Positions 1 through 64,000 of a DNA stretch of 64,000 nucleotides are shown piece after piece (within the stretch, counting starts at the first letter, position 1; each line of letters opens with the position of its first letter). The stretch is taken from the NCBI GenBank assembly GCA_028356125.1, contig JAOMTZ010000009.1:1-64000 (forward strand). Reading direction: 5' to 3'. A program made the position numbers and the translations under genes. Under the pieces are notes generated by a model, which saw only the letters and a program-made list of their open reading frames with translations, was not told the origin of the DNA and searched no databases. This DNA comes from Candidatus Poseidoniaceae archaeon (lineage in GTDB: Archaea > Thermoplasmatota > Poseidoniia > Poseidoniales > Poseidoniaceae).

Positions 1-2
1 CT

Positions 3-617
3 ACGATGGCTGCCATGGATTACACCGTAGACAACTACCCAACCAGCCAGGTTTTCGCTCATGGAACAAGTGCTGGCTCAATCGGCGTATGGAATGTAGC
101 CGTTGCATACTCGCACGAAGACATCTACCTTACTGCAGTGGTAGCGGATTCATGGACATTTGATCTTCCCCGTATCTTCGAGATGTTTGACATCTATGTC
201 GGTGTTGATCTCTATCCTTTCAACGGAGGAGATCTACGTAGCGATGGTATGGAGAAACTCGGGTTTGATTACGAGGGCTATGGCATCTATCCTGAAGCGA
301 TGATTCGGAATGGATTTACTAATGTGCCAATTATGTTCATTATCGGTGAACTCGATCCTGCCTGTGGGGGGAAATTACCAACAATCCCTGCAGCTGAAGA
401 GGCTAACTTGAGTAATTGCCGTTGGATGTATGACAATTTGCGGCAGACGATTGATGCACAACCGAATACACCCCATATCTTGGATTTTGATCCCGACGGA
501 GGCCATGTTGAAACAAACTATGCTAGAACTCCAATCAACGACAGAGTAGATGCTTTCCTCGAAGCGATTTGGGCAAATGACCCTCCACAGGTCTTTGTGC
601 GAAACAGTACGGTTTGA
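3..617 (+). CDS. alpha/beta hydrolase, secreted-esterase-like (5' partial)
   Basis: The reading frame is open at the left window edge, so the N-terminus is missing; the first in-window ATG is at position 6. The fragment has an alpha/beta-hydrolase layout: a G-T-S-A-G nucleophile elbow about 20 residues in, a candidate acid in GELDPAC, and a late histidine in GGHVET. The GTSAG elbow resembles pectin-acetylesterase or carboxylesterase-type hydrolases, but the substrate cannot be read from the sequence. It ends 28 bp before the SDR gene on the same strand, so the two may be co-transcribed. The hydrolase fold is fairly sure; the exact family is not. Confidence 0.75.
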   Translation, partial: TMAAMDYTVDNYPTSQVFAHGTSAGSIGVWNVAVAYSHEDIYLTAVVADSWTFDLPRIFEMFDIYVGVDLYPFNGGDLRSDGMEKLGFDYEGYGIYPEAMIRNGFTNVPIMFIIGELDPACGGKLPTIPAAEEANLSNCRWMYDNLRQTIDAQPNTPHILDFDPDGGHVETNYARTPINDRVDAFLEAIWANDPPQVFVRNSTV

Positions 618-645
618 GATTCTACTGAAAAGGGTTGAGACTTGT

Positions 646-1515
646 ATGTCGAAATTGATGCGCGGAAAAACAGTTGTAATCACAGGAGCAACCTCTGGAA
701 TTGGATATTACAGTGCTCTTGAAATTGCGAACCTCGGAGCACATGTGATTCTCGTGGGAAGAAATAGTGAGCGAGGTAAAAGTGCAGTTGAAAGTATCAC
801 AAAAGAATCGGGTAATCCTGAAATTGAGTTCATTATGGGTGATGTTTCAACAAAAAAAGGTGTGTCGCAATTGGCGGATTGCATCGATCAAAGCGTTTCT
901 AAAATCGATGTCCTCATTAACAATGCAGGCTATCTTGGAAACACCCTCAAATACAACAAGGATGGTTTGGAGATGCATTTTGCAGTAAATGTGGTTGCAC
1001 CTTGGAACCTAGCCCATGCTCTCTTGCCTAAGTTGAAATCCTCCCTCTCGCCTCGAGTATTGAATATCAGTGGTGGGGACAAACCTGCCGCAATTGTTCC
1101 AACAAATCTGCAGGCAGAGAAAAAGTTCAGAGGTTTAATGACATACACTCACTCAAAAAGCATCTTGGAAGGCATGTCGATTGCACTCTCTAAAAGATTG
1201 GAATCAGAGAACGTGAGTGTAAATATCGTATTCCCTGGAAGAGCATCAACTTTAATGACACAATCGTTGACAACAAAGGGACTTCCTGGTCCAATGAAAA
1301 TCATGATGCCATTCTTCAAATTATTTTTCCGAAGTGATGGTGGCAAGAGCGCTCACAAAGCCTCACAATCAACGGTCTTCGTGGCAACTGATTCCTCATT
1401 GGAGGGCGTAACAGGGCGTTACTTTGACACCAAATCTAATGAACAAGAGCTCCATTCTTCGGCGTATGATGAACACATACAGAAGCAGATCATTGATGCA
1501 ATTGAGTGTTCTTGA
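646..1515 (+). CDS. short-chain dehydrogenase/reductase (SDR)
   Basis: A classical SDR of about 289 residues. The N-terminal Rossmann nucleotide-binding motif TGATSGIG is followed by the NNAG structural motif, a catalytic serine in the LNISGG region and the YTHSK (YxxxK) catalytic pair. The Arg after the second strand (VGRNSER) suggests NADP(H) preference. The frame extends upstream to 550, overlapping the previous gene, but the ATG at 646 starts exactly at the Rossmann strand (MSKLMRGKTVVITG) and is chosen. It resembles the retinol-dehydrogenase/WWOX-like SDR group, which acts on alcohols or ketones of unknown identity. It lies just upstream of dispersed repeat copy A. Confidence 0.88.
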   Translation: MSKLMRGKTVVITGATSGIGYYSALEIANLGAHVILVGRNSERGKSAVESITKESGNPEIEFIMGDVSTKKGVSQLADCIDQSVSKIDVLINNAGYLGNTLKYNKDGLEMHFAVNVVAPWNLAHALLPKLKSSLSPRVLNISGGDKPAAIVPTNLQAEKKFRGLMTYTHSKSILEGMSIALSKRLESENVSVNIVFPGRASTLMTQSLTTKGLPGPMKIMMPFFKLFFRSDGGKSAHKASQSTVFVATDSSLEGVTGRYFDTKSNEQELHSSAYDEHIQKQIIDAIECS

Positions 1516-1535
1516 TACCTTTGTATACCCATGCA

Positions 1536-1685
1536 ACACCCTCTGTACACCCACTGTATAGGCATCTCATGGTAGGGTAGGGAGTGTACTGGGGGACTGA
1601 ACACCCATTGTACTTCTCCATAATGTCATGAGGGGTTTGGAAGAACCCTTACGATTTCGTGGGAATGATATGTCGCTTGTCTGAA
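1536..1685 (+). repeat. dispersed intergenic repeat, copy A
   Basis: Non-coding stretch between the SDR and the TSP3 gene. Positions 1583-1674 match the reverse complement of 5713-5804 (copy B) without gaps and with about 8 mismatches in 92. A third copy (C) lies near 25841-25927. Inside it, aggggtt...aaccctt (about 1630-1650) can form a short stem with one G-T pair. The left arm (acaccctctgtac, from 1536) is also found at 4938-4950 and, inverted, in copy B. The unit ends about 25 bp before the TSP3 start codon, so it may carry that gene's promoter. Confidence 0.8.
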
Positions 1686-1710
1686 TTATCTAGATTGACG
1701 ATTATCTTTT

Positions 1711-4700
1711 ATGCTCAATCAACAACCAAGGTTCATGAAGAACAAGCTAGCGTTGGGTATGGTTTTGATTTTAGTCTTCCAGATAATATCATTTTTACCA
1801 GTCCAGTATGGTATAGAGCTAAGTGAAGACAATAATGAAGTTTCATTCACTTCAACGATAAGTCAGAATTCATTTTATGTGGGCCAGTCGGAAATAGCAC
1901 TGGTTGATTCATCACACATTGTGATTTGGGAGAATGATAACTTAACTTTGAGAAATTTGAGAAACAATAGTGTAATTGATTCAACATCTTGTGACAGGGC
2001 AATGACATTCTATGGTACAACAGAATTCGATAATCCGTTCTCAATAAACAAGACTCGGGAATTAATAACATGTGAAAACACTGTATTGGAGTGGGACGCA
2101 ACAGGATTTAGCCACAGATATAATGGAACTTTTTTCATGGGCGCAGATCCTGTCTACAACACGACAATTTCAACATCCACAAGTGCGGGGTGTAGCAATA
2201 ACGAATATGTGTTAACGATTTTCATCTCGAGAAACAACACTTCGGTTACACAAAATAATCACTGTGTCAGGACAACCGGCAATGGTGGGCCTTGGGACAT
2301 AATACTTAGCGATGAAGGGAAGCATTACACACTCGGTGTCATGGGTGCTGCTTGGCCTTCAAATGAGTATGTATGTCTTACAAGTAGTATGCAGTGTGTT
2401 ATACAGCAATACAATAGTGGAAATTATCATCGAGTACCAGATATCGTCAATGCAGGAATGTCTATGCAAATAGTTGCAAGTGGCAGTGGGGCGTCTGCTC
2501 TGACCACGTTTCGGATTACAAATCCTTACAGCACAGTTGCTTTTTCGGGGTACAATATTGGTGATACGGACGTTCAAGCAGCAGCATTGAATCCAAGTTG
2601 TAACATGGCTGTGGTTAACAATGACATATATCTAAACGGGACTATAATCAACTCGGGAGTTGCAGGAATTACGTCGATTGATTGCTTAGATCAAAACAAC
2701 TACTCCTATGTTCAGTTTGGCGTCGTCAAATCAGTATGGCAAGATGGAGATCTTGACGGAGTAAATGATTTGGAAGATCAATTCAATTCAGATTCGACTC
2801 AGTGGTTCGATTTAGATGGAGATGGATATGGTGACAATCCAATTGGAACAACCCCCGACAGTTGTCCTAATGTAATCGGTAATTCAACGATTGATGAATT
2901 TGGCTGCAAAGACAGGGATGGAGATGGATATTCCGATACAGGTGATGCTTTTCCTAATATTGGGGTATCTTGGAGTGACTTAGATGATGATGGGTATCCC
3001 GACCAAGGAGCAACCGATGATGTGGATGACTGCCCCACAACACCTGGAGAATCTATGAGGAATGGAACTCTTGGTTGTCCGGACACAGATTTCGATGGAT
3101 GGGCAGATTCCGAAGATGCTTATGACAATGAATCCAGTCAATGGTCCGATCAAGATGGGGACGGATACGGTGATGAACTCAATGGATTCCAAGGAGATGC
3201 CTGTCCTTCAGTAACTGGCAATAGTACTGAAGATAGATTCGGGTGTACTGATTCTGATGGCGATGGTTGGTCAAATGCTGGTGATGATTTACCTCAAGAA
3301 CCGACTCAATGGAAAGATCGAGATGGTGACGGTTATGGTGAGAATCCACAAGGCGTCAATCTGGATTCATTCCCTGCTGATGGAACACAATGGAACGACA
3401 CAGATGGTGACGGCCACGGGGATAATCCGTACGGAGCCGGAGGAGATTGGTTCCCTGATGACGCAACACGCTGGCAGGACTCAGATCGTGATGGAGTCGC
3501 AGATGAAGATGACGCATTCCCGAACGAAGTCACCCAATGGAATGACACTGATGGTGACGGATACGGTGATGAAGAAACTGGTAACCGAGGCGATGCATTC
3601 CCAAACGATTCAACACGCTGGCAGGACTCAGATCGTGATGGAATCGCAGATGAAGATGACGCATTTCCGAACGAAGTGACTCAATGGAACGACACAGATG
3701 GTGACGGATACGGTGATGAAGAAACTGGAAATCGTGGCGATGCATTCCCTAACGACGTTAATGAATGGGCTGATTCCGATATGGATGGGCTAGGAAATAA
3801 TGCAGATGCATTCCCATTTGACCCCACTCAAACTGAAGACAGAGATGGTGACGGCATGGGCGACAATCCAATGGGTATTGGAGCAGACAAGTTCCCTGAT
3901 GATACCACACAATGGGGAGATATTGACGGTGACGGCTACGGTGATAATCCACTTGGTAACAATCCGGATGTTTTCATCACTGATGCAACTCAATGGTCAG
4001 ATGCGGATGGCGACGGTTATGGAGATAATCCAACTGGAAGGTTGTATGACCAATTCCCGCAAAACCCAACTCAATGGGTTGATGATGACGGTGATGGATT
4101 AGGTGACAACCTGAATGGCACTGACGCCGATCCTTATCTAAATGACTTCGACAATGATGGCTACAATGACAGCATCGATACCTTACCTAAACTATCATCT
4201 CCGGGAGATTTAGATGCCGATGGTTGTTTGGATGAAGACGATGCTTTTCCCTCTAATTCTCAAGAGTGTTTGGACAGTGACGGAGATGGAGAAGGCGACA
4301 ATGCTGACGTTGATGATGACAATGATGGTTGGGCGGATACTGATGAAATTCGGCTAGGTACTGACCCATTCAATTCTGCTGAAGAACCAGTGGAATCATT
4401 CGAGATTGTGATTCCCGGAACTTCTGTTGGTCTAGGTGCTTGGGACTTGATTGGAATGTTTGGCGGTATTCCGCTATTCGTTTGGATCGGGTTTGGATTC
4501 GTTACTCGTAATACACGATGTGCAAAATACGAAGCAATGCTTCGTGAAGCGAACACTCGAGACGAGTTAGAATCAGTGGCTTACAAGTGGGAATACTCGC
4601 TTATGCTTCGTATGCTGGGGCCTCACCAAGGAATCCGATTAGAACGCTTACGAGCTGAATTAGATGATGTCTTTGAGTCGCAAAACCAAAAATTGTCTTC

Positions 4701-4923
4701 GATCGACAATCATGAATTCGACCAGACTAAAATGGTCGTTGAGGAAATGAATGATACAGAAAAACAAGTTCCAGAACTAGTTGCGCAGAGTGATTATCCT
4801 TCAATCGAAGATACAGCGCAGAAAACAGACGAAAATGGATATGAATGGTTCACCGCCCAAGATGGGACTAATTTCTACAGAACAATTGGCTCTCAAGCAG
4901 ATTGGACTAGGTTAGAAAATTGA
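1711..4923 (+). CDS. large surface protein with thrombospondin type 3-like calcium repeats
   Basis: A 1070-residue exported, membrane-anchored protein. A signal peptide (MKNKLALGMVLILVFQ) begins at the ATG at 1735, an alternative start to the one annotated. Residues ~35-340 form a unique beta-rich domain with Cys pairs. About 345-890 are tandem DxDxDGxxD repeats of the QW-x-D-x-DGDGYGDNP type, which bind Ca2+ in the TSP3 family. One hydrophobic helix (~908-934) precedes a ~135-residue cytoplasmic tail ending in an aromatic-rich GYEWFTAQDG-type segment. It is related in plan to the protein at 40253-42712. It is followed by a zinc-ribbon gene, and both sit between inverted repeats A and B. Its role is probably adhesion or surface structure; the ligand is unknown. 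Confidence 0.85.
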   Translation: MLNQQPRFMKNKLALGMVLILVFQIISFLPVQYGIELSEDNNEVSFTSTISQNSFYVGQSEIALVDSSHIVIWENDNLTLRNLRNNSVIDSTSCDRAMTFYGTTEFDNPFSINKTRELITCENTVLEWDATGFSHRYNGTFFMGADPVYNTTISTSTSAGCSNNEYVLTIFISRNNTSVTQNNHCVRTTGNGGPWDIILSDEGKHYTLGVMGAAWPSNEYVCLTSSMQCVIQQYNSGNYHRVPDIVNAGMSMQIVASGSGASALTTFRITNPYSTVAFSGYNIGDTDVQAAALNPSCNMAVVNNDIYLNGTIINSGVAGITSIDCLDQNNYSYVQFGVVKSVWQDGDLDGVNDLEDQFNSDSTQWFDLDGDGYGDNPIGTTPDSCPNVIGNSTIDEFGCKDRDGDGYSDTGDAFPNIGVSWSDLDDDGYPDQGATDDVDDCPTTPGESMRNGTLGCPDTDFDGWADSEDAYDNESSQWSDQDGDGYGDELNGFQGDACPSVTGNSTEDRFGCTDSDGDGWSNAGDDLPQEPTQWKDRDGDGYGENPQGVNLDSFPADGTQWNDTDGDGHGDNPYGAGGDWFPDDATRWQDSDRDGVADEDDAFPNEVTQWNDTDGDGYGDEETGNRGDAFPNDSTRWQDSDRDGIADEDDAFPNEVTQWNDTDGDGYGDEETGNRGDAFPNDVNEWADSDMDGLGNNADAFPFDPTQTEDRDGDGMGDNPMGIGADKFPDDTTQWGDIDGDGYGDNPLGNNPDVFITDATQWSDADGDGYGDNPTGRLYDQFPQNPTQWVDDDGDGLGDNLNGTDADPYLNDFDNDGYNDSIDTLPKLSSPGDLDADGCLDEDDAFPSNSQECLDSDGDGEGDNADVDDDNDGWADTDEIRLGTDPFNSAEEPVESFEIVIPGTSVGLGAWDLIGMFGGIPLFVWIGFGFVTRNTRCAKYEAMLREANTRDELESVAYKWEYSLMLRMLGPHQGIRLERLRAELDDVFESQNQKLSSIDNHEFDQTKMVVEEMNDTEKQVPELVAQSDYPSIEDTAQKTDENGYEWFTAQDGTNFYRTIGSQADWTRLEN
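3466..3759 (+). repeat. 147-bp tandem duplication inside the TSP3 gene (2 copies)
   Basis: Units 3466-3612 and 3613-3759 encode the same 49-residue block, beginning TRWQDSDRDG and ending GDAFPND. Apart from scattered silent changes and one Val/Ile swap, the nucleotides are nearly identical, unlike neighbouring TSP3 repeats, which have diverged. This marks a recent in-frame duplication that lengthened the calcium-repeat stalk. Confidence 0.85.
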
Positions 4924-4937
4924 TTCGAACCCTCAAG

Positions 4938-4994
4938 ACACCCTCTGTACATACAGTCCAAGCGTCGGTACCGACGCGTGAGTTTCTCACGCGT
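4938..4994 (+). repeat. partial dispersed repeat (copy D) with overlapping palindromes
   Basis: 4943-4970 matches 26 of 28 positions with the reverse complement of 5808-5835 in copy B. It runs into a perfect 16-bp palindrome (gcgtcggt/accgacgc, 4962-4977). That overlaps a perfect 9-bp stem with a TTT loop (acgcgtgag, 4974-4982; ctcacgcgt, 4986-4994). The two structures share 4974-4977, so they cannot form together. The stretch lies between the TSP3 stop and the zinc-ribbon gene. Confidence 0.7.
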
Positions 4995-5018
4995 GGGTAT
5001 CACAAGGGTTTGGGTAGT

Positions 5019-5040
5019 GTCGGGCCAAGAATTATACCTA
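5019..5040 (+). promoter_or_regulatory. promoter of zinc-ribbon membrane gene (conserved family promoter)
   Basis: A tgtcgggccaaga segment followed by a TATA-like ttatac (5032-5037) sits 29 nt before the ATG at 5061. The same arrangement (cCGGGayaGATwTTATAtc, then 28 nt to ATG) precedes the two paralogous zinc-ribbon genes near 59 and 60 kb. The spacing fits archaeal TATA/TBP transcription giving leaderless mRNA. Confidence 0.6.
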
Positions 5041-5060
5041 TCAAGAAATCAGATTCTAAT

Positions 5061-5696
5061 ATGGTAGAAGTAGATTGTCCTTTATGCTTCAAGACTGTAG
5101 ACCTTGGCGGTGATTCAAAAGGAACATATGAGTGTCCATATTGCAATGAGGATTTCGATTATGAACCGGAAATTTTTCTAACTGCTCCGATAATTATCGG
5201 TAAAAAAACCAATCATTCCGAAGTTTTGAACCTTCTATCTGAGATTTTTACATATTTCGTATTAACAGTAACAACGGTAGGGATTCTAAGCCTAATTAAG
5301 TTCTTCGAAGATCGTAGTATTAAGAAAGAACGGTTGGAGTGGCAACGCGAATATTCCAACGGCATACTTAATCCAGATTTTTTGAGTGGTTCTGGAATTA
5401 AGGTATATCCTAATTTGGAAGCAGAATTGCTTCCAATTGCCAAGGACACTCCATCGCACAAATTTGGAAAAGAAGACATCACTGGATTGGTGTTTCACCA
5501 ATCCATTTCGGGCCTATATTATAACCCCGAGTTACACATAATCTCAGACGGTCATTTTGTTGCAAAAATAAATCTACGCGGGAATAAGAAGAGTCGTCGC
5601 AGGGAAGGTTTCGGTAGAGATTTAGCAGAGGAAATTTGTGCGTTGTATAAATTAGAAATGGATGAAACCAAGGCTTATGTATCGTCTGGAATGTAA
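5061..5696 (+). CDS. zinc-ribbon single-span membrane protein
   Basis: Unrecognised family. The ATG at 5061 gives 211 residues starting MVEVDCPLCF; the frame stays open back to 4920, but that part covers palindromic repeat D and is probably non-coding. Residues 1-35 carry two CxxC pairs (CPLC...CPYC) forming a zinc ribbon. One hydrophobic segment lies at about 60-82, followed by a charged, mixed alpha/beta C-terminal region of ~120 residues. The N-terminal ribbon is clearly shared with the proteins at 57901-59010 and 59142-59960, with the same start and promoter layout. It is encoded inside the A/B-bracketed unit and may be a sensor or scaffold; function unknown. Confidence 0.75.
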   Translation: MVEVDCPLCFKTVDLGGDSKGTYECPYCNEDFDYEPEIFLTAPIIIGKKTNHSEVLNLLSEIFTYFVLTVTTVGILSLIKFFEDRSIKKERLEWQREYSNGILNPDFLSGSGIKVYPNLEAELLPIAKDTPSHKFGKEDITGLVFHQSISGLYYNPELHIISDGHFVAKINLRGNKKSRRREGFGRDLAEEICALYKLEMDETKAYVSSGM

Positions 5697-5703
5697 TGCA
5701 CTA

Positions 5704-5840
5704 ATAACTAAAGACATATCATTCCCCCTAAATCGCAAGGGTTCTGTCAAACCCCTCAAGAGATTATGGAGGAGTACAATGGGTGTTCAGTCCCCCAGTA
5801 CACTGCCTACCGACGCGTGGACAGTATGTACAGAGTGGCG
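5704..5840 (-). repeat. dispersed intergenic repeat, copy B (inverted relative to A)
   Basis: Fills the gap between two convergent genes (zinc-ribbon, ending 5696; M28-MFS, ending 5859). 5713-5804 is about 91% identical to the reverse complement of copy A, including the ggggtttgacagaaccctt hairpin, whose arms are intact. 5808-5835 extends the match to copy D. Copies A and B therefore form terminal inverted repeats around a ~4-kb two-gene segment. Confidence 0.8.
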
Positions 5841-5858
5841 ACACTGGTTAGCATACTT

Positions 5859-8498
5859 TCAAACAGTGTTTGCATCTTCACCCAGTACTCTTCTGGTTTC
5901 ACTAGGATCGATGAATATCGCTCCTATAATGACTATCGTTTCCAAAACCGCCGAGATAAGGAAGAGCGTAGGATAGTCAAATCTACTAGCTAATGGGTCT
6001 GTTAGTTGATAGCCAATAATTGCTGACAAATTCATCATTGCCATGTATGCAGTAAATTGCGTTCCACCAACCTCTCCCCAAGTAATTCTCATCATCAATG
6101 AATACACGTTGATTGAAACCATAGCCCAAAGTAATGTGTGAATCGACCATATTGACATCATGAATAAATTGCTGTCCCAGAGGGATTCGCTCATGCCCCA
6201 ACATGCAGTGGTTAGGGCGGCCCCAAGAGCAGAATAAATCATTACAGATTTACCACCAAACTTCCTTCCAAGTTGACCCCCTACAATATATCCAATCATG
6301 GTCACAACCAGAATAATACCACCTTTGGTAGCATTGAATCTTTCTTGAGACCAATTCAATTCTGCTAAGAATAATAATGGCAGAATTGGTACTAAGAAGA
6401 ATGATAGTGAGATTACTAAACTTAACAAAATTCCAATTTGCGTTGAACGTAAAGAGAATGCAGTTTTGACATTCGACAAGATTTCTTTGAAAGTACGCTC
6501 TTCTTCTACTACTTCTAATCCATTAGGTGCTACGGTTTCTAATGCAATATCCTCTTCCCAAGGGAATAATTTCTCACCAGGTCTCTCTCTCATCAATAAT
6601 GGCACTAGCATGATGACTAGTAGAATTGGAATCTGGATCAATATGGCTCCTGTGATTCCAACTGTTCCAATTATGGTTCCCAGTCCGGCTCCGCCGATTA
6701 TTCCTCCAACGGTTTTTGATGTGAACATGTAACTGTTGACTTTCTCCATTTCATGCGGTTTCAGTATGTCAACCGCAAGAGCATCGGTACTGACATCTTG
6801 TAGGGATGTGAATATGTTGTAGATCAAAAACATCACTGCTACTAACTGAACATTGCTTGCAGGGTTAGGGATGAATAACATCGAAGATAGAATCAATACC
6901 ATTCCTGTTTGTGCAATCAAAATCCAAGGCCTTCTTCTTCCTAGTTGTCGATATTGGAATCTATCTATGACTGGACCCCATAGGAATTTCAATGACCAGG
7001 GCAATGTCCCTAAAGTCAGTAAGAATGCTAATTCTTTTGCAGCAACTCCTTCTACTGCAAGGAATGTTACAAACGTGACAGTGATGAATCCCCAAGGTAT
7101 TCCTTGAGCCACATACAGAGCACACAGCGTCAATACTCTCGCACGATAATTGTCAACCAACGTTTTACCTTCAGATTCAGATCCTTTGGAGCCCGATTGC
7201 GCTGACTCTTCTTCCAATATCATGCCCAATTGAAATCGATCACGTCTGATTGAAATGAATCCAACGAATACGAACATTCCTAAGAACCAAAGCAAAAATA
7301 GTATTCCGGATATACTACCACTGCCTACAGACATAGTGGATGTAGAATCTTCTTCATCAGCCATATCTGAATCGTTATTATTCCAATCTTGCCAAGCTAG
7401 AGTTGCTACAATATCCAGTCCGGTTTGCAATCCCGATTCTAAATTATTTCTTCCTCCTGCCATTGTGTTGATTACCGTAACAGAATCGCTTTGCGAGTGT
7501 TTTGGAGTTTGTTCACAGGAATCCCCTTCCTCCAACAGATACTGATGCTGACCTCTTAGCCAGGTGGCTGTGTGGTTATGCATTATGAAATTGAAATGGT
7601 CAGAGTTCCCCTTTGTGTCATCGATAACGCGAACCCATTCATCAGGGTGCGAAAGGTCGGTATTGATTTGTTTAAGTTGGGTTTGAAAATCCTCAGCATT
7701 GGAACGCATATCTTCTGTAACTTCCAATCCATTATTCTCATAATAAGACCAATCAGATACTGGAGAAGTGAACATGTATAGTGTCCAAAAATCTTCATCA
7801 CAACCCGAAAGTTGGCTTGCAAGAGGGGTAGGGACTGGCCAATTTAGGCCAAACATGTCGAGATTGACGTAGGTGACATCAACATAATCAGGAATTTGCT
7901 CAGTAACGAAATGAAGGCTACCCATACCTCCTCCTTCAGAAGAAGACGTACCCTGCCACTCCTCATAGTCCCACCATGCCAATTTCCATGTATGCGTTGG
8001 AGTTTGATTCCATTCAGAAAATGTTCTCGCTAATTCTAGCAATGAGCCGCTTCCTGTCCCATCATCATATGCGCCTGAACTTGTACAACCAGTGTATGTT
8101 TGTCCAATTAGAGGTGGAGGAGAATAACAAATCGCATCATGATGGGCACCAACTACTATCCATTCGTCTTCTAGTGTGCCATTGATTGTAATGACCAAGT
8201 TTTCACAATTGTTGCATTCCTGAGTTTGGAATGCTTGTCTTTCGACATAGTAGCCCATATCTTCTAACTCTTCAGCGATCCAATTCCTTGCATCAAAATT
8301 AGCTTGAGTGTCGATTTTCCTATACCCAAAGTCGGCCATTTGTACCATATTGTCGTATGCAGCACTTCCTTCAGGCCATGAAGGGGGTTCTTCATCGGCT
8401 TGTGCATTGACATCATTTGGATATGCAATTGCACTTGAAAGAGAAACTTGGAGCATCAATAGGCCCAAGAGGATTGCAAAAACAGACCTCCTGTGCAT
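5859..8498 (-). CDS. fusion of exported M28 zinc peptidase and AmpG-like MFS permease
   Basis: An 879-residue protein. A signal peptide (1-25) leads into an M28 peptidase domain (~45-370) with all expected zinc and catalytic positions: AHHD (H119, D121), YDDGTG (D145), EE (179-180), NLD (D214) and a late H334 in KHSQSD. A transmembrane helix (~397-416) and short linker connect to an MFS permease (~450-875, about 12 helices) with an AmpG-type KFLWGPVIDRF motif. Topology is consistent: peptidase outside, linker inside, permease starting inside. It probably trims peptides at the cell surface and imports the products, but the permease substrate is not determined. It is convergent with the zinc-ribbon gene, and repeat B lies between them. 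Confidence 0.85.
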   Translation of the reverse strand: MHRRSVFAILLGLLMLQVSLSSAIAYPNDVNAQADEEPPSWPEGSAAYDNMVQMADFGYRKIDTQANFDARNWIAEELEDMGYYVERQAFQTQECNNCENLVITINGTLEDEWIVVGAHHDAICYSPPPLIGQTYTGCTSSGAYDDGTGSGSLLELARTFSEWNQTPTHTWKLAWWDYEEWQGTSSSEGGGMGSLHFVTEQIPDYVDVTYVNLDMFGLNWPVPTPLASQLSGCDEDFWTLYMFTSPVSDWSYYENNGLEVTEDMRSNAEDFQTQLKQINTDLSHPDEWVRVIDDTKGNSDHFNFIMHNHTATWLRGQHQYLLEEGDSCEQTPKHSQSDSVTVINTMAGGRNNLESGLQTGLDIVATLAWQDWNNNDSDMADEEDSTSTMSVGSGSISGILFLLWFLGMFVFVGFISIRRDRFQLGMILEEESAQSGSKGSESEGKTLVDNYRARVLTLCALYVAQGIPWGFITVTFVTFLAVEGVAAKELAFLLTLGTLPWSLKFLWGPVIDRFQYRQLGRRRPWILIAQTGMVLILSSMLFIPNPASNVQLVAVMFLIYNIFTSLQDVSTDALAVDILKPHEMEKVNSYMFTSKTVGGIIGGAGLGTIIGTVGITGAILIQIPILLVIMLVPLLMRERPGEKLFPWEEDIALETVAPNGLEVVEEERTFKEILSNVKTAFSLRSTQIGILLSLVISLSFFLVPILPLLFLAELNWSQERFNATKGGIILVVTMIGYIVGGQLGRKFGGKSVMIYSALGAALTTACWGMSESLWDSNLFMMSIWSIHTLLWAMVSINVYSLMMRITWGEVGGTQFTAYMAMMNLSAIIGYQLTDPLASRFDYPTLFLISAVLETIVIIGAIFIDPSETRRVLGEDANTV

Positions 8499-8582
8499 AC
8501 TCTTCGGTAATCGCTGTGAGTCATAAGGTCTGCGAGAGACTGTATTGGTAACTTAATCTACAAGAAAAACCGATTTTTCCAA

Positions 8583-9614
8583 TCACTCAAGGCCAGGTAC
8601 TGGATGAACCCACCCAAATGTATCCTCGTCTACTTCATTCTGGATGTTAGTTAGGGCATTGTATAACTTGAGAGTTAATTCTCCAGGTGTTGCCCCATCG
8701 GAATAAGTAACCGTTTTGTCACCGAGTGTGATTGAACCAATAGGTGAAATTACAGCAGCGGTTCCACAGCAGAAAGCCTCCTCTGCACTCATTGCAAATC
8801 CAGCCTCGACCTTTTCCTCGACCACTTCATAGCCCATGTGTCGTGCAAGTTGAATAATCGAATCACGTGTGATTCCAGGAAGAATAGTTCCGGTTAATTC
8901 AGGAGTATACAATACTCCGTCCTTCAGACAAAAGAAGTTGGCAGCTCCTACTTCTTCGACATATTTGTGTTCTTCAGCATCCAGATAGATGACCTCTGCA
9001 TATCCTGCGGCTTTTGCATTCTTAGATGGCATCATTCCTGGTGCGTAGTTACCTATCGCTTTGACTCCGCCTGAGCCACCTGGTGCGGCACGATGGTGGT
9101 GGTCACTGATTAACAAATTAATACAGGACATTCCACCTTTGAAGTATGGCCCAACTGGCGTTACATAGATCATGAAAGTGTATTCAGGAGCAGGTGCAAC
9201 GCCCAAAATAGGCCCGCTGCCATTTAGCAAAGGTCTAACATACAATGCTCCTTTACCCATTGGAGGTATCCAGCGTGCATTTTGTTGAACACATTGTTCT
9301 ACAGCATCTATGAATATTGATTCAGGGACAGGGGGCATCTTCAATCTGTCAGCGCCTCTTTGCATTCTTCGAGCATTCTCTTCTGGACGGAAAAGAACAA
9401 CTCTTCCGGCATTGGTTCTGTATGCCTTCATGCCTTCGAATAGACCCTGTCCATAATTGATTACTCCAGCAGCAGGCGAGATTGAAATGTTACCGTATGG
9501 TAATATTTCGCCAGGAGCCCATGGTGCATCGATAGCGGTTTTAGCGATGTACATGAAATCAGTCTCTGTCATAGAGAATGTCAAAGAGTCCCAATCCACC
9601 GGTGCTTCGCTCAT
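8583..9614 (-). CDS. ilvE: branched-chain amino acid aminotransferase
   Basis: PLP class IV (fold type IV) aminotransferase that interconverts Leu, Ile and Val with their 2-oxo acids. Diagnostic stretches are YGQGLFEGMKAYR, FRPEENARRM, the PLP lysine region GVKAIGNYA, and TGTILPGITRDSI plus FCCGTAAVISP near the C-terminus, as in BCAT. The frame extends to 9683, but the ATG at 9614 (MSEAPVDWDSL) gives 343 residues, the family's usual length, and avoids most overlap with the divergent polymerase gene. Cytoplasmic; probably serves amino-acid synthesis or catabolism in a protein-degrading heterotroph. Confidence 0.93.
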   Translation of the reverse strand: MSEAPVDWDSLTFSMTETDFMYIAKTAIDAPWAPGEILPYGNISISPAAGVINYGQGLFEGMKAYRTNAGRVVLFRPEENARRMQRGADRLKMPPVPESIFIDAVEQCVQQNARWIPPMGKGALYVRPLLNGSGPILGVAPAPEYTFMIYVTPVGPYFKGGMSCINLLISDHHHRAAPGGSGGVKAIGNYAPGMMPSKNAKAAGYAEVIYLDAEEHKYVEEVGAANFFCLKDGVLYTPELTGTILPGITRDSIIQLARHMGYEVVEEKVEAGFAMSAEEAFCCGTAAVISPIGSITLGDKTVTYSDGATPGELTLKLYNALTNIQNEVDEDTFGWVHPVPGLE

Positions 9615-9713
9615 TATCACAGACCAGCGCCCACCGGTATTCAATGATTGTGCGCAAATCGACCCAAAGTGCTCTTTCGACAAGTTGTTGTCCTATTGAC
9701 TCTAGGAGGTAAC

Positions 9714-12182
9714 ATGCGCTGGAGCGGTGATGTCGCAATCATTACCGGGCGATATTCATCAATTGACGATTCAACAGTAATGGAATTGTGGTCACGCGCC
9801 CGTTCTGGCGAGTCGGTATTATTACGAGTTCACGGTGTGCGAGCTTGGTTTGAGATTACTCCCAATGGCAGATGGGCAGAGGGCGATGAACCCCCCTCTC
9901 TTCCAGATCATTTTGAAGAAGTGGTCGAAATATCAGAGCCAATAATGAAATGGACCGACCTGGGAATTAAACCGGTTTGGAAAGTATATGTTAGTCAACC
10001 GTTCATGGTTCCAAAGTTAAGAAAAGAGTTGTCAGGAAGATGGACGGTCCTATCAGGGGACATACCGTTCGTCAATCGCTTTTTCTTGGATGGAGATCTT
10101 TCGATGCATGTTTCTGTTGATGGTGAAGTAGGTCAAACCGAGCACCCTGTAGATGTGTGTTTAGAACTGACTATGGATGATGTCAGTCATTGTGAGCCAT
10201 TCCCAGCGCCATTCAAAATCTTCTCTTTCGACCTTGAGACCTCGATTGCTCACAACACCATTCTTTGTGCAGCGGTAGTCACTGAAGACATGGGCACAGG
10301 AGAAAGAACCCATCATACCTATGCCGATGATGAAGAATCCATTCTCAAGCAACTTACAGAACTTGTAAGGTCTACTGACCCAGACATTATCACAGGATAC
10401 AATATTGACAATTTCGATATGGGGCGAATTGTTGACAGAGCCAACCTCATCGCTAAGCGGGATAAATCGAAGAAAGTCGAAACAATGGGTTGGGGCAGAG
10501 TATCTACTTCCGAAGAAGGCCGTCGTAGAGATACCCTGTATCCAACAAGGGGAGTGTCTAGGGCATGGAACGTTGGTGGCAGGTGCGTAATGGATGCATG
10601 GTGGCAGGCAAGACAGGCACTGAGACCTCAAAGAGAGACATTGAAGTTTGTCTCAAATATGCTATTCCCTGATGATGAGGATATGCAGAAGATGGATGTA
10701 GATGCTTCAAAGATGGACGAAGAATGGGCAAATCGCCCTGATGTTGTTATCGAATATTGTCTGAGAGACGCTGAACTTCCGTTAGATATCATGCACGCTA
10801 TCCAAGCCTTCAGGCGTAAAGAAGCAGTGGCAGCAGTAGCCAAAGTATCTCTAGACACAAGTGCGAATGGAACCACTTCCCAATTGATAGATTCACTAGT
10901 TATTAGAATGGCAGACAGAACCGCAATAGGAGTTCCTTTGACAGGTTCTGCGGACAAAAAAGAAGGTCAAATCGAAGGCGGATATGTTCACGATGTAAAA
11001 GCAGGACTTCACCGCTGGGTTGCGATTCTTGATTTCAAATCGATGTATCCTTCTATTATGATAGGCAAAAACATCTGTTACACTACAAGAATTGATGATA
11101 GTAGTACCGACCAGCCAACCGAAGATGAGATTTCTTATGAGTCTCCAACAGGTGCTAAGTTCAGAAATGAGAAGGGGCGAAGGGGAATGGTTCCTACGCT
11201 GCTTGAAGATTTGATGTCGCAAAGAGATGTTCACAAAGCAGGAATGAGGGGTGCCAAAGATGATGCAAAGCGGTCTTATCACGACCAAATGCAATATGCG
11301 GTAAAAATCCTCATGAATTCTTTCTACGGTGTTTTCGCAAGCGGCTTTTACCGTTTCACGCACAGGCAGTTAGGTGAATCGATCACTGCTTGGGCTCGCC
11401 AAAACATCAAAACAATTATTCATAAATTAGGTGAAGAAGGTCAGCATGTCGTATACTCAGATACAGATTCAATTTTCGTCAAGACACCTGTTGAAGGTGT
11501 TGCAGACCCAGAGCAAGCGATGATTGAATTCGGGCACAGTACAGCAGAAAGGTTCAGCGAAGAAAGTGCGGAATTAGAATTTGAAACCGGGATGTCGGTA
11601 TTCTTCAGCCATGGGGCCAAGAAACGATATGTTGGCCAAGTGGTATGGCCTGAAGAAAAGATGATGATCAAGGGATATGAGACTCAGCGAACAGATTCCT
11701 TCAGATATCTTACAGATGGGATGAAACAGATGTTCAGACATGTATTGGCAGACGATTCCGATGCTGCAATTAACCTAGCAATAGATACAATTGCTGCTGC
11801 AAAGAGCGGCTTAGTGCCCATCAGAGATTTGATTATGAGCAAATCTTGTAAAGGCCGTTGGGACAAAAAACGGGCAAAATGGGATTTCACCAAAGACTAT
11901 GCCAATCCCGATTCGATGATTCAGGTTAGAGCAGCAAGAGCACTAATCAACAAAGGTCTACCATTCACCCCAGGTATGAAAATAGCATACATCGTTACCA
12001 ATGCTCGTCAAAGGCCTATGGAAATCGAGCCTTGGCTAGAGGAAGACCCTGTGCTGAACTATGATGGGCAATTCTATGCAGATAGGCTAGCTACTGCTTT
12101 TGGTAAAGTTACTGAAGCATTCAACTGGAATGCAAAGGAGTTACTTGCCGGAAACCGCCAAACATCTCTATTCTCCTTCTGA
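9714..12182 (+). CDS. polB: DNA polymerase, family B (replicative)
   Basis: An 822-residue family B polymerase. The 3'-5' exonuclease motifs are present: FDLETS (~172), GYNIDNFDMG (~227) and YCLRDAELP. The polymerase palm carries motif A DFKSMYPSIM (~440), motif B KILMNSFYG (~531) and motif C YSDTDSIF (~580). Both catalytic Asp sets are intact, so it should polymerise and proofread. The frame is open from 9648, but a strong AGGAGGT Shine-Dalgarno (9704-9710) sits just before the ATG at 9714, which decides the start. No intein is visible at the usual motif A or C insertion points. Its start is divergent from ilvE. Confidence 0.95.
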   Translation: MRWSGDVAIITGRYSSIDDSTVMELWSRARSGESVLLRVHGVRAWFEITPNGRWAEGDEPPSLPDHFEEVVEISEPIMKWTDLGIKPVWKVYVSQPFMVPKLRKELSGRWTVLSGDIPFVNRFFLDGDLSMHVSVDGEVGQTEHPVDVCLELTMDDVSHCEPFPAPFKIFSFDLETSIAHNTILCAAVVTEDMGTGERTHHTYADDEESILKQLTELVRSTDPDIITGYNIDNFDMGRIVDRANLIAKRDKSKKVETMGWGRVSTSEEGRRRDTLYPTRGVSRAWNVGGRCVMDAWWQARQALRPQRETLKFVSNMLFPDDEDMQKMDVDASKMDEEWANRPDVVIEYCLRDAELPLDIMHAIQAFRRKEAVAAVAKVSLDTSANGTTSQLIDSLVIRMADRTAIGVPLTGSADKKEGQIEGGYVHDVKAGLHRWVAILDFKSMYPSIMIGKNICYTTRIDDSSTDQPTEDEISYESPTGAKFRNEKGRRGMVPTLLEDLMSQRDVHKAGMRGAKDDAKRSYHDQMQYAVKILMNSFYGVFASGFYRFTHRQLGESITAWARQNIKTIIHKLGEEGQHVVYSDTDSIFVKTPVEGVADPEQAMIEFGHSTAERFSEESAELEFETGMSVFFSHGAKKRYVGQVVWPEEKMMIKGYETQRTDSFRYLTDGMKQMFRHVLADDSDAAINLAIDTIAAAKSGLVPIRDLIMSKSCKGRWDKKRAKWDFTKDYANPDSMIQVRAARALINKGLPFTPGMKIAYIVTNARQRPMEIEPWLEEDPVLNYDGQFYADRLATAFGKVTEAFNWNAKELLAGNRQTSLFSF

Positions 12183-12237
12183 TTTTAGGGTCATTAAGGG
12201 CAAGCATTGAATGGGACTATGTGCTCACCTTGTAGTG

Positions 12238-13419
12238 ATGAAACCTATCTTGATGGCTCTGTTGTTCATTTCAGCCGGACTCGCGGGTTGCCTTTCCGAT
12301 GACGAAGAAACCTCTACCTCTGTAGAAGCAATATTCGATTATGACCCCGATAAAAACATCCGAACAGGGATGGATATCGATTTCGATGGCGGTGCATCAC
12401 TACCTTCAGGTGCATCACTAACTTACAAGTGGGATTTCCAAGATGATGGCTCATACGATGAAACTGGAAGAAAGGTGACATGGTCTTATCCAGACTCAGG
12501 TAGTTATGATGTCACTCTAACTGTATCTGATGGAACTAATTCTAATTCACAAACTCGTTCTATTAGAGTCATAGATGCGGACGCATCTCTTCCTAGTGCA
12601 GAACCAGGTTCTTATTCACCAAACAGTGACTGTGACGGAGAGTCTGTATCATCGGGTAATTTCTATGTAGTGTATGTATGCGAAATGGATCGCAGCACAT
12701 CTAGCAAGAATATCTTAGCAACTACAACTATTGAATTGGATGGCTCCGATTCAGAACCCTGTGAAGATTCAGGGCCTTGTGATGACTATATTTCAGACTG
12801 GACCTGGGACCTTGACCTCGAAAGAGACGAGGATGGAGATGGCAATTCTGAGAACGACGAAGATCTTACAGGCGAAACAGTCGATTGGAAAGAAGTAGCA
12901 CCGGGTGAATACAAAATCGCTCTAACTGTTACTAACGGAGAAGGGCTAACAAGTACTGAGGATACAACAGTATACGTAAACTACGTAGGTAGGTGGAATG
13001 ACTTTTCAATCGCAGGAAACACCTCTAACAGCCCAATTGATATCGAATTCTCATTCCCTGCAACACAGGACTCGGATTCAGGTAACACAATTCGAAGAGC
13101 AACAGGTGAACTTGTTTACCTGAAAGAAGATGGCGATTGCCAACCAGTCTTTGGAACTAATAACTGTAGAGCAAAACTCGATCTTTACGGTTTCAATTCA
13201 ACCGATGAAGAAGCAGGAAATACCAGCGCCATTGGAGTAGACCAGCGACAAGCCGGTGATTGTGAGTCAGACACAGATTGTGTGTGGTTACAATTCACAG
13301 GTTCCTATCACTTCAGTGAAAGCCAATGGAAAGATGGTGAATGGACTATGACAGTACGTAACGAAAAGGTAAATGATTTGGATATCGAATCCATGACGAT
13401 TCGACTTGTCTACAAATAA
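12238..13419 (+). CDS. PKD-domain lipoprotein
   Basis: From the ATG at 12238 (the frame begins at 12211) a lipoprotein signal peptide ends in the lipobox LAGC. After it come one clear PKD domain (~20-115: DFDGGASLPSG, YKWDFQDDG, SYDVTLTVSDG) and a second PKD-like unit with an acidic insertion (DLERDEDGDGNSENDED). The C-terminal ~130 residues form a beta-rich region ending WTMTVRNEKVNDLDIESMTIRL, which resembles the P/proprotein-convertase beta-sandwich. It is anchored outside the cytoplasmic membrane and is probably a binding or adhesion module; no catalytic motif is visible. Confidence 0.75.
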   Translation: MKPILMALLFISAGLAGCLSDDEETSTSVEAIFDYDPDKNIRTGMDIDFDGGASLPSGASLTYKWDFQDDGSYDETGRKVTWSYPDSGSYDVTLTVSDGTNSNSQTRSIRVIDADASLPSAEPGSYSPNSDCDGESVSSGNFYVVYVCEMDRSTSSKNILATTTIELDGSDSEPCEDSGPCDDYISDWTWDLDLERDEDGDGNSENDEDLTGETVDWKEVAPGEYKIALTVTNGEGLTSTEDTTVYVNYVGRWNDFSIAGNTSNSPIDIEFSFPATQDSDSGNTIRRATGELVYLKEDGDCQPVFGTNNCRAKLDLYGFNSTDEEAGNTSAIGVDQRQAGDCESDTDCVWLQFTGSYHFSESQWKDGEWTMTVRNEKVNDLDIESMTIRLVYK

Positions 13420-13529
13420 TACACTGAGGCTCCTAAAACCACCATTTCACACTTAATCATTCTACGTTATCGCGTCGCGCTCTTCAAATAGGGGTGGAAT
13501 GTCGGCAAGTTGCTAAAGGAGAGAGCAAT

Positions 13530-14828
13530 ATGGGATCTCAATGGGAAGATAAGAGTAAACCGCACCGCAATATCGTGTTCATCGGACACGTAGACCACGG
13601 AAAGTCGACCACTGTAGGTCGTCTTCTTCTGGACTCAGGTCATATCGAAGAACACGTTATTGAAAAGAACGAAAAATTAGCCGCTGAGTCGGGTAAGGCT
13701 GGATTCGGTCTTGCTTACGTCATGGACGGTCTGAAAGAAGAGCGCGAGCGCGGTATCACAATCGACGTCGCACACAAAGAGTTCTTCACACCTAAGTACT
13801 ACTGGACTATCATCGATGCTCCAGGTCACCGTGATTTCGTAAAGAACATGATCACTGGTGCTAGCCAAGCAGATACAGCTGTACTGCTATGTGCTGCTAA
13901 CGACGGTGTAAACGCTCAGACTAAGGAGCACGCATTCCTTGCTAAGGTATTGGGTGTTGCTGAGTTAATCATACACGTTAACAAGATGGACATCTCTGGT
14001 GTTGACTGGTCAGAAGACAAGTACAAGTCTGCATGTGAGCAAGTTACTAACTTGTTGAAGACAGCAGGTTTCGCAAGACAACTTGACCGTATTCCAATGA
14101 TTCCAGCATCCAGTCTTAACGGAGACAACGTCTTCGATAAGTCTGACAAGTGTTCCTGGTACAATGGACCTACACTATTCGAGGCTATTGACGCAGCACA
14201 AATGCCGAACAAGCCAGTTGACAAGCCACTACGCCTACCTATTCAGGATGTCTACAAGATCTCCGGTATTGGAACAGTGCCAGTTGGTAAGATTGAAACC
14301 GGAACTCTAAACGTTGGAAAGACAGTAATGTTCAATCCTTCACAGAAGTCCGCTGAAGTCAAGTCAATCGAGATGCACCACACAATGGTACCTAAGGCAG
14401 AACCTGGAGACAACGTTGGATTCAACGTACGTGGTCTGGCTGCTGATGAAATCCGCCGTGGCGACGTTGCAGGTTACACTGACACAGCACCAACATTCGT
14501 TCGTCACGACGAACACTTCGTTGGACAGATTCAGCTTATGGACATTCCAAAGGCAGTTTCTGTTGGTTACACACCAGTATTCCACGCACACACAGCTCAA
14601 GTCGCTGTTAAGTTCATGGAACTACTAGAAAAGACAAACAAGGCTGGAAAGGAAGCTAACCCTAGTTTCTTGAAGTCCGGTGATGCTTGTATTGTCCGTT
14701 TCCAACCTACTAAACCAATGGCTATCGAACAGATGGACACCTTCCCGGAGCTTTCACGCTTCGCTATCCGTGACATGGGTAAGACCGTCGCGGCTGGTGT
14801 CTGTATGAAGATAGAAAAGAAGGCTTGA
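13530..14828 (+). CDS. tuf: translation elongation factor EF-1alpha
   Basis: A GTPase that delivers aminoacyl-tRNA to the ribosome. G-motifs are intact: GHVDHGKST (P-loop), the DAPGHRDF switch II and NKMD. Domains 2 and 3 follow, with RLPIQDVYKISGIGTVPVG and the C-terminal FAIRDMGKTVAAGVC. The ATG at 13530 lies behind AAAGGAG and gives 432 residues, normal for archaeal EF-1alpha; a 12-codon longer frame begins at 13494. The rpsJ gene follows 41 bp later, the conserved archaeal tuf-rpsJ order. Confidence 0.97.
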   Translation: MGSQWEDKSKPHRNIVFIGHVDHGKSTTVGRLLLDSGHIEEHVIEKNEKLAAESGKAGFGLAYVMDGLKEERERGITIDVAHKEFFTPKYYWTIIDAPGHRDFVKNMITGASQADTAVLLCAANDGVNAQTKEHAFLAKVLGVAELIIHVNKMDISGVDWSEDKYKSACEQVTNLLKTAGFARQLDRIPMIPASSLNGDNVFDKSDKCSWYNGPTLFEAIDAAQMPNKPVDKPLRLPIQDVYKISGIGTVPVGKIETGTLNVGKTVMFNPSQKSAEVKSIEMHHTMVPKAEPGDNVGFNVRGLAADEIRRGDVAGYTDTAPTFVRHDEHFVGQIQLMDIPKAVSVGYTPVFHAHTAQVAVKFMELLEKTNKAGKEANPSFLKSGDACIVRFQPTKPMAIEQMDTFPELSRFAIRDMGKTVAAGVCMKIEKKA

Positions 14829-14869
14829 GACCCGACTGGACTAAGATCCGAATGGAATAGGTGAATATC

Positions 14870-15199
14870 ATGGCAGCAGTGACCATCATCAAGCTAACTG
14901 GAGAGAACCATCGAGACATCGATGCAGTCGCATCTCAGATTAAATCAATCTGTGACAACGGCGGTATCAGTCTACGTGGCCCAATTCCACTACCAACTCG
15001 TCGCCTTGTGGTTCCATGCCGCAAAGCACCAGATGGTGAAGGAAGTGAAACCTACGATCATTGGGAGATGCGCATTCACAAGCGTCTTCTAGAGATGGAT
15101 ATCACCAGCGGAAAGGACGAAAGCGCTCTAAGACAGGTCGCTAGAATTCCAATTCCTGACACCGTGAGCATTGAGTTATCAATGCGCTCGATGAACTGA
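14870..15199 (+). CDS. rpsJ: 30S ribosomal protein S10
   Basis: 109 residues, homologous to bacterial S10 / eukaryotic S20. Recognised by IIKLTGENHRDID, RGPIPLPTRRLVVP, WEMRIHKRLLEM and the terminal IPDTVSIELS. The ATG at 14870 follows AGGTG with proper spacing; a GTG three codons upstream is also in frame. It forms an operon with the EF-1alpha gene, as usual in archaea. It is slightly longer than the usual ~102 residues because of the N-terminus. It assembles into the 30S head. Confidence 0.96.
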   Translation: MAAVTIIKLTGENHRDIDAVASQIKSICDNGGISLRGPIPLPTRRLVVPCRKAPDGEGSETYDHWEMRIHKRLLEMDITSGKDESALRQVARIPIPDTVSIELSMRSMN

Positions 15200-15216
15200 A
15201 ACTGACCTAGAGTCAG

Positions 15217-15301
15217 AGCGCATTTGCGCTAACCCCGATGAGTGGACGGAGAGTCCAGTTCTAACGAACTACTCTCCAAAACGACTTTCCGTCTACTCAT
15301 C
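15217..15301 (+). other. strongly folded intergenic element, candidate structured RNA
   Basis: Between the convergent ends of rpsJ and the GINS gene lie two perfect or near-perfect structures. A 6-bp hairpin agcgca-tt-tgcgct spans 15217-15230. A 14-bp stem (one G-T pair) joins 15237-15250 to 15288-15301. Inside it, GAGT/ACTC (15251-15254 with 15271-15274) and AGTTC-TAAC-GAACT (15257-15270) stack into a second arm. No T-run follows, so a simple terminator is not the only reading. It could be a bidirectional transcription end, an mRNA 3' stabiliser or a small RNA; no known family was recognised. Confidence 0.55.
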
Positions 15302-15340
15302 AAAAACTCTTACAAATTTATTCTTGAACGGCGCTAGCGT

Positions 15341-16360
15341 TCACAGTGTTGCAATTTCAGCAACACCTGAGTCAACCAAATAGTTAGCAGTCATTTGGTC
15401 TAAGAATAGAACATCTCCTGCTCCAAGGGTGATTTCCCCATCTGCAGTGATTATTGGATCTTCCATGGATTGAAGGACTCTGATTCGAAGCATCTGATCA
15501 GTATCTGGAGAATCACTTTCTACAATTTCCGGTTCATCATCTACTACAGCATCGGCTGAAGCCCAAGCATCAAAGTCCATTTCTTCTTTCTTCTTGGAAG
15601 GAGCTAATTCCATTGCTGCAGCGTGATTACTGATTTCTGGAGCATCAACTACTAGTGATGGCTCTTCTACTGGCTGCACCCCTTGTAATTCAGGATAAGC
15701 ATCAGCCTTTGCAAGAATTTCTTCCTCATCAATTTCAATATCCGGCAAGGGGGCGGACTTGTCTTCTAATGCAATAGGAGGTGGTCCTTGGCCAGTTAGT
15801 CCACCACTATCTGGAATAAACGAGTCGAGTTGTGTTGTTCCTGCTGCTAAAGTCACTTCTTTGGCAAGTCCCTCAGAAGCAAGCCCCATCTGCATAGCAT
15901 TCCAATTGACAGATTGCTTGAATCGATTAACTTGCTCTGTAGCATTAGCGTAAAAGTCCCTTTCAGAGGGGTCATGTCGAGACCAATCCAGATTTGCTAG
16001 GTCTTGTCCTTGTGACCCACCTTCTGTTCGCAATGCCATGCTTGCTGAATGTTGCATCATTGCAACAAGTCTCTTTCGTGCAAGTTCAGATGCCGTTCTC
16101 CTAATGTTTGCTTGACGTTTTTGGATTGTCTGCATCTTCATCGACGGTCCGACATTTCTGTAAACATTATGGATCTCCATTTCGACAGTATCGAGTAACT
16201 GTGCGACCTTTGACCAGAAGTCCTGGCTTGGTAGTGGCATAGGTACACTTCTTCCAACTTGCTGTCTAAGTGTGGAAAAAAGTTGTTCCTCAATCTCTTT
16301 TGCCTGAGCAGGGTTGAGGAAGGTCCGCTCGGCCATGCTAAATGCCGTGGCGCGGGCCAC
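15341..16360 (-). CDS. GINS complex subunit, GINS51 (Sld5/Psf1-like)
   Basis: A 339-residue protein read as a GINS51-type subunit of the archaeal CMG-like replicative helicase. Residues ~20-150 are helical (A-domain) with QKRQANIRRTASELARKR. Then comes a long acidic, Pro-rich linker (~180-285). The last ~48 residues form a small beta domain, RVLQSMEDPIITADG...GDVLFLDQMTANYLVDSGVAEI, matching the GINS15/51 B-domain pattern. The linker makes it longer than typical homologues. A GTG start with GAAGGG ahead is annotated; the ATG at 16336 is an alternative. It lies near polB, EF-1alpha and S10. Family assignment rests mainly on the C-terminal domain. Confidence 0.7.
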   Translation of the reverse strand: MARATAFSMAERTFLNPAQAKEIEEQLFSTLRQQVGRSVPMPLPSQDFWSKVAQLLDTVEMEIHNVYRNVGPSMKMQTIQKRQANIRRTASELARKRLVAMMQHSASMALRTEGGSQGQDLANLDWSRHDPSERDFYANATEQVNRFKQSVNWNAMQMGLASEGLAKEVTLAAGTTQLDSFIPDSGGLTGQGPPPIALEDKSAPLPDIEIDEEEILAKADAYPELQGVQPVEEPSLVVDAPEISNHAAAMELAPSKKKEEMDFDAWASADAVVDDEPEIVESDSPDTDQMLRIRVLQSMEDPIITADGEITLGAGDVLFLDQMTANYLVDSGVAEIATL

Positions 16361-16421
16361 CTATCAACCCTTCAGCCAAAATTACTGAACATTAGGGACG
16401 AAGATTCAAACCCAGCAACCA

Positions 16422-16444
16422 TGGGTCCACCCTAGGTGGACCCA
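16422..16444. promoter_or_regulatory. perfect inverted repeat overlapping a start codon
   Basis: Arms tgggtccacc (16422-16431) and ggtggaccca (16435-16444) are perfect complements separated by CTA. The GTG used as start of the giant surface protein (16436) lies inside the right arm, and the next in-frame GTG (16445) immediately follows it. As DNA it could be a dimeric-repressor operator; as RNA it would hide or mark the start. It sits in the short divergent gap shared with the GINS gene. Confidence 0.6.
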
Positions 16445-19400
16445 GTGAGACAGGCTTGCGTGATTGTTTTTCTAATGCTACTCACCCCGTGGGCAGCAGC
16501 AGATATTTCAACATGGCAAGGGCCTACCTCCTCTCCAAATAATTCAGGTCCAGAGCCATCCAATTCAACCTATGAGGGGTTTGTTTTGCCTTCAAACTCA
16601 ACTATTACAGGTTCTAGTTTTGAAGTGGCCCCAAATTGGATTAATGCCGAAGACAATGGGTCGATTTGGTCAAAAGATTCTCCTGGTGGCTTTTCTATCG
16701 GAGACTCTAATCAAACCTCATACCTAACCTCTAACGGTGAATTAACTCTAGCTCCAATCTCTACTTATGGCGTAATGACTGATTTTGAAACTAGTATCCC
16801 ACAATTTGGAACCTGGTCTTCACATGGTGATGAATTCTGGATGCCAGTTAACCTCTCAACAGTCGCCTATGGTCCAGTAAATGCCACTAATGGATATGTC
16901 GTAGCAGGAACAAACGGTTCAATACAACCTGGAAGTGAAGGTTTCATACGTTCTCAGTTTTGGCCAGTACCAGAAGTTGTAAGATATTTCAATCTGACAT
17001 TCGATCGGTGGAATTCATTTGATTTGGATGATATCGCAGAAATTCATTATTCAGTCGACAATGGAATTAATTGGGTAACAATGGATAATTGGACTGGACA
17101 GTCAACAAATTGGAGTAATGAAAAGTATTCTTTGGATTTATTAGTGGCAAATTCCAGTAGTATCGGGTTTAGGTATTTTGTGAAAACTTCAGTTAACTCA
17201 ACAACCGATGTTGGTCTATTCATTGATTCATTCAACCTTTCAAACCAAGGAGATCCTTACGGGACATGGTTCCATGGTAACTCCAGTGGTGGGTATTCTG
17301 CGAATACAGATGGGACTCTAATAATCCCAGTAAACCTTTCAGGACTTTCTGTACCTCTGGAATTAACCTACTGGTCTAATTGGGATATTCAAGGTGGGAA
17401 TTCAGACAATATGCTTGTCATGATTTCTCAAGACAATGGCTCATCTTGGACAGCAATGAACCCAGTTCCCGGAGTGCCCGGCCAAGGAATCGCATCAGGC
17501 GGTGCTTCATACACTCAGCAATCATACGGTTGGAGAGAGATTCAGCACCCTTTCCCATCATGGGCATCAACCAGTCCAAATGCAGATAATATGCTGATGC
17601 AATTCAGAGTAAGAACAGATGCCTCTACCAATTATGGAGGTAGTTCAATAGATGGTTGGGAAGGCATCATGATTGATGATCTACGTGCACTTTCAGGAGT
17701 TGGGACTGCAAATATGGAAGTTAGGGAACTTGGGAATTTCACAAACAATACCGGCCACTATCTGGAAACTGTACAAGGCTATCCTAACGAGTGGAAGCAT
17801 GTTGACTGGGAAGGAAATAATGGTCCATGGCATTCTGCAGACTCGTTTGAGTCCATCCAAGAGTTACCATCGGGTTGGAGAGTTGATCAGATAAGAGGCG
17901 TAGATACTTGGGAAAGAGGGCCTATCGACAACTCCAACGGATATGGTCCGAATTCAACCTCTTGGCCTAGCGGGAATAAAGGAATGGCGATTAACCTTGA
18001 TGATGAATATTCTAACAGTATGTACACACACTTAGTATCACCAAATTATTACATTCCAGAGGGTTCTACTGCCAGGCTAACTTTCAGTCATTGGATATGT
18101 ACTGAAACATCATGGGATGGAGGCACGATATTCACATCAGTTGATGACGGGCTAACATGGCAGCATTTCGGCAATAATATAACTGGATTTTATGAGAGAA
18201 CATCCCAAGTTAATACAAACTCTCCATTTTATGGCAAGGGCATTTTCGATGGTTCAACTGTGGCTAGTGGGTGTGGAAAAAACAATTCAAACCACACCTT
18301 TAGCCGAATAAGCGGAGATATCTCAGATTTAGCTGGTGATAATGTTAGAATCAGGTTTTCATTCTTCTCCGATGCTTACATCGAAGAAGATGGATGGTAT
18401 ATTGACGATGCAGGTATCGTAATCGACAGATTCCAGTCCAATGGGACTTGGACAAGTCCGTTAATTGATGTTGATGAATCGGGCTGGGCAAGGCTAACTG
18501 CATTATTTGAAGAGCCAGAAGGAACGAATTTGTCGGTAGACGTCCTCGACGTAAATGGAGATATAATTCCCGGTCATAGCAATCTATCTCTTCCATTTAA
18601 TTTAGACATTGGAGCATGGGAATATTCACAATTAAAATTCAAACTAAAGTTTTCTACAACCAATGAGTCTCTAACTCCTAGAGTTCATATTATTCATCAT
18701 GGCGCCACCGAATATTTCAATCTTGAATCTCTCAAACGTATGGATTCAGGATTACCCATATGGGTCGAAGACCCATCACTTGCTCCGCCATCTGGCGAAT
18801 ATTCAATCAGTATCCAAATGCCAAATTGGCGACCCTTTTCAAGTATAATTGTTGAATGTGAAGGGAATATTTCAGCATCGATAGCCGAAATAGCCAATCG
18901 CGTTCCAATACTGGGGCATAGTAATCAAACTCCTCCTTCGAGTAACCAAGTTAGTTTGATTGACGAGAAGGAATGCGGAGAGATTCTAATCAATCCATTC
19001 GGGCCAGCTCAACAGATTACATTGAGCCTAGTAATCCAAGCAGGTGAAGAATTTACTTGGATCAAGTTAGAACCAGTTACTCTCCGTGCTCCAGTTAGTC
19101 CTTCAATCGACATGGGGGATAATGGCGATGTCGATTGGGCGTGGGATGGAAGGTTCCACCATGCGACTGAATTACATTCGTTATCGGTTGATGGAGTCCA
19201 AATCACATTAAATGATTCCAGAGGCTTCAGTAGCATTTACTCCAATGATTTAGAATTCTCAATTTTGTTACCTGCAAAAAACATCTCATCGTTATCATGG
19301 AATTGCAGTGACAATCTCTACTGTTACAAAGGAGATATTAATTTCATCACAAATGGTTCACAATCTCCAGTTGTAGAAGAAAATCAAATCTGGATAAATA

Positions 19401-22387
19401 ACTCTGGATTTATGCATTACATGACAGAATACAAATTTTCGTTCTCAGCTTCTGATTCGACGGCATTCAAGTTAATATCCCTGAATTACATTTCAGGATT
19501 TAATCATACGATTCAAATCGATACACCATCCAACGATTTACTAACTGAAAGTCAATTAGACAAATCAATATTGTCAGTTAGTATTTCTGCTCAAAGAGGT
19601 GGCATAAATTTCGATGGAGATATCATCCACCAACGTTCTATTATTGACGAATGGGTATCAATTCCTAGTGACACATTCAGGCCTGGTTTTAGCCAATCTG
19701 CAGTTTCAAGTCACTCCGCCATTCTCAACACCTCTGCGCTAGAAACAATTAATCTCAAGATATCCACCAGTGCTAATGCTATCGATACCATTGCTGAGAT
19801 AACAATTGACAATTTGGCAAATGGAGGTCGATTTATTCAGAACTCAGGAGTAGGTGTAATCGCTTTAGATACTGGAAATAGTAGTTGGGATGGCGAATTG
19901 GCAACATGGACATTAGAATCTAAATGGCTTCTAGATGATAATTCTAGATTATACTGGTTCGCATCATCATCTAACTTTGAAGGTCAAGAGTTAGGCCCAG
20001 TAATGGACACCTCAGGTTCTGGCCAACACGCTGCATCAACCAATGATTTAGAAGTAATATCGTTCAATGCGTGGGCCAATAATCGCTCACTTCACGATTT
20101 AGGGAATCCATTATGGCCACTAAACGTCAAAGGCGGTGAAGAGATTATTGTTGAAGGAGAAGTTAGGTACTCTGGATTGTATGGAGTCCATCCATCAGGT
20201 GCTGATGTAGATGTAGTGGTTTCTCTTTATGATGGAGAGCAAGCGATTTCGAATATTTCTGTAAATATTAGTGCTGAAGGGTTATTCAATACCACATTAG
20301 TAACTCCTAGTCAGGGGTTAATGAGTGGTAATGAGTTGAAAATAATACCTCACTTAACACGAATTGGCCCGATACAAGACAACACTGCTAGTGATGCAAC
20401 CTCATTATCGCAGCATGTATTATTCGTTCTAGACGAGTTCGATGCAGAGGTTGTGTCGCTGGAGGTAAATGCACCTGGAGGCAATCAACCAGCAGATGGT
20501 CATGTTTGGCACCCAGGGCAAGATATACCTTTGCAGGTTCACATTGTGGATGATAACGGCTTGCCTTCTAAAATGGAGTTATACTACAATAGAAGCGGAA
20601 GAGGCTGGGAATCGATTGACTTCCTAACCCCGATTGGTTCTACTTCGGCAATAATCGATTTACCTTTAATCGATGAAATGTCAGTACCTCTGCCCGACCA
20701 GGAAGTCGGGTGGATCGATGTCTTCTTTGAAGGTAGGGATTTGTCTGGTAATTACCTTCAAGGGGGCGGCAATGAATCACACCCATATGCTAGAGTTCAT
20801 GTTCAGCCAAGATATTCAACATGGATAAGTGGTGATTCATTAGGACTTGATAAAATCGATAATTATCTATTACCGGGTAATACGCATAGCTTTAATTTCA
20901 CTATTTCCGATGAAAACGGAATTGAATCTATCGACACCATACGGCTCGATTTATCGAAAGATCAGAACATGTGTGACATCCTATGGACTCCATGGAACAA
21001 TCAAATCGTTCACGATGTAGGATGTTTCATCAAACCTCCAACCATAAATGCGCAGCAGAGGTGGCAAACTAACACTTGGGATGTCAGTATTGATTTCGAG
21101 TTACGTTGGGACCTGAAAGAAGATTTAGGTTCCGATGTGAACATACCTTCACTGAAATTGTGGGATGAAAATGCACCACTAGGGGCTGGCTTTACTTCGA
21201 TAAATTTGTTTTCATGGGAAACTCACACAGGTATTGATTTGCGTATAATTAACGCTGAGGACAAAGTTGCTCCACTGGGAGATTTCTACAACCGGGTCTT
21301 GTACATTCACGCACAAGATATCATTGACATTGATGTCGTTGTGTATCACATGGGCTACGATGTCCCCGCTCACAATCTTCCATTCATTTCGTATTATTCG
21401 CTGGAATTAATCGGTAATAATGGGACTACAAACTTGGTAGAATCATTCAACAGCGATGGAACATCGTCTAGTAGAATTGTGTTAGACTCTGCCTATTATG
21501 GGGAGCAAATCAAGATAATTGTCGAACTTGGTTCTATTTACGGACATAATGATTCAGGAGATAGTATAGACATTGTAATTGACAACTCAATACCAGTTCT
21601 TGCTGTTTCGGATGGTTATCTAGTCAGTATCGATTCAGATTCCTTGAATGCGGTACAGGTTGAAGCTACAATACAGGACGGTCATGGATTGAATAATCAA
21701 TCAATAACTATGCATTGGACATATGAGCGGAACGGTAGGTTGATTCAATCATCGATAGGTAGCGCGACTATACCTCTGCAATTCCAAAACCTACGTACTA
21801 ATCTATACTCGGCAATAATCGATTTAAACACATCAAATGATTTGCAAAAGGGAGATGGAATCATAATTTGGTTTGATGGATACGATGCATCTGGTAGAGA
21901 GTTATCAGGGGTTGGTTCAAGTGATGTAGAGCCGATTCAATCAATCATCAGATGGATCGCATATGAGCCAGAGTTAGGAAACATCGTAGCGACTCCGTAT
22001 CGACCAATGGTAGGAGATATTGTTTCCATTGATTGTACAGTTTCCAATATCGGTTTGCTTGATGGTGAATCTAGCATGATATTACTTGATGGCGATGGTA
22101 AGGTAATCGAAAGGCTGAACTTCACATTACTTGTCGATATGCAATTTACTCACACATTCGAACTTGAAGCTTGGACAGATGGTGATTTAGGCCTTCAAAT
22201 TCAAATCGACGGCCAAGAGAAGGTGCCAGTTCCAATTTCTAATGTTCTAACTCGAACCGATGACTCATCGAACTCACAAGCAACATTGCTTGGTCTATCG
22301 GTTTTGTCAGTTTTCATTGCTGGTTTGTTGTTAATCGTGGCCAATTCCCGACGCCATAATTTGGCCTCTTTTGATGAGGAAGAATGA
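16436..22387 (+). CDS. giant membrane-anchored surface protein (1983 aa)
   Basis: The largest gene in the window. A signal peptide (RQACVIVFLMLLTPWAAA) is followed by about 1900 extracellular residues, then one C-terminal membrane helix (LLGLSVLSVFIAGLLLIVA) and a short SRRHN...DEEE tail. The N-terminal third holds two or three jelly-roll units with SxDNGxxW and GWYIDDAGI / DGWEGIMIDDLRA motifs, as in MAM/bacillopeptidase-F-type carbohydrate-binding modules. The centre carries Ig-like folds, and a CARDB-like adhesion domain (~1870-1940) precedes the helix. There are many Asn-x-Ser/Thr sites. The start is one of two GTG codons (16436 or 16445) at a palindrome. Probably an adhesin or polymer-binding protein. 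Confidence 0.8.
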   Translation: MDPVRQACVIVFLMLLTPWAAADISTWQGPTSSPNNSGPEPSNSTYEGFVLPSNSTITGSSFEVAPNWINAEDNGSIWSKDSPGGFSIGDSNQTSYLTSNGELTLAPISTYGVMTDFETSIPQFGTWSSHGDEFWMPVNLSTVAYGPVNATNGYVVAGTNGSIQPGSEGFIRSQFWPVPEVVRYFNLTFDRWNSFDLDDIAEIHYSVDNGINWVTMDNWTGQSTNWSNEKYSLDLLVANSSSIGFRYFVKTSVNSTTDVGLFIDSFNLSNQGDPYGTWFHGNSSGGYSANTDGTLIIPVNLSGLSVPLELTYWSNWDIQGGNSDNMLVMISQDNGSSWTAMNPVPGVPGQGIASGGASYTQQSYGWREIQHPFPSWASTSPNADNMLMQFRVRTDASTNYGGSSIDGWEGIMIDDLRALSGVGTANMEVRELGNFTNNTGHYLETVQGYPNEWKHVDWEGNNGPWHSADSFESIQELPSGWRVDQIRGVDTWERGPIDNSNGYGPNSTSWPSGNKGMAINLDDEYSNSMYTHLVSPNYYIPEGSTARLTFSHWICTETSWDGGTIFTSVDDGLTWQHFGNNITGFYERTSQVNTNSPFYGKGIFDGSTVASGCGKNNSNHTFSRISGDISDLAGDNVRIRFSFFSDAYIEEDGWYIDDAGIVIDRFQSNGTWTSPLIDVDESGWARLTALFEEPEGTNLSVDVLDVNGDIIPGHSNLSLPFNLDIGAWEYSQLKFKLKFSTTNESLTPRVHIIHHGATEYFNLESLKRMDSGLPIWVEDPSLAPPSGEYSISIQMPNWRPFSSIIVECEGNISASIAEIANRVPILGHSNQTPPSSNQVSLIDEKECGEILINPFGPAQQITLSLVIQAGEEFTWIKLEPVTLRAPVSPSIDMGDNGDVDWAWDGRFHHATELHSLSVDGVQITLNDSRGFSSIYSNDLEFSILLPAKNISSLSWNCSDNLYCYKGDINFITNGSQSPVVEENQIWINNSGFMHYMTEYKFSFSASDSTAFKLISLNYISGFNHTIQIDTPSNDLLTESQLDKSILSVSISAQRGGINFDGDIIHQRSIIDEWVSIPSDTFRPGFSQSAVSSHSAILNTSALETINLKISTSANAIDTIAEITIDNLANGGRFIQNSGVGVIALDTGNSSWDGELATWTLESKWLLDDNSRLYWFASSSNFEGQELGPVMDTSGSGQHAASTNDLEVISFNAWANNRSLHDLGNPLWPLNVKGGEEIIVEGEVRYSGLYGVHPSGADVDVVVSLYDGEQAISNISVNISAEGLFNTTLVTPSQGLMSGNELKIIPHLTRIGPIQDNTASDATSLSQHVLFVLDEFDAEVVSLEVNAPGGNQPADGHVWHPGQDIPLQVHIVDDNGLPSKMELYYNRSGRGWESIDFLTPIGSTSAIIDLPLIDEMSVPLPDQEVGWIDVFFEGRDLSGNYLQGGGNESHPYARVHVQPRYSTWISGDSLGLDKIDNYLLPGNTHSFNFTISDENGIESIDTIRLDLSKDQNMCDILWTPWNNQIVHDVGCFIKPPTINAQQRWQTNTWDVSIDFELRWDLKEDLGSDVNIPSLKLWDENAPLGAGFTSINLFSWETHTGIDLRIINAEDKVAPLGDFYNRVLYIHAQDIIDIDVVVYHMGYDVPAHNLPFISYYSLELIGNNGTTNLVESFNSDGTSSSRIVLDSAYYGEQIKIIVELGSIYGHNDSGDSIDIVIDNSIPVLAVSDGYLVSIDSDSLNAVQVEATIQDGHGLNNQSITMHWTYERNGRLIQSSIGSATIPLQFQNLRTNLYSAIIDLNTSNDLQKGDGIIIWFDGYDASGRELSGVGSSDVEPIQSIIRWIAYEPELGNIVATPYRPMVGDIVSIDCTVSNIGLLDGESSMILLDGDGKVIERLNFTLLVDMQFTHTFELEAWTDGDLGLQIQIDGQEKVPVPISNVLTRTDDSSNSQATLLGLSVLSVFIAGLLLIVANSRRHNLASFDEEE

Positions 22388-22416
22388 TGTTTGATGAACT
22401 CGGCGGGGGGTCTGTA

Positions 22417-22498
22417 GCCGGAGTACCCGAGTGGTCAAAGGGGGCGCACTCAAGATGCGCTGCGAAATGCTTCGTAGGTTCAAATCCTACCTCCGGCA
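22417..22498 (+). tRNA. tRNA-Leu (anticodon CAA)
   Basis: A class II tRNA with a long variable arm. Acceptor stem GCCGGAG (22417-22423) pairs with CTCCGGC (22491-22497), followed by discriminator A. Anticodon stem GCGCA/TGCGC encloses the loop CTCAAGA, giving CAA, which reads Leu UUG. The T-arm has GTTCAAATC. No CCA is encoded and there is no intron. Confidence 0.95.
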
Positions 22499-22592
22499 TC
22501 TAATCAAAACTGAAGAAAATGTCGTTCCCCAATTAGCATCGACATTGACACTAATGATTTCATAAATATCGGAACCTATTACAAAGCCAGTA

Positions 22593-22600
22593 ATTTATAT
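22593..22600 (+). promoter_or_regulatory. TATA box for the 51-aa gene
   Basis: tttatat in an AT-rich stretch, centred about 28 nt before the ATG at 22625. This is the distance expected for a leaderless archaeal transcript, and it supports the small gene downstream being real. Confidence 0.5.
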
Positions 22601-22624
22601 TAGTGCGTCCAAAGACCGAAGTTC

Positions 22625-22780
22625 ATGGCTCACCATACAGCAAGTAACCAGCGCAAGGTCCGAGTTCGTAATACAAACCGTCCTAAGAAAATCAAGCCTC
22701 AATCGCCTGTTCAGACAAAGGCGTCCCAGGTTGAAGAGGATCCTTCATGCCAGATACGTGGCTGTGGCTGTGGAAATTAA
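22625..22780 (+). CDS. small basic Cys-rich protein (51 aa)
   Basis: A short reading frame with a TATA box 25-32 nt upstream. The N-terminal half is very basic (QRKVRVRNTNRPKKIKP); the end is Cys-rich (CQIRGCGCGN), three Cys in seven residues. It stands alone between tRNA-Leu and the 3' end of the beta-propeller gene on the other strand. The composition suggests a nucleic-acid or ribosome-associated small protein with a possible metal site. I do not recognise a family. The coding call rests on promoter position and non-random composition. Confidence 0.5.
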   Translation: MAHHTASNQRKVRVRNTNRPKKIKPQSPVQTKASQVEEDPSCQIRGCGCGN

Positions 22781-22831
22781 TTACCACACAAAATTTTGCA
22801 GTAGTTACAACTTACTCTAATCAGTAGTATT

Positions 22832-24625
22832 CTAGACTGGAGTTCCAATGAACGGCTCGTCTATGTCTAACTGAAGAATATACAAGCCTGTGGATATACA
22901 AGATGCGTATATTCTTCCTTCGTGGAATTCAACAGCCCATAGGAATGGAACCCATCCGAAATCGTAGTATTGGCTACCTAGTGGAGTTCCATCCGCATCG
23001 CCAGATGGCAGATAGTAGCCAACGGTCGCTTCAAGATGAATGTCAACCCTATCGGTTGATTCGGGGGCAATTAGTGTTTCAACATCAACAATCCATAATC
23101 CTGCATGGTAATGTGAGATGTACAACCTTCCATCCCAATTTCCACCATGGGATTGATCTGTTTCTTCTGTAGTCTCAAAATAACCGCTATCGAGGTTGTG
23201 TGGGCTGAATAATAGCCATTCATCTTCGTTTGGGTCTAACTCACAACTAGCCCCAAAGCAATGGTCTTCAGCGTAAGGGATTTCCCAGTCTCTAGTCATT
23301 GTAATTTCAAACTTGAAGTTACCATTTTCCATCGAATATTCTGTAGTATCAAGGAAGTAAACAATTCCAGTTCCTTCATACAAATCTAGACACTCTACAG
23401 CAGCTGTGACGTAATGTCTTGGCTCGTCTCCCAATCCAAGGTGAGACACGTCAAGCATTGTAGGGAATGGCTCTGCATAATGAATGTATGAAACACGACC
23501 ACCGTTCTCATTACCAGTTGTACCGCTATCTGGTTGCCCATCTTCATCCAAATCTAGGAAATCCATCCAAGAACCAACCTCGGGGGCTCTCCAACGGCAC
23601 ATGACCGGATTACCTTGACCTGCCTTACAGGTGGTTGCCATTGGAAGATACAATTCAGGGGAGTTTGTTGGATGTGGTACGTTGGTAACATCTCCAATTC
23701 TCAGGCCTGCTTCCCAATATGAGCCATAAACGAAAGTTCTGCCATAACGAGGATCGTTTTGGTCTTCTCCTGGCCATGTCTGAACAGTCATGTCGTGTAT
23801 GTATATCCAACCGCCACGGGTTGTTTCCCAAGCTACTTCATATTCTCCAACTTTGATAATTGTATGACCTTGGCCACCTGCAGGAACTCCCTGCAATGTT
23901 CGTGAAGCACTACCTTGCAGATTTAGGTGAGCGATAGTTACTCCACCGCATGCTTCTCCAATAGCAGAATTACACTGCTCATAATCTGGGTTTGCCACGA
24001 AGATATACCACTCGTCATCAATCATGTGAGGATAGAGGTTGTGTGGTCCGCTAGGGTGATCTGCATCGTACCAAGAATCAACGTAGACTGGGTTCGTCTT
24101 ATCCGTGACATCAATCAATACAACAGACACTTGAATTGGGTCACTCCAGTCTCCAACATTCGGGTCAGCATATCCTGAATCCACTAATTGGTTTTGTAGG
24201 ATAACATACTCATTCCCGTTATATTCTAGGTATTTTACATCGAGAACTTGAGTGTTAGGATCATTATAGACGCCCATTACTTGAGGGTCTGAGGCATTGG
24301 TGACATCGACTATGTGCATATCGTTCCAACCCGCCTGATAGGAGTATACTCGGCCGTCAGGTGAACGCGCAACCGAAATCTCTGCATTGCCTGGAGTTGT
24401 TAGAGGATTGAAGGCCAACTGCTCAATATTGTCAGTCCCAGCAACGTGTTGGCTTGCGTTCATGTGGTCGTGACCTTCACCTTGGAACAGAGGGTCTCCA
24501 GCATGGAAATGCGGCTCCTGTTCAGGTGAATCTGATACAGACTCATCCCCTGAAAGTACCAGTACGGTTAGCGAGGACAAAAAAAGTGTCGCAAATAAAG
24601 CCAATGCTGGAAGTTTGCCGTCCAT
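22832..24625 (-). CDS. exported LVIVD/beta-propeller-type protein
   Basis: 597 residues with an N-terminal signal anchor (PALALFATLFLSSLTVLVLSG). Repeating units such as MHIVDVTNASDPQVMGVY, VVLIDVTDKTNPVYVDSW and LWIVDVETL match the LVIVD repeat, predicted to form a beta-propeller. Many His/Asp residues (HFHAGDP, GEGHDHMN, FHEGR) might bind metal. LVIVD proteins occur in secreted, choice-of-anchor-type proteins of unknown role; no enzymatic motif is evident. It is divergent from the gene at 24683, with a shared 57-bp control region containing TATA-like tattgtatttatt. Confidence 0.7.
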   Translation of the reverse strand: MDGKLPALALFATLFLSSLTVLVLSGDESVSDSPEQEPHFHAGDPLFQGEGHDHMNASQHVAGTDNIEQLAFNPLTTPGNAEISVARSPDGRVYSYQAGWNDMHIVDVTNASDPQVMGVYNDPNTQVLDVKYLEYNGNEYVILQNQLVDSGYADPNVGDWSDPIQVSVVLIDVTDKTNPVYVDSWYDADHPSGPHNLYPHMIDDEWYIFVANPDYEQCNSAIGEACGGVTIAHLNLQGSASRTLQGVPAGGQGHTIIKVGEYEVAWETTRGGWIYIHDMTVQTWPGEDQNDPRYGRTFVYGSYWEAGLRIGDVTNVPHPTNSPELYLPMATTCKAGQGNPVMCRWRAPEVGSWMDFLDLDEDGQPDSGTTGNENGGRVSYIHYAEPFPTMLDVSHLGLGDEPRHYVTAAVECLDLYEGTGIVYFLDTTEYSMENGNFKFEITMTRDWEIPYAEDHCFGASCELDPNEDEWLLFSPHNLDSGYFETTEETDQSHGGNWDGRLYISHYHAGLWIVDVETLIAPESTDRVDIHLEATVGYYLPSGDADGTPLGSQYYDFGWVPFLWAVEFHEGRIYASCISTGLYILQLDIDEPFIGTPV

Positions 24626-24682
24626 GATTCTGCGTAAACATCTTCCGTATTGTATTTATTCTCTAAACGGGTGGGGGGAATT

Positions 24683-25258
24683 ATGCGCTTCCTATTTGCA
24701 GGGCTGGTTATCTTGATGCTAGCCACGCCTGTAGTCGGCCATGAGTTATCGGTATACACTGTAATCGTGAATAGCGAAGGTGCATACCCTGCCGATGTCC
24801 CAAACGGCTCATTAAAAGAGGGCGATGCTGCATGGTTTTGGATGAAAGATTCCTCCGAAAACGCAACTTTGGTTGTAGAACTTGAGAAAGACGGAGCGAC
24901 TCTGAGATCGCCTACTCTTCAATACGAATGTGAGTTAGATGAAAATGGAACTGTAGTTGATGAAAGCTGCAAAAACAGATTCGATTATACCTTCAATCAA
25001 TATAATTCCGCAGGGTTATGGAATATTACGTTCTTGAAATATGTTAACGAAACCTTGGTTGAGACAATCAATGGTTCAGTAAACATCGAAGCAGATATTC
25101 ACAATAATGAGACTATAGTTGAAGAGGAATCTTCTACAAAAGAGGATTACTTTTCAAGAGAATACATTGCAGGTGGTGTTGCGGTAATATCATTCATTGC
25201 AATGGCGATTATCGCTACAAATCTAAAAGGAAATTCAACCTTTCCTGAAGAAGAGTGA
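24683..25258 (+). CDS. exported single-span membrane protein
   Basis: Start ATG 24683 behind GGGGGGAA; the longer frame from 24650 would precede the signal peptide. 191 residues: signal peptide MRFLFAGLVILMLATPVVG, an extracellular beta-rich domain (~22-145) with one Cys pair (YECELD...ESCKN) and several N-glycosylation sequons, then a C-terminal helix (GGVAVISFIAMAIIATNL) and an acidic tail. No recognised family. Divergent partner of the LVIVD gene and followed on the same strand by a small lipoprotein, suggesting a short cell-surface operon. Confidence 0.65.
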   Translation: MRFLFAGLVILMLATPVVGHELSVYTVIVNSEGAYPADVPNGSLKEGDAAWFWMKDSSENATLVVELEKDGATLRSPTLQYECELDENGTVVDESCKNRFDYTFNQYNSAGLWNITFLKYVNETLVETINGSVNIEADIHNNETIVEEESSTKEDYFSREYIAGGVAVISFIAMAIIATNLKGNSTFPEEE

Positions 25259-25307
25259 TTAAATTTTCATACAATAGTTTATGGAATCCCGGCTATGGTT
25301 TATCATC

Positions 25308-25775
25308 ATGATTTCGAGCCGAATCTTCGTAGTGTTACTTGTTAGTTTGATGCCGCTTTCAGGTTGTTTGGATAATAATGGAGACAGCGTTGCTGAATGT
25401 GATAGCAGCAGTGAGATATGTGGGAAAGTAAACATTCTCGACGCGATGGTCGAGAACACTTCTACAGATGACAAAGTTACTTCTGCATTGATTTCTGCGA
25501 AAGCAGACAGTAACTCATACAGTTTTACAATTGACAAAATATCATATTGGTCTACATGTGAAAGGGATGGTGAATCAATTACGGTGGAGCCAGTCCCATT
25601 AACAGACACAACTGAACTTGATTCTGATGACCAATTTACATTTATTGCTGAATTATCTAATTGTTCTGCATCTCAAGGCGAAAGTCTGAATTTATTCGTC
25701 ATTGTAGAAGATGGGGCACAAACCATTGAAAAATTGGAAGTCGAATCCACTCAAAGCGGCTCCTCATTAACGTGA
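25308..25775 (+). CDS. small lipoprotein
   Basis: The ATG at 25308 gives 155 residues starting MISSRIFVVLLVSLMPLSGC, a signal peptide with lipobox LSGC; an ATG nine codons earlier is less likely. The mature part is acidic and beta-rich with four further Cys (CDSSSEIC, STCERD, SNCSAS), so two disulfides are plausible. No domain recognised. It lies 49 bp after the previous membrane-protein gene and may share its transcript. Dispersed repeat copy C follows. Confidence 0.65.
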   Translation: MISSRIFVVLLVSLMPLSGCLDNNGDSVAECDSSSEICGKVNILDAMVENTSTDDKVTSALISAKADSNSYSFTIDKISYWSTCERDGESITVEPVPLTDTTELDSDDQFTFIAELSNCSASQGESLNLFVIVEDGAQTIEKLEVESTQSGSSLT

Positions 25776-25824
25776 AAACATCGCCTTCCAATAGGGTCCT
25801 TCTAATCGGAGGTATTGCAGGGTA

Positions 25825-25927
25825 GCGTCTACATCAGCCTGCTGAACACCGATTGTATTTTCCAATAGTGTCTTGAGGGGTTTGAGAGAGGCCTTGCGAT
25901 TTCATTAATCAGATGTCGCTTATCTGT
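25825..25927 (+). repeat. dispersed intergenic repeat, copy C
   Basis: In the ~290-bp gap between the lipoprotein and DUF309 genes. From 25841 it reads like copy A with a few small gaps (ctgaacacc.attgta, cttgaggggttt, cgattt, agatgtcgctt.tctg), in the same orientation as A. The hairpin arm is degraded (aggcctt instead of aaccctt). Its left part (gggtagcgtct, 25831) matches the inverted gacgctaccc motif of copies F and G, linking the two subgroups. The rest of the gap shows no gene. Confidence 0.7.
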
Positions 25928-26061
25928 ATAAAACAACAATCGTGCAGGCGTATTTTGTACACTGTGCTCATCCCCCTTGATACCAACTAGATAAGCCAAA
26001 TTTCTACCACTAAAGGTCTTTAGGAAGCGTAACTTGAAGGCAAACAAGTGAAGCGCAACCC

Positions 26062-26460
26062 ATGGAGGTTGACTGCCCGCTTTCTCAACAAGAGCAAAGG
26101 TGGCTTGATGGCGGTATTACCAAGTTCAATTCAGGTCTCTACTGGCATGCTCATGAGGACTGGGAAGAGATGTGGAAGTCACTCAAGTTGAGAGAAGTTG
26201 AGCAGCGATACGTCCTGGGGATCCAGGGACTCATCCAAATGACTGCTCTGATGTTCCAATACGAGCGACAAAAACCCCAAGGCATCATCAAAATGTGGAG
26301 TAAATTGACCGATAAAATCGGCACGCCTGAATCACCCTTGTTCGACGGGTTATGGGGTGTCGACATTTCCAAAGTGCTTCATGATGTTCTTCCTTTTCAT
26401 GCCGACGCCGTCGCTGATGAGCCCACGTGGATTCTCAATCCAAATACAGTTCAAATATGA
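26062..26460 (+). CDS. DUF309 family protein
   Basis: 132 residues, all helical, with the DUF309 signature FNSGLYWHAHEDWEEMW (~25-41) followed by LGIQGLIQMTALMFQYER. Family members are small cytoplasmic helical proteins whose conserved His/Glu cluster suggests a ligand or metal site; the reaction is unknown. The start ATG 26062 leaves a short N-terminus before the signature, as in relatives. It stands alone, with a hairpin of AAAAGGG/CCCTTTT about 95 bp downstream. Confidence 0.85.
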   Translation: MEVDCPLSQQEQRWLDGGITKFNSGLYWHAHEDWEEMWKSLKLREVEQRYVLGIQGLIQMTALMFQYERQKPQGIIKMWSKLTDKIGTPESPLFDGLWGVDISKVLHDVLPFHADAVADEPTWILNPNTVQI

Positions 26461-26764
26461 CTGACTGAGGAATTGGGGAATCGTTTTCAATTAGCATGAG
26501 CTAATACGAAGTATTGATGCCAGCAGCACATCTAATCCATTCGATATAGGCGAAAAAGGGTATGTGAAGATGCCCTTTTAGTCTCATAATTTATACCACT
26601 AAACATGTTGGTAAGGGTATGTCAGTAGACCTTCAATCTCTTTTTTTCAGCAACATGAGAGTGGGTGTGAATATTGTTCAACAACCGATTGGGTATAATC
26701 AGTCATCAACTGACAAAAAATATCATTGCGCCGTGTCCCAAAAGAATGCACAGTCATTCTATCC
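26461..26764 (+). other. 304-bp gene-free stretch with hairpin and TATA-like box
   Basis: Contains a stem AAAAGGG (26554-26560) / CCCTTTT (26573-26579) that may end the DUF309 transcript. A TATA-like aatttatacc follows (26588-26597), then a run of seven T at about 26640. If the TATA box drives the FAD-oxidase gene, the mRNA would have a leader of about 140 nt containing the T-run. A 39-codon frame (26656-26775) looks accidental. Confidence 0.4.
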
Positions 26765-28189
26765 ATGGTGGTAGTTAGCGTGCATCGGAAGAACTTCGGC
26801 CGCAACCAGGTGCTCCAGCCCTCGGCAGCCTATACTCCTGTTAACGAGCAGGAAGTACTGGAAATCCTCGACCGGCATCAAGGTCAGAGTATCCGTGCTG
26901 TGGGGAGATTGCATAGTTGGAGCAAGGCCATACTAGGTGATGGTGTACAATTGGATCTTCGTCGTTTGAATGATGTATTGCTTGAGCCAGATGGTGATCA
27001 GTTTGTTGCTACTGTTGGAGCTGGTTGTCAAATCAAGCGCCTACTAAAAGAACTGAATCGCGGCGGGGCAACCCTACATTCACTTGGTCTAATCGATGTA
27101 CAGACTATTGCAGGGGCTATCTCCACTGGTACTCATGGTTCGGGTCGCCACAGTATGTCACACTATGTCGAAGAGGTCAGGCTGGCAAGATATGACGAAT
27201 CTACTGGAAAGGCGTTCATCGACGTGGTTAGTGCAGGGGATGAATTGTTGGCAGCTCGTTGTTCACTAGGCTCACTTGGGATTATTCTGTCCGTGAAACT
27301 TAGATGCCGTGCGCAGTACAACGTGCAGGAGCATTTCACCGAGGCTCGAAGGTTGGAAGACGTTTTGAATGCAGAAGAATCGTATCCACTCCAGCAGTTT
27401 TACTTCATCCCGTGGCGCTGGTCATACTTCACTCAACACCGTTGCGAGGATACCGGTAAACGTTCTTTCTTTGCCAAGATGTATCGTCTCTACTGGCTGG
27501 GAGTAATGGACTATGGTATGCATCTGAAGATTTTGTTCCTAAAGCGTTTTTTGCGAAGTCGGCGCATGATTAGGTTTAGTTTCCGCCGCATAGTATCTCT
27601 ATTCCTTATTCGTAAGTGGAAAGTCACTGATCGCTCTTCGTCCATGTTAGTAATGAAACACGAGGCATTTCGACACATTGAGATTGAATTATTCGTACCT
27701 CGGGACCAGTTGCCTGAAGCACTCGGGTTTACCAAAGAAGTCATCGAAGTTGCAGGAAGTAAAAACACTACATTGTCAGAGGTTAACCAGAATCGAATTA
27801 ATGATTTAGGCATGCAAGATGACTTGAAAGAACTTCAAAACCAGTACTGCCAACACTACCCGATTTGTGTACGAAGGGTACTTCCTGATGACACTTTGAT
27901 TTCGATGGCTAGTGGTGAAGACCAAGACTGGTATGCGGTGAGTTTCATCAGTTACGCGAAACCAAAACGTAGAGCGGGTTTCGATCTATTTTCTAGGTTC
28001 ATGGCCCGAAGCATGTCTCAACTATTCCAGGCTCGCCCTCATTGGGGTAAAATTAGCCCCCTAGAAGCCAGTGAACTGGCGGCTCTCTATCCTAAATTCG
28101 ATACTTTCCGTGCTGTCAGCAAAACGCTTGACCCGCAAGGTGTATTCCAAAATGAATGGACAACTGCGTTGCTAGATGCGGATGATTAG
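26765..28189 (+). CDS. FAD-linked oxidase, sugar-lactone oxidase type
   Basis: 474 residues. The N-terminal FAD-binding PCMH-type domain carries RAVGRLHSWS, the AGCQIKRLLKEL region and the diphosphate-binding TIAGAISTGTHGSGRH. The C-terminal domain resembles the D-arabinono/L-gulono-1,4-lactone oxidase family (ALO), with the late PHWGK motif seen in the group. Expected reaction: flavin-dependent oxidation of a sugar lactone or polyol with O2 or another acceptor; the substrate is unresolved. The ATG at 26765 is preferred over an upstream TTG (26726). The AlkB-type gene follows 30 bp later and is probably co-transcribed. Confidence 0.85.
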   Translation: MVVVSVHRKNFGRNQVLQPSAAYTPVNEQEVLEILDRHQGQSIRAVGRLHSWSKAILGDGVQLDLRRLNDVLLEPDGDQFVATVGAGCQIKRLLKELNRGGATLHSLGLIDVQTIAGAISTGTHGSGRHSMSHYVEEVRLARYDESTGKAFIDVVSAGDELLAARCSLGSLGIILSVKLRCRAQYNVQEHFTEARRLEDVLNAEESYPLQQFYFIPWRWSYFTQHRCEDTGKRSFFAKMYRLYWLGVMDYGMHLKILFLKRFLRSRRMIRFSFRRIVSLFLIRKWKVTDRSSSMLVMKHEAFRHIEIELFVPRDQLPEALGFTKEVIEVAGSKNTTLSEVNQNRINDLGMQDDLKELQNQYCQHYPICVRRVLPDDTLISMASGEDQDWYAVSFISYAKPKRRAGFDLFSRFMARSMSQLFQARPHWGKISPLEASELAALYPKFDTFRAVSKTLDPQGVFQNEWTTALLDADD

Positions 28190-28219
28190 CAATGGTGTGA
28201 ATGAAGAGGAGGTTATCTG

Positions 28220-29341
28220 ATGCTGAAATATATCAAATATTATATTCCAGCAATAACAGGTATTTTGGCCATTATGTTTTTTTTAATGGGTGAAAACTAC
28301 CCCACTTATTTCTGTATAAGTTGGTCATTATTTCTTATCATCGGAGACTATATTTTGCCTAGAGATAAGGAAATACAGAATTTTTCATATCCCGGAATAT
28401 TGAATTTTTCGATTTACATAAATCTACCAATTTTATTCTGTTTAATATTCTTGATAATATCTATTTTTAGTAATGATAACCCTGGTTGGTATATCGATGG
28501 ATTAAATTCACAGTTCAATATTGATTTTATCCAGATAAAAGAATCTTTTACTTTAATTGATAAAATCGCTTTGATATTCCAAACCACTTTATTCGTGGGT
28601 ATACTTGGAACAGTACCTGGCCATGAGTTAGTCCATCGGAAGAAGAATAAATTTGACATGTTCATTGGAAACTGGCTACTGGCTTTTTCATGGGACTGTA
28701 CCTTCGCAATCGAGCATGTTCACGGACACCACAAAGATGTGTGCTTAGATGAAGACCCTGCCTCCGCAAAAAGAGGTGAAAATATCTATTTATTTATCTT
28801 GAGAGCCACTTTACAAGAACAAATAAGCGGGTGGAAAATAGAATCAGAGCGATTGGAAAGAAGAAATCATAATCTTTTCAGCATTCACAACAGAATGATC
28901 GTTGGATACTTCAGAAGTCTAAGTATAACGGTTGCAGCGTTTATTTTTGGTGGATTAATAGGAATGTTGAGTTTCCTCTTGTGCGCTTTCTTGGCCAAAT
29001 TACTTTTGGAATCCATAAATTATATTGAGCATTATGGCCTAGTAAGAGAAAGAGGAACGCCTGTGAAAATGAGACACTCGTGGAACTCTAATCATTTACT
29101 AAGCAGTATTTACCTATGCAATGTGACAAGACATTCCGATCATCATAGATCTGCAAGTTTGAAATTCTGGGAACTACATCCCTGTCATGAAGATGCTCCT
29201 CTATTGCCGTATGGATATTTATCGATGTTATATCTGCTATTGGTTACGCCATTTATTTACAACAAAATAATGGCTAAAGAATTCGTTGACTGGGATCAAA
29301 ACTATGCCAATGAATATGAAAGAAATTACGTAATGCAATGA
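28220..29341 (+). CDS. AlkB-type membrane diiron monooxygenase (alkane hydroxylase family)
   Basis: A 373-residue integral membrane protein with about six helices. All AlkB histidine motifs are present: HELVHRK (135-141), EHVHGHHK (165-172), NYIEHYGL (267-274) and RHSDHHR (304-310). NYxEHYGL distinguishes alkane/xylene monooxygenases from fatty-acid desaturases. It should hydroxylate a terminal C-H bond using O2 and electrons from a rubredoxin or ferredoxin; no such carrier gene lies next to it. A strong GAGGAGG ribosome site precedes the ATG. The sequence is visibly AT-richer, with long T runs, than the FAD-oxidase gene ahead, suggesting separate acquisition. A sterol or fatty-acid hydroxylase role is an alternative. 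Confidence 0.88.
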   Translation: MLKYIKYYIPAITGILAIMFFLMGENYPTYFCISWSLFLIIGDYILPRDKEIQNFSYPGILNFSIYINLPILFCLIFLIISIFSNDNPGWYIDGLNSQFNIDFIQIKESFTLIDKIALIFQTTLFVGILGTVPGHELVHRKKNKFDMFIGNWLLAFSWDCTFAIEHVHGHHKDVCLDEDPASAKRGENIYLFILRATLQEQISGWKIESERLERRNHNLFSIHNRMIVGYFRSLSITVAAFIFGGLIGMLSFLLCAFLAKLLLESINYIEHYGLVRERGTPVKMRHSWNSNHLLSSIYLCNVTRHSDHHRSASLKFWELHPCHEDAPLLPYGYLSMLYLLLVTPFIYNKIMAKEFVDWDQNYANEYERNYVMQ

Positions 29342-29435
29342 CCGCCCATCTGGACAAAAGCAAACACAGCACAGTAATCGTTTTCTATTTTTTTGCCGGG
29401 AACATCTAGATGTATGAGAGTAATATGCCATAAAT

Positions 29436-30026
29436 ATGGATCAGAGAATTGTCTGCATAATTTTGATTCTTTTAACATCACATTTGCCTATAATGGAATC
29501 GGCTTCTGCACAAATCGCTCCTGCAATTGATCTTGAATGTCAATCTGTTCACCCATCTGGTAATCTTGAACTATATGTGTCAAACAATTCATCTGGTAAT
29601 GTAAGCGATTTCGCAGAATGCACTGTTTCTAATCCTAATTTGTATCAGGAAAAAATTAGAATTATAATTTTGTCCGGTCCACTCAATCAAGAAGGCCCTG
29701 CTGACTTTTACGTTGAAGCGGGTAGTGAAGTCGATTTCCAAGTGAAAATATGGACTGAAACACGTGACGGAGGGCGTTGGGAGAATCAAACCAGGGAACT
29801 CACGATTATTGCCGAATTACTGGAAGCAAACGGTTTGCCGCCTCCAATTTACATCTCTTCTGAATCCGAACTATTGGTGGATATCATAGTGTATGAAGAA
29901 ACGAATGAAACAGAAGATATAATTTCGGTGAAATCTGACGATGACCAATCATTGATTTATGCAGGTTCCGGGGGAGCTATACTACTGCTATTGATATTGT
30001 TCATTTTCGTTAAAAGACGCAAATAA
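29436..30026 (+). CDS. exported C-terminally anchored protein
   Basis: 196 residues: signal peptide (MDQRIVCIILILLTSHLP...SASA), a single extracellular beta-sandwich-like domain (~30-160) with two Cys (LECQS, AECTV) and glycosylation sequons, then a C-terminal helix (AGSGGAILLLLILFIFV) followed by KRRK. This is a standard surface-protein plan with no recognised family. It follows the AlkB gene by 94 bp but has its own AT-rich upstream sequence, and is followed by repeat copy E. Confidence 0.6.
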   Translation: MDQRIVCIILILLTSHLPIMESASAQIAPAIDLECQSVHPSGNLELYVSNNSSGNVSDFAECTVSNPNLYQEKIRIIILSGPLNQEGPADFYVEAGSEVDFQVKIWTETRDGGRWENQTRELTIIAELLEANGLPPPIYISSESELLVDIIVYEETNETEDIISVKSDDDQSLIYAGSGGAILLLLILFIFVKRRK

Positions 30027-30041
30027 ATATCTTTAATTTAG

Positions 30042-30125
30042 CAAACCCCTCTTGCGTAATCCAATCTTTCAATGGGTACCCATTGCTTGGATGGGTAAGC
30101 AAAGGGGAGCCCTCTGCTCAATCCC
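30042..30125 (+). repeat. degenerate dispersed repeat, copy E, with 16-bp palindrome
   Basis: The 112-bp gap contains caaacccctc (30044) and then, after about 16 nt, caatgggt (30070), in the same order as on the + strand of copy B. Within it, 30070-30085 is a perfect palindrome (caatgggt/acccattg), and ttgctt...aagcaa (30083-30102) forms a short hairpin. It separates the surface protein from the multi-zinc-ribbon gene. Homology is weaker than among A, B and C. Confidence 0.45.
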
Positions 30126-30138
30126 AACCTTTTGTAAT

Positions 30139-31596
30139 CTAGTTAATGGATTCTGAAATACGAGATTGAACATATTCTATGCTTTTTTCCCACCAATATG
30201 GAATTTCGACCAGTGTAATTCCAATCTTGCCACATTCAATTCTCTTCTCTTCATCACGCTTCTGTTGAGATTCAAAACGATCGGTAGATTCGTGCCAATA
30301 ACTTGAATCATAGTGTTGTTGTCCCTGATATTCAAGTGCAAGTTGGATTCTAGGCAACCAAATGTCAAGTTCCATTCTCCACCCACTTGGGAAAATTAAT
30401 TCTGGATGCTTATAATCAAATAATATTTCATCATCAGGATATAGTTTCTTTACAATTTCAAATAGAGCGGTTTGATTCTTCTTTGGACATAATGGGCACC
30501 CAGGTAAATCGCGGCTGTTGGGTGCAGTTCTCCATTCATGTTCGTGATTCTTGCATTTCCACCAAACCAACTTATTGCTTCCTTTAGTAACCTCTTTTGG
30601 AGTTAATGAGTTACGACTAGGGTGCCATTCTGCTGCTAACTTCGGATGAGTGGTCTCTAAGCAGTTGGACTCAACAGCACGCCTACCATAACACACCGGA
30701 CATTTCACATTCTCTCTGGTTCGATTTACGATTGTACAGTCGAAAACGTGATCTTCGCCCTTTGGACACTTCCACCAGACATTTATATTTGAAAAAGGAG
30801 TATAATCAGTTGGTTTCAAAGGCGAATTTAACTCTGTATGCCACTCCAATGCAATCTCGGGAAATTCCGTTTCTAAGTTGTAAGATGAATCAACTTTTTG
30901 TCCACCACAGTAAGGACATCCAGTCTCGCTGCGAGTTCTATGAACTATGTTCGTTACCCATTTGTGTTCTGGGTTGAAACTACAAATCCAATGCACTTTT
31001 TTGTTACTTCCGCTCGTGTAGGATTCAGGTCCAGTTATATTCTTTTGATAGTCCCATTCACAAATCAAATCTGGAAACTCAAAGGCCAATGAATTTGATT
31101 CGCAAACCCTTTTTCCTTTGCAAAAGGGGCATTCTCCGCCCTTCTCATATTTTTGAGAATTAGAAACTCTATCGGTTAGGGGGCCCTCCCATTCGTGATC
31201 ATCTGCGACTTCGCATTTCCACCACACTTTTCTCTTTGAGCCTGAAATAACGTCGTGAGGCAATAAAGAGCCATTCTTTGTTGGGTGCCACTGCTTTGAT
31301 AATTCTGGATATTTAGTGGCAAGAGAATTCGTAACTGAAACCTGTTGATTTGCGCAGAACGGGCACCCAATACCTAGAGTTCGGCGACCAACTGGAGCAA
31401 TCCAATTGTGATCGCTTCCCTTTGAGCATACCCAATGAAATTTCTTTGAAGATCCGGCAGCAATATCGTGAGGATTTATGTCGGACTCATTTTTATCTAT
31501 ATCCCACTGAGCGAGTACTTCAGGAAACTCTCTCAACGTTTTTCCTCTGAGGCTCACTATTGTCCCTAACCGCCGTATCAGATAAATGTGATTCAC
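30139..31596 (-). CDS. multi-zinc-ribbon (DUF4379-like) protein with nuclease-like C-terminus
   Basis: 485 residues. Six tandem units of ~65 residues each contain a conserved W-x-x-x-x-N segment followed by VWWKC...H.W and CP.C pairs, for example WVCSKGSDHNW with CPFC, and WWKCPKGEDHVF with CPVC. This is the probable zinc-ribbon repeat family DUF4379. The last ~110 residues (ELDIWLPRIQLALEYQGQQHY ... ITLVEIPYWW) match a Vsr/PD-(D/E)xK-type nuclease pattern with E-x-D and E-x-Q motifs. Such proteins suggest DNA binding plus cleavage, as in defence or mobile-element enzymes. It is placed between repeats E and F/H. A GTG at codon 14 is an alternative start. Function inferred only. Confidence 0.7.
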   Translation of the reverse strand: MNHIYLIRRLGTIVSLRGKTLREFPEVLAQWDIDKNESDINPHDIAAGSSKKFHWVCSKGSDHNWIAPVGRRTLGIGCPFCANQQVSVTNSLATKYPELSKQWHPTKNGSLLPHDVISGSKRKVWWKCEVADDHEWEGPLTDRVSNSQKYEKGGECPFCKGKRVCESNSLAFEFPDLICEWDYQKNITGPESYTSGSNKKVHWICSFNPEHKWVTNIVHRTRSETGCPYCGGQKVDSSYNLETEFPEIALEWHTELNSPLKPTDYTPFSNINVWWKCPKGEDHVFDCTIVNRTRENVKCPVCYGRRAVESNCLETTHPKLAAEWHPSRNSLTPKEVTKGSNKLVWWKCKNHEHEWRTAPNSRDLPGCPLCPKKNQTALFEIVKKLYPDDEILFDYKHPELIFPSGWRMELDIWLPRIQLALEYQGQQHYDSSYWHESTDRFESQQKRDEEKRIECGKIGITLVEIPYWWEKSIEYVQSRISESIN

Positions 31597-31649
31597 TTTT
31601 ACATATAGTCGGGATTTTTCGATGTATAGTGGAAGCGGTTTAGCGGCTC

Positions 31650-31740
31650 ATCAAAGGGTCTGTCCGAATACCCATTGCTCAGATATTACCTAATCAAAGG
31701 GCTAGCGGTGGGCCTTGTCAGACGCTACCCATCTGAATGC
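31650..31740 (+). repeat. dispersed repeat copies H (short) and F
   Basis: F (31697-31735, caaagggct...agacgctacccatc) matches copy G (32207-32245) at 31 of 39 positions without gaps, in direct orientation. H (about 31652-31680, tcaaagggtctgtccgaatacccattg) is a shortened relative, and its tacccattgct is also in copy E. The gacgctaccc motif occurs inverted in copy C. It is followed by a G/C-rich hairpin (ccccgtttacgagggg). No gene is seen in this gap. Confidence 0.6.
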
Positions 31741-31768
31741 CCCCGTTTACGAGGGGTCCCCTTGCAAT

Positions 31769-32107
31769 TTACTCTTCACCTGAAAGTTCATCTTGAGGTT
31801 GAATTAACATTCTGTAGTATTCAAATAGGTAGAAAATTAGTGACAGCAAGATCAATATTGCAGAAATAATCAAGCAAACAAGCAATGCCATTCCTTGACC
31901 AAAGCCACAATAAAATTGTCCATAGCATGGATTGAAATGGAAGTATATTTCATACCCAACAATCGAAATTAGTGATAATTCAGCACCAGCAAAAAAAGTC
32001 CAAAATGCATATTTGAAATTTCTTTTCTCACGAGTATAATCCTGTATCATTTTTATTAGAACTAATTGGATAAGAATACCAATTATCACATATCCAGAAG
32101 TTTGCAC
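31769..32107 (-). CDS. small three-helix membrane protein
   Basis: 112 residues with three predicted membrane helices: YVIIGILIQLVLIKMI, a middle segment FWTFFAGAELSLISIVGYEIYF, and the strongly hydrophobic MALLVCLIISAILILLSLIFYLF. A Cys pair (NPCYGQFYC) lies in the outer loop between helices two and three. No family recognised. It is the only gene between direct repeats F and G, so it looks like an inserted cassette. The acidic tail (DELSGEE) is cytoplasmic or external depending on topology. Confidence 0.55.
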   Translation of the reverse strand: MQTSGYVIIGILIQLVLIKMIQDYTREKRNFKYAFWTFFAGAELSLISIVGYEIYFHFNPCYGQFYCGFGQGMALLVCLIISAILILLSLIFYLFEYYRMLIQPQDELSGEE

Positions 32108-32203
32108 AATTGATGTTTCAACACTACGGACATAAACATGCCTCCGTTATTTCGGATGAATTACAAGGTTATATCCAATTACTCATTAAAACAGAAATTG
32201 AAT

Positions 32204-32248
32204 TTCAAAGGGCTTTGCGTGGGTCATTTTAGACGCTACCCATCAGTC
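32204..32248 (+). repeat. dispersed repeat, copy G
   Basis: caaagggctttgcgtgggtcattttagacgctacccatc pattern, 31/39 identical to copy F and in the same orientation. Its last bases coincide with the stop codon of the HAD phosphatase gene (32243), so the repeat boundary lies exactly at the edge of a conserved gene. Confidence 0.6.
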
Positions 32249-32965
32249 GGATTTCTTATTGAGAATGAAATCAACCATTGGAGCAAATGTGTCCCCGTGT
32301 GGATAAGGCGAGATAACGTCAGCAACTTCGGCTAACTCATCAAAACATCCTCCAACTGCAACGCTATGGCCTACATACTCAAACATCGATATGTCATTCG
32401 GAGCATCACCGATTGCTAGCACCTCGTGTGCTTCAATCCCCATTCTCTTGAGGGCGACCTCTAGACCTTGGGCTTTCGAGAGTTGAGGTTCCATCAAATG
32501 TATTGCGAATCCGGTTTTGACGACAGACAGATCTGAAAATTCACTTGCGGACATTAATTCTGAAATCGCTTCCAAATCTTCATTTGGAAATAGACACCAT
32601 TCAGATTCCCTCCAAGCATTTGTCGTGATTCCATCTGCATCTAATTCTAATCGTTCAGCCAACATATTTGCAGCATTTTTTGCACGGGCCCCATCGGCTC
32701 GCAAAATCGGCTCTCCCCATTCAGGGTGCCATACTACTCCTCCATTTTCGCAAACCATCGGCCCTGTTGCGCCAATGAAGCGCCACAGTCCGTATGTAAT
32801 TGCTCTAACATTCCCAGTGGACAGAATAACCGGTATACCCGCATCTTCAAGGCGCCTCAGGGCAGTGATTGCACCCAAGTGAATCTTCTTATTTTTGTCG
32901 GTAATTGTGCCATCGATATCTACAGCAATCGCCTTGGGTGTCCATCCATCAGATGTCCACAGCAT
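32243..32965 (-). CDS. phosphoglycolate phosphatase-like HAD hydrolase (archaeal type)
   Basis: 240 residues, HAD superfamily with a Cof-type cap. Motif I VDIDGTIT (nucleophile Asp and acid Asp), motif II LSTGN, a cap with ENGGVVWH, Lys motif III in QLSKAQGLEVAL, and motif IV GDAPNDISMFE. Closest in pattern to archaeal phosphoglycolate phosphatases, which dephosphorylate 2-phosphoglycolate, though sugar or mannosyl phosphates are possible. It has a strong AGGAGG ribosome site just before the ATG at 32965. Divergent from the metal ATPase, sharing a ~50-bp promoter region. Confidence 0.8.
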   Translation of the reverse strand: MLWTSDGWTPKAIAVDIDGTITDKNKKIHLGAITALRRLEDAGIPVILSTGNVRAITYGLWRFIGATGPMVCENGGVVWHPEWGEPILRADGARAKNAANMLAERLELDADGITTNAWRESEWCLFPNEDLEAISELMSASEFSDLSVVKTGFAIHLMEPQLSKAQGLEVALKRMGIEAHEVLAIGDAPNDISMFEYVGHSVAVGGCFDELAEVADVISPYPHGDTFAPMVDFILNKKSD

Positions 32966-33013
32966 ATTTCCTCCTAACGGATGTTATTCAATACGCTTGC
33001 GATACGAGCCTTC

Positions 33014-35641
33014 ATGACCGATGAACTGTCGCCCAGTATTGTGCAGGAAGACTCCGAGGAATTCTTGTCTCTCGAAGAAGGGGATGATGCGCCAACACCC
33101 GAGGTTCCTCAGCCACAAACTCGCAAATCCTCCTCTGTTCAAACAACAAATACAACCGAGGCTGAATTAATTGATATGGAAGTTCTTGGCGAGTATAGTG
33201 GTACACATACTGTCAGTTGGCCGATTCAAGATATGGATTGTCCACATTGCGCTTCTGAAGCAATGAGTGCTCTAAACCGTTTAGATCTAGTGAATAACTC
33301 TATTGTAAGCGCTACAGAAGGAACAGTAACAATCGATATCGACTTTGAGAAAGGTAACATTTCTCAAGCTTCAGCGATATTAAATTCCCTTGGAAACGGC
33401 CCTAAAATTCCGTTCATGGAAATTGAGGGTGTCAAAGCCAGCGATGTGGCGGCCAGGCATTCAACATCAGTCAAGAACCTCCCTCGTATCTTTCGTCGCC
33501 AACCCGGTGTTCTAAACTGTGAAATTGAAAAAGAAGGATATATTATACTCCAAATCGTTCCAAATTTGCCTGATGAATTACGCAAAGCTATGGAATCATC
33601 CATTCGTAATGTAATAGGTAGGGATTATCGTCTTGTTACGACCTCAATAAAGCGATTAACTTCTGGAGAATGGAGAATGATTGGCTCAGGTCTGGCATTT
33701 GTAATGCTTATTTTGGTATTTATCTGTGAATTTATCACCGACAATCCTTATGTCATCGGTTCATTTGGTCTTTTAGGAGTGGTATTTGGAGGATATACAA
33801 TGTTTTCCAAAGCATTGGCATCTATTCGAAATCAGCAACTAGGTTTCCAAGTTCTCACTTCTTTAGCGGTAATTGGAGCATCAGTTCTTCAAGCATGGGA
33901 GGAAGCACTGATGGTAATAATTCTAGTATCCTGGACTGAACATATGGAGGGCGAGGCTCTAAATAAAGCCAGAACGGCAATGCAAGGCGGACTTGACAGG
34001 CTTCCTCTAAAAGCAAGACGCCTCCCTCAGAAAAACTTCAGTAGCTTCTCTATCGTTTCAGGTCCGTCATTAACAGCCCCTGCATTAGCATCAAATCAAG
34101 AGGCTGAAGAGATTCCAATTGGTTTAGTATTGAAAGGAGATCATTTAGAAATACGTAGCGGAGAATTAATTCCAGCCGATGGAAAAATAATCTCGGGAAC
34201 TGGTTCAATAAATCGAGCCCCCCTAACCGGTGAATCAGTTCCTGAAGATGTATCCAATGGGGATGAACTTCAGGCGGGATTAACATTAGCCCGCGGACCA
34301 GTTACAATTGAAGTAACTGCGGTAGGAGAGGACACTAGACTGTCTGAACTTATTGACAAGGTCCATTTATTCAAAGAAAGGCCTACACGATTACAGGAAG
34401 CCTTGGAGAACTTTACTGCAATATGGGTTCCCATTGTATTATTTGGCGCTGTTTTAGCATGGCTAGTTCAGCCAAATGCGGATTGGAAAATTATCCTTTT
34501 ACTATGGGTAGTCGCTTGCCCATGCGCCCTCCTTCTAGCATCTCCTGTACCTCATGCTGCTAGCATTTCACAGGCAGCAAAGTCCGGGGCAATAGCACGC
34601 GGCGGTGATGTCTTAGAATCCTTATCAAAGGTGAATCTAGCACTACTCGATAAAACGGGAACTCTCACCTCCGGTAGGCCAAGAATTGGGAAGATGACGT
34701 TAGCACGTGGTAGGAGGAGAGATTCAGCAATAGCCTTGGCTGCTGGCCTAGAAGCATCGTCTAACCATCCTTACGCCCAAGCGATTATTGCGCTGGCAAA
34801 AGATGAAGATGTATCCCCTACGGTTCTGACCAATATTTCTGATGGAGAAGAAGGTGTCCACGCTAAGATGAAGGATGTCGATGTTGCATTTGTTCGAGCA
34901 GACAAATCAATGGTAACCGGCAAACTTCTCGAAGGTTTAGAAGAAGCGCTGAGTAATGGGCACGGAGCAAGCCTACTTCTGAAAGAACAAAAGCCAGTAG
35001 CACTGTTTACATTCATTCACGATGATCTACGGCAGGGTACAGACGAAATGGTCAAGGCTCTTTATGCTCAAGGAATCAATGTTGAAATTCTATCTGGTGA
35101 CAATCAAGACTCAGTGAGTGCTCTTGCTAAGAGTATAGGAATTCCCGAATCTGCAGCACACGGAGAGATGACGCCCGAAGGTAAAGTGCAATGGGTGCAG
35201 GATCGTTCCAAGACTCACATTACAATGATGGTGGGAGACGGATTTAATGACGCTGCAGCAATGGCAGCAGCGGATATCGGTATAGCAATAGGAACCGGAG
35301 AGTCTGCCAATTTAGAAGCGGCAGATGTTTTGATCCCAGGCGATGACCCTCGCCTAATATCAGACCTGATTAAGCTATCAAAGCGTACACATTCGGTTTT
35401 AATTTCTAATATCGTATATTCTGTTTTTGTTACGGCAATGCTCGTTTATGCAGTACTAGCTGGATTAAATGAAAACCTTGCTTTCGGCGTACTTGTCCAT
35501 GAATTGAGCGTAATTGGCGTAATAATCAATGGAGCAAGACTGTCTGGAAGTGGAGGGACCTTTGCACTGATAGTAGATATTGGGAAGTCAATATGGACTG
35601 GAACCATAAACGCGTATAGGTCATTATTGACCCCGTTTTGA
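33014..35641 (+). CDS. heavy-metal-transporting P1B-type ATPase
   Basis: 875 residues from the ATG at 33014 (the frame opens at 32981). An acidic, low-complexity N-terminus precedes an HMA-like domain with the metal-binding DMDCPHCASEAM (~73-84), then a second HMA-like fold lacking CxxC. Membrane helices enclose ACPCALLLASPV (CPC metal site, ~502), the phosphorylated DKTGTLTSG (~545), the ATP-domain SNHPYAQAI and the hinge GDGFNDAAAMAAADIG (~741). The C-terminal HELSVIGVIINGARL resembles Zn/Cd/Pb exporters. Likely exports Zn2+ or Cd2+ rather than Cu+. Followed 63 bp later by a winged-helix regulator. Confidence 0.92.
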   Translation: MTDELSPSIVQEDSEEFLSLEEGDDAPTPEVPQPQTRKSSSVQTTNTTEAELIDMEVLGEYSGTHTVSWPIQDMDCPHCASEAMSALNRLDLVNNSIVSATEGTVTIDIDFEKGNISQASAILNSLGNGPKIPFMEIEGVKASDVAARHSTSVKNLPRIFRRQPGVLNCEIEKEGYIILQIVPNLPDELRKAMESSIRNVIGRDYRLVTTSIKRLTSGEWRMIGSGLAFVMLILVFICEFITDNPYVIGSFGLLGVVFGGYTMFSKALASIRNQQLGFQVLTSLAVIGASVLQAWEEALMVIILVSWTEHMEGEALNKARTAMQGGLDRLPLKARRLPQKNFSSFSIVSGPSLTAPALASNQEAEEIPIGLVLKGDHLEIRSGELIPADGKIISGTGSINRAPLTGESVPEDVSNGDELQAGLTLARGPVTIEVTAVGEDTRLSELIDKVHLFKERPTRLQEALENFTAIWVPIVLFGAVLAWLVQPNADWKIILLLWVVACPCALLLASPVPHAASISQAAKSGAIARGGDVLESLSKVNLALLDKTGTLTSGRPRIGKMTLARGRRRDSAIALAAGLEASSNHPYAQAIIALAKDEDVSPTVLTNISDGEEGVHAKMKDVDVAFVRADKSMVTGKLLEGLEEALSNGHGASLLLKEQKPVALFTFIHDDLRQGTDEMVKALYAQGINVEILSGDNQDSVSALAKSIGIPESAAHGEMTPEGKVQWVQDRSKTHITMMVGDGFNDAAAMAAADIGIAIGTGESANLEAADVLIPGDDPRLISDLIKLSKRTHSVLISNIVYSVFVTAMLVYAVLAGLNENLAFGVLVHELSVIGVIINGARLSGSGGTFALIVDIGKSIWTGTINAYRSLLTPF

Positions 35642-35704
35642 TAGTTAAACAAACGCTACCTTCAAGCCTCATGGCCAACAAGACCTAAACAACGGTGGAG
35701 TAAG

Positions 35705-36124
35705 ATGGCGAGAATTCATGCAGACCCGGTCAGCACTTCTTTGATGCATCCAACCCGCCGTGCGCTCTATGTTGCCCTTTTAGAGGCGGATGAGTACACA
35801 ACTGTTCAGTTGCAAAAAATTGTTGGCGTAGACAGGTACAACCTTTACCATCATCTAAAGAAATTAGAATCTCTTGGATTAGTTATGAATCACCGCGACC
35901 AGGGGAGAACTCGATGGTGGTGTGTTATCGATAGAGTGCCATTGCCAAACGACGGCAGCGCCGTATCTAGTGACAATACACTCGGTACTATCGATCTGAG
36001 TAACCCTAGAGTTCAGGCCGCAGCAAGAACAATGCTACGAGAACTCTCGGAATTATCCGGTAAAGCTATCAATTTTGATTCTGCAACTCTCGAAAGTTTA
36101 GAAATAACAGGTCGCAAGAATTGA
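35705..36124 (+). CDS. ArsR-type winged-helix regulator
   Basis: 139 residues behind GGTGGAG. Residues ~10-75 form a winged helix: MHPTRRALYVALLEADEYTTVQLQKIVGVDRYNLYHHLKKLESLGLV, the classic ArsR/HTH_5-like pattern with a recognition helix and a wing (QGRTRWWCV). The C-terminal ~60 residues are helical and may dimerise. It is adjacent to the heavy-metal ATPase and could control it, but no Cys metal-sensing box is seen, so the ligand is open. The zinc-ribbon gene follows closely. Confidence 0.8.
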   Translation: MARIHADPVSTSLMHPTRRALYVALLEADEYTTVQLQKIVGVDRYNLYHHLKKLESLGLVMNHRDQGRTRWWCVIDRVPLPNDGSAVSSDNTLGTIDLSNPRVQAAARTMLRELSELSGKAINFDSATLESLEITGRKN

Positions 36125-36158
36125 ATGTAACAATTTCAGAAGTAATGAGGTGTTAGGA

Positions 36159-36566
36159 TTGACTGAGATAGAAGAAGAAGAAACTCCTGGAGTCGAGTCA
36201 AGAATTGCAACTCCTGACTTATCTTGTCCTCGTTGTAATAATCTGTTACCTACAGGTTTGGGAATTATCACATGTGTCATGTGCAAAGCAAAAGTCGAAG
36301 TCGAACATGAAGGAACTAGAAGGAAATGGCGAGAGGAAAAAGTCAGTTGCCCAGAGTGTTCAAAGGTTCTAATTTCCGGCGTTGACAAAAGACCAGCAAA
36401 CCTTCAATGTTCATCATGTCATACTCATTTCGTCATCAAACCACATCGTCCTAAAATCGAAATAGCGTGCCCGTCGTGTGATCGTAAACTTCGTATGAAT
36501 AAGAGGCCAGGGGAAAGAGAAATCACCTGTCCTGCATGTGAAACCGAATTCAAAGTAAACTTCTGA
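36159..36566 (+). CDS. triple zinc-ribbon protein
   Basis: From the TTG at 36159 (GAGGTG just upstream; a GTG at 36150 is also possible) about 135 residues. After an acidic N-terminus there are three CxxC-CxxC zinc ribbons: CPRC...CVMC, CPEC...CSSC and CPSC...CPAC, separated by basic linkers (RRKWREEK, KPHRPK). It is soluble with no membrane segment. Family unknown; likely nucleic-acid- or protein-binding. It sits in a run of same-strand genes between the ArsR-type regulator and the CDP-alcohol transferase. Confidence 0.7.
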   Translation: MTEIEEEETPGVESRIATPDLSCPRCNNLLPTGLGIITCVMCKAKVEVEHEGTRRKWREEKVSCPECSKVLISGVDKRPANLQCSSCHTHFVIKPHRPKIEIACPSCDRKLRMNKRPGEREITCPACETEFKVNF

Positions 36567-36593
36567 GGGATTAATCTGAAAACCACTTTTAGA

Positions 36594-37463
36594 ATGATGG
36601 GAATTGCCGATTACATCACCATTGTTAATGGGCTGTTAGGGGTAATGGCGATTGTCTTTGTACTCTTGGCCGTTGATGATATGGGTGAACCATACTACGA
36701 GGGAGGCGTACTAACAGATTACATCTGGGCTGCAATGCTTTGTGTGATGCTTTCAGCATTTGGAGATATTATTGATGGGCCAATTGCTCGAAGGTATTCG
36801 AAGCGTCAATTACTAGGCGGCTCTTTGGATATTATGTCGGACTGTATTTCGTTTTGTGTCGCACCATGTTTGATGATTTTCGCAATGTTTGGAAGAATGG
36901 GGGAAGCATCCCCTATCTGGACAATCTCTCTGGCTCTAGGGTGCTTCTGGGTTATTGCCTGTGGAATGTTAAGGCTAGCACGTTTCCAACATGATGAAGG
37001 AGGCTATGTTCCATACTTCTACGGCTTATCATCTCCCGCCAGTGCCTTAGTACTCCTTTCAGCAGCTGGCCTATTCTGGCTACAACCTTCATCTGGTTAC
37101 GGCCCAGACCTATCCACATGGGATTATGGCATCATAGGCGGTAATGGTAGTCCAAAACCGTATTTCGATTTCTTAATCCTCCCTATTATGGTTATTTGCG
37201 GCGGACTTATGATTTCAGATAGAAAGATGTCCAAACTAAAATCTGGGATTCAACTCAGATTATCGTCCTTGCAATTTGCAGCACTGTTGTTTGCAATAAT
37301 TCATGCGATGACGGAGACAGACACTTGGGATTCTGGAGAGGACCTTTCAGGAACAGGTTTCACTATGTTCCTATTCAGTTTCTCACTGTTCTGGACCATT
37401 GTATATATTGTCGGAGGGCCGCGTTTAGTCGCGCTTGACACCATGGACGATCAGAGTGAGTAA
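36594..37463 (+). CDS. CDP-alcohol phosphatidyltransferase (archaetidylserine synthase-like)
   Basis: 289 residues with about eight membrane helices. The CDP-alcohol phosphotransferase motif D-x2-DG-x2-AR-x8-G-x3-D-x3-D is complete: DIIDGPIARRYSKRQLLG followed by GSLDIMSD (~60-85), including both catalytic aspartates. The next stretch SFCVAPCLMI resembles the phosphatidylserine-synthase subgroup. Expected to join a CDP-activated (in archaea, ether) lipid to serine or another small alcohol at the membrane. Starts 27 bp after the zinc-ribbon gene. Confidence 0.83.
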   Translation: MMGIADYITIVNGLLGVMAIVFVLLAVDDMGEPYYEGGVLTDYIWAAMLCVMLSAFGDIIDGPIARRYSKRQLLGGSLDIMSDCISFCVAPCLMIFAMFGRMGEASPIWTISLALGCFWVIACGMLRLARFQHDEGGYVPYFYGLSSPASALVLLSAAGLFWLQPSSGYGPDLSTWDYGIIGGNGSPKPYFDFLILPIMVICGGLMISDRKMSKLKSGIQLRLSSLQFAALLFAIIHAMTETDTWDSGEDLSGTGFTMFLFSFSLFWTIVYIVGGPRLVALDTMDDQSE

Positions 37464-37495
37464 TGGCGCACATCTTTCGTCGGATAAATCGCCAC

Positions 37496-37518
37496 GCGCG
37501 GTATAGTTACTATCGCGC
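37496..37518. promoter_or_regulatory. imperfect palindrome upstream of the coiled-coil gene
   Basis: gcgcg (37496-37500) and cgcgc (37514-37518) flank an inner atag-tta-ctat palindrome, giving a 23-bp near-symmetric site about 47 bp before the ATG at 37565. The inner tatag could serve as part of a TATA box, so a protein bound here would block transcription. Regulatory role is inference. Confidence 0.4.
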
Positions 37519-37564
37519 ACCTTATCTATCATGAGAACGGCATCCGTAATTGGATGGGGATCCT

Positions 37565-40195
37565 ATGAGTGCTAGCGAAAGCAAGTCAACAACAGGAAGA
37601 GGATTGAGGAGAGGCGGCGATAGCCAGATGGATCTTTCAGCCCTGCGTGCTCAATTTACGTCCACTCCATCCCCATCTTTGGACCAGACATTGATGCAGA
37701 GCTCAAGGTTCCGTGAAGAAGAGAAACTCAGAGCCAAACTTCGACGTGAGAGTAAATTGCGCCGTGAAGCATTGGCTGAAAGAATATCACTAATGCAAGA
37801 TAACATGGCTGTAGATATCTCTAGGCAGCATGAAATGACTCTGAGTGCGTTTGAAGGCGACCTTCGTCGACAGATGGAAGACGAACTATCACAATTAGAA
37901 TCAGAGACTCTTAACCGGGAAGAGATTAGACTTCGTGAAATGCATGAGATGCGTCTGGAAAGAGAGGTTCAGACTCTGAAGGATACATTAGATGTTGAAC
38001 AAGACAGAAAGGTTGAGGAGCACAGATCGTTAGTTATCAGCCAATTAGAAAGCCAACTTTCTGAAGACCATCGCCGTAGATTATCTTTACAGAGAGAAAA
38101 ATTAGAAATCGAATTTAATCAAGCATTACAAATGAAAATACGTGATCTTGAATCAACAATTCAGAAAGAAATGGAAAGCCGCTTCTTAGATTTAGAGTCT
38201 AAAGAAGTAGCCAAACTTGAAGAAAGCCAATCGCAAAAACTATCAGAACGAGAGGAAGCACTACGCCGTGGTATCCGTACAAGGCTTGAGCAGCAATTGA
38301 AATTACGCCTCAAACAGAGAGAAGCAACCATGCGTGCTGAATATGAACGCAGAAGTCTACGACTCGAAGAAGACATAGCCGCTTCAATTCAGGATGAATT
38401 GGAAACCAGACTCTCTTCTGAAACAAAAGAACTCGAAGAGAGAATGCGTCAAGACATCGAACTTGCAGTAGCTCGTCGAAGACAAGAACTCAGAGGCGAA
38501 GTCGAACGCCAGTTAGAAGCCAGACACGCAGAAAAGTTGTCCGATAGGAAAGGACGCCTTCGAGAAAAGTACGATTTGACGTTCTCTAAGGCCGTTGACG
38601 ATATTTCAAAATCACTTGAGTCCGAACTGGAATCCGAACTAGAAGCTAGGATGGATCAGGAGTTCGAATCATACCGTAATGCTAGAGAGGCAGAGATACA
38701 AAACCGCCTGGCAAGATTCCGATATGAGAGAGAGGCAGAATTACATGATAAATTATCCGAGAGGTTCGATTCGAAGAAAGTGGATTGGTCAGAGCGCCTA
38801 GAACTAGAATTCACAGCACGCGAAGCGGCAGCACGCAAAGCCATAATGTCCGAAATTGATGGTAGACTGAGAAATGAAAGAATAACTCATGAAACGGATT
38901 TAGATCTACTAAAGGAAGAGACAGTCCTAGAATTAGAATCTGAAATGGAAGACCGCCTTGCAGAGTTCAGAAGTCGCAAGGAAGACGAAGTTGCAACTCA
39001 ACTAGAGAGACAACTCGACAAGAGAGAAGAAATCATGCGTAACAAGGCTCTCATCGAAGTACGTAAGAGAGAAGCCAACATTAGGGCAGAGATTGAAGCA
39101 CAACTTGGTGTCAAGCGTGCTGAAATTAGAGATAGACTTTCTAACTTAACTAAGAAAATGGACGACTTTAGGTCCATGGCTGAAGTCAAGATGAGAGAAT
39201 CCATCGAAGGTAAAGTTCAGACACAAATAGATGATGATGAATCACGTCTTGCAGAACAGCAATCCGAGTTTGATGAATTGAAATCACAGGATAGCAGAGC
39301 AGAAAAGCGCCAATCTTGGCTACAAGCGATATCCGGAGAAGGGACACAGGCAGAAACTCCTCAGATGGGACTAGACCCAAGTGCACTAGGTGCAAAACCG
39401 AGTGCTCTGGGAGCAAGCGCTGGTAGACCTATGCGAGGGGCAATGGCTCAAGCAGCGGCTCAGCACACTCCTTCAATGGGGCTAGCTGGAATGAGAGCAC
39501 CTCGCTCTACTGCTAAATCATTAAGTGGAGCACAACCGATTGCTAGGCCGGTAAAAGCTCCAATAGGTGGAATGAATTTACCAGCACAAGGGGCGATTTT
39601 GCCACAACCTATCATGCCTAAGATTGTCAGGCAGCCAATTCAACAACCAATGGTTCAGCCTGTAGTCCAAACGCCAGAAGTTTTCACTCCTGCCGTTGAA
39701 CCAATTGCTGAGAAGTTGGTAAGAACGCCGGTAATCAGTCCACCAACGATTGCTACAGTCCAGGAACCAGTACTCGAACCTGCTACAACAGTTATTCCGA
39801 TTGAAAGCCAATTAGAAACCGAGGACGTCAAACCTGAACCCGTTATCGATGAAATAGTACCAGAAATTGAGTCTATGGACGATGTTCTAGACGAAGCTCT
39901 AGATGCGGCTATGGAAGATGAAATGAATCAGGTTCAAGAAACTGTAATGTTGACTCCGATTAGGACCCTAAAGGTTGCAGAAGAGATCAAGACTGCAGTA
40001 TTGAAGACTGTAACGGTGAAGACACTAACTCCAGTAAAGAGGAGAGGGCCACCACCTTCCTCTCAACAGGGTGTAAAGCCTGATGCTGATGGTGAAAAAG
40101 AGGTTACTGCATCTCTAAAACCTGTAACTAAATTGACACCAGTTTCTTCACCTAATACAACTTTGAATATAATTTCAGAGGAAGAAGAAAACTGA
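37565..40195 (+). CDS. giant charged coiled-coil protein
   Basis: 876 residues. About 40-560 is almost uninterrupted Arg/Glu/Leu-rich heptad sequence with no helix breakers (for example MEDELSQLESETLNREEIRL), predicting a very long coiled coil of roughly 500 residues. The rest (~600-876) is Ala/Pro/Val-rich with QPMVQPVVQTPEV-type repeats, probably disordered, ending in an acidic SEEEEN. There is no signal peptide or membrane helix, so it is probably cytoplasmic. The ATG at 37565 has GATGGGGA ahead. It resembles no specific enzyme; a structural, SMC-like or cytoskeletal role is possible. The next gene encodes a TSP3 surface protein 57 bp away. Confidence 0.7.
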   Translation: MSASESKSTTGRGLRRGGDSQMDLSALRAQFTSTPSPSLDQTLMQSSRFREEEKLRAKLRRESKLRREALAERISLMQDNMAVDISRQHEMTLSAFEGDLRRQMEDELSQLESETLNREEIRLREMHEMRLEREVQTLKDTLDVEQDRKVEEHRSLVISQLESQLSEDHRRRLSLQREKLEIEFNQALQMKIRDLESTIQKEMESRFLDLESKEVAKLEESQSQKLSEREEALRRGIRTRLEQQLKLRLKQREATMRAEYERRSLRLEEDIAASIQDELETRLSSETKELEERMRQDIELAVARRRQELRGEVERQLEARHAEKLSDRKGRLREKYDLTFSKAVDDISKSLESELESELEARMDQEFESYRNAREAEIQNRLARFRYEREAELHDKLSERFDSKKVDWSERLELEFTAREAAARKAIMSEIDGRLRNERITHETDLDLLKEETVLELESEMEDRLAEFRSRKEDEVATQLERQLDKREEIMRNKALIEVRKREANIRAEIEAQLGVKRAEIRDRLSNLTKKMDDFRSMAEVKMRESIEGKVQTQIDDDESRLAEQQSEFDELKSQDSRAEKRQSWLQAISGEGTQAETPQMGLDPSALGAKPSALGASAGRPMRGAMAQAAAQHTPSMGLAGMRAPRSTAKSLSGAQPIARPVKAPIGGMNLPAQGAILPQPIMPKIVRQPIQQPMVQPVVQTPEVFTPAVEPIAEKLVRTPVISPPTIATVQEPVLEPATTVIPIESQLETEDVKPEPVIDEIVPEIESMDDVLDEALDAAMEDEMNQVQETVMLTPIRTLKVAEEIKTAVLKTVTVKTLTPVKRRGPPPSSQQGVKPDADGEKEVTASLKPVTKLTPVSSPNTTLNIISEEEEN

Positions 40196-40252
40196 TTTCA
40201 TCAAACGCTTTACTCCGAGCCATTGATAGTGTACCTCTGATTGGGGTAAGTT

Positions 40253-42712
40253 ATGAGGAAGACGATTGCATTTGTTCTGGCAATCCTACTAATACCTGTA
40301 ATCCCGTCAGCCCAAGCAGAATCAAATCTGTTAGATGTTGGGATTACCGACTCGGTGGATGGTAGATTCGTCCACACTTCATTCTCTTCATCATCGACAT
40401 TGATTACTCTGACATCAACTGGTAACCTTTCAGAGCATTTCTGGGGAAGTGGTGAATTAATCACACAATGGTCAATTGAATTGAACATCTCTGCAAACTC
40501 AGCCACGCCAGATTCTACTGGCCTACAAATAGCAGTTTCTCATACTGATGGCGTTTATGTCATCAATACCGAACTAAGAGTAGTATCGGCCAGTTACAAT
40601 ACTACTTCATCGGTTGATTACGTGGTGTGGGATACCGAAGGCGAACTTTGGCTCGGATTCTTCGGCGGTGAAAGGAAAGCAAAGGAGTTTGACGGAGTCG
40701 ACTTTACAGGGTTTGCAACTCCTTCTCACAATACTGCAATGACTGCAATGACAATAATTTCAGATAATCGAATAGTTACAGGTGGAAGAGACAATTTAGT
40801 CAAGGTAACTACTCAAGAAGGAGTTTTGGAAAGAAGCTTATCAGACTTCAGCCAATACCCTAGCGCCATAATTAATGATGGTAGTGGCAACATTATTGTC
40901 GGGTGTACAAATGGTGACTTATTCAGATATGACTTCAATGACTGGTCGATGGAGGAATTAGCAATTTCAAGCAGTCAAACGATTAACTCGATTACTATAG
41001 CAGATGATGGGAAAATATTGGTAGGTACTCTAAATGGAAATTTACACATCATTGATGATGTCACATTCACCGAAGAGGGCGAATATACATCTTCTGGCAG
41101 AGTCATGACTGCAACTTTTGGTAGTGAAGGCCAACTATACATCATTACGACATTTTCAACATCCTCCAAAATCAGACTTTATGACTTAGATTCCGACTCT
41201 GATGGAGTATCTGATAGTTTAGATCTGTTCCCGCTAGACTCCACTCAATACAGTGACCTGGATGGCGATGGGTATGGTGACAACCCCGATGGAACGAATC
41301 CAGATACTTTCCCAGAAGATATGTCCCAGTGGGCAGATGTAGATGGAGACGGCTTTGGCGATAACCCCGATGGAAACTCTTCAGACGATTTTCCTACAAA
41401 CCCTTCACAGTGGAAAGATACTGATGGCGACGGGTATGGAGACAACTCAAATGAAGAAATGGGAGATAGGTTCCCATTAGATTCAACCCAATGGTCAGAT
41501 ACCGATTCCGATGGATTTGGCGATGAAGTTGATGGATACAATGGCGACCATTGTCCTGAACAAAACGGATTCTCCGAAATTGATAGGAAAGGTTGCAAGG
41601 ATTCGGACGGCGATGGATATTCCGACCCAACAGACGACTGGACAATTGGCGATGGTGCTGACTTTTCGATTTATGATAAATCACAGTGGATTGACACTGA
41701 TGGTGATGGTTACGGAGACAACCTATCAGGCAATGATGCAGACACGTGCCCTAACACAGCTGGAAACTCCACCAACACCTACATTCCAGAGATATCTGAT
41801 GATGGCACATTAAGTCTCATCTATGTAGTCAGAGAAAAGTTCGGTTGCATAGATAGTGATGGCGATGGTTTTTACGATCTAGGCGATGACTTACCCAACG
41901 ATGGAAGAGACTACATTGATACAGATGGAGATGAAGTTGGAAAGAGTCGAGATTACAACGATTCAAATCGATTAGTTCAAACAGAAGTTGACCATTGCGC
42001 ACAAGTTTCGACAGATGTAACTGAAATGTGTTTAGGAATTAGAAGTGTAGATTATCAAACTTATTTATCCGGTTTATCTAATACCGATGATGCCCTTTCG
42101 TTTTATCAATGGCAATTGTCAGAGCAGGAAGCAGAAGATGAAGAAGCTTCCAGCAAACAATACTGGTCCACAGCAGCAGAAATATTGCCGTTCCTAGGCG
42201 CAGGTTTCGCCTCAATAGTTGCAGTCTTGCTAATATACGCAGCAATCGGTAAATCTCGCCGACGTAGAGCATTAGTCAAGACATATGGACTTGCATTCGC
42301 TAATGATGACAACAGTGCTGAGACTGAAGCCCTCGAAGGCAAAGCAGGTCTTTCTGCAGTTGGCGGAGTCGACTCTGGCAAATTCTGGGACGATGATGTT
42401 GATCCAATGGAAGTCGCTGATGATGGCGACTTAATCGGTGGCGGATTCGATGACATTGATTTGAAAGGGTCTGACGAAATAACCGATACAACAGAAACCA
42501 TGGAAGAAACAGCTTCTCTTGAAGAATTAGCAGGAATGCCTGCTCAGACTAAAGTTACAGAAGAAGCCATTCCAGAAATCGAGTCAACTACTGAGGCCGC
42601 ATCACAAGAGGCGCCTGAAGCACCTCCTGTTCCTGCTGAAGGACTGCCTGACGGTTGGACAATGGACCAATGGAAATGGTATGGTGCAGAGTGGCTTGCA
42701 AAGCAAAAATAG
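40253..42712 (+). CDS. surface protein with N-terminal propeller and TSP3-like calcium repeats
   Basis: 819 residues. Signal peptide (MRKTIAFVLAILLIPVIPSAQA), then a ~280-residue beta-propeller-like domain with repeated GxIxVGxxNGxL/xxYD strands, then TSP3-type repeats from ~310 to ~600 (DGDGYGDNPDGTNPDTFP, QWxDxDGDGFGDN), a membrane helix (~642-664) and a 150-residue acidic cytoplasmic tail. The tail ends GLPDGWTMDQWKWYGAEWL, a short aromatic module seen at the ends of other surface proteins of this group. It parallels the 1711-4923 protein but with a different N-terminal head. A calcium-stiffened stalk presenting a propeller is the likely plan. Confidence 0.82.
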   Translation: MRKTIAFVLAILLIPVIPSAQAESNLLDVGITDSVDGRFVHTSFSSSSTLITLTSTGNLSEHFWGSGELITQWSIELNISANSATPDSTGLQIAVSHTDGVYVINTELRVVSASYNTTSSVDYVVWDTEGELWLGFFGGERKAKEFDGVDFTGFATPSHNTAMTAMTIISDNRIVTGGRDNLVKVTTQEGVLERSLSDFSQYPSAIINDGSGNIIVGCTNGDLFRYDFNDWSMEELAISSSQTINSITIADDGKILVGTLNGNLHIIDDVTFTEEGEYTSSGRVMTATFGSEGQLYIITTFSTSSKIRLYDLDSDSDGVSDSLDLFPLDSTQYSDLDGDGYGDNPDGTNPDTFPEDMSQWADVDGDGFGDNPDGNSSDDFPTNPSQWKDTDGDGYGDNSNEEMGDRFPLDSTQWSDTDSDGFGDEVDGYNGDHCPEQNGFSEIDRKGCKDSDGDGYSDPTDDWTIGDGADFSIYDKSQWIDTDGDGYGDNLSGNDADTCPNTAGNSTNTYIPEISDDGTLSLIYVVREKFGCIDSDGDGFYDLGDDLPNDGRDYIDTDGDEVGKSRDYNDSNRLVQTEVDHCAQVSTDVTEMCLGIRSVDYQTYLSGLSNTDDALSFYQWQLSEQEAEDEEASSKQYWSTAAEILPFLGAGFASIVAVLLIYAAIGKSRRRRALVKTYGLAFANDDNSAETEALEGKAGLSAVGGVDSGKFWDDDVDPMEVADDGDLIGGGFDDIDLKGSDEITDTTETMEETASLEELAGMPAQTKVTEEAIPEIESTTEAASQEAPEAPPVPAEGLPDGWTMDQWKWYGAEWLAKQK

Positions 42713-42714
42713 TC

Positions 42715-42972
42715 TTAATCAGCGCGCCACACTATCGGTAGGCTGGCCTTTAAATCTCCCAATTGAGAGCCACTGTAAATCGGACTTCCGTCTACTTTCA
42801 ATGTGCTAGTAATTAGCCAAAGAATCGCATTCCAACTCTTCGGTGCTGCGAATAATTCAACTTCACCTATTGTTGCTTTAACTAATAATTTACCTGCATC
42901 ACTCTTAGAATCAAAGATGGCATGAACCAAATCTTTGGTAGAAAACATATGGCCTGTTGGTCTCCAATCCAT
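42715..42972 (-). CDS. small conserved-looking protein of unknown function
   Basis: 85 residues starting MDWRPTGHMFSTKDLVHAIF, mixed alpha/beta, no Cys, no membrane span and no family recognised. A GAGGTGAT ribosome site lies right before the ATG. It is the last gene of the leftward ParA-RHH string, 9 bp after the RHH-like gene, so it is almost certainly co-transcribed and may function with it. Its end is 2 bp from the end of the convergent TSP3 gene. Confidence 0.6.
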   Translation of the reverse strand: MDWRPTGHMFSTKDLVHAIFDSKSDAGKLLVKATIGEVELFAAPKSWNAILWLITSTLKVDGSPIYSGSQLGDLKASLPIVWRAD

Positions 42973-42981
42973 ATGATCACC

Positions 42982-43224
42982 TCAAACCTTGAATGGTGCA
43001 AGATTTAGTCGCTGAACTAAGTGCTCAGCATTTACATCTGCAACTTCTTTCATTTGTGAACGCAAGTTATCCAACTCTCCATTCATTTTACTGAGTTTGT
43101 GAGTACGAATTAGTTCTGTAATAAAAGCGTCCACACTCTTGTGTCCATCCATTGTTCGAAGAGTATTCAACTGTCTTCGAACCTCATAACTTACACTAAC
43201 TGAGGTCATACCTTCGCCGGTCAT
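42982..43224 (-). CDS. ribbon-helix-helix-like DNA-binding protein
   Basis: 80 residues. The N-terminus MTSVSVSYEVRRQLNTLRT, then DGHKSVDAFITELIRTHK, fits a ribbon-helix-helix fold (one beta strand, two helices); the rest is helical. A second start (Met6, 43209) is possible. It lies 76 bp downstream of a ParA gene on the same strand. In archaea a ParA partner of this size and fold is SegB, the centromere-binding protein; a VapB-type antitoxin is the alternative, but no PIN or RelE toxin is next to it. Confidence 0.55.
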   Translation of the reverse strand: MTGEGMTSVSVSYEVRRQLNTLRTMDGHKSVDAFITELIRTHKLSKMNGELDNLRSQMKEVADVNAEHLVQRLNLAPFKV

Positions 43225-43300
43225 GATTAACCTTGGAAACTCTAGACTACTTGAATCCCCCGCGACTAGAGTCCTAACCCAAGCCTGTTTGTGGATATTG

Positions 43301-44272
43301 CTAGTATGACCGGCCTTGTTTATCCAATAATAGACGTGGATGCTCAGTCACTCCGAATTGTCTACGCATTTCCTGGACTCTTTCATGATATTCTTTGGTA
43401 AGCGACCAATATTCTCTACTTCCTGCTCCTGCTCCACTGTTGCTTGGTTTGTTGAGGATTACAGTGGGGGCGCCAGTCCATGCTGCTTCGGCAACTTTAG
43501 CTAGTCGACGAATTGGTGTTTTGAAGACCTTTCTTGGAATTTTAGATTGAACCTCTTTACAAACATGCAGAGATAACTTCGACCTTTGGTCAACCATTGT
43601 CATAGCAACACCGAAGATCTTCAAATTTCTATTGATTCTCTTTTGTATCATTTTAACACTGTTCATCAGCATGCTGAATCCTTCCAGTGCATAATATTCA
43701 GCCTGGACTGGTATGAATACCCAATTCGAAGCGCATAGTGCATTGATCGATAGTAGTCCCAATGAAGGGGGTGTATCTATGATTATGTGGTCAAATTGAT
43801 CGATAATTGGCGCTAGGGCTTCTCTTAGCCTAGTTTCTCTACCGATTCTATGGCTCAATTCAATTTCAGCCCCAGATAGGTGAATGTCGCTGGGAAGTAG
43901 CCATAGATTTTCAATTGCTAAATCTTCAGGTACACGTTTTGAATTTTCATTTCTTTTAGCCCATGCCTTTTGCATTGATTCAGTTATTTGTTCGGGAGAA
44001 ATAAGGTATTCTTCCATTAGTGGGAGGTCTTCTCCACTGTCATTGACTAACAAATCGTAAGCAGTTTTCTTGATTTTCTTTTTCTCAACACCAAAAGATG
44101 TTGCGCAATTTCCTTGAGGGTCTAAATCTATGAGTAATACTTTGGCAGGCGGGACTTTGAATTTAGTAGAACCTTTGGCTAGTGCTGTAGCCAAATTGAC
44201 TGCAGTAGTCGTTTTTGCGCAACCGCCTTTCTGATTGGCGACTGCTACTACCATCTTGTACGGATTCATCAA
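43301..44272 (-). CDS. ParA/Soj-type partition ATPase (SegA-like)
   Basis: 323 residues. Deviant Walker A KGGCAKTT (~15-22) with both signature lysines, Walker A' LLIDLDPQGN, Walker B HIIIDTPPSLG, and the C-terminal adenine-binding IP(V)QAEYYALEG. These define the ParA/MinD class; the size and PPSLG loop favour ParA/Soj over MinD. It should bind DNA cooperatively with ATP and segregate chromosome or plasmid DNA with a partner. The following RHH-like gene is the candidate partner. The ATG at 44272 is followed by a second in-frame ATG. Confidence 0.9.
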   Translation of the reverse strand: MMNPYKMVVAVANQKGGCAKTTTAVNLATALAKGSTKFKVPPAKVLLIDLDPQGNCATSFGVEKKKIKKTAYDLLVNDSGEDLPLMEEYLISPEQITESMQKAWAKRNENSKRVPEDLAIENLWLLPSDIHLSGAEIELSHRIGRETRLREALAPIIDQFDHIIIDTPPSLGLLSINALCASNWVFIPVQAEYYALEGFSMLMNSVKMIQKRINRNLKIFGVAMTMVDQRSKLSLHVCKEVQSKIPRKVFKTPIRRLAKVAEAAWTGAPTVILNKPSNSGAGAGSREYWSLTKEYHERVQEMRRQFGVTEHPRLLLDKQGRSY

Positions 44273-44349
44273 ATACCCCTGAAAATACTCTGCTGTAAAC
44301 TATCGAGGCGGGCGGCCCTCTGTAAAGAGTCGCATTCATCGAGTAGTAA

Positions 44350-45357
44350 TCATCCCTGTTGGATGACTGGTACAGGAACTTCGGAGAGGATTTTGCGCAC
44401 AATGTGCATTCCGGTAATTCCACGAATCTTAGCCTCTGGCTTCATTACGATTCTGTGAGAGATAATCTGTAATGCAATTCCTTTGATGTCATCAGGGATT
44501 ACATAGTCACGCCCGTCCACTGCTGCAGCGGCTCTACCTGTCTTGAATAGAGACTGGCTTGCACGAGGAGATGCACCGTTCACTACACGGTGGTCTTCAC
44601 GAGTTCTCTGAACAATCTCAACGATGTATGAGAGGATTGCAGGGTCGACATGTACTGTTTCAAGTGCCTTCTGCATAGCAACTACCTTCTTTGGAGATGT
44701 TATTTGTTCAACATCGTGTTGATCTTTTCCACGTAGTTTACGGCGGGCAAGAATTGCCTTTTCTTCAGCACGATCTGGGTAACCCATGCTCATCTTCATC
44801 AGGAAACGATCCATCTGAGCTTCTGGCAGTGGGTATGTTCCTTCTTGTTCAATAGGGTTCTGAGTTGCTAATACAACGAAAGGTGCAGGCAACTTGTGCG
44901 TGATACCTTCGATTGTAACCTGCTTCTCTTCCATTGCTTCTAGCAATGCAGCCTGTGTCTTAGGTGGAGCACGGTTGATTTCGTCAGCAAGAAGAATGTT
45001 GGAGAACAGAGGCCCTGCACGTAGTTTGAATTCTCCAGACTTTTGGTCATACATGTACGTACCCATGATGTCACTCGGAAGCAAATCGGGGGTGAACTGA
45101 ACACGCTTGAATTTACATCCAAGAGCGCGAGCAAAAGTATTGGCAAGTAATGTCTTAGCAAGACCAGGGAAATCTTCTAGCAGCATGTTTCCGTTAGATA
45201 GAACCCCAACAGTTACTCTTCGTAGATTTTCGTTCTTACCAATGATAACCTTGGAAACTTCTCCCATCAATGAGTTTGCGATGGAAGAAACCGTTGCAAT
45301 AAGGTCCTTTGTACGATGGTCACCTGCTGGTGCGCCTGCTTGGAATCCTGCATTCAT
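44350..45357 (-). CDS. MoxR-family AAA+ ATPase
   Basis: 335 residues from the ATG at 45357 behind AGGTG (the frame begins at 45402). MoxR features: a Walker A variant LLEDFPGLAKTLLA, Walker B ILLADEINRAPPKTQAALLEAMEE, sensor 1 VLATQNPIEQEGTYPLPEAQMDRF and a C-terminal lid with GASPRASQSL and DYVIPDDI. MoxR proteins act as chaperones that mature or activate protein complexes, usually with VWA/DUF58 partners. No such partner is adjacent here; it is followed by ParA and preceded by aIF5B. Confidence 0.92.
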   Translation of the reverse strand: MNAGFQAGAPAGDHRTKDLIATVSSIANSLMGEVSKVIIGKNENLRRVTVGVLSNGNMLLEDFPGLAKTLLANTFARALGCKFKRVQFTPDLLPSDIMGTYMYDQKSGEFKLRAGPLFSNILLADEINRAPPKTQAALLEAMEEKQVTIEGITHKLPAPFVVLATQNPIEQEGTYPLPEAQMDRFLMKMSMGYPDRAEEKAILARRKLRGKDQHDVEQITSPKKVVAMQKALETVHVDPAILSYIVEIVQRTREDHRVVNGASPRASQSLFKTGRAAAAVDGRDYVIPDDIKGIALQIISHRIVMKPEAKIRGITGMHIVRKILSEVPVPVIQQG

Positions 45358-45455
45358 GGTAATAGCACCTCGTGGTACAAGAGGGGAACCAATCAATTCC
45401 ATACTTCAAGGTATTGCGTATACAAGTCGTTGGCGATTGAGCAAATATTGAGGGA

Positions 45456-47294
45456 TTATCTTCCCCAAAAGTGGTCCTGCTTACGATGTAGGAGAGTAAT
45501 TTCTTCTAGAATCTCCTCTTCTATAGGCGTGAGTTCTAATTTCCTTAGGCGCTTAGCATGAGATGCGGGTATGTCTACCCAAAACTCGTCACCTTCTTCG
45601 ATATGACGGCCAACAGTTGGACCCATTACAGCAACTGCAAGTTCTTCTCCCTGGTTACCCTGTTTCACTTCATCGCTAGATCGAGTTCTTAAACTCTTGA
45701 TTTGGCCTACTGCGGTACCATCCAATTTCATAATTCGTTGGCCCACATGGACTCTACCACCCAGAACACGCATACCTACAATTGCAGGCCCCTTGTTTCG
45801 GAAAGTGTGGTCTTTGAGGTAACGTAAGTGGCCTGGATAGACAAGGTTCTCTCGAGCAGCCGCATCCATTTCGGCTTTGGTTGCCTCTCTCCATTCTTCA
45901 AATTCTTCAAGAATGCGATAAATAATTTCGGCGTCGATGAATTTGATTTCAGCATCAGGGCCTTCCAATTTAGGCTGCACCTCAGTATTGCCCTTGACGG
46001 AGAAGGCCAGAATGATTTGATTCAGCGGGTCTTCAGCACACTGAGCAGTGATGATGTCTCTCTTATTGACGGGTCCGATAGTAGCCATCCTGATTGGGAT
46101 GTCGATCTTGTTTAATTCGAAAGCTAGTGCTTCTAAACCACCAACGGTATCGGCTTTGATGACAACGCCTTCTTCAGCAATTTCCACAGATATCGATGCT
46201 TCTTTGTAAGCTTCTTTCTCTGCGTTTGCCTTAGAATCGGAATCGTTAGTTTGCCTCAGTGTAGTTCCTGCTAGAACATTTTCAAGGCCAGGGGCTACAA
46301 TTTTCAGCCCACATGCTGCAACGGCGTTATCGCATGATTCCCAACGGTCACCAGCGTCACGCATTTCAGACATTCCTTTCGGCCTAAACATTCCCTTGAT
46401 GTGTGTTGTAAATGGCCCATTAGCTCCAACAAGGGTTATGCTGTCTCCAACATTTAATTCACCACGATTGAGGATTACATCAATTGTCTTGCCTAATCCT
46501 CTTTCATCCTTCATCTCTAAGACAGTTCCTTCGCCATTGCCTAATGTGTCTCGTAATCTATCATCGAGGAACCTTTCTGCGAGACCCACGGTGACAGTTA
46601 ACAAATCCTGAAGCCCTTCTCCGTCCTTAGCAGAACACGGAACCATTGCTAGATTAGATTTGAAGTCGCGAATTTTATCATATCTTTCAATATTGAATCC
46701 GTGTTCACTGAATTGACCTAACAATTTCCAGTAACGCTCTTCAAAATACTGTTGGACATCTTCTCTCTGATTCGCCCATGACTCAATGAATGAACGTCCT
46801 TCGACGGTTCTCCAGCCATGAAGGCGGTCAACTTTGTTAGCGGCAACTACGAATGGTGTTTTTTTGTCTCTGAGGATTCTTAGACTTTCGATAGTTTGTG
46901 GTTGTAAACCTTCCATCACATCTACTACAAGAATAGCTATGTCAGCTAATGCGCCACCTCTGCTTCTCAAACTAGTAAACGAATGATGCCCAGGGGTATC
47001 AATGAATAAAAGTCCAGGACTGTTGAAATCTTTACCGCCGGTCATTGGCGCACATGTCTCATTGAGAATTTTCGCAGGAACCTCTGTTGCTCCAATATGT
47101 TGGGTTATTCCACCAGCTTCTCTGTCCATAACACTTGCTTGTCTTTCACTACCAAGTGATCTAAAATGATCCAAAACACTTGTCTTACCGTGGTCAACGT
47201 GGCCGAGTACAGCTACGATTGGTTGACGTTGCCAACCCAGTTCTTTCTCCTCTTCTTCAGGAGCGGTTTCTAAGCCCTCTCCTTCATCAGACAT
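45456..47294 (-). CDS. infB: translation initiation factor aIF5B
   Basis: 612 residues. An N-terminal acidic stretch, then the GTPase domain: GHVDHGKTSVLDHFR (P-loop), DTPGHHSFTSLRSRGG (switch II) and AANKVDR. Then domain II, domain III with EGVVIKADTVGGLEAL, and domain IV with a terminal IEEEILEEITLLHRKQ helix. It promotes subunit joining and initiator-tRNA positioning. GGAG sits about nine bases before the ATG. No intein interrupts the P-loop region. It is in the leftward cluster L7Ae-S28e-L24e-Ndk-aIF5B. Confidence 0.96.
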   Translation of the reverse strand: MSDEGEGLETAPEEEEKELGWQRQPIVAVLGHVDHGKTSVLDHFRSLGSERQASVMDREAGGITQHIGATEVPAKILNETCAPMTGGKDFNSPGLLFIDTPGHHSFTSLRSRGGALADIAILVVDVMEGLQPQTIESLRILRDKKTPFVVAANKVDRLHGWRTVEGRSFIESWANQREDVQQYFEERYWKLLGQFSEHGFNIERYDKIRDFKSNLAMVPCSAKDGEGLQDLLTVTVGLAERFLDDRLRDTLGNGEGTVLEMKDERGLGKTIDVILNRGELNVGDSITLVGANGPFTTHIKGMFRPKGMSEMRDAGDRWESCDNAVAACGLKIVAPGLENVLAGTTLRQTNDSDSKANAEKEAYKEASISVEIAEEGVVIKADTVGGLEALAFELNKIDIPIRMATIGPVNKRDIITAQCAEDPLNQIILAFSVKGNTEVQPKLEGPDAEIKFIDAEIIYRILEEFEEWREATKAEMDAAARENLVYPGHLRYLKDHTFRNKGPAIVGMRVLGGRVHVGQRIMKLDGTAVGQIKSLRTRSSDEVKQGNQGEELAVAVMGPTVGRHIEEGDEFWVDIPASHAKRLRKLELTPIEEEILEEITLLHRKQDHFWGR

Positions 47295-47340
47295 ATCAAA
47301 AACTCCAATTGGATTTTTAATTTTTCAATTGACGTTCAAT

Positions 47341-47787
47341 TCACTCGTAAACCCAAGATTGACTATCTTGGTTCCAGTCGTTAACGCCTTCTGGGAACCA
47401 TAGTCCCAGTTCGAATTCTGCAGTATCTGTTGCATCTGATCCGTGAATCATATTGTAGCCGATGTCCATTCCGAAATCGCCACGGATTGTTCCCGGGGCA
47501 GCTTCTCTTCCATTGGTTGGACCGATTAGATTGCGAGCTACACTAATTGCATCTCTTCCGGACCATGCCATACAAACTACAGGACCGCTAGTTACGAACT
47601 TGATTAAACCAGGGAAGAACGGGCGCTCTGCATGAACTGCATAATGCGTCTTTGCTATTTCTTCACTAGCTATGACTTGCTTAAGTCCGACTAATTGTAG
47701 TCCCTTTCTTTCGAATCTTTGAATGATTTCTCCAACCAGTCCGCGCTGCACACCATCAGGCTTTACCATGATATAGGTAGTCTCCAT
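47341..47787 (-). CDS. ndk: nucleoside diphosphate kinase
   Basis: 148 residues from the ATG at 47787 ([16 protein letters not shown]); an upstream frame to 47817 is rejected because the family begins at this strand. The NDK active-site motif NMIHGSD contains the phosphorylated His, and [21 protein letters not shown] and the C-terminal region are conserved. It transfers the gamma-phosphate between NTPs and NDPs in the cytoplasm. It lies between L24e and aIF5B in the usual archaeal order. Confidence 0.96.
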
Positions 47788-47861
47788 ACTAATTCCACCA
47801 TTGTGGCCGACTGGCAAGCCCTATTTGAGCGCAGCGATGAAACAAGCAAAGTTGCTTGGTA

Positions 47862-48050
47862 TCAAATGCCGCCCTTGACGAAATGGCGAGTCCACTTGAC
47901 CTTGCGCGAATTTCGCTTTAGTTTGACTGCATTCTTACGTGCTTTGCTGTTAGCAAACCACTGTACTGTGCCATCCCTGCGGATGAACATTAATCCTGTG
48001 CCCGGTTCGATAACTTCTCCGGAAAAAGTGCAAATTCTCTGTTCTGGCAT
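47862..48050 (-). CDS. rpl24e: 50S ribosomal protein L24e
   Basis: 62 residues, start ATG 48050 behind GGTGATC. Signature IC(T)FSGEVIEPGTGLMFIRRDGTVQWFANSK; the usual second zinc-finger cysteines are reduced, with only one Cys visible, so the zinc ribbon typical of the family appears lost. An archaeal/eukaryotic-specific ribosomal protein. Starts 5 bp after the stop of S28e, in operon. Confidence 0.93.
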   Translation of the reverse strand: MPEQRICTFSGEVIEPGTGLMFIRRDGTVQWFANSKARKNAVKLKRNSRKVKWTRHFVKGGI

Positions 48051-48055
48051 GATGA

Positions 48056-48280
48056 TCACCTATAGTTGAGTTTACGAGCTTCCCTTCCAGTGTCGCGAAG
48101 CATTAGGACATCTCCGAGACGGACAGGTCCGAGTACGTTTCTTGTGATAATTCGTCCCACGTCACGAGGGTTTGGCGCATCGTTGACACGCACCTTGACT
48201 TGAGTAGCTTCGCCAGTCATACCGGTTCTTCCTACAATCTCGACGACCTCAGCAGGCCATCCTCCGAGTTCTTCAGACAT
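48056..48280 (-). CDS. rps28e: 30S ribosomal protein S28e
   Basis: 74 residues. [25 protein letters not shown] and the C-terminal [21 protein letters not shown] identify S28e, an OB-fold protein of the archaeal/eukaryotic small subunit near the mRNA exit channel. It lies between L7Ae and L24e with intergenic gaps under 30 bp, so all three share a transcript. Confidence 0.96.
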
Positions 48281-48307
48281 TTCTTATCCCTCCGAATTCA
48301 GATAATC

Positions 48308-48679
48308 TCAGTTAGAAAGCCCCTTTACGAGCTCTACAACTTCGTCGAATTTTTCCTTTGCGCCCTTTGAAACTTCAAGGAGTGCAAGAGATGCAGTCTT
48401 TACGCCACCAGGCATACCTGCTTCTTTTGCTAGGAATTCTTGGCTAGGAACGTATCCGAATGGAATACCTTTCTCAGCGCAGATTAGAGGGATGTGTGCC
48501 AATAGTTCTGGCGGGTTGACATCCTCTGCCATAATGATGAACTTTGCAGTACCGCGTTCCGCAGCCTTGGTTACCTCATTAGATCCTTTTTTCATTCTAC
48601 CGTTGTTGTTCGCCTGAACCATCTCGTAGATCTTATCTGCGACATCGTTAGGGGTATCAAAAGACACGTGTGCACTCAT
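48308..48679 (-). CDS. rpl7ae: 50S ribosomal protein L7Ae
   Basis: 123 residues from the ATG at 48679 (MSAHVSFDTPNDV); the upstream extension to 48742 is not conserved-looking. It carries the kink-turn-binding signature NNNGRMKKGSNEVTKAAERG, then FIIMAEDVNPPELLAHIPLICAEKGIPF. In archaea it binds K-turns in rRNA and in box C/D, H/ACA and RNase P RNAs. A TATA-like tttatatt near 48735 gives a short leader. First ribosomal gene of the leftward cluster. Confidence 0.96.
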   Translation of the reverse strand: MSAHVSFDTPNDVADKIYEMVQANNNGRMKKGSNEVTKAAERGTAKFIIMAEDVNPPELLAHIPLICAEKGIPFGYVPSQEFLAKEAGMPGGVKTASLALLEVSKGAKEKFDEVVELVKGLSN

Positions 48680-48765
48680 TGAAATCACTCTCATGCTTAT
48701 GTGAAGCAACGCTGCGCACGACCTCGCGAATATAAACACCACGGATTAACAAAATCAGGTGAAAA

Positions 48766-49701
48766 TTAGAATTCTTCGAGTATATTACGGACACCGCGAG
48801 CCAATGCGGCCCCTCCGGAGATGACAGCCCGACTATTGGATAGGCTAGAGGTGGCGTGCACGCCGTCGACATGATTGGCCAACCTGGCGATGGCCCCGCC
48901 GGTGAATAATCCGTGAGTGCATGCAGCATGAACTTCGGTTGCACCCTGGCTTCTCAAAGCATCTGCTGCTTTACAGATGGTTCCGCCTGTAGCAATCATG
49001 TCGTCGACGATTGCCACTATCTTCCCGTCGACATCCAAATCTTTGGCTTTGTGAATGATTGTATGGGCGTCGATTCTAGTTTTCTCTAGGTATGAGAAGG
49101 GTAAGCCGATGGCATCGGCAACAGCACTAGCACGATCAATAGCGCCCTTGTCTGGCGACAGAATGAAATCCGGGCCTACAGTTTTCTGCAGGTGTTCGGC
49201 AATCTCCGGCATTGCCGAAGTAAATGCTACGGGGATGGGCATTCCTTCCAATGCTACAGGGGCGTGGAGATCGAATACTACAATCCCGTCACAATGTGCA
49301 GATAGTAGCCTGCCAATTGCCTTGGCGCTAACTGCTTCTCCTGGCCTGAACCTCTTATCTTGCCTAGAGTACCCGAAATATGGAATTGCGACAATAACTC
49401 CGGGGCCAACAGGCGTCATTTCTTGAGGGCCAATTCCTTTGAGGTTATCAGTACGGCCGGCTCTGACATCTCTCAAAGCCTCTAGTAGCAATAATGTCTC
49501 GACAATACCTGCGTCTGGGAATGTGTTGGATACTAGAACTACCGGCTCTTTTCTAACCGCTTCTATTGAATCCTCTGGAATTCGGATGTAACCTTCAGAA
49601 TCAGGGAATCTTCTTGCTTCCAACGAATGATGTTCCCATCCTAGCTCGTCTGCTAGGTCGATAGCCAAGGAACGGGAATTACTCCCGGATACTACTACCA
49701 T
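48766..49701 (-). CDS. prs: ribose-phosphate pyrophosphokinase (PRPP synthetase)
   Basis: 311 residues. SLEARRFPDSEGYIRI near the start, YFGYSRQDKRFRPGEAVSAKAIG (flexible loop with catalytic Lys/Arg), FDLHAP, and the PRPP-binding loop IVDDMIATGGTI (two Asp and the TGGT phosphate loop). It makes PRPP from ribose 5-phosphate and ATP for nucleotide, His and Trp synthesis. Most leftward gene-string member upstream of L7Ae, with an ~86-bp gap containing the L7Ae promoter. Confidence 0.95.
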   Translation of the reverse strand: MVVVSGSNSRSLAIDLADELGWEHHSLEARRFPDSEGYIRIPEDSIEAVRKEPVVLVSNTFPDAGIVETLLLLEALRDVRAGRTDNLKGIGPQEMTPVGPGVIVAIPYFGYSRQDKRFRPGEAVSAKAIGRLLSAHCDGIVVFDLHAPVALEGMPIPVAFTSAMPEIAEHLQKTVGPDFILSPDKGAIDRASAVADAIGLPFSYLEKTRIDAHTIIHKAKDLDVDGKIVAIVDDMIATGGTICKAADALRSQGATEVHAACTHGLFTGGAIARLANHVDGVHATSSLSNSRAVISGGAALARGVRNILEEF

Positions 49702-49809
49702 GGTGTAAGGGCCTGCGAGGGGGCTAAATGAGGCTTATCCCATTCAAGAGTATTTTACTCGACTGGAACTCGTCCTTTTGACTAAATGCTACGCTGGCGT
49801 TGTAGTACA

Positions 49810-49886
49810 TGGTGCGCGAGGCAGGACTCGAACCTGCGACCTCCCGGTTATCAGCCGGGTGCTCCAGCCGACTAAGCTACCCGCGC
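49810..49886 (-). tRNA. tRNA-Ile (anticodon GAT), CCA encoded
   Basis: Read on the minus strand: acceptor GCGCGGG pairs with CTCGCGC (one G-T), D-arm TAGCTTAGTCGGCTGGAGC, anticodon stem CCCGG/CCGGG around the loop CTGATAA (anticodon GAT), T-arm CAGGTTCGAGTCCTG and discriminator A. The next three bases are CCA (complement 49810-49812), so the tail is genomic, unlike the Leu and Gly tRNAs here. No intron. Confidence 0.95.
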
Positions 49887-49934
49887 AAAGGCAGGTCGGC
49901 GACCGACCATCCCATGATAAAGACGACGGTACGC

Positions 49935-50525
49935 TCATTCCTCGATAGCGTCAGGGTCGTTGGCTTGCAGGTAAGAAGGCAAGCCAAGCAACTTGTCAAA
50001 GGTTCGTGAAAGAACTACTTCATCTAAGCGCTCGCGTGTGCGTGCGAGGGCCGTGATTGGAATATTCACTGTGGTGTCAACCCCGTATTGGATTTGAACA
50101 CCTATTCGTGTTTTTACTACAACTGCTCTGTATGTCCTCTTGATCTTAACGAGGTCGGTAATAACTCCGATTTCATTGCCCTGGTTATCTAGGACTGCTC
50201 TGTCCATCATTTCATCAGGCGCGTAAAGCTTCTCGTCAATACGTACTGTGTTTCTCCAACGGCGCTGAAGTTCACGCATGGACTTCGATAACTTGACAGC
50301 GCCATCATTTCTGATACTGTGGATAAGTTCCTTGTGTAGTGGTGCTAGTTCAGCCGGCTTACGCATGAACTCGTCAGCGACCCCTGGCTCAACCATGATG
50401 CGCATAGAGCGCACTCTGGATTCGTTCGGATGGTGACGTTCTCCTACGATCGTCCCCACCTTTGTATCATTCACGTATACATCCCTTTGGAGTAATTCCT
50501 GGATGTCATAATCATTGTTCGGCAT
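49935..50525 (-). CDS. PRC-barrel domain protein
   Basis: 196 residues. Two PRC-barrel-like halves: ~12-50 (DVYVNDTKVGTIVGERHHPNES) and ~110-165 (AVLDNQGNEIGVITDLVKIKRTYRAVVV), separated by a basic helical region (MRELQRRWRNTVRI). PRC barrels in archaea link RNA processing, cell division (CdpB-type) and photosystem proteins; two-barrel forms can act in division or ribosome assembly. The role here is not resolved. Strong AGGAG before the ATG and a TATA-like gtataatagg about 60 bp upstream. Confidence 0.78.
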   Translation of the reverse strand: MPNNDYDIQELLQRDVYVNDTKVGTIVGERHHPNESRVRSMRIMVEPGVADEFMRKPAELAPLHKELIHSIRNDGAVKLSKSMRELQRRWRNTVRIDEKLYAPDEMMDRAVLDNQGNEIGVITDLVKIKRTYRAVVVKTRIGVQIQYGVDTTVNIPITALARTRERLDEVVLSRTFDKLLGLPSYLQANDPDAIEE

Positions 50526-50830
50526 TTTCCCATCTCCTTGACCTTGTGACTCTTGGCCATTACACTCTCGACAGTGACGCCTATTATACTTGTCTCCGTC
50601 AAAAAATGCTTTTCCAATTGAGTTTGACGCATAATCTAGTTATCTTCAATTGCAGAAACAGTTGTATTTCATTTTTCTTGAGGTCGCTTATACTTTACTT
50701 TCAATTGGTGTCGCATAATCACAGAACAGTCACTAATCTTATTCTAAAAAATCAATTGCAAATTAAAAAATTCAATTGCAAAATATAAGAGAGGGCAAAC
50801 TCTACATCCGGGGACTAATCCCCTTAGACA
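50526..50830. promoter_or_regulatory. divergent control region with five CAATTG palindromes
   Basis: A 305-bp gap without genes. CAATTG occurs at 50615, 50647, 50702, 50753 and 50773. The first and third are followed by a shared gcataatc, making ~20-bp direct repeats. A TATA-like aaatataaga (50781-50790) serves the rightward gene at 50831, whose mRNA would begin with the perfect hairpin gggga-ctaa-tcccc (50810-50823). The leftward PRC-barrel promoter lies around 50585. The palindrome array suggests a multi-site operator. Confidence 0.45.
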
Positions 50831-51511
50831 ATGGCAGTTCTAATCGTGGGTGCGACATGTTCTCTTGGGGAATCTGTTGTTGACAAATTACTCTCGATGG
50901 ACATTAATGTCATCGCAGAGGAAGAAAGTCACCGTGAACGAAATCTTACACTATTGGAATATTCTGATGTTTCTTTGAATACATCAGGCTCGGGGTTTTC
51001 AATTTCATTTGACGGTAGTGATGCCGATATTGTAATTGGTAAAGATCTGATAATTCATGATATTTTGCCGACAAGAGACGACAGATGGCTGGTTCCGGAA
51101 ATACGTAATTGGCTTGCGGGCTCGATTGCTGAAACTAAGCCAAGATTTTGGCTAAGTGTGATCGATGCTGCAAATGCAATATCACATATCGCTAAGGCCG
51201 AATTGAAGCTTGACGGAATCCACATGTGTGGTAGAAGAGAGTGGTCTGCAATTGATTCAAAGGCCGAGTTTGATATGTTGTGGCAAAGAACAAACCAAGG
51301 AATTACTGGGAAGTTTACTGCAGAAACGTTATTCGGACATGAGATTGCAGGTATGGAAGCCAAACCAATAACTCATGTCGATGCACAGAGACCAGACTTA
51401 GACCCTCTTCATGATATCCTGTTGCAATTAACAGGTGATGGATGGCGACCACTCATTACTTTCAGAACAGCTTTGATGACCCTGATTGCAGGAATAATGG
51501 ATGTGGATTGA
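50831..51511 (+). CDS. short Rossmann-fold (NAD(P)-binding, epimerase-like) protein
   Basis: 226 residues. The start MAVLIVGATCSLGESVVDKLL is a Rossmann strand-loop-helix with GATCSLG, as in extended SDR/epimerases, and the WLVPEIRNWLAGSIAETKPRFWLSVIDAANAI part fits the later region of such proteins. The middle, including the usual YxxxK catalytic pair, is absent, so it looks internally shortened and probably is not a normal dehydrogenase. Overlapping context: the GNAT gene starts 2 bp after its stop. The leader carries a G/C hairpin. Confidence 0.6.
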   Translation: MAVLIVGATCSLGESVVDKLLSMDINVIAEEESHRERNLTLLEYSDVSLNTSGSGFSISFDGSDADIVIGKDLIIHDILPTRDDRWLVPEIRNWLAGSIAETKPRFWLSVIDAANAISHIAKAELKLDGIHMCGRREWSAIDSKAEFDMLWQRTNQGITGKFTAETLFGHEIAGMEAKPITHVDAQRPDLDPLHDILLQLTGDGWRPLITFRTALMTLIAGIMDVD

Positions 51512-51512
51512 A

Positions 51513-51998
51513 ATGAAAACCCGAGTTCTAACCAAGGAAGACTCGCCTTCATTATGGAAGATTAACGAAGAAGGTTTACCTGGAACTGAAAAGGTATCAG
51601 AAGATGAGATTAAATCGCTTTTAGATTATTCAGAATTATCAATTGGGGCATTCGATGGTGAGAAACTACTGGGTTTCGTGATTTGTCTTCCGCCTGGAAC
51701 AGAGTACGCAAGCCTAAACTATGCTTGGTTCAATCAGAGGTATGACGATTTTCTGTATGTGGACAGAATCGCAGTATCACAGAATCATCGCAATAAAAAC
51801 GTTGGTTCATCATTGTATGCTGAGGTTATTTCAGTATCTGTTCAAAATGAAGTACCTATAGCGGCAGAGGTAAACCTCACTCCGCCCAACCCCGGTTCCT
51901 TAAGGTTCCACGAGAGAAATGGGTTCGCAGAGGTTGGTGTTTTCAGCCATGGACGTAAAGCGGTAAAAATGCTACTACGTCCTAATTTCCAAGTCTGA
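51513..51998 (+). CDS. GNAT-family N-acetyltransferase
   Basis: 161 residues from the ATG at 51513, immediately after the stop of the Rossmann gene, so the two are translationally close. GNAT core: IGAFDGEKLLGFVICLPPG (beta4), LYVDRIAVSQNHRNKNVGSSLYAEVIS (acetyl-CoA loop Q/R-x-x-G-x-G/S), and VNLTPPNPGSLRFHERNGFAEVG (final strand with NxxxLRFHERNGF). It acetylates an amine, either of a small molecule or a protein N-terminus. The substrate is unknown. Confidence 0.88.
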   Translation: MKTRVLTKEDSPSLWKINEEGLPGTEKVSEDEIKSLLDYSELSIGAFDGEKLLGFVICLPPGTEYASLNYAWFNQRYDDFLYVDRIAVSQNHRNKNVGSSLYAEVISVSVQNEVPIAAEVNLTPPNPGSLRFHERNGFAEVGVFSHGRKAVKMLLRPNFQV

Positions 51999-52023
51999 AA
52001 CCGATTAATTGTGTGTCTTAGAG

Positions 52024-52095
52024 TGCGAGAGCCGGGACTCGAACCCGGGTTCAAGCGTTGGCAACGCTCGGTGATAACCACTACACTACTCTCGC
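52024..52095 (-). tRNA. tRNA-Gly (anticodon GCC)
   Basis: Minus strand: acceptor GCGAGAG pairs with CTCTCGC, discriminator A. Anticodon stem GAGCG/CGCTT (one G-T) encloses TTGCCAA, giving GCC for Gly GGC/GGU. T-arm CCGGGTTCGAGTCCCGG is perfect. No encoded CCA and no intron. Confidence 0.95.
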
Positions 52096-52156
52096 AAGTG
52101 TAACCCTCGGATTGGACAGGGGTATAAACCGTTATCGATGAGTAATACGGACTAAA

Positions 52157-55102
52157 TCAAGCGTCTCCAAAGCCGCCCAGACCGCCTTCTTTTTCGGAAC
52201 CACGCATAACGTAAATCGCAGCACCGGCAATAACTAGAATGCCTAATCCTGCTAGTGCTATGTATGTCAAGATATTACTTGGTGATTCATTAGCTAATGA
52301 TGAACTACCAGGCTCTTGTAATACAATTGGTACAGATTCTGAAGGACTCTGTGAACCATACTTATCCATTGCTTTCACAATAAGTTCGTGTGTTCCCAAA
52401 GCGATATGACTCTTCACCGTGAATTCTTTCGAGTATGTGCCGTCGCCATTAGAACTCATTGTGTACCAAGTTTCGGACTTACCAGGTGGTGCTAAATTAC
52501 CTAACTTTACTCTGACCCAATTCAAACCGTCATAGTCAGAAACTGATATGGTAAGGGTATACTCGACATCATCATCACCAACTTCAATGACTCTGATTTC
52601 ACCTATGTCGAAGAATGGAGGTTCATTCAATACGGTGACAGTTACATCTTCATCATTTCCAGATTCTATATGATATTGCCCTGAAACAATTGTCCTTTCA
52701 ACAATTATTGATGAATTAAATTCATCGACCATTCGAATCTTCAGCAAATGTTCCCCTGGACTCATCCCAGAGGGAACTAAGATCTCTCCGATCCAGATAT
52801 CTCCAACTCGATTAAGTGGAGATAATTCCCCTCCATGTGTACGCATGTCTATCGATACTTCAGATACTCCATGACCATCGTAAACCTCAGCATTTACAAT
52901 TAGCATGTCACCTCTTGAAATGATTGAAGGGGCTAATTCAATAGAAATTAGCCTTGGAGGTTGATTTAGTACTGTAATGTTGGCAGAATCATTATCTGTC
53001 GCATCAAAAGCATCAGTCACTGTAACATTTATCGGTAATTCGCCCAATTCTAAACCGGGAACCGTGATTTCTGCAGTCCAGATGTCATCACCAATAATTC
53101 GGTCTCCATTCAGACCTTTATCGTTCAGAGTTACATCGCCTATCATTCCTACGGATTCAGCTTCTGCAGTAACCGATACGATATTGAAATCTACATCTGA
53201 AACAGTCACTTCGATGTAACCGGGCGCTCCTCCTTCATTGGTTACAACCCCTTGAGCTAGTGTGATCAAGTCAATACTTGGTTCGTGGTTATCATGAATA
53301 GAGATGATTGAGGGAGATAGAACTCTGCTTACAGATTGGTTTTCAGTAAGGTTGACTAATTCACTATCTTCGCCAAATTCTACCTGTAAACTACGATTAA
53401 TTTGAACATTCAAGCCAGACAACGGTCCATCATTAATCAGATTACCATTTGCAGTTCCTTCAACTCCATTCGAATAAGTTCCTGACCAAGCGACGGTATC
53501 CACTAAATGTCCATCCATCTGTACAGTCTGAGAATCACCGGCGGTTACAGTTAGCGATATTCCTTCTTGTAGGTCTAGAAGGAACACATCGCCAGTCATT
53601 GTATCGACAGGGGAGAATCCGGATTCTCTGTTAATGTTGACATCCCCTATTCCTTCTTCGACTTCTGGAGCTTCTGGAGAGTTTTGGATTGGAGAGTTCG
53701 CGTGAATTTCATCGCCGCTGCTAGGGTCTGGTCCTGTTTGACTCCAAACCGTTCTAATCGTACGATTATCCCAGTCTGATTGCTTAGCATCATAGGACCA
53801 GGATTCATTGTGATTTGCTCCAGCCCCTAAGTCGGAATTTGGTAGTGCAGCAATCCCGGTAATGTTGAACCAGTCTTCTTGATGTACAATTATTACATCG
53901 AATAAGGAACCGGTATCATTCGCTTGAGTTGTAGTGTCCTCAATGGTTCTTACAACACCGAAGTTTCCTTGAGCATCCCCTGTGATGATGCCATCGACAT
54001 GAAGGTCGTCAACGGTTACCATGCCATTTTCTTGCTCTTGATGGAAGTCATGTATTGTTCCGTTAATTTGAACACTAGCATTTTCGTCATTCCCTGAGAA
54101 ACCAAATGTTCCATGGCCAATCATTTTGTTGAAATGTCCGACTCTGACTCCATCTTCCCACCTTTCTAGGGATTCGAAGGAGTCCAATGAAATATCCATC
54201 CTAGTATCATTATCTTCAACAATTAAGTCAGCAGTTGCTTCAAATTGTGTATGCGACAAACGCCTGGTTCCATTTGAATCCCAAGTTTCGATTAACAGAA
54301 CAGCCAAATCGCCATCCAAGTTCATCATTTCATCATCTTGGTCTGAAATTACAGATATTGTCCCATTAGCTTCAAGCCTGAATCTTTCGTCGATTATTCC
54401 ATTTACCATTGATCGATTAATCCAAGCATCACTAACTGTGCCTTCAATGCCGACTGCATCTTCCTCCCCATTGTTGGTCACTTCGATTATTCCGCTACCT
54501 CTGGCATCGAATAACTGTGAAGTCATAATTCCATCAACAGTAGTTTCATTTTTCCAAACAGAGTCCAAATCCAGCATCAACGATAATCCGTTGTCTGCTG
54601 TGTTTGAAACGACCTGCAGGCTTCCGTTGCCCATTTCCCAAGAATCTAATGTACTCCCCACACGCTGTTGCCATCCTTGGCCATCAAATATGAAGATGTA
54701 TTTCTGAGTTCCATTTTCATTTTCCCATTGCTGATTCATTTCCCAATGCGAATCGCGGGTTACTTCGTGGTCAGCTAATGGTTGTCCCCACAGGCCTACG
54801 GTGACAGTGCGTGTGACGGAGCCAGCGTCAACAGTAATTGTGTCTCCGTGAGATAATGTAGTGTTCAAAACAATACGTAGATCTTCTCCAGTCGTATCGT
54901 AAGTCAATCCAACATCTAACGGTACTCCGTCATGAACATGTGTCACACTAACTTCGGAGATGTTAACCTCGCCAGTTAATACGTAAGCGTGATCACCAGT
55001 CCAGTCTACATTTACGGTTACTGGGGTGGTTTCATCAGCATTTGCTAAAGGAACCAAAGAGGTCAAAAAAAGCAGAATCAGCAGTATAGCCCTTGCCTTC
55101 AT
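52157..55102 (-). CDS. large membrane-anchored surface protein (981 aa)
   Basis: Signal peptide MKARAILLILLFLTSLVPLANA, a long Asn/Asp/Ser-rich beta-strand region with many sequons, then Ig/cadherin-like units after ~610 (SIDLITLAQGVVTNEGGAPGYIEVTVSDVD, INVTVTDAFDATDNDSANITVLN, TISVSDYDGLNWVRVKL). A C-terminal helix (LTYIALAGLGILVIAGAAIYVM) with SEKEGGLGG outside or inside closes the protein. No catalytic motif is seen. The middle repeats of WxNGT/DGxMxS phrases suggest a repetitive adhesin. Convergent with the GNAT/tRNA region. Confidence 0.75.
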   Translation of the reverse strand: MKARAILLILLFLTSLVPLANADETTPVTVNVDWTGDHAYVLTGEVNISEVSVTHVHDGVPLDVGLTYDTTGEDLRIVLNTTLSHGDTITVDAGSVTRTVTVGLWGQPLADHEVTRDSHWEMNQQWENENGTQKYIFIFDGQGWQQRVGSTLDSWEMGNGSLQVVSNTADNGLSLMLDLDSVWKNETTVDGIMTSQLFDARGSGIIEVTNNGEEDAVGIEGTVSDAWINRSMVNGIIDERFRLEANGTISVISDQDDEMMNLDGDLAVLLIETWDSNGTRRLSHTQFEATADLIVEDNDTRMDISLDSFESLERWEDGVRVGHFNKMIGHGTFGFSGNDENASVQINGTIHDFHQEQENGMVTVDDLHVDGIITGDAQGNFGVVRTIEDTTTQANDTGSLFDVIIVHQEDWFNITGIAALPNSDLGAGANHNESWSYDAKQSDWDNRTIRTVWSQTGPDPSSGDEIHANSPIQNSPEAPEVEEGIGDVNINRESGFSPVDTMTGDVFLLDLQEGISLTVTAGDSQTVQMDGHLVDTVAWSGTYSNGVEGTANGNLINDGPLSGLNVQINRSLQVEFGEDSELVNLTENQSVSRVLSPSIISIHDNHEPSIDLITLAQGVVTNEGGAPGYIEVTVSDVDFNIVSVTAEAESVGMIGDVTLNDKGLNGDRIIGDDIWTAEITVPGLELGELPINVTVTDAFDATDNDSANITVLNQPPRLISIELAPSIISRGDMLIVNAEVYDGHGVSEVSIDMRTHGGELSPLNRVGDIWIGEILVPSGMSPGEHLLKIRMVDEFNSSIIVERTIVSGQYHIESGNDEDVTVTVLNEPPFFDIGEIRVIEVGDDDVEYTLTISVSDYDGLNWVRVKLGNLAPPGKSETWYTMSSNGDGTYSKEFTVKSHIALGTHELIVKAMDKYGSQSPSESVPIVLQEPGSSSLANESPSNILTYIALAGLGILVIAGAAIYVMRGSEKEGGLGGFGDA

Positions 55103-55147
55103 GCACTGTCGTACACATGCTACTCTTCAAGACTTATGGGTTATTGA

Positions 55148-55570
55148 TTAGCCCCAATGGTCTGAAGTGAATGCATTTGGATTGACTGGTTTGTCACCTT
55201 CTCGCATCCAAATACTTCCTGCATCGCCATAGACGTCACCGAATGGATCAACTTCAACGACCTCAACTTCACGGTTCATGTAAGCCTCTACACGCTCGCG
55301 AAGTTCAGGCTTAAAGCGCCAGTAGTGAATCCTCCATTCTCTACCATCCCAGAGGGTGGTTTCTTCAGATTCAGTTGTTAGAAGATCATAATCTTGGAAC
55401 ATGTAAAACAGGTTGCGGTCAGTTGGTTCTAAGGCGTTATCAATGATACGATCGTAGAATCCGAAGAACCCGAGAGCGTGTTCTGCCATGCCACAAGCTA
55501 CTTCCGGATCCATCTCCATATCGATATGCTGTCGTATAGCTTCAGTTAGTTCTGCCATTGTCATTCCCAT
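55148..55570 (-). CDS. DUF6015 family protein
   Basis: 140 residues. Strongly patterned sequence: LTEAIRQHIDMEM...AEHALGFFGFYDRIIDNALEPTDRNLFYMFQDYDLLTTESEETTLWDGREWRIHYWRF. This matches, from memory, the euryarchaeal DUF6015 family: an N-terminal helical half and a C-terminal winged-helix-like half. Function is unknown; it is soluble. GGTGATATC precedes the ATG at 55570. It is divergent from the polyamine operon with a ~143-bp shared gap. Confidence 0.72.
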   Translation of the reverse strand: MGMTMAELTEAIRQHIDMEMDPEVACGMAEHALGFFGFYDRIIDNALEPTDRNLFYMFQDYDLLTTESEETTLWDGREWRIHYWRFKPELRERVEAYMNREVEVVEVDPFGDVYGDAGSIWMREGDKPVNPNAFTSDHWG

Positions 55571-55713
55571 GATATCACCGCCGCTCCGGAGTAAATGTCG
55601 GCCAACTTTACTCCGCTGCGTAGTAATATGTATAGGTCGAAGTCCCTAATTAACCCAGCGACGATTTTCGTCCAATCGAGTACTTCAAAGGGGAAATATG
55701 TCCCGCAAGGAAC

Positions 55714-56604
55714 ATGGATGAGCAATTCGCCGAGGGTAGTTTCCTCGGCCTGCCCGATTTAGGAGGTAATGCAGACATCCTAATTTCGCCAGTTCCTTAT
55801 GAACTTACCACTTCTTACGGACAAGGGACTGCAAGAGGGCCAGCCGCTTGTATAGAGGCCTCCGGGCAAGTTGAATTATTCGATGAATTACTCGGAGAAG
55901 AGTTACCTGCAGGTGCAGTAATTCGAACTGTTGAACCATGGGATGGCGAAGGAGATACTCTGCAAGAGCAACTGAATGGAATTGGTGAATACGCATCCAA
56001 GCAATACTCAAACGGTGGTTTTCCTATATTCTTAGGCGGAGAACATGGTATACTTCCAGGAATACTTCGAGGTTGTCCTGAGAAAGTATCTTTGATACAG
56101 ATAGATGCTCATGCGGACTTAAGGGACGAATTAGATGGTGAGCCATATTCACATGCCTGTGCTATTGCTCGTTCACTCGATGAAGGTGCCATAAGCGTAC
56201 ACCAAGTTGGAATTCGTGCCTATTGCCGCCAAGAAGCAGACTACATTGAGAATGACGATCGTGTCAATACCTGGTTTGCTCGTGATGTGATGAGTCCATG
56301 TACTGGTGCCAAGGCTTGGACTGAATGGTTGGAAGCGATTGCTAAAATCGATGGTCCGGTTCATTTGACAATCGATATAGATGGATTGGATGGTTCTCTT
56401 GTTCCGGCAACTGGAACTCCAGTGCCTGGCGGGCTTTCTTTCTGGCATGTTGTTCAAACTATTGAAACAGCATTTGCTAACTGCGATATCATTAGTGCTG
56501 ATGTTAATGAGATTGTACCCGAAGAGGGAACGCCACTTACTCAATTTACTGCTGCCATGATTGCAACCAAGATTGCCGCAGCAAGAATTGCTAGCAGGAG
56601 ATGA
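55714..56604 (+). CDS. speB: agmatinase (arginase/ureohydrolase family)
   Basis: 296 residues. Dimanganese ligands are complete: GGEHGI (His), DAHADLRD (D-x-H-x-D), and DIDGLD (D-x-D). Family motifs SHACAIARSL and GGLSFW are also present. Agmatinase-type length and sequence favour agmatine to putrescine plus urea over arginase; in archaea the true substrate can be N1-aminopropylagmatine. AAGGA sits before the ATG. The next gene begins 4 bp after its stop and carries SpeD, so the pair is a polyamine operon. Confidence 0.9.
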   Translation: MDEQFAEGSFLGLPDLGGNADILISPVPYELTTSYGQGTARGPAACIEASGQVELFDELLGEELPAGAVIRTVEPWDGEGDTLQEQLNGIGEYASKQYSNGGFPIFLGGEHGILPGILRGCPEKVSLIQIDAHADLRDELDGEPYSHACAIARSLDEGAISVHQVGIRAYCRQEADYIENDDRVNTWFARDVMSPCTGAKAWTEWLEAIAKIDGPVHLTIDIDGLDGSLVPATGTPVPGGLSFWHVVQTIETAFANCDIISADVNEIVPEEGTPLTQFTAAMIATKIAAARIASRR

Positions 56605-56608
56605 TACA

Positions 56609-57904
56609 ATGGCACACGGCGCACACATCATGCTAGATTGTACAGGCGCTGTAGGCGTTGAGGGATCATGGATGCTGTCTTTGATGGAGAAGGCAGTCGA
56701 TTCTTCAGGTGCACGCAGGGTACATTCACACAACGAAGATTTCGACGGTAGCGTCTCACCTCTTGGTTTTGCTTCAGTAGTATTACTTGATGAAAGTCAC
56801 GTTAGTGCGCACTGCTACTCAGAAAGAGGATGGCTTGCAATAGATGCTTTTACCTGTGGTGGAACCGACCCTGCAAGGATTATCGAGGTAATAGAAAAAG
56901 AGTTGAAGCAATCTTATCCTGAAATTAAAATCAACAAAAGAAAACGCGTAGAACGGTTCCTAACAGAGCCGGCCAATGGGGGAGTCCGTGGATTCGTAGA
57001 TCGCCATTTCAATCACTTCAATGCCGGTGCATTACGTGATTGTGCTCAATCCCTTGACAACTTTTTGACAAATGGGGGCAGACTGATGGTAACTCTTGCA
57101 GGTGCAATGAGTACGGCTGAAATCGGATGTTCACTCGCTCCAATGATAAGAGCAGGGAAGATCCATGCAATCACTTGTACTGGCGCTAACCTTGAGGAAG
57201 ATGTGTTCAATCTTGTAGCGCATTCGCACTACAGAAGAATCCCCGGGTGGAGGAACCTTAGCGAAGATGACGAAGCCAACTTACACTCAGAGGGATACAA
57301 TCGTGTCACAGATACTTGTATTCCCGAAGAAGAAGCAATCCGCCATATCGAGGATAAAATTCTGAAACAGTGGCAAAGTGGCCCTGCATTCCCGCATGAA
57401 CATTTGATGTCTATTCTAGATGACTTAGATGCCGATATTCCCCGCACCGACTCTTGGTTAATCGCTGCAAGAGATGCCGGTATACCGGTTTATGTCCCTG
57501 GTTGGGAAGATTCCACCCTTGGCAACATTTTTGCGGCACATTGTATCAAAGGTGATGTTAAACAGAGCGCAGTCAAAGGCGGAATCGACTACATGATGCA
57601 CTTAGCGGATTGGTACATGAATGCTGAACATCCAATTGGCTTCTTACAGATAGGGGGAGGAATAGCAGGAGATTTCCCAATATGCGTTGTACCAATGCTT
57701 AGGCAAGACATGCAAGAGAAAGCTCCACTCTGGGGTTGGTTTGCTCAAATCTCAGAATCAACAGCATCCTATGGAGGATACTCTGGGGCTCCTCCAAGTG
57801 AGAAGATAACTTGGGGCAAATTATCCCCGAGTACACCGATGCATATGATCGAATCAGACGCAACAATCGTTGCACCTATATTGTTTTCATACATTCTAAA
57901 CTAA
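56609..57904 (+). CDS. bifunctional S-adenosylmethionine decarboxylase - deoxyhypusine synthase-family fusion
   Basis: A 431-residue single frame, start ATG 56609 behind AGGAG. Residues 1-~115 are a class 1B AdoMet decarboxylase: the self-cleavage pair Glu62-Ser63 in DESHVSAH, His68 and Cys83 in FTCGG lie at the same numbers I recall for the Thermotoga maritima enzyme, so it should form the pyruvoyl cofactor. Residues ~120-431 are a deoxyhypusine synthase (DHS)-family domain with NHFNAGALRD, TCTGANLEEDVFN, PGWEDSTLGN, GGGIAGDF and the Lys404 region EKITWGKL. The DHS-like variant motif YGGYSGA, instead of DGSDSGA, leaves open whether it makes hypusine or another aminobutyl product. The chain would be split at 62/63, so the DHS half would begin with the pyruvoyl alpha chain. 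Confidence 0.85.
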   Translation: MAHGAHIMLDCTGAVGVEGSWMLSLMEKAVDSSGARRVHSHNEDFDGSVSPLGFASVVLLDESHVSAHCYSERGWLAIDAFTCGGTDPARIIEVIEKELKQSYPEIKINKRKRVERFLTEPANGGVRGFVDRHFNHFNAGALRDCAQSLDNFLTNGGRLMVTLAGAMSTAEIGCSLAPMIRAGKIHAITCTGANLEEDVFNLVAHSHYRRIPGWRNLSEDDEANLHSEGYNRVTDTCIPEEEAIRHIEDKILKQWQSGPAFPHEHLMSILDDLDADIPRTDSWLIAARDAGIPVYVPGWEDSTLGNIFAAHCIKGDVKQSAVKGGIDYMMHLADWYMNAEHPIGFLQIGGGIAGDFPICVVPMLRQDMQEKAPLWGWFAQISESTASYGGYSGAPPSEKITWGKLSPSTPMHMIESDATIVAPILFSYILN

Positions 57905-59010
57905 GCAACTTGTCTGTGTTTTCCCATTCCTGCAACTGAGATGGCGATATAGACGAATGAATATATCATGGTAAGCCACCAAATCATTCCAAGACCATAT
58001 GAATAATCTTCTGGCTCCTCCCAATTATCATCTAACCTGAATAAATGATTGAAATCAGGAATAATTAGCCAGTAAAGAATTAGTCCAAAGACTACTAACG
58101 TCGCCATAATCGCACTTAACATATTTTCATACATAGTAATCTTAGTTAACAGATTATTTTCGCTTTCAATAATACCAATGTGTTGTAACAGTAGAAGCGT
58201 CTTAATCGAAAATATAAGCAAAAAGAATAGGAGTGAAATTAGCATGACGATTTCGATTAAAGTACCTCCATTATCCCAACTATTGTACCAATCATGGACC
58301 TCTCCTAGTAGCTCTAAATCCTCCTCACATTGATCTTGAAATTCCTTCTCATCTTCTGCATCTCCCCATCCGTCCCATTCTTCACAATACTCTTCTTTAG
58401 ATTCTATTTGTTGATTAGCTTCAATTACCATATTGCCATAATTCTGACCAGAATATCTTACCCTTTCATACTCTTCACCATCGGTATTCCCCCAACAGCC
58501 ATCATTTTTTGTGTCAGTTACAGACTTTGTAAGCACTGCAGAAGTTCCAAAACTCCATTCTTGTCCCGAACCTGTGCCTTCTGAAAGTTCGCATTCTCGA
58601 ATATATTCTGCATCGTATTCTTCCCATGAATCTGCAGTGTACCATTTATCAGAATTCAATCCAGTAAATATCAACATTAGCATAGCGAATGTAGCGAATA
58701 AAGAAGAGACTTGAATCCCTCCATATCTCAGAGTATCCATTTGTTTATCTCTTGTAGTCTGGCTTTTTCGTTCAAAAAGTTTGGTTTTTGAATCTAATGC
58801 TTTGGTCCTGGATTTATTTTCTTTAGTATTGGTAATTTTAGAATTAGTACTAACTTTGGAATCAGTATTTAGTTTCCTCTTCTTCCTTTTCATCCTAGGA
58901 GCTTCCCCCCATTGGTATTCATTTTGACAATATGGGCATTCGAAGAGCCCGTGAGCTCCGTCATCCATCTCCAAGTCCTCATTACAATGCGGACATTCAA
59001 TGACTACCAT
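57901..59010 (-). CDS. zinc-ribbon four-helix membrane protein (paralogue 1)
   Basis: 369 residues. The N-terminal zinc ribbon CPHC...CPYC (5-33) is followed by a very basic linker (~38-95), then helices at about 102-124, 240-264, 290-312 and 340-362. A large extracellular loop (~125-238) between helices 1 and 2 is acidic with several Cys (CEL, GCWG, YCEEW, DQCEE). This claudin-like layout repeats in the next gene at 59142. No family recognised. It overlaps the end of the DHS gene by 4 bp in convergent orientation. The promoter is conserved with its paralogues. Confidence 0.75.
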   Translation of the reverse strand: MVVIECPHCNEDLEMDDGAHGLFECPYCQNEYQWGEAPRMKRKKRKLNTDSKVSTNSKITNTKENKSRTKALDSKTKLFERKSQTTRDKQMDTLRYGGIQVSSLFATFAMLMLIFTGLNSDKWYTADSWEEYDAEYIRECELSEGTGSGQEWSFGTSAVLTKSVTDTKNDGCWGNTDGEEYERVRYSGQNYGNMVIEANQQIESKEEYCEEWDGWGDAEDEKEFQDQCEEDLELLGEVHDWYNSWDNGGTLIEIVMLISLLFFLLIFSIKTLLLLQHIGIIESENNLLTKITMYENMLSAIMATLVVFGLILYWLIIPDFNHLFRLDDNWEEPEDYSYGLGMIWWLTMIYSFVYIAISVAGMGKHRQVA

Positions 59011-59030
59011 GTTTCGGATTAATCGATATG

Positions 59031-59052
59031 GGATATAAAATCTGTCCCGGCA
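59031..59052 (-). promoter_or_regulatory. promoter of zinc-ribbon paralogue 1
   Basis: On the minus strand: gccgggacagattttatatc, 28 nt before the ATG (TATA-like ttatat). It aligns base for base with the element before the gene at 59960, and partly with that before 5061. Spacing implies leaderless transcription. Confidence 0.6.
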
Positions 59053-59141
59053 TTCAGGGAAAATAAAAATTCGAGTAAGGTCTAATTCTCCACTTGTTAA
59101 ATGTATTAATTAATTGAAAGTTATCTTGTATACAGTTCAAG

Positions 59142-59960
59142 TTAATACATCGAAGTTATTTTTTTGATTGGAATGACGAGTGACCCTAGTGTGAATACAA
59201 ACATTGTCCACCACATTGACCCTAAACCACTAGAAATCTCACTGCTTGGAATCATTGGATTATCAGTTAATCCGGGGCAGATGATTGCAAATATCAGGCA
59301 CCCTAAAACCAACATTACAGCAGTGGCAATCGAACAAACAAGGTCTAATGGCGATAGTCTTCTCAACAATTCCTCCGACAAATATACTTTCTCAAACGCC
59401 TCTAGAATAACGGCCCCTTTGATGCATAACAAGGCTATCGATGAAAGCAGAGCCAGGATTAAGAAAATCTTCATTGTAAAACCTGAGCTATCCCATGATC
59501 CATACCAATCTGCTTTTTCCTTCATCAGATCACATTGGTCTGAATCGGCCATTTCGCACATTTCCTTTCCTGAATCAGCATTTTTATTGTTCATTTCTTC
59601 CAACGATTCATAATCTCCATCTTCAGCATAACCAATAGCGTTCCCCTCGACAGTCGTCTCGACTTCAGAAAGGCCAAATCTAGAGTCAACCTCGAGGTCA
59701 AATTCTGAATATGTTTCAGTTATTGAATACCATGAGGTAGATCCGAGTCCTACAATTATGATAATTAGGAGCAATAGCGAGTATGCCGCCGCTACTATAT
59801 CCTCAACATTAAATGAATGTGAGTAATTGCCATCCATGGTATCGTCGGATTCTTCACCCCATTCATATTCCATCTCACAATGAGGGCATTCGAATATGCC
59901 GAACGAATCATCATCCATCTCCACCTCTTCATCGCAGTGTGGGCATTCGATTTCCACCAT
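59142..59960 (-). CDS. zinc-ribbon four-helix membrane protein (paralogue 2)
   Basis: 272 residues from the ATG at 59960 (MVEIECPHCDEEVEMDDDSFG); an upstream extension to 60035 covers the promoter and is rejected. N-terminal ribbon CPHC...CPHC, acidic linker, then four helices (~47-70, ~162-186, ~208-232, ~248-268) with an acidic outer loop (~72-160) carrying MCEMADSDQC. Same plan as its neighbour but with a short acidic instead of a long basic linker. The tandem arrangement suggests local duplication and divergence. The role could be membrane sensing or scaffold assembly; not known. Confidence 0.75.
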   Translation of the reverse strand: MVEIECPHCDEEVEMDDDSFGIFECPHCEMEYEWGEESDDTMDGNYSHSFNVEDIVAAAYSLLLLIIIIVGLGSTSWYSITETYSEFDLEVDSRFGLSEVETTVEGNAIGYAEDGDYESLEEMNNKNADSGKEMCEMADSDQCDLMKEKADWYGSWDSSGFTMKIFLILALLSSIALLCIKGAVILEAFEKVYLSEELLRRLSPLDLVCSIATAVMLVLGCLIFAIICPGLTDNPMIPSSEISSGLGSMWWTMFVFTLGSLVIPIKKITSMY

Positions 59961-59980
59961 GACCCGAACTAATACAGATG

Positions 59981-60003
59981 TGATATAATATCTATCCCGG
60001 CAA
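59981..60003 (-). promoter_or_regulatory. promoter of zinc-ribbon paralogue 2
   Basis: Minus strand: gccgggatagatattatatc, TATA-like element 28 nt before the ATG at 59960. It differs from the paralogue-1 promoter at only about two positions over 20, while the genes themselves have diverged, so the promoter is selectively kept. Confidence 0.6.
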
Positions 60004-60052
60004 TGAAGAAAATCATAGTCAGGTTGATGACTCAACGACTCTTGGAGGGTTT

Positions 60053-61426
60053 ATGCGCGGACTGGCAGTGTTCCTTGCGGTACTTGTTGTTCTGCCGGCT
60101 CTGGCCAGTGCAGAACAAGCATGGCCAGGTGAACCAATAGACAACCACGTACACATGTCATGGGCTGCCCTCACGCTTGAAGTGAATGAGTGGGCAGACG
60201 ATTATCCTGAGATTGTAGATCTGGCGGATATTGGCGATTCTGAATTAGGAAAGACCCTTTGGGTAGTAAGAATATCTGATTGGTCAATGGAAACTAAAGA
60301 AAATGGTGAAGCCAAAGAAATCGTCTACATCGATGGAGGACACCATGGTAACGAATATCTGGGTACATCATTGGCATGGCTTTCTGCTAAATGGTACATC
60401 AACGGCTGGAATGACGGTAATGAAGAGGCAGTTCGAGTGTTGCAGAACTCTGAAATCCATGTTCTAATTATGCTAAACCCAGATGGAAATGACATCGACA
60501 CTAGATGGAATATCAATCAGGTTGATTTGAATAGAAACTATGACCACTATTGGAATACTTGCCCTACTACTCAGCCTGGAAGTAGTGCATTCAGTGAATC
60601 GGAAACTAGTTCAAATTCGAATTACATGAATACCGTAGTTCCAGACGCAGACCTTTACGTTACTATGCATACTGGAGTTTGGATAATGCTCTATCCCTGG
60701 GGCAAATGGCCAGAACAACCCGCTGACTGGGAATTATTTCATGGAATCAGAGATGAAGTTCAAGCAAATATATCAGAAATTCCGATTCAAAATGCGAATC
60801 AAGGATTGTACCCAAATTGTGGTACTAGTCGAGACTATGGATATGGAGTGATGGGCTTCCCAACTTTCACATTCGAGACTGATGATGAACAATTTGTCCC
60901 TGGTTCGTTTGAATCACTAGATGAACGATTAGAAGAAGAAATGGATGTTATGAGATATCTAATTGACAATGTTTGGTATTGGAGGGCTCGCTTAGTTCTA
61001 GATGCTTTTACTCTCGATGATGATGAAGTTACATTCACGGTTAGCAATCTAGGTCACGCCAGTACTAGAAATGCAACTTTACAATATGTAAATGGTGATG
61101 ATATTCTATGGCAGTCAAGTAATTTCACAGCCAATGCTAGCGGTTCAACCACTGTTACAAGCTCTGGTTTTGACTACAAAGGCGGAGAATGGAGATTATC
61201 GTACCAGAAGAGAGTGATAAATTCATCAACATGGGTTAACGAAAGTGTGGATGTTGGCGACTACGAGGTTGGATTCCTTGCTCAATCCTTGGCTACCATG
61301 GTTTGGGCATTACAAATCGGCGCTATACCGCTAGTTGTTATTTGCTTCTCATTCTGGTGGTCACGAGAAGAAAAACCGTTTACTATGGATGAAGAAATTC
61401 CATTGGATGCTGAACTGATAGATTGA
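60053..61426 (+). CDS. exported M14 zinc carboxypeptidase
   Basis: 457 residues. Signal peptide MRGLAVFLAVLVVLPALASA. Catalytic domain ~25-310 with zinc ligands H and E in GGHHGNEY and H in VTMHTGV, substrate-binding LNPDGND...DLNRNYDHYW, and the general base Glu in FTFETDDE. An Ig-like C-terminal domain (~320-420) is followed by a membrane helix (AQSLATMVWALQIGAIPLVVICFSFWW). It trims C-terminal residues from extracellular peptides at the cell surface. The M17 aminopeptidase follows almost at once, suggesting stepwise peptide use. Confidence 0.9.
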   Translation: MRGLAVFLAVLVVLPALASAEQAWPGEPIDNHVHMSWAALTLEVNEWADDYPEIVDLADIGDSELGKTLWVVRISDWSMETKENGEAKEIVYIDGGHHGNEYLGTSLAWLSAKWYINGWNDGNEEAVRVLQNSEIHVLIMLNPDGNDIDTRWNINQVDLNRNYDHYWNTCPTTQPGSSAFSESETSSNSNYMNTVVPDADLYVTMHTGVWIMLYPWGKWPEQPADWELFHGIRDEVQANISEIPIQNANQGLYPNCGTSRDYGYGVMGFPTFTFETDDEQFVPGSFESLDERLEEEMDVMRYLIDNVWYWRARLVLDAFTLDDDEVTFTVSNLGHASTRNATLQYVNGDDILWQSSNFTANASGSTTVTSSGFDYKGGEWRLSYQKRVINSSTWVNESVDVGDYEVGFLAQSLATMVWALQIGAIPLVVICFSFWWSREEKPFTMDEEIPLDAELID

Positions 61427-61482
61427 GCCGTACCGTGCACATCTTCAAGAACAAAGCACCATTCCCACGAATAGGTGAGCCA

Positions 61483-62973
61483 ATGAAGATAAACGTAAAC
61501 ACCAATGAAAACATCAACGGAACTCTAGTACTTCCACTGTGGCAAGATAGCAAAAATATGGCTACAGGAAGCGAGTCTGGAGTCCACCGAGGGCTGAAGA
61601 CTCAGATAGAAACAATCCTACAAGATGGAGATTTCAAAGCGAAATCTGGTTCTGCAATGACTCTTGCAGGTACAGAAGGCGGAAAGGCACTACTTGTCGG
61701 ACTAGGTAAGGAAGAAGAAGCAACCCTTCAATCAATGAGGGAATCCGGAGCTAAGGTTACCGCAAGCCTTGCTAAAATTCATGGTAAAACATTGACTGTG
61801 AAGTTCCATGGAATGGAAGATGCTCACATGGGCGCTTTTGTTGAAGGAATGATTCTCAGAGATTATTCATATGATCATTACAAGTCGAAAGACGAAGATT
61901 CAGATGATACCGAGATTACTGTTAATGTCACATGCGAAGATGAAAAAACCGAAGCATTAGCCAAGTCATCTGAACTTTCATCTGCAGTTGCAACCGGTGT
62001 CTATCTGGCGAGAGACTTAGGAAACGCTCCTCCTAATGACATGTACCCAATGGCATTCGCAGAGCAAGCTAGAGAGTTTGGTAGAAAACACGACAATGTC
62101 GATGTAAAGATCATCAATTACGACGAAGCACGTTCTCTTGGAATGGGCGGATTAGTGGGCGTAGGTATGGGGTCATACCGAAAGCCATGTATTGTCATCT
62201 TCGAAATCAACCCGGACAAGTCTGGACCAAGCCCTTGTATTGTCGGCAAGGGAATTACTTTCGATACAGGTGGTATCTCAATCAAACCGTCTCCTTCTAT
62301 GGACGAAATGAAGTACGATATGCATGGCTCTGCAACAACATTTGGAGTCATGCAAGCATTAGTTGCTAGTGGACATAAGGATCGTGTCATCGGTATAACA
62401 TGCATGGCAGAAAACATGCCATCTTCTAACGCTCAACGCCCGGGGGATGTAATTACAACCTACTCTGGTAAAACTGTTGAAGTTCTAAACACAGATGCAG
62501 AAGGACGCTTAGTCTTGGCAGACGGCCTTTGGTTCGCAGGAACTGAACTAAACCCATCTTACATGATAGATTTGGCAACTCTAACTGGCGCTTGTGTCGT
62601 AGCCCTTGGGCACGAAGCAAGTGGACTTTGGTCTAACAATGATGAACTTCTAAACAATATCAAAGCAGCAGGAGAGCATTGTGGAGAAATTGCTTGGCCT
62701 ATGCCTCTGTTCAAAGCATTCGAGAAAGAAATGACCGATTCAAAGATTGCTGATGTACGCAACCTTGGCGCAGGTCGCTGGGGTGGTTCAAATACTGCAG
62801 CAGCATTCCTGAAGCAGTTCGTTCCAAACATGGGGGATACTGACGAGCAGATTCCTTGGGCTCACCTAGATATTGCAGGAACTGCATGGGGAGCTAAGAC
62901 CAACAAGATGGTCAAGACAGGAGCAACAGGAATCCATGTTAGGACTCTTCACCACTTGATTACTGGACAGTAA
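61483..62973 (+). CDS. pepA: leucyl aminopeptidase (M17)
   Basis: 496 residues from the ATG at 61483 (AGGTGA upstream); a TTG at 61423 overlapping the previous stop is an alternative. Two-metal active site: GKGITFDTGGISIKP (Lys, Asp), YDMHGSA and NTDAEGRLVLADGL (the M17 signature). A helical N-terminal domain (~1-170) precedes it. No signal peptide, so cytoplasmic; it releases N-terminal amino acids from imported peptides. Its stop is adjacent to that of the convergent aminotransferase. Confidence 0.95.
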   Translation: MKINVNTNENINGTLVLPLWQDSKNMATGSESGVHRGLKTQIETILQDGDFKAKSGSAMTLAGTEGGKALLVGLGKEEEATLQSMRESGAKVTASLAKIHGKTLTVKFHGMEDAHMGAFVEGMILRDYSYDHYKSKDEDSDDTEITVNVTCEDEKTEALAKSSELSSAVATGVYLARDLGNAPPNDMYPMAFAEQAREFGRKHDNVDVKIINYDEARSLGMGGLVGVGMGSYRKPCIVIFEINPDKSGPSPCIVGKGITFDTGGISIKPSPSMDEMKYDMHGSATTFGVMQALVASGHKDRVIGITCMAENMPSSNAQRPGDVITTYSGKTVEVLNTDAEGRLVLADGLWFAGTELNPSYMIDLATLTGACVVALGHEASGLWSNNDELLNNIKAAGEHCGEIAWPMPLFKAFEKEMTDSKIADVRNLGAGRWGGSNTAAAFLKQFVPNMGDTDEQIPWAHLDIAGTAWGAKTNKMVKTGATGIHVRTLHHLITGQ

Positions 62974-64000
62974 TTATTGAGTGAAATGTTTGATTGATTG
63001 GCGAGTAATGTCGATTACTAAATCGACTTCAGCACTGGTTATTGCAAAGTGCGGAGTGTATCTTAGCGCATTTATTCCACCGTGAATAACTCCAAGCCCA
63101 TGTTTTCTACACCAGACTTCAACTTCATCAAATCCAACTACAGTCAGAATACTAGGCTCCAGTTCTGCAGATATTAGAAGACCAGTTCCCTGAACTTTGG
63201 TTATTGTTCCAGGTAACTCTTCAGCGAGCGCATTCAACTTCTCAACGAACTCTACCCCTCGATCTCTGATGTTCTGTCTTAGTTCCGGAGTAATTCTTTC
63301 TAGTACAGCAACTGCAGTTTCTAGTGCTCTAGGATTTGTAGTCATTGTATTGCCGTATATTCCAACCACATACAACTCCGCTGCTCTTTCATTCAATCCT
63401 AACACCGATAATGGGTATTGGCCAGCGTTTAGCGCCTTTGACCATGTTTCAAGGTCTGGTGCTTCAGCATCTTGGAAGCCTTCGTAGTCTACTACCGAAA
63501 GTGTTCCTTGGCCTCTAATTCCTGCTTGAATTGAATCGACGATTAGCATCGAACCATTTTCATTGGTTAGCCTTCTTGCTTCGTCATAGAAATCCCTGTC
63601 TATGCATTGGCCCGGATTTCCTTCTCCTTGAACTGGTTCAATAGACATTGATTCAATGAAGTATCCATTCTTTTCAGCATCTGCAAAAGCATCCTGTAAT
63701 GCAGTAACGTTGTTTGAAGGTACTAAGATTAGATTATCTCTTTCGGCGAATGTTTTCAAGTTCTTATCGTATGCTCCTTTGCAAGAATGAGAAATTTGAG
63801 CGGGTCTATCTGTGCGGCCATGAAATGCTCTTTCAATCGCTAATAGTTTCACTGGCTTGCCTTCATGGCGTCCTCCTGGGCCCGTCATAATCTTTGAATT
63901 GATATCGCAAATTCTCATTGCTACAGTCATTGATTCAGACCCAGAGTTCATACAAATGAACTTGGAAAAAGGGCAACTACCTCTGGTATGGCCAAGTTCC
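62974..64000 (-). CDS. class III aminotransferase (5' partial)
   Basis: The frame stays open through the right window edge, so the N-terminus is missing; the ATG at 63951 is internal. Fold-type I, class III features: SKFICMNSGSESM (PLP phosphate contact), IEPVQGEGNPG, LIVDSIQAG (Asp contacting PLP), the PLP Lys in ETWSKALNAGQYP, and a C-terminal HGLGVIHGGINALRYTPHF. The substrate subgroup (lysine 6-, ornithine-, or GABA-type transaminase) cannot be fixed without the N-terminus. Convergent with pepA. Confidence 0.8.
   Translation of the reverse strand, partial: ELGHTRGSCPFSKFICMNSGSESMTVAMRICDINSKIMTGPGGRHEGKPVKLLAIERAFHGRTDRPAQISHSCKGAYDKNLKTFAERDNLILVPSNNVTALQDAFADAEKNGYFIESMSIEPVQGEGNPGQCIDRDFYDEARRLTNENGSMLIVDSIQAGIRGQGTLSVVDYEGFQDAEAPDLETWSKALNAGQYPLSVLGLNERAAELYVVGIYGNTMTTNPRALETAVAVLERITPELRQNIRDRGVEFVEKLNALAEELPGTITKVQGTGLLISAELEPSILTVVGFDEVEVWCRKHGLGVIHGGINALRYTPHFAITSAEVDLVIDITRQSIKHFTQ

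Follow-up and report, generated by a model that had tools for sequence, protein, structure and literature searches.

Inverted repeats at a surface-protein locus of a Marine Group II archaeon as probable left ends of mobile gene cassettes

Why should a gene for a TSP3-repeat surface protein and a neighbouring zinc-ribbon gene be bracketed by two inverted copies, A and B, of one repeat? The stretch of DNA which we analysed (64,000 nt, hereafter the window) opens contig C41 of a genome of 1.55 Mb that is 65% complete, the left edge of the window being the contig end. The relatives belong to Marine Group II of the archaea, under the labels Poseidoniales or Thalassarchaeaceae. Although uncultured, archaea of this group are some of the most common in the surface ocean; to our knowledge little is known about the movement of their flexible genes. 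Based upon sequence comparison, we suggest that A and B are probably the left ends of mobile, mostly single-gene cassettes.

Repeat copies A and B

A repeat search of the window revealed inverted arms at 1576–1674 and 5713–5811 (99 nt, 91% complementary, spacing 4038 nt), in agreement with a preliminary description which had reported two copies of about 91% identity in opposite orientation. The length given there, about 150 bp, was too great, the common part covering some 100–113 nt and the outer 40 nt or so being differing flanks. With copy A as the query, blastn retrieved copy B (E 3.6e-34) and a copy on contig C38 of the same genome (E 5.6e-36), both far beyond chance. Further relatives, missed in the earlier description, occur in the window at 25820–25930 (+), 32241–32133 (−) and 31730–31618 (−). 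The two genes said to lie between A and B are indeed present (1711/1735–4923 and 5061–5696, both +), the product of the second bearing an N-terminal CxxC..CxxC motif, and, again as described, no transposase was found among the genes of this interval; nor was a recombinase. The neighbours are an SDR gene ending at 1515 (+) and, on the other side, a gene for an M28-peptidase/MFS fusion (5859–8498, −). A second, shorter inverted pair (4943–4970 and 5808–5835; 28 nt, 93%) is situated between the TSP3 and zinc-ribbon genes and just outside copy B.

A second gene specifying a TSP3-repeat surface protein is located at 41237–41895 of the window; its repeats are of the type seen in the cargo at 1735. 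A 161-nt direct repeat (58902–59062 and 59852–60012, 71%) is found in two further zinc-ribbon genes related to the cargo at 5061.

The repeat family and its placement

A model based upon 21 copies identified the repeat at 10 places in this genome and gave matches in 20 of the 27 genomes of the genus. The core GGGTAGCGTCT has eight exact copies in this genome as against none for the reversed pattern, and the core was present in 73 of 171 genomes of the family, representing 9 of its 11 genera. Four sequence types (T1–T4) share a common front, GGGTAGCG; A and B are both T1. The junction logo of 134 copies is AAAGGGTAGCG, the G following GGGTA being invariant in all of them. Rather than being scattered over hundreds of unrelated loci, the repeat is represented in this 65%-complete genome by only some 16–18 copies, located in the gaps between genes. 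Of 133 genes lying in front of an element, 86 end toward it, the element mostly following their stop codon by no more than 60 bp (p 9e-4). Among elements no more than 3.5 kb apart, the orientation "+−" was observed 19 times versus 3 times for "−+" (p 9e-4), and 28 pairs run in the same direction.

Orthologous sites differ in what they carry. The 3′ end of a sialidase-like gene has an element in this genome, G017 and G020, and none in a dozen other orthologues. Nor is the gene order downstream of the MFS gene retained in all relatives: one relative (L021/L251) possesses a T3 inverted pair with different cargo, L012 has another element type, and the more distant orthologues (L013–L020, L023) have no such element at this site. 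This variation bears upon the idea that recombination between A and B flips a surface-protein cassette. While two inverted copies of 91% identity 4 kb apart are what an invertible segment would require, we consider this very improbable, since the relatives carry other cargo at the site and not a flipped version, with no inverted allele at the loci seen, and since both genes keep their own upstream sequence, so that inversion would not obviously switch a promoter.

A single structured RNA family was considered and rejected: RNAalifold analysis of 21 copies yielded 4 pairs at −0.8 kcal/mol, and Rfam gave no match at the repeat. Single T2 copies fold well, and a possible pseudoknot was recognized by eye in types T2 to T4. 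Numerous contigs terminate at an element or no more than a few hundred bases away. Of some 125 core matches, about 16 are found no more than 300 bp from the start of a contig, by hand estimate several-fold above expectation for contigs of about 20 kb.

Cassette anatomy

The cassette is composed of a left end (LE, about 105 nt), one gene in either orientation, and a variable right end (RE, about 45 nt) which terminates in GGG|TA; the LE usually opens with GCGTCT or GCGAGT after the GGGTA core. We arrive at this unit, with TA cores, because of the breakpoints between loci, the one-gene composition of arrays and a phased palindrome in the RE. Homology of left flanks ends at GGGTA, after which one locus continues with GCG (the element) and the other with CCC or other sequence. 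Clean breakpoints of this kind, at 87–97% identity, are found in L145/L288, L096/L277, L168/L171, L177/L275 and L290/L172, and in L400/L393 the element type changes at the same GGGTA point. The joints are of the form RE-GGGTA|LE in tandem arrays, and GGGTA|CCC at cassette-free sites and where two right ends meet. Of the 19 units between same-strand elements, 15 contain a single ORF of 60 aa or more, which typically starts about 100 nt inside the unit and stops some 50–70 nt before the next GGGTA. Lastly, a GGG(N)CCC palindrome phased at −31 to −28 upstream of the junction was present in 18 of 134 copies versus 2 of 146 controls (p 8e-5).

Applied to the window (Table 1), this anatomy gives a TSP3 cassette at 1580–4968, the gene and its RE presumably forming one cassette on the basis of their position, and a zinc-ribbon cassette lying inverted at 5807–4971. 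Judging by these boundaries, copies A and B quite likely mark the left ends of two separate cassettes, and they appear as an inverted pair because the cassettes, each with a right end unlike its left end, meet RE to RE. The shorter inverted pair (4943–4970/5808–5835) can be explained in the same way, since the zinc-ribbon cassette splits a palindrome at its central TA. In silico excision of this cassette together with one TA restores a 54-bp palindrome in which 24 of 26 arm positions are paired, whereas the best of 2000 shuffles pairs 17. A comparable split palindrome (18/18) surrounds a 983-bp cassette in L021.

Table 1. Cassette features and neighbouring elements in the window
Feature	Position	Strand	Remark
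TA core of GGGTA junction (1575–1579), SDR flank/cassette 1	1578..1579	.	sequence, junction rule
Cassette 1 LE, type T1 (copy A)	1580..1690	+	
Cassette 1 cargo: TSP3-repeat surface protein, ORF open from 1711	1735..4923	+	
Cassette 1 RE; last 26 nt form half of 54-bp palindrome	4925..4968	+	cassette assignment presumed from position
TA core between two right ends	4969..4970	.	
Cassette 2 RE, CCGACGCGTGAG...CTCACGCGTGGG hairpin	4971..5015	-	
Cassette 2 cargo: zinc-ribbon membrane protein	5061..5696	+	
Cassette 2 LE, type T1 (copy B)	5698..5807	-	
TA core, outer end of cassette 2	5808..5809	.	
Other half of split palindrome, beside MFS gene 3′ end	5810..5835	-	24/26 positions complementary to 4943–4968
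M28 peptidase-MFS fusion, flanking, outside cassettes, conserved in relatives	5859..8498	-	
Another LE, T1-like, diverged	25820..25932	+	
Complete one-gene cassette: T3 LE, 112-aa gene (31769–32107), RE	31728..32236	-	boundary reference case
T4 LE of next array cassette (gene 30139–31596, -)	31618..31725	-	

The 5′ block of the zinc-ribbon cassette (4940–5161, RE side) was found again at 75–83% identity in L148 and L175, among other neighbours, and its left end is T2 in L175 versus T1 in the window. These loci, which hint that the zinc-ribbon cassette moves separately, argue against a single two-gene transposon of which A and B would be the terminal inverted repeats, with a TA target duplication as in the IS630/Tc1-mariner group. 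The inverted ends, the TA on each side and the lack of a transposase inside are all compatible with such a non-autonomous element, and yet the split palindrome sets one boundary between the two genes, inverted pairs are often of mixed type (T2/T1, T4/T2, T1/T2), direct arrays are as common as inverted pairs, and common cassettes have one LE and a different RE; we regard it as quite improbable. The non-autonomous mobile unit of the preliminary description survives in part: there are mobile-element ends, there is no transposase, and the locus varies among relatives, but A and B are not the two ends of a single two-gene unit.

Probable movement between loci and genera

Cassettes which are 93–99% identical are found at different loci in different genera, the homology usually stopping at GGGTA on each side, while in the same comparison the remaining DNA homologous between this genome and those genera is 65–78% identical. 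The cassette at 31728–32236 of the window recurs with 98.8% identity in L265 (genus g10) and in L395 (same genus), in unrelated places. The L265 match extends from GGGTA to GGGTA, with one base changed in the second, and is followed by GCG here and CCC in L265; that with L395 begins at the front and ends some 20–25 nt short of the RE end. The cassette of L146 is also present in L177 and L286 (genus g4), the three having different flanks on both sides and the same junction bases; the L177 copy sits after an apparent tRNA gene. Further cross-genus pairs are L145/L288 and L290/L172 (95–96%). L285/L261 agree at 96.8% from the front, the alignment stopping before the RE core. Some common cassettes differ in LE type, T1 versus T2 in the zinc-ribbon cassette and T2 versus T4 in L145/L288. 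Because of these differences, and of the matches falling short of the RE core (L395, L285/L261), we assume that ends are also exchanged or decay by other routes. What the sequences show is a repeat family with one cassette architecture, common breakpoints and near-identical cassettes across genera.

Counting against the cassette reading, none of the loci compared offered an empty allele of a single cassette flanked on both sides by orthologous sequence, and no circular cassette form was seen in these fragmented MAGs, where many contigs end at elements. Viral carriage was rejected: none of five element patterns had an exact match in IMG/VR, and the window cassette was absent from the phage and plasmid collections searched.

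One might alternatively see in these elements palindromic intergenic repeats at gene 3′ ends, either REP/BIME-like or bidirectional terminators, around which accessory genes gather and between which homologous recombination swaps neighbours. Their position in the gap after stop codons (the 86 of 133 front neighbours noted above), their palindromic, mosaic nature and the recombined look of the types would agree with this. The breakpoints, however, fall on the same few bases though the flanking arms have little sequence in common, the gene travels together with its LE and RE across genera, the element is missing at most orthologues of one gene end, and a Y1/RAYT transposase (Y1_Tnp) was found in none of the 27 genomes of the genus, controls being positive. 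We consider this explanation unlikely and retain that of mobile cassettes.

Cargo and candidate enzymes

The cargo is for the most part of unknown function or defence-like. A minority of 46 cargo or between-element proteins match Pfam, and several match defence or nuclease families (AIPR, AbiU, HNH, GIY-YIG). No recombinase or transposase was identified among the 46, including DDE and DEDD (PF01548/PF02371) families.

A serine recombinase (PF00239) is encoded in 6 of the 27 genomes of the genus, several being broken and three lying near or in elements: that of G017 is truncated inside a cassette, that of G026 is about 2 kb from an element, and in this genome the distance to a degenerate element is 0.2 kb. 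At a rough 3% chance each, three of six gives p 5e-4; this proximity is weak evidence, recombinase genes and elements alike being part of the flexible genome. In the 262-aa protein of G026 (L175:106–894) the catalytic domain is related to those of resolvases, the TP901-1 integrase and Ccr recombinases. As a first guess the mobilising enzyme might be a serine recombinase, which we can advance only tentatively.

Decaying recombinase genes occur in the genus, one (L155:405–833) cut by a T1 left end in G017 and another frameshifted in G025 (L406). At the G026 locus (L175:905–2016) two paralogous membrane proteins (188 and 170 aa) are encoded between the serine recombinase gene and a zinc-ribbon cassette.

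Tyrosine recombinases number essentially one per genome in the genus, the genomes being incomplete, and this protein is XerA-like and not IntI; it scores 106 bits against a cutoff of 265 for the integron integrase (TIGR02249) and 180 bits against a cutoff of 220 for archaeal XerA. The promoter side of its gene bears variable inserts. The one in this genome, absent in L391, is an island of 11.6 kb containing four copies of the element; elements are also found on this side in L389, L393, L395 and L400. XerA is our second guess for the mobilising enzyme, somewhat unlikely as it may be.

At L145:2137–9033 in this genome, the one XerA gene points away from an insert that holds four elements running in the same direction, an integron-like arrangement; elsewhere the orthologues have different inserts or lack one. 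The region upstream of XerA (L145:1916–2030 and 16 orthologous loci) displays two conserved hairpins whose loops are of the UUCG type and whose stems vary (TGTCC..GGACA, TCTGC..GCAGA). The conservation ends sharply, and the block resembles a structured leader plus promoter. We do not claim an attI beside XerA, as this block resembles the gene's own promoter and leader, beyond which the inserts vary.

Proposed mechanism and significance

We propose that a site-specific recombinase would excise and insert cassettes at the TA core, the symmetry of which would allow entry in either orientation, with a preference for sites next to palindromes and the 3′ ends of genes. On this view the window has a TSP3 cassette inserted behind the SDR gene, and a zinc-ribbon cassette in inverted position splits the palindrome that lies between the right end of the TSP3 cassette and the MFS gene's 3′ end. 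These elements likely represent a new kind of archaeal gene cassette, recombination presumably being the means by which it moves. Our fuller proposal, a good possibility though short of probable, is of an undescribed system of planktonic archaea in which asymmetric LE/RE cassettes enter in either orientation at a symmetric TA core within GGGTACCC-type sites. A Ccr/TP901-1-like serine recombinase, or else XerA, would act on them in trans, and the system may carry genes for defence and surface proteins from one Marine Group II genus to another. No earlier description of such elements was found in the literature searched, which covered few subscription papers.

Recognisable cassette ends would permit mobile genes to be listed from raw sequence, among them AIPR, AbiU, HNH, surface and membrane cargo. 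A cassette system would also help to explain why assemblies break at these sites, and it offers a recombination site that can be tested.

Comparison with known systems

REP/BIME sequences mobilised by RAYT are likewise palindromic, mosaic and mostly found at gene 3′ ends; unlike them, the units here carry genes and have two distinct ends, and with no Y1 transposase in the 27 genomes of the genus RAYT mobilisation was rejected. The elements differ from IS630/Tc1-mariner in that, by inspection, the LE (GCGTCT...) and the reverse-complemented RE (CCC...) of common cassettes are unmatched. With the IS110/IS1111 insertion sequences (for which see PMC11187229) they share asymmetric noncoding ends, a two-base core and palindromic targets, whereas none of the 46 scanned cargo proteins matches a DEDD transposase. 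Guide-like pairing of LE loops with target arms, sought by eye, was not consistent. An element mobilised by a serine integrase would need a serine recombinase acting at a two-base core, and here PF00239 is present in 6 of 27 genomes.

The pdif (Xer-dif) modules of Acinetobacter (PMC12907356, for example) also place accessory genes between inverted sites, with no enzyme inside and a host recombinase suspected. Here, however, LE and RE differ in sequence and the junctions lack a 28-bp XerC/XerD-type site: the junction logo has no 11-6-11 arrangement, and no base exceeds 60% conservation in the 8 nt to the left of GGGTA. A chromosomal dif was not located.

Integrons, including those of Archaea (Ghaly et al. 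2022, PMC9668308), offer further parallels. Both have mostly single-gene cassettes with accessory and unknown genes as cargo, arrays, and a structured element resembling a recombination site at one cassette end, and in four genomes here the promoter side of a tyrosine recombinase gene is occupied by an array. The cassettes described here differ in lying in both orientations at many dispersed loci, in short arrays and with free gene orientation. Because the common tyrosine recombinase of these incomplete genomes is XerA-like and not of the IntI class, and because the logo of 134 copies has a GGGTA junction and no R box (RYYYAAC/GTTRRRY) as in attC, we regard the system as resembling integron cassettes but not as an integron. 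If confirmed, it would represent an independent archaeal solution to the role which integrons play in bacteria.
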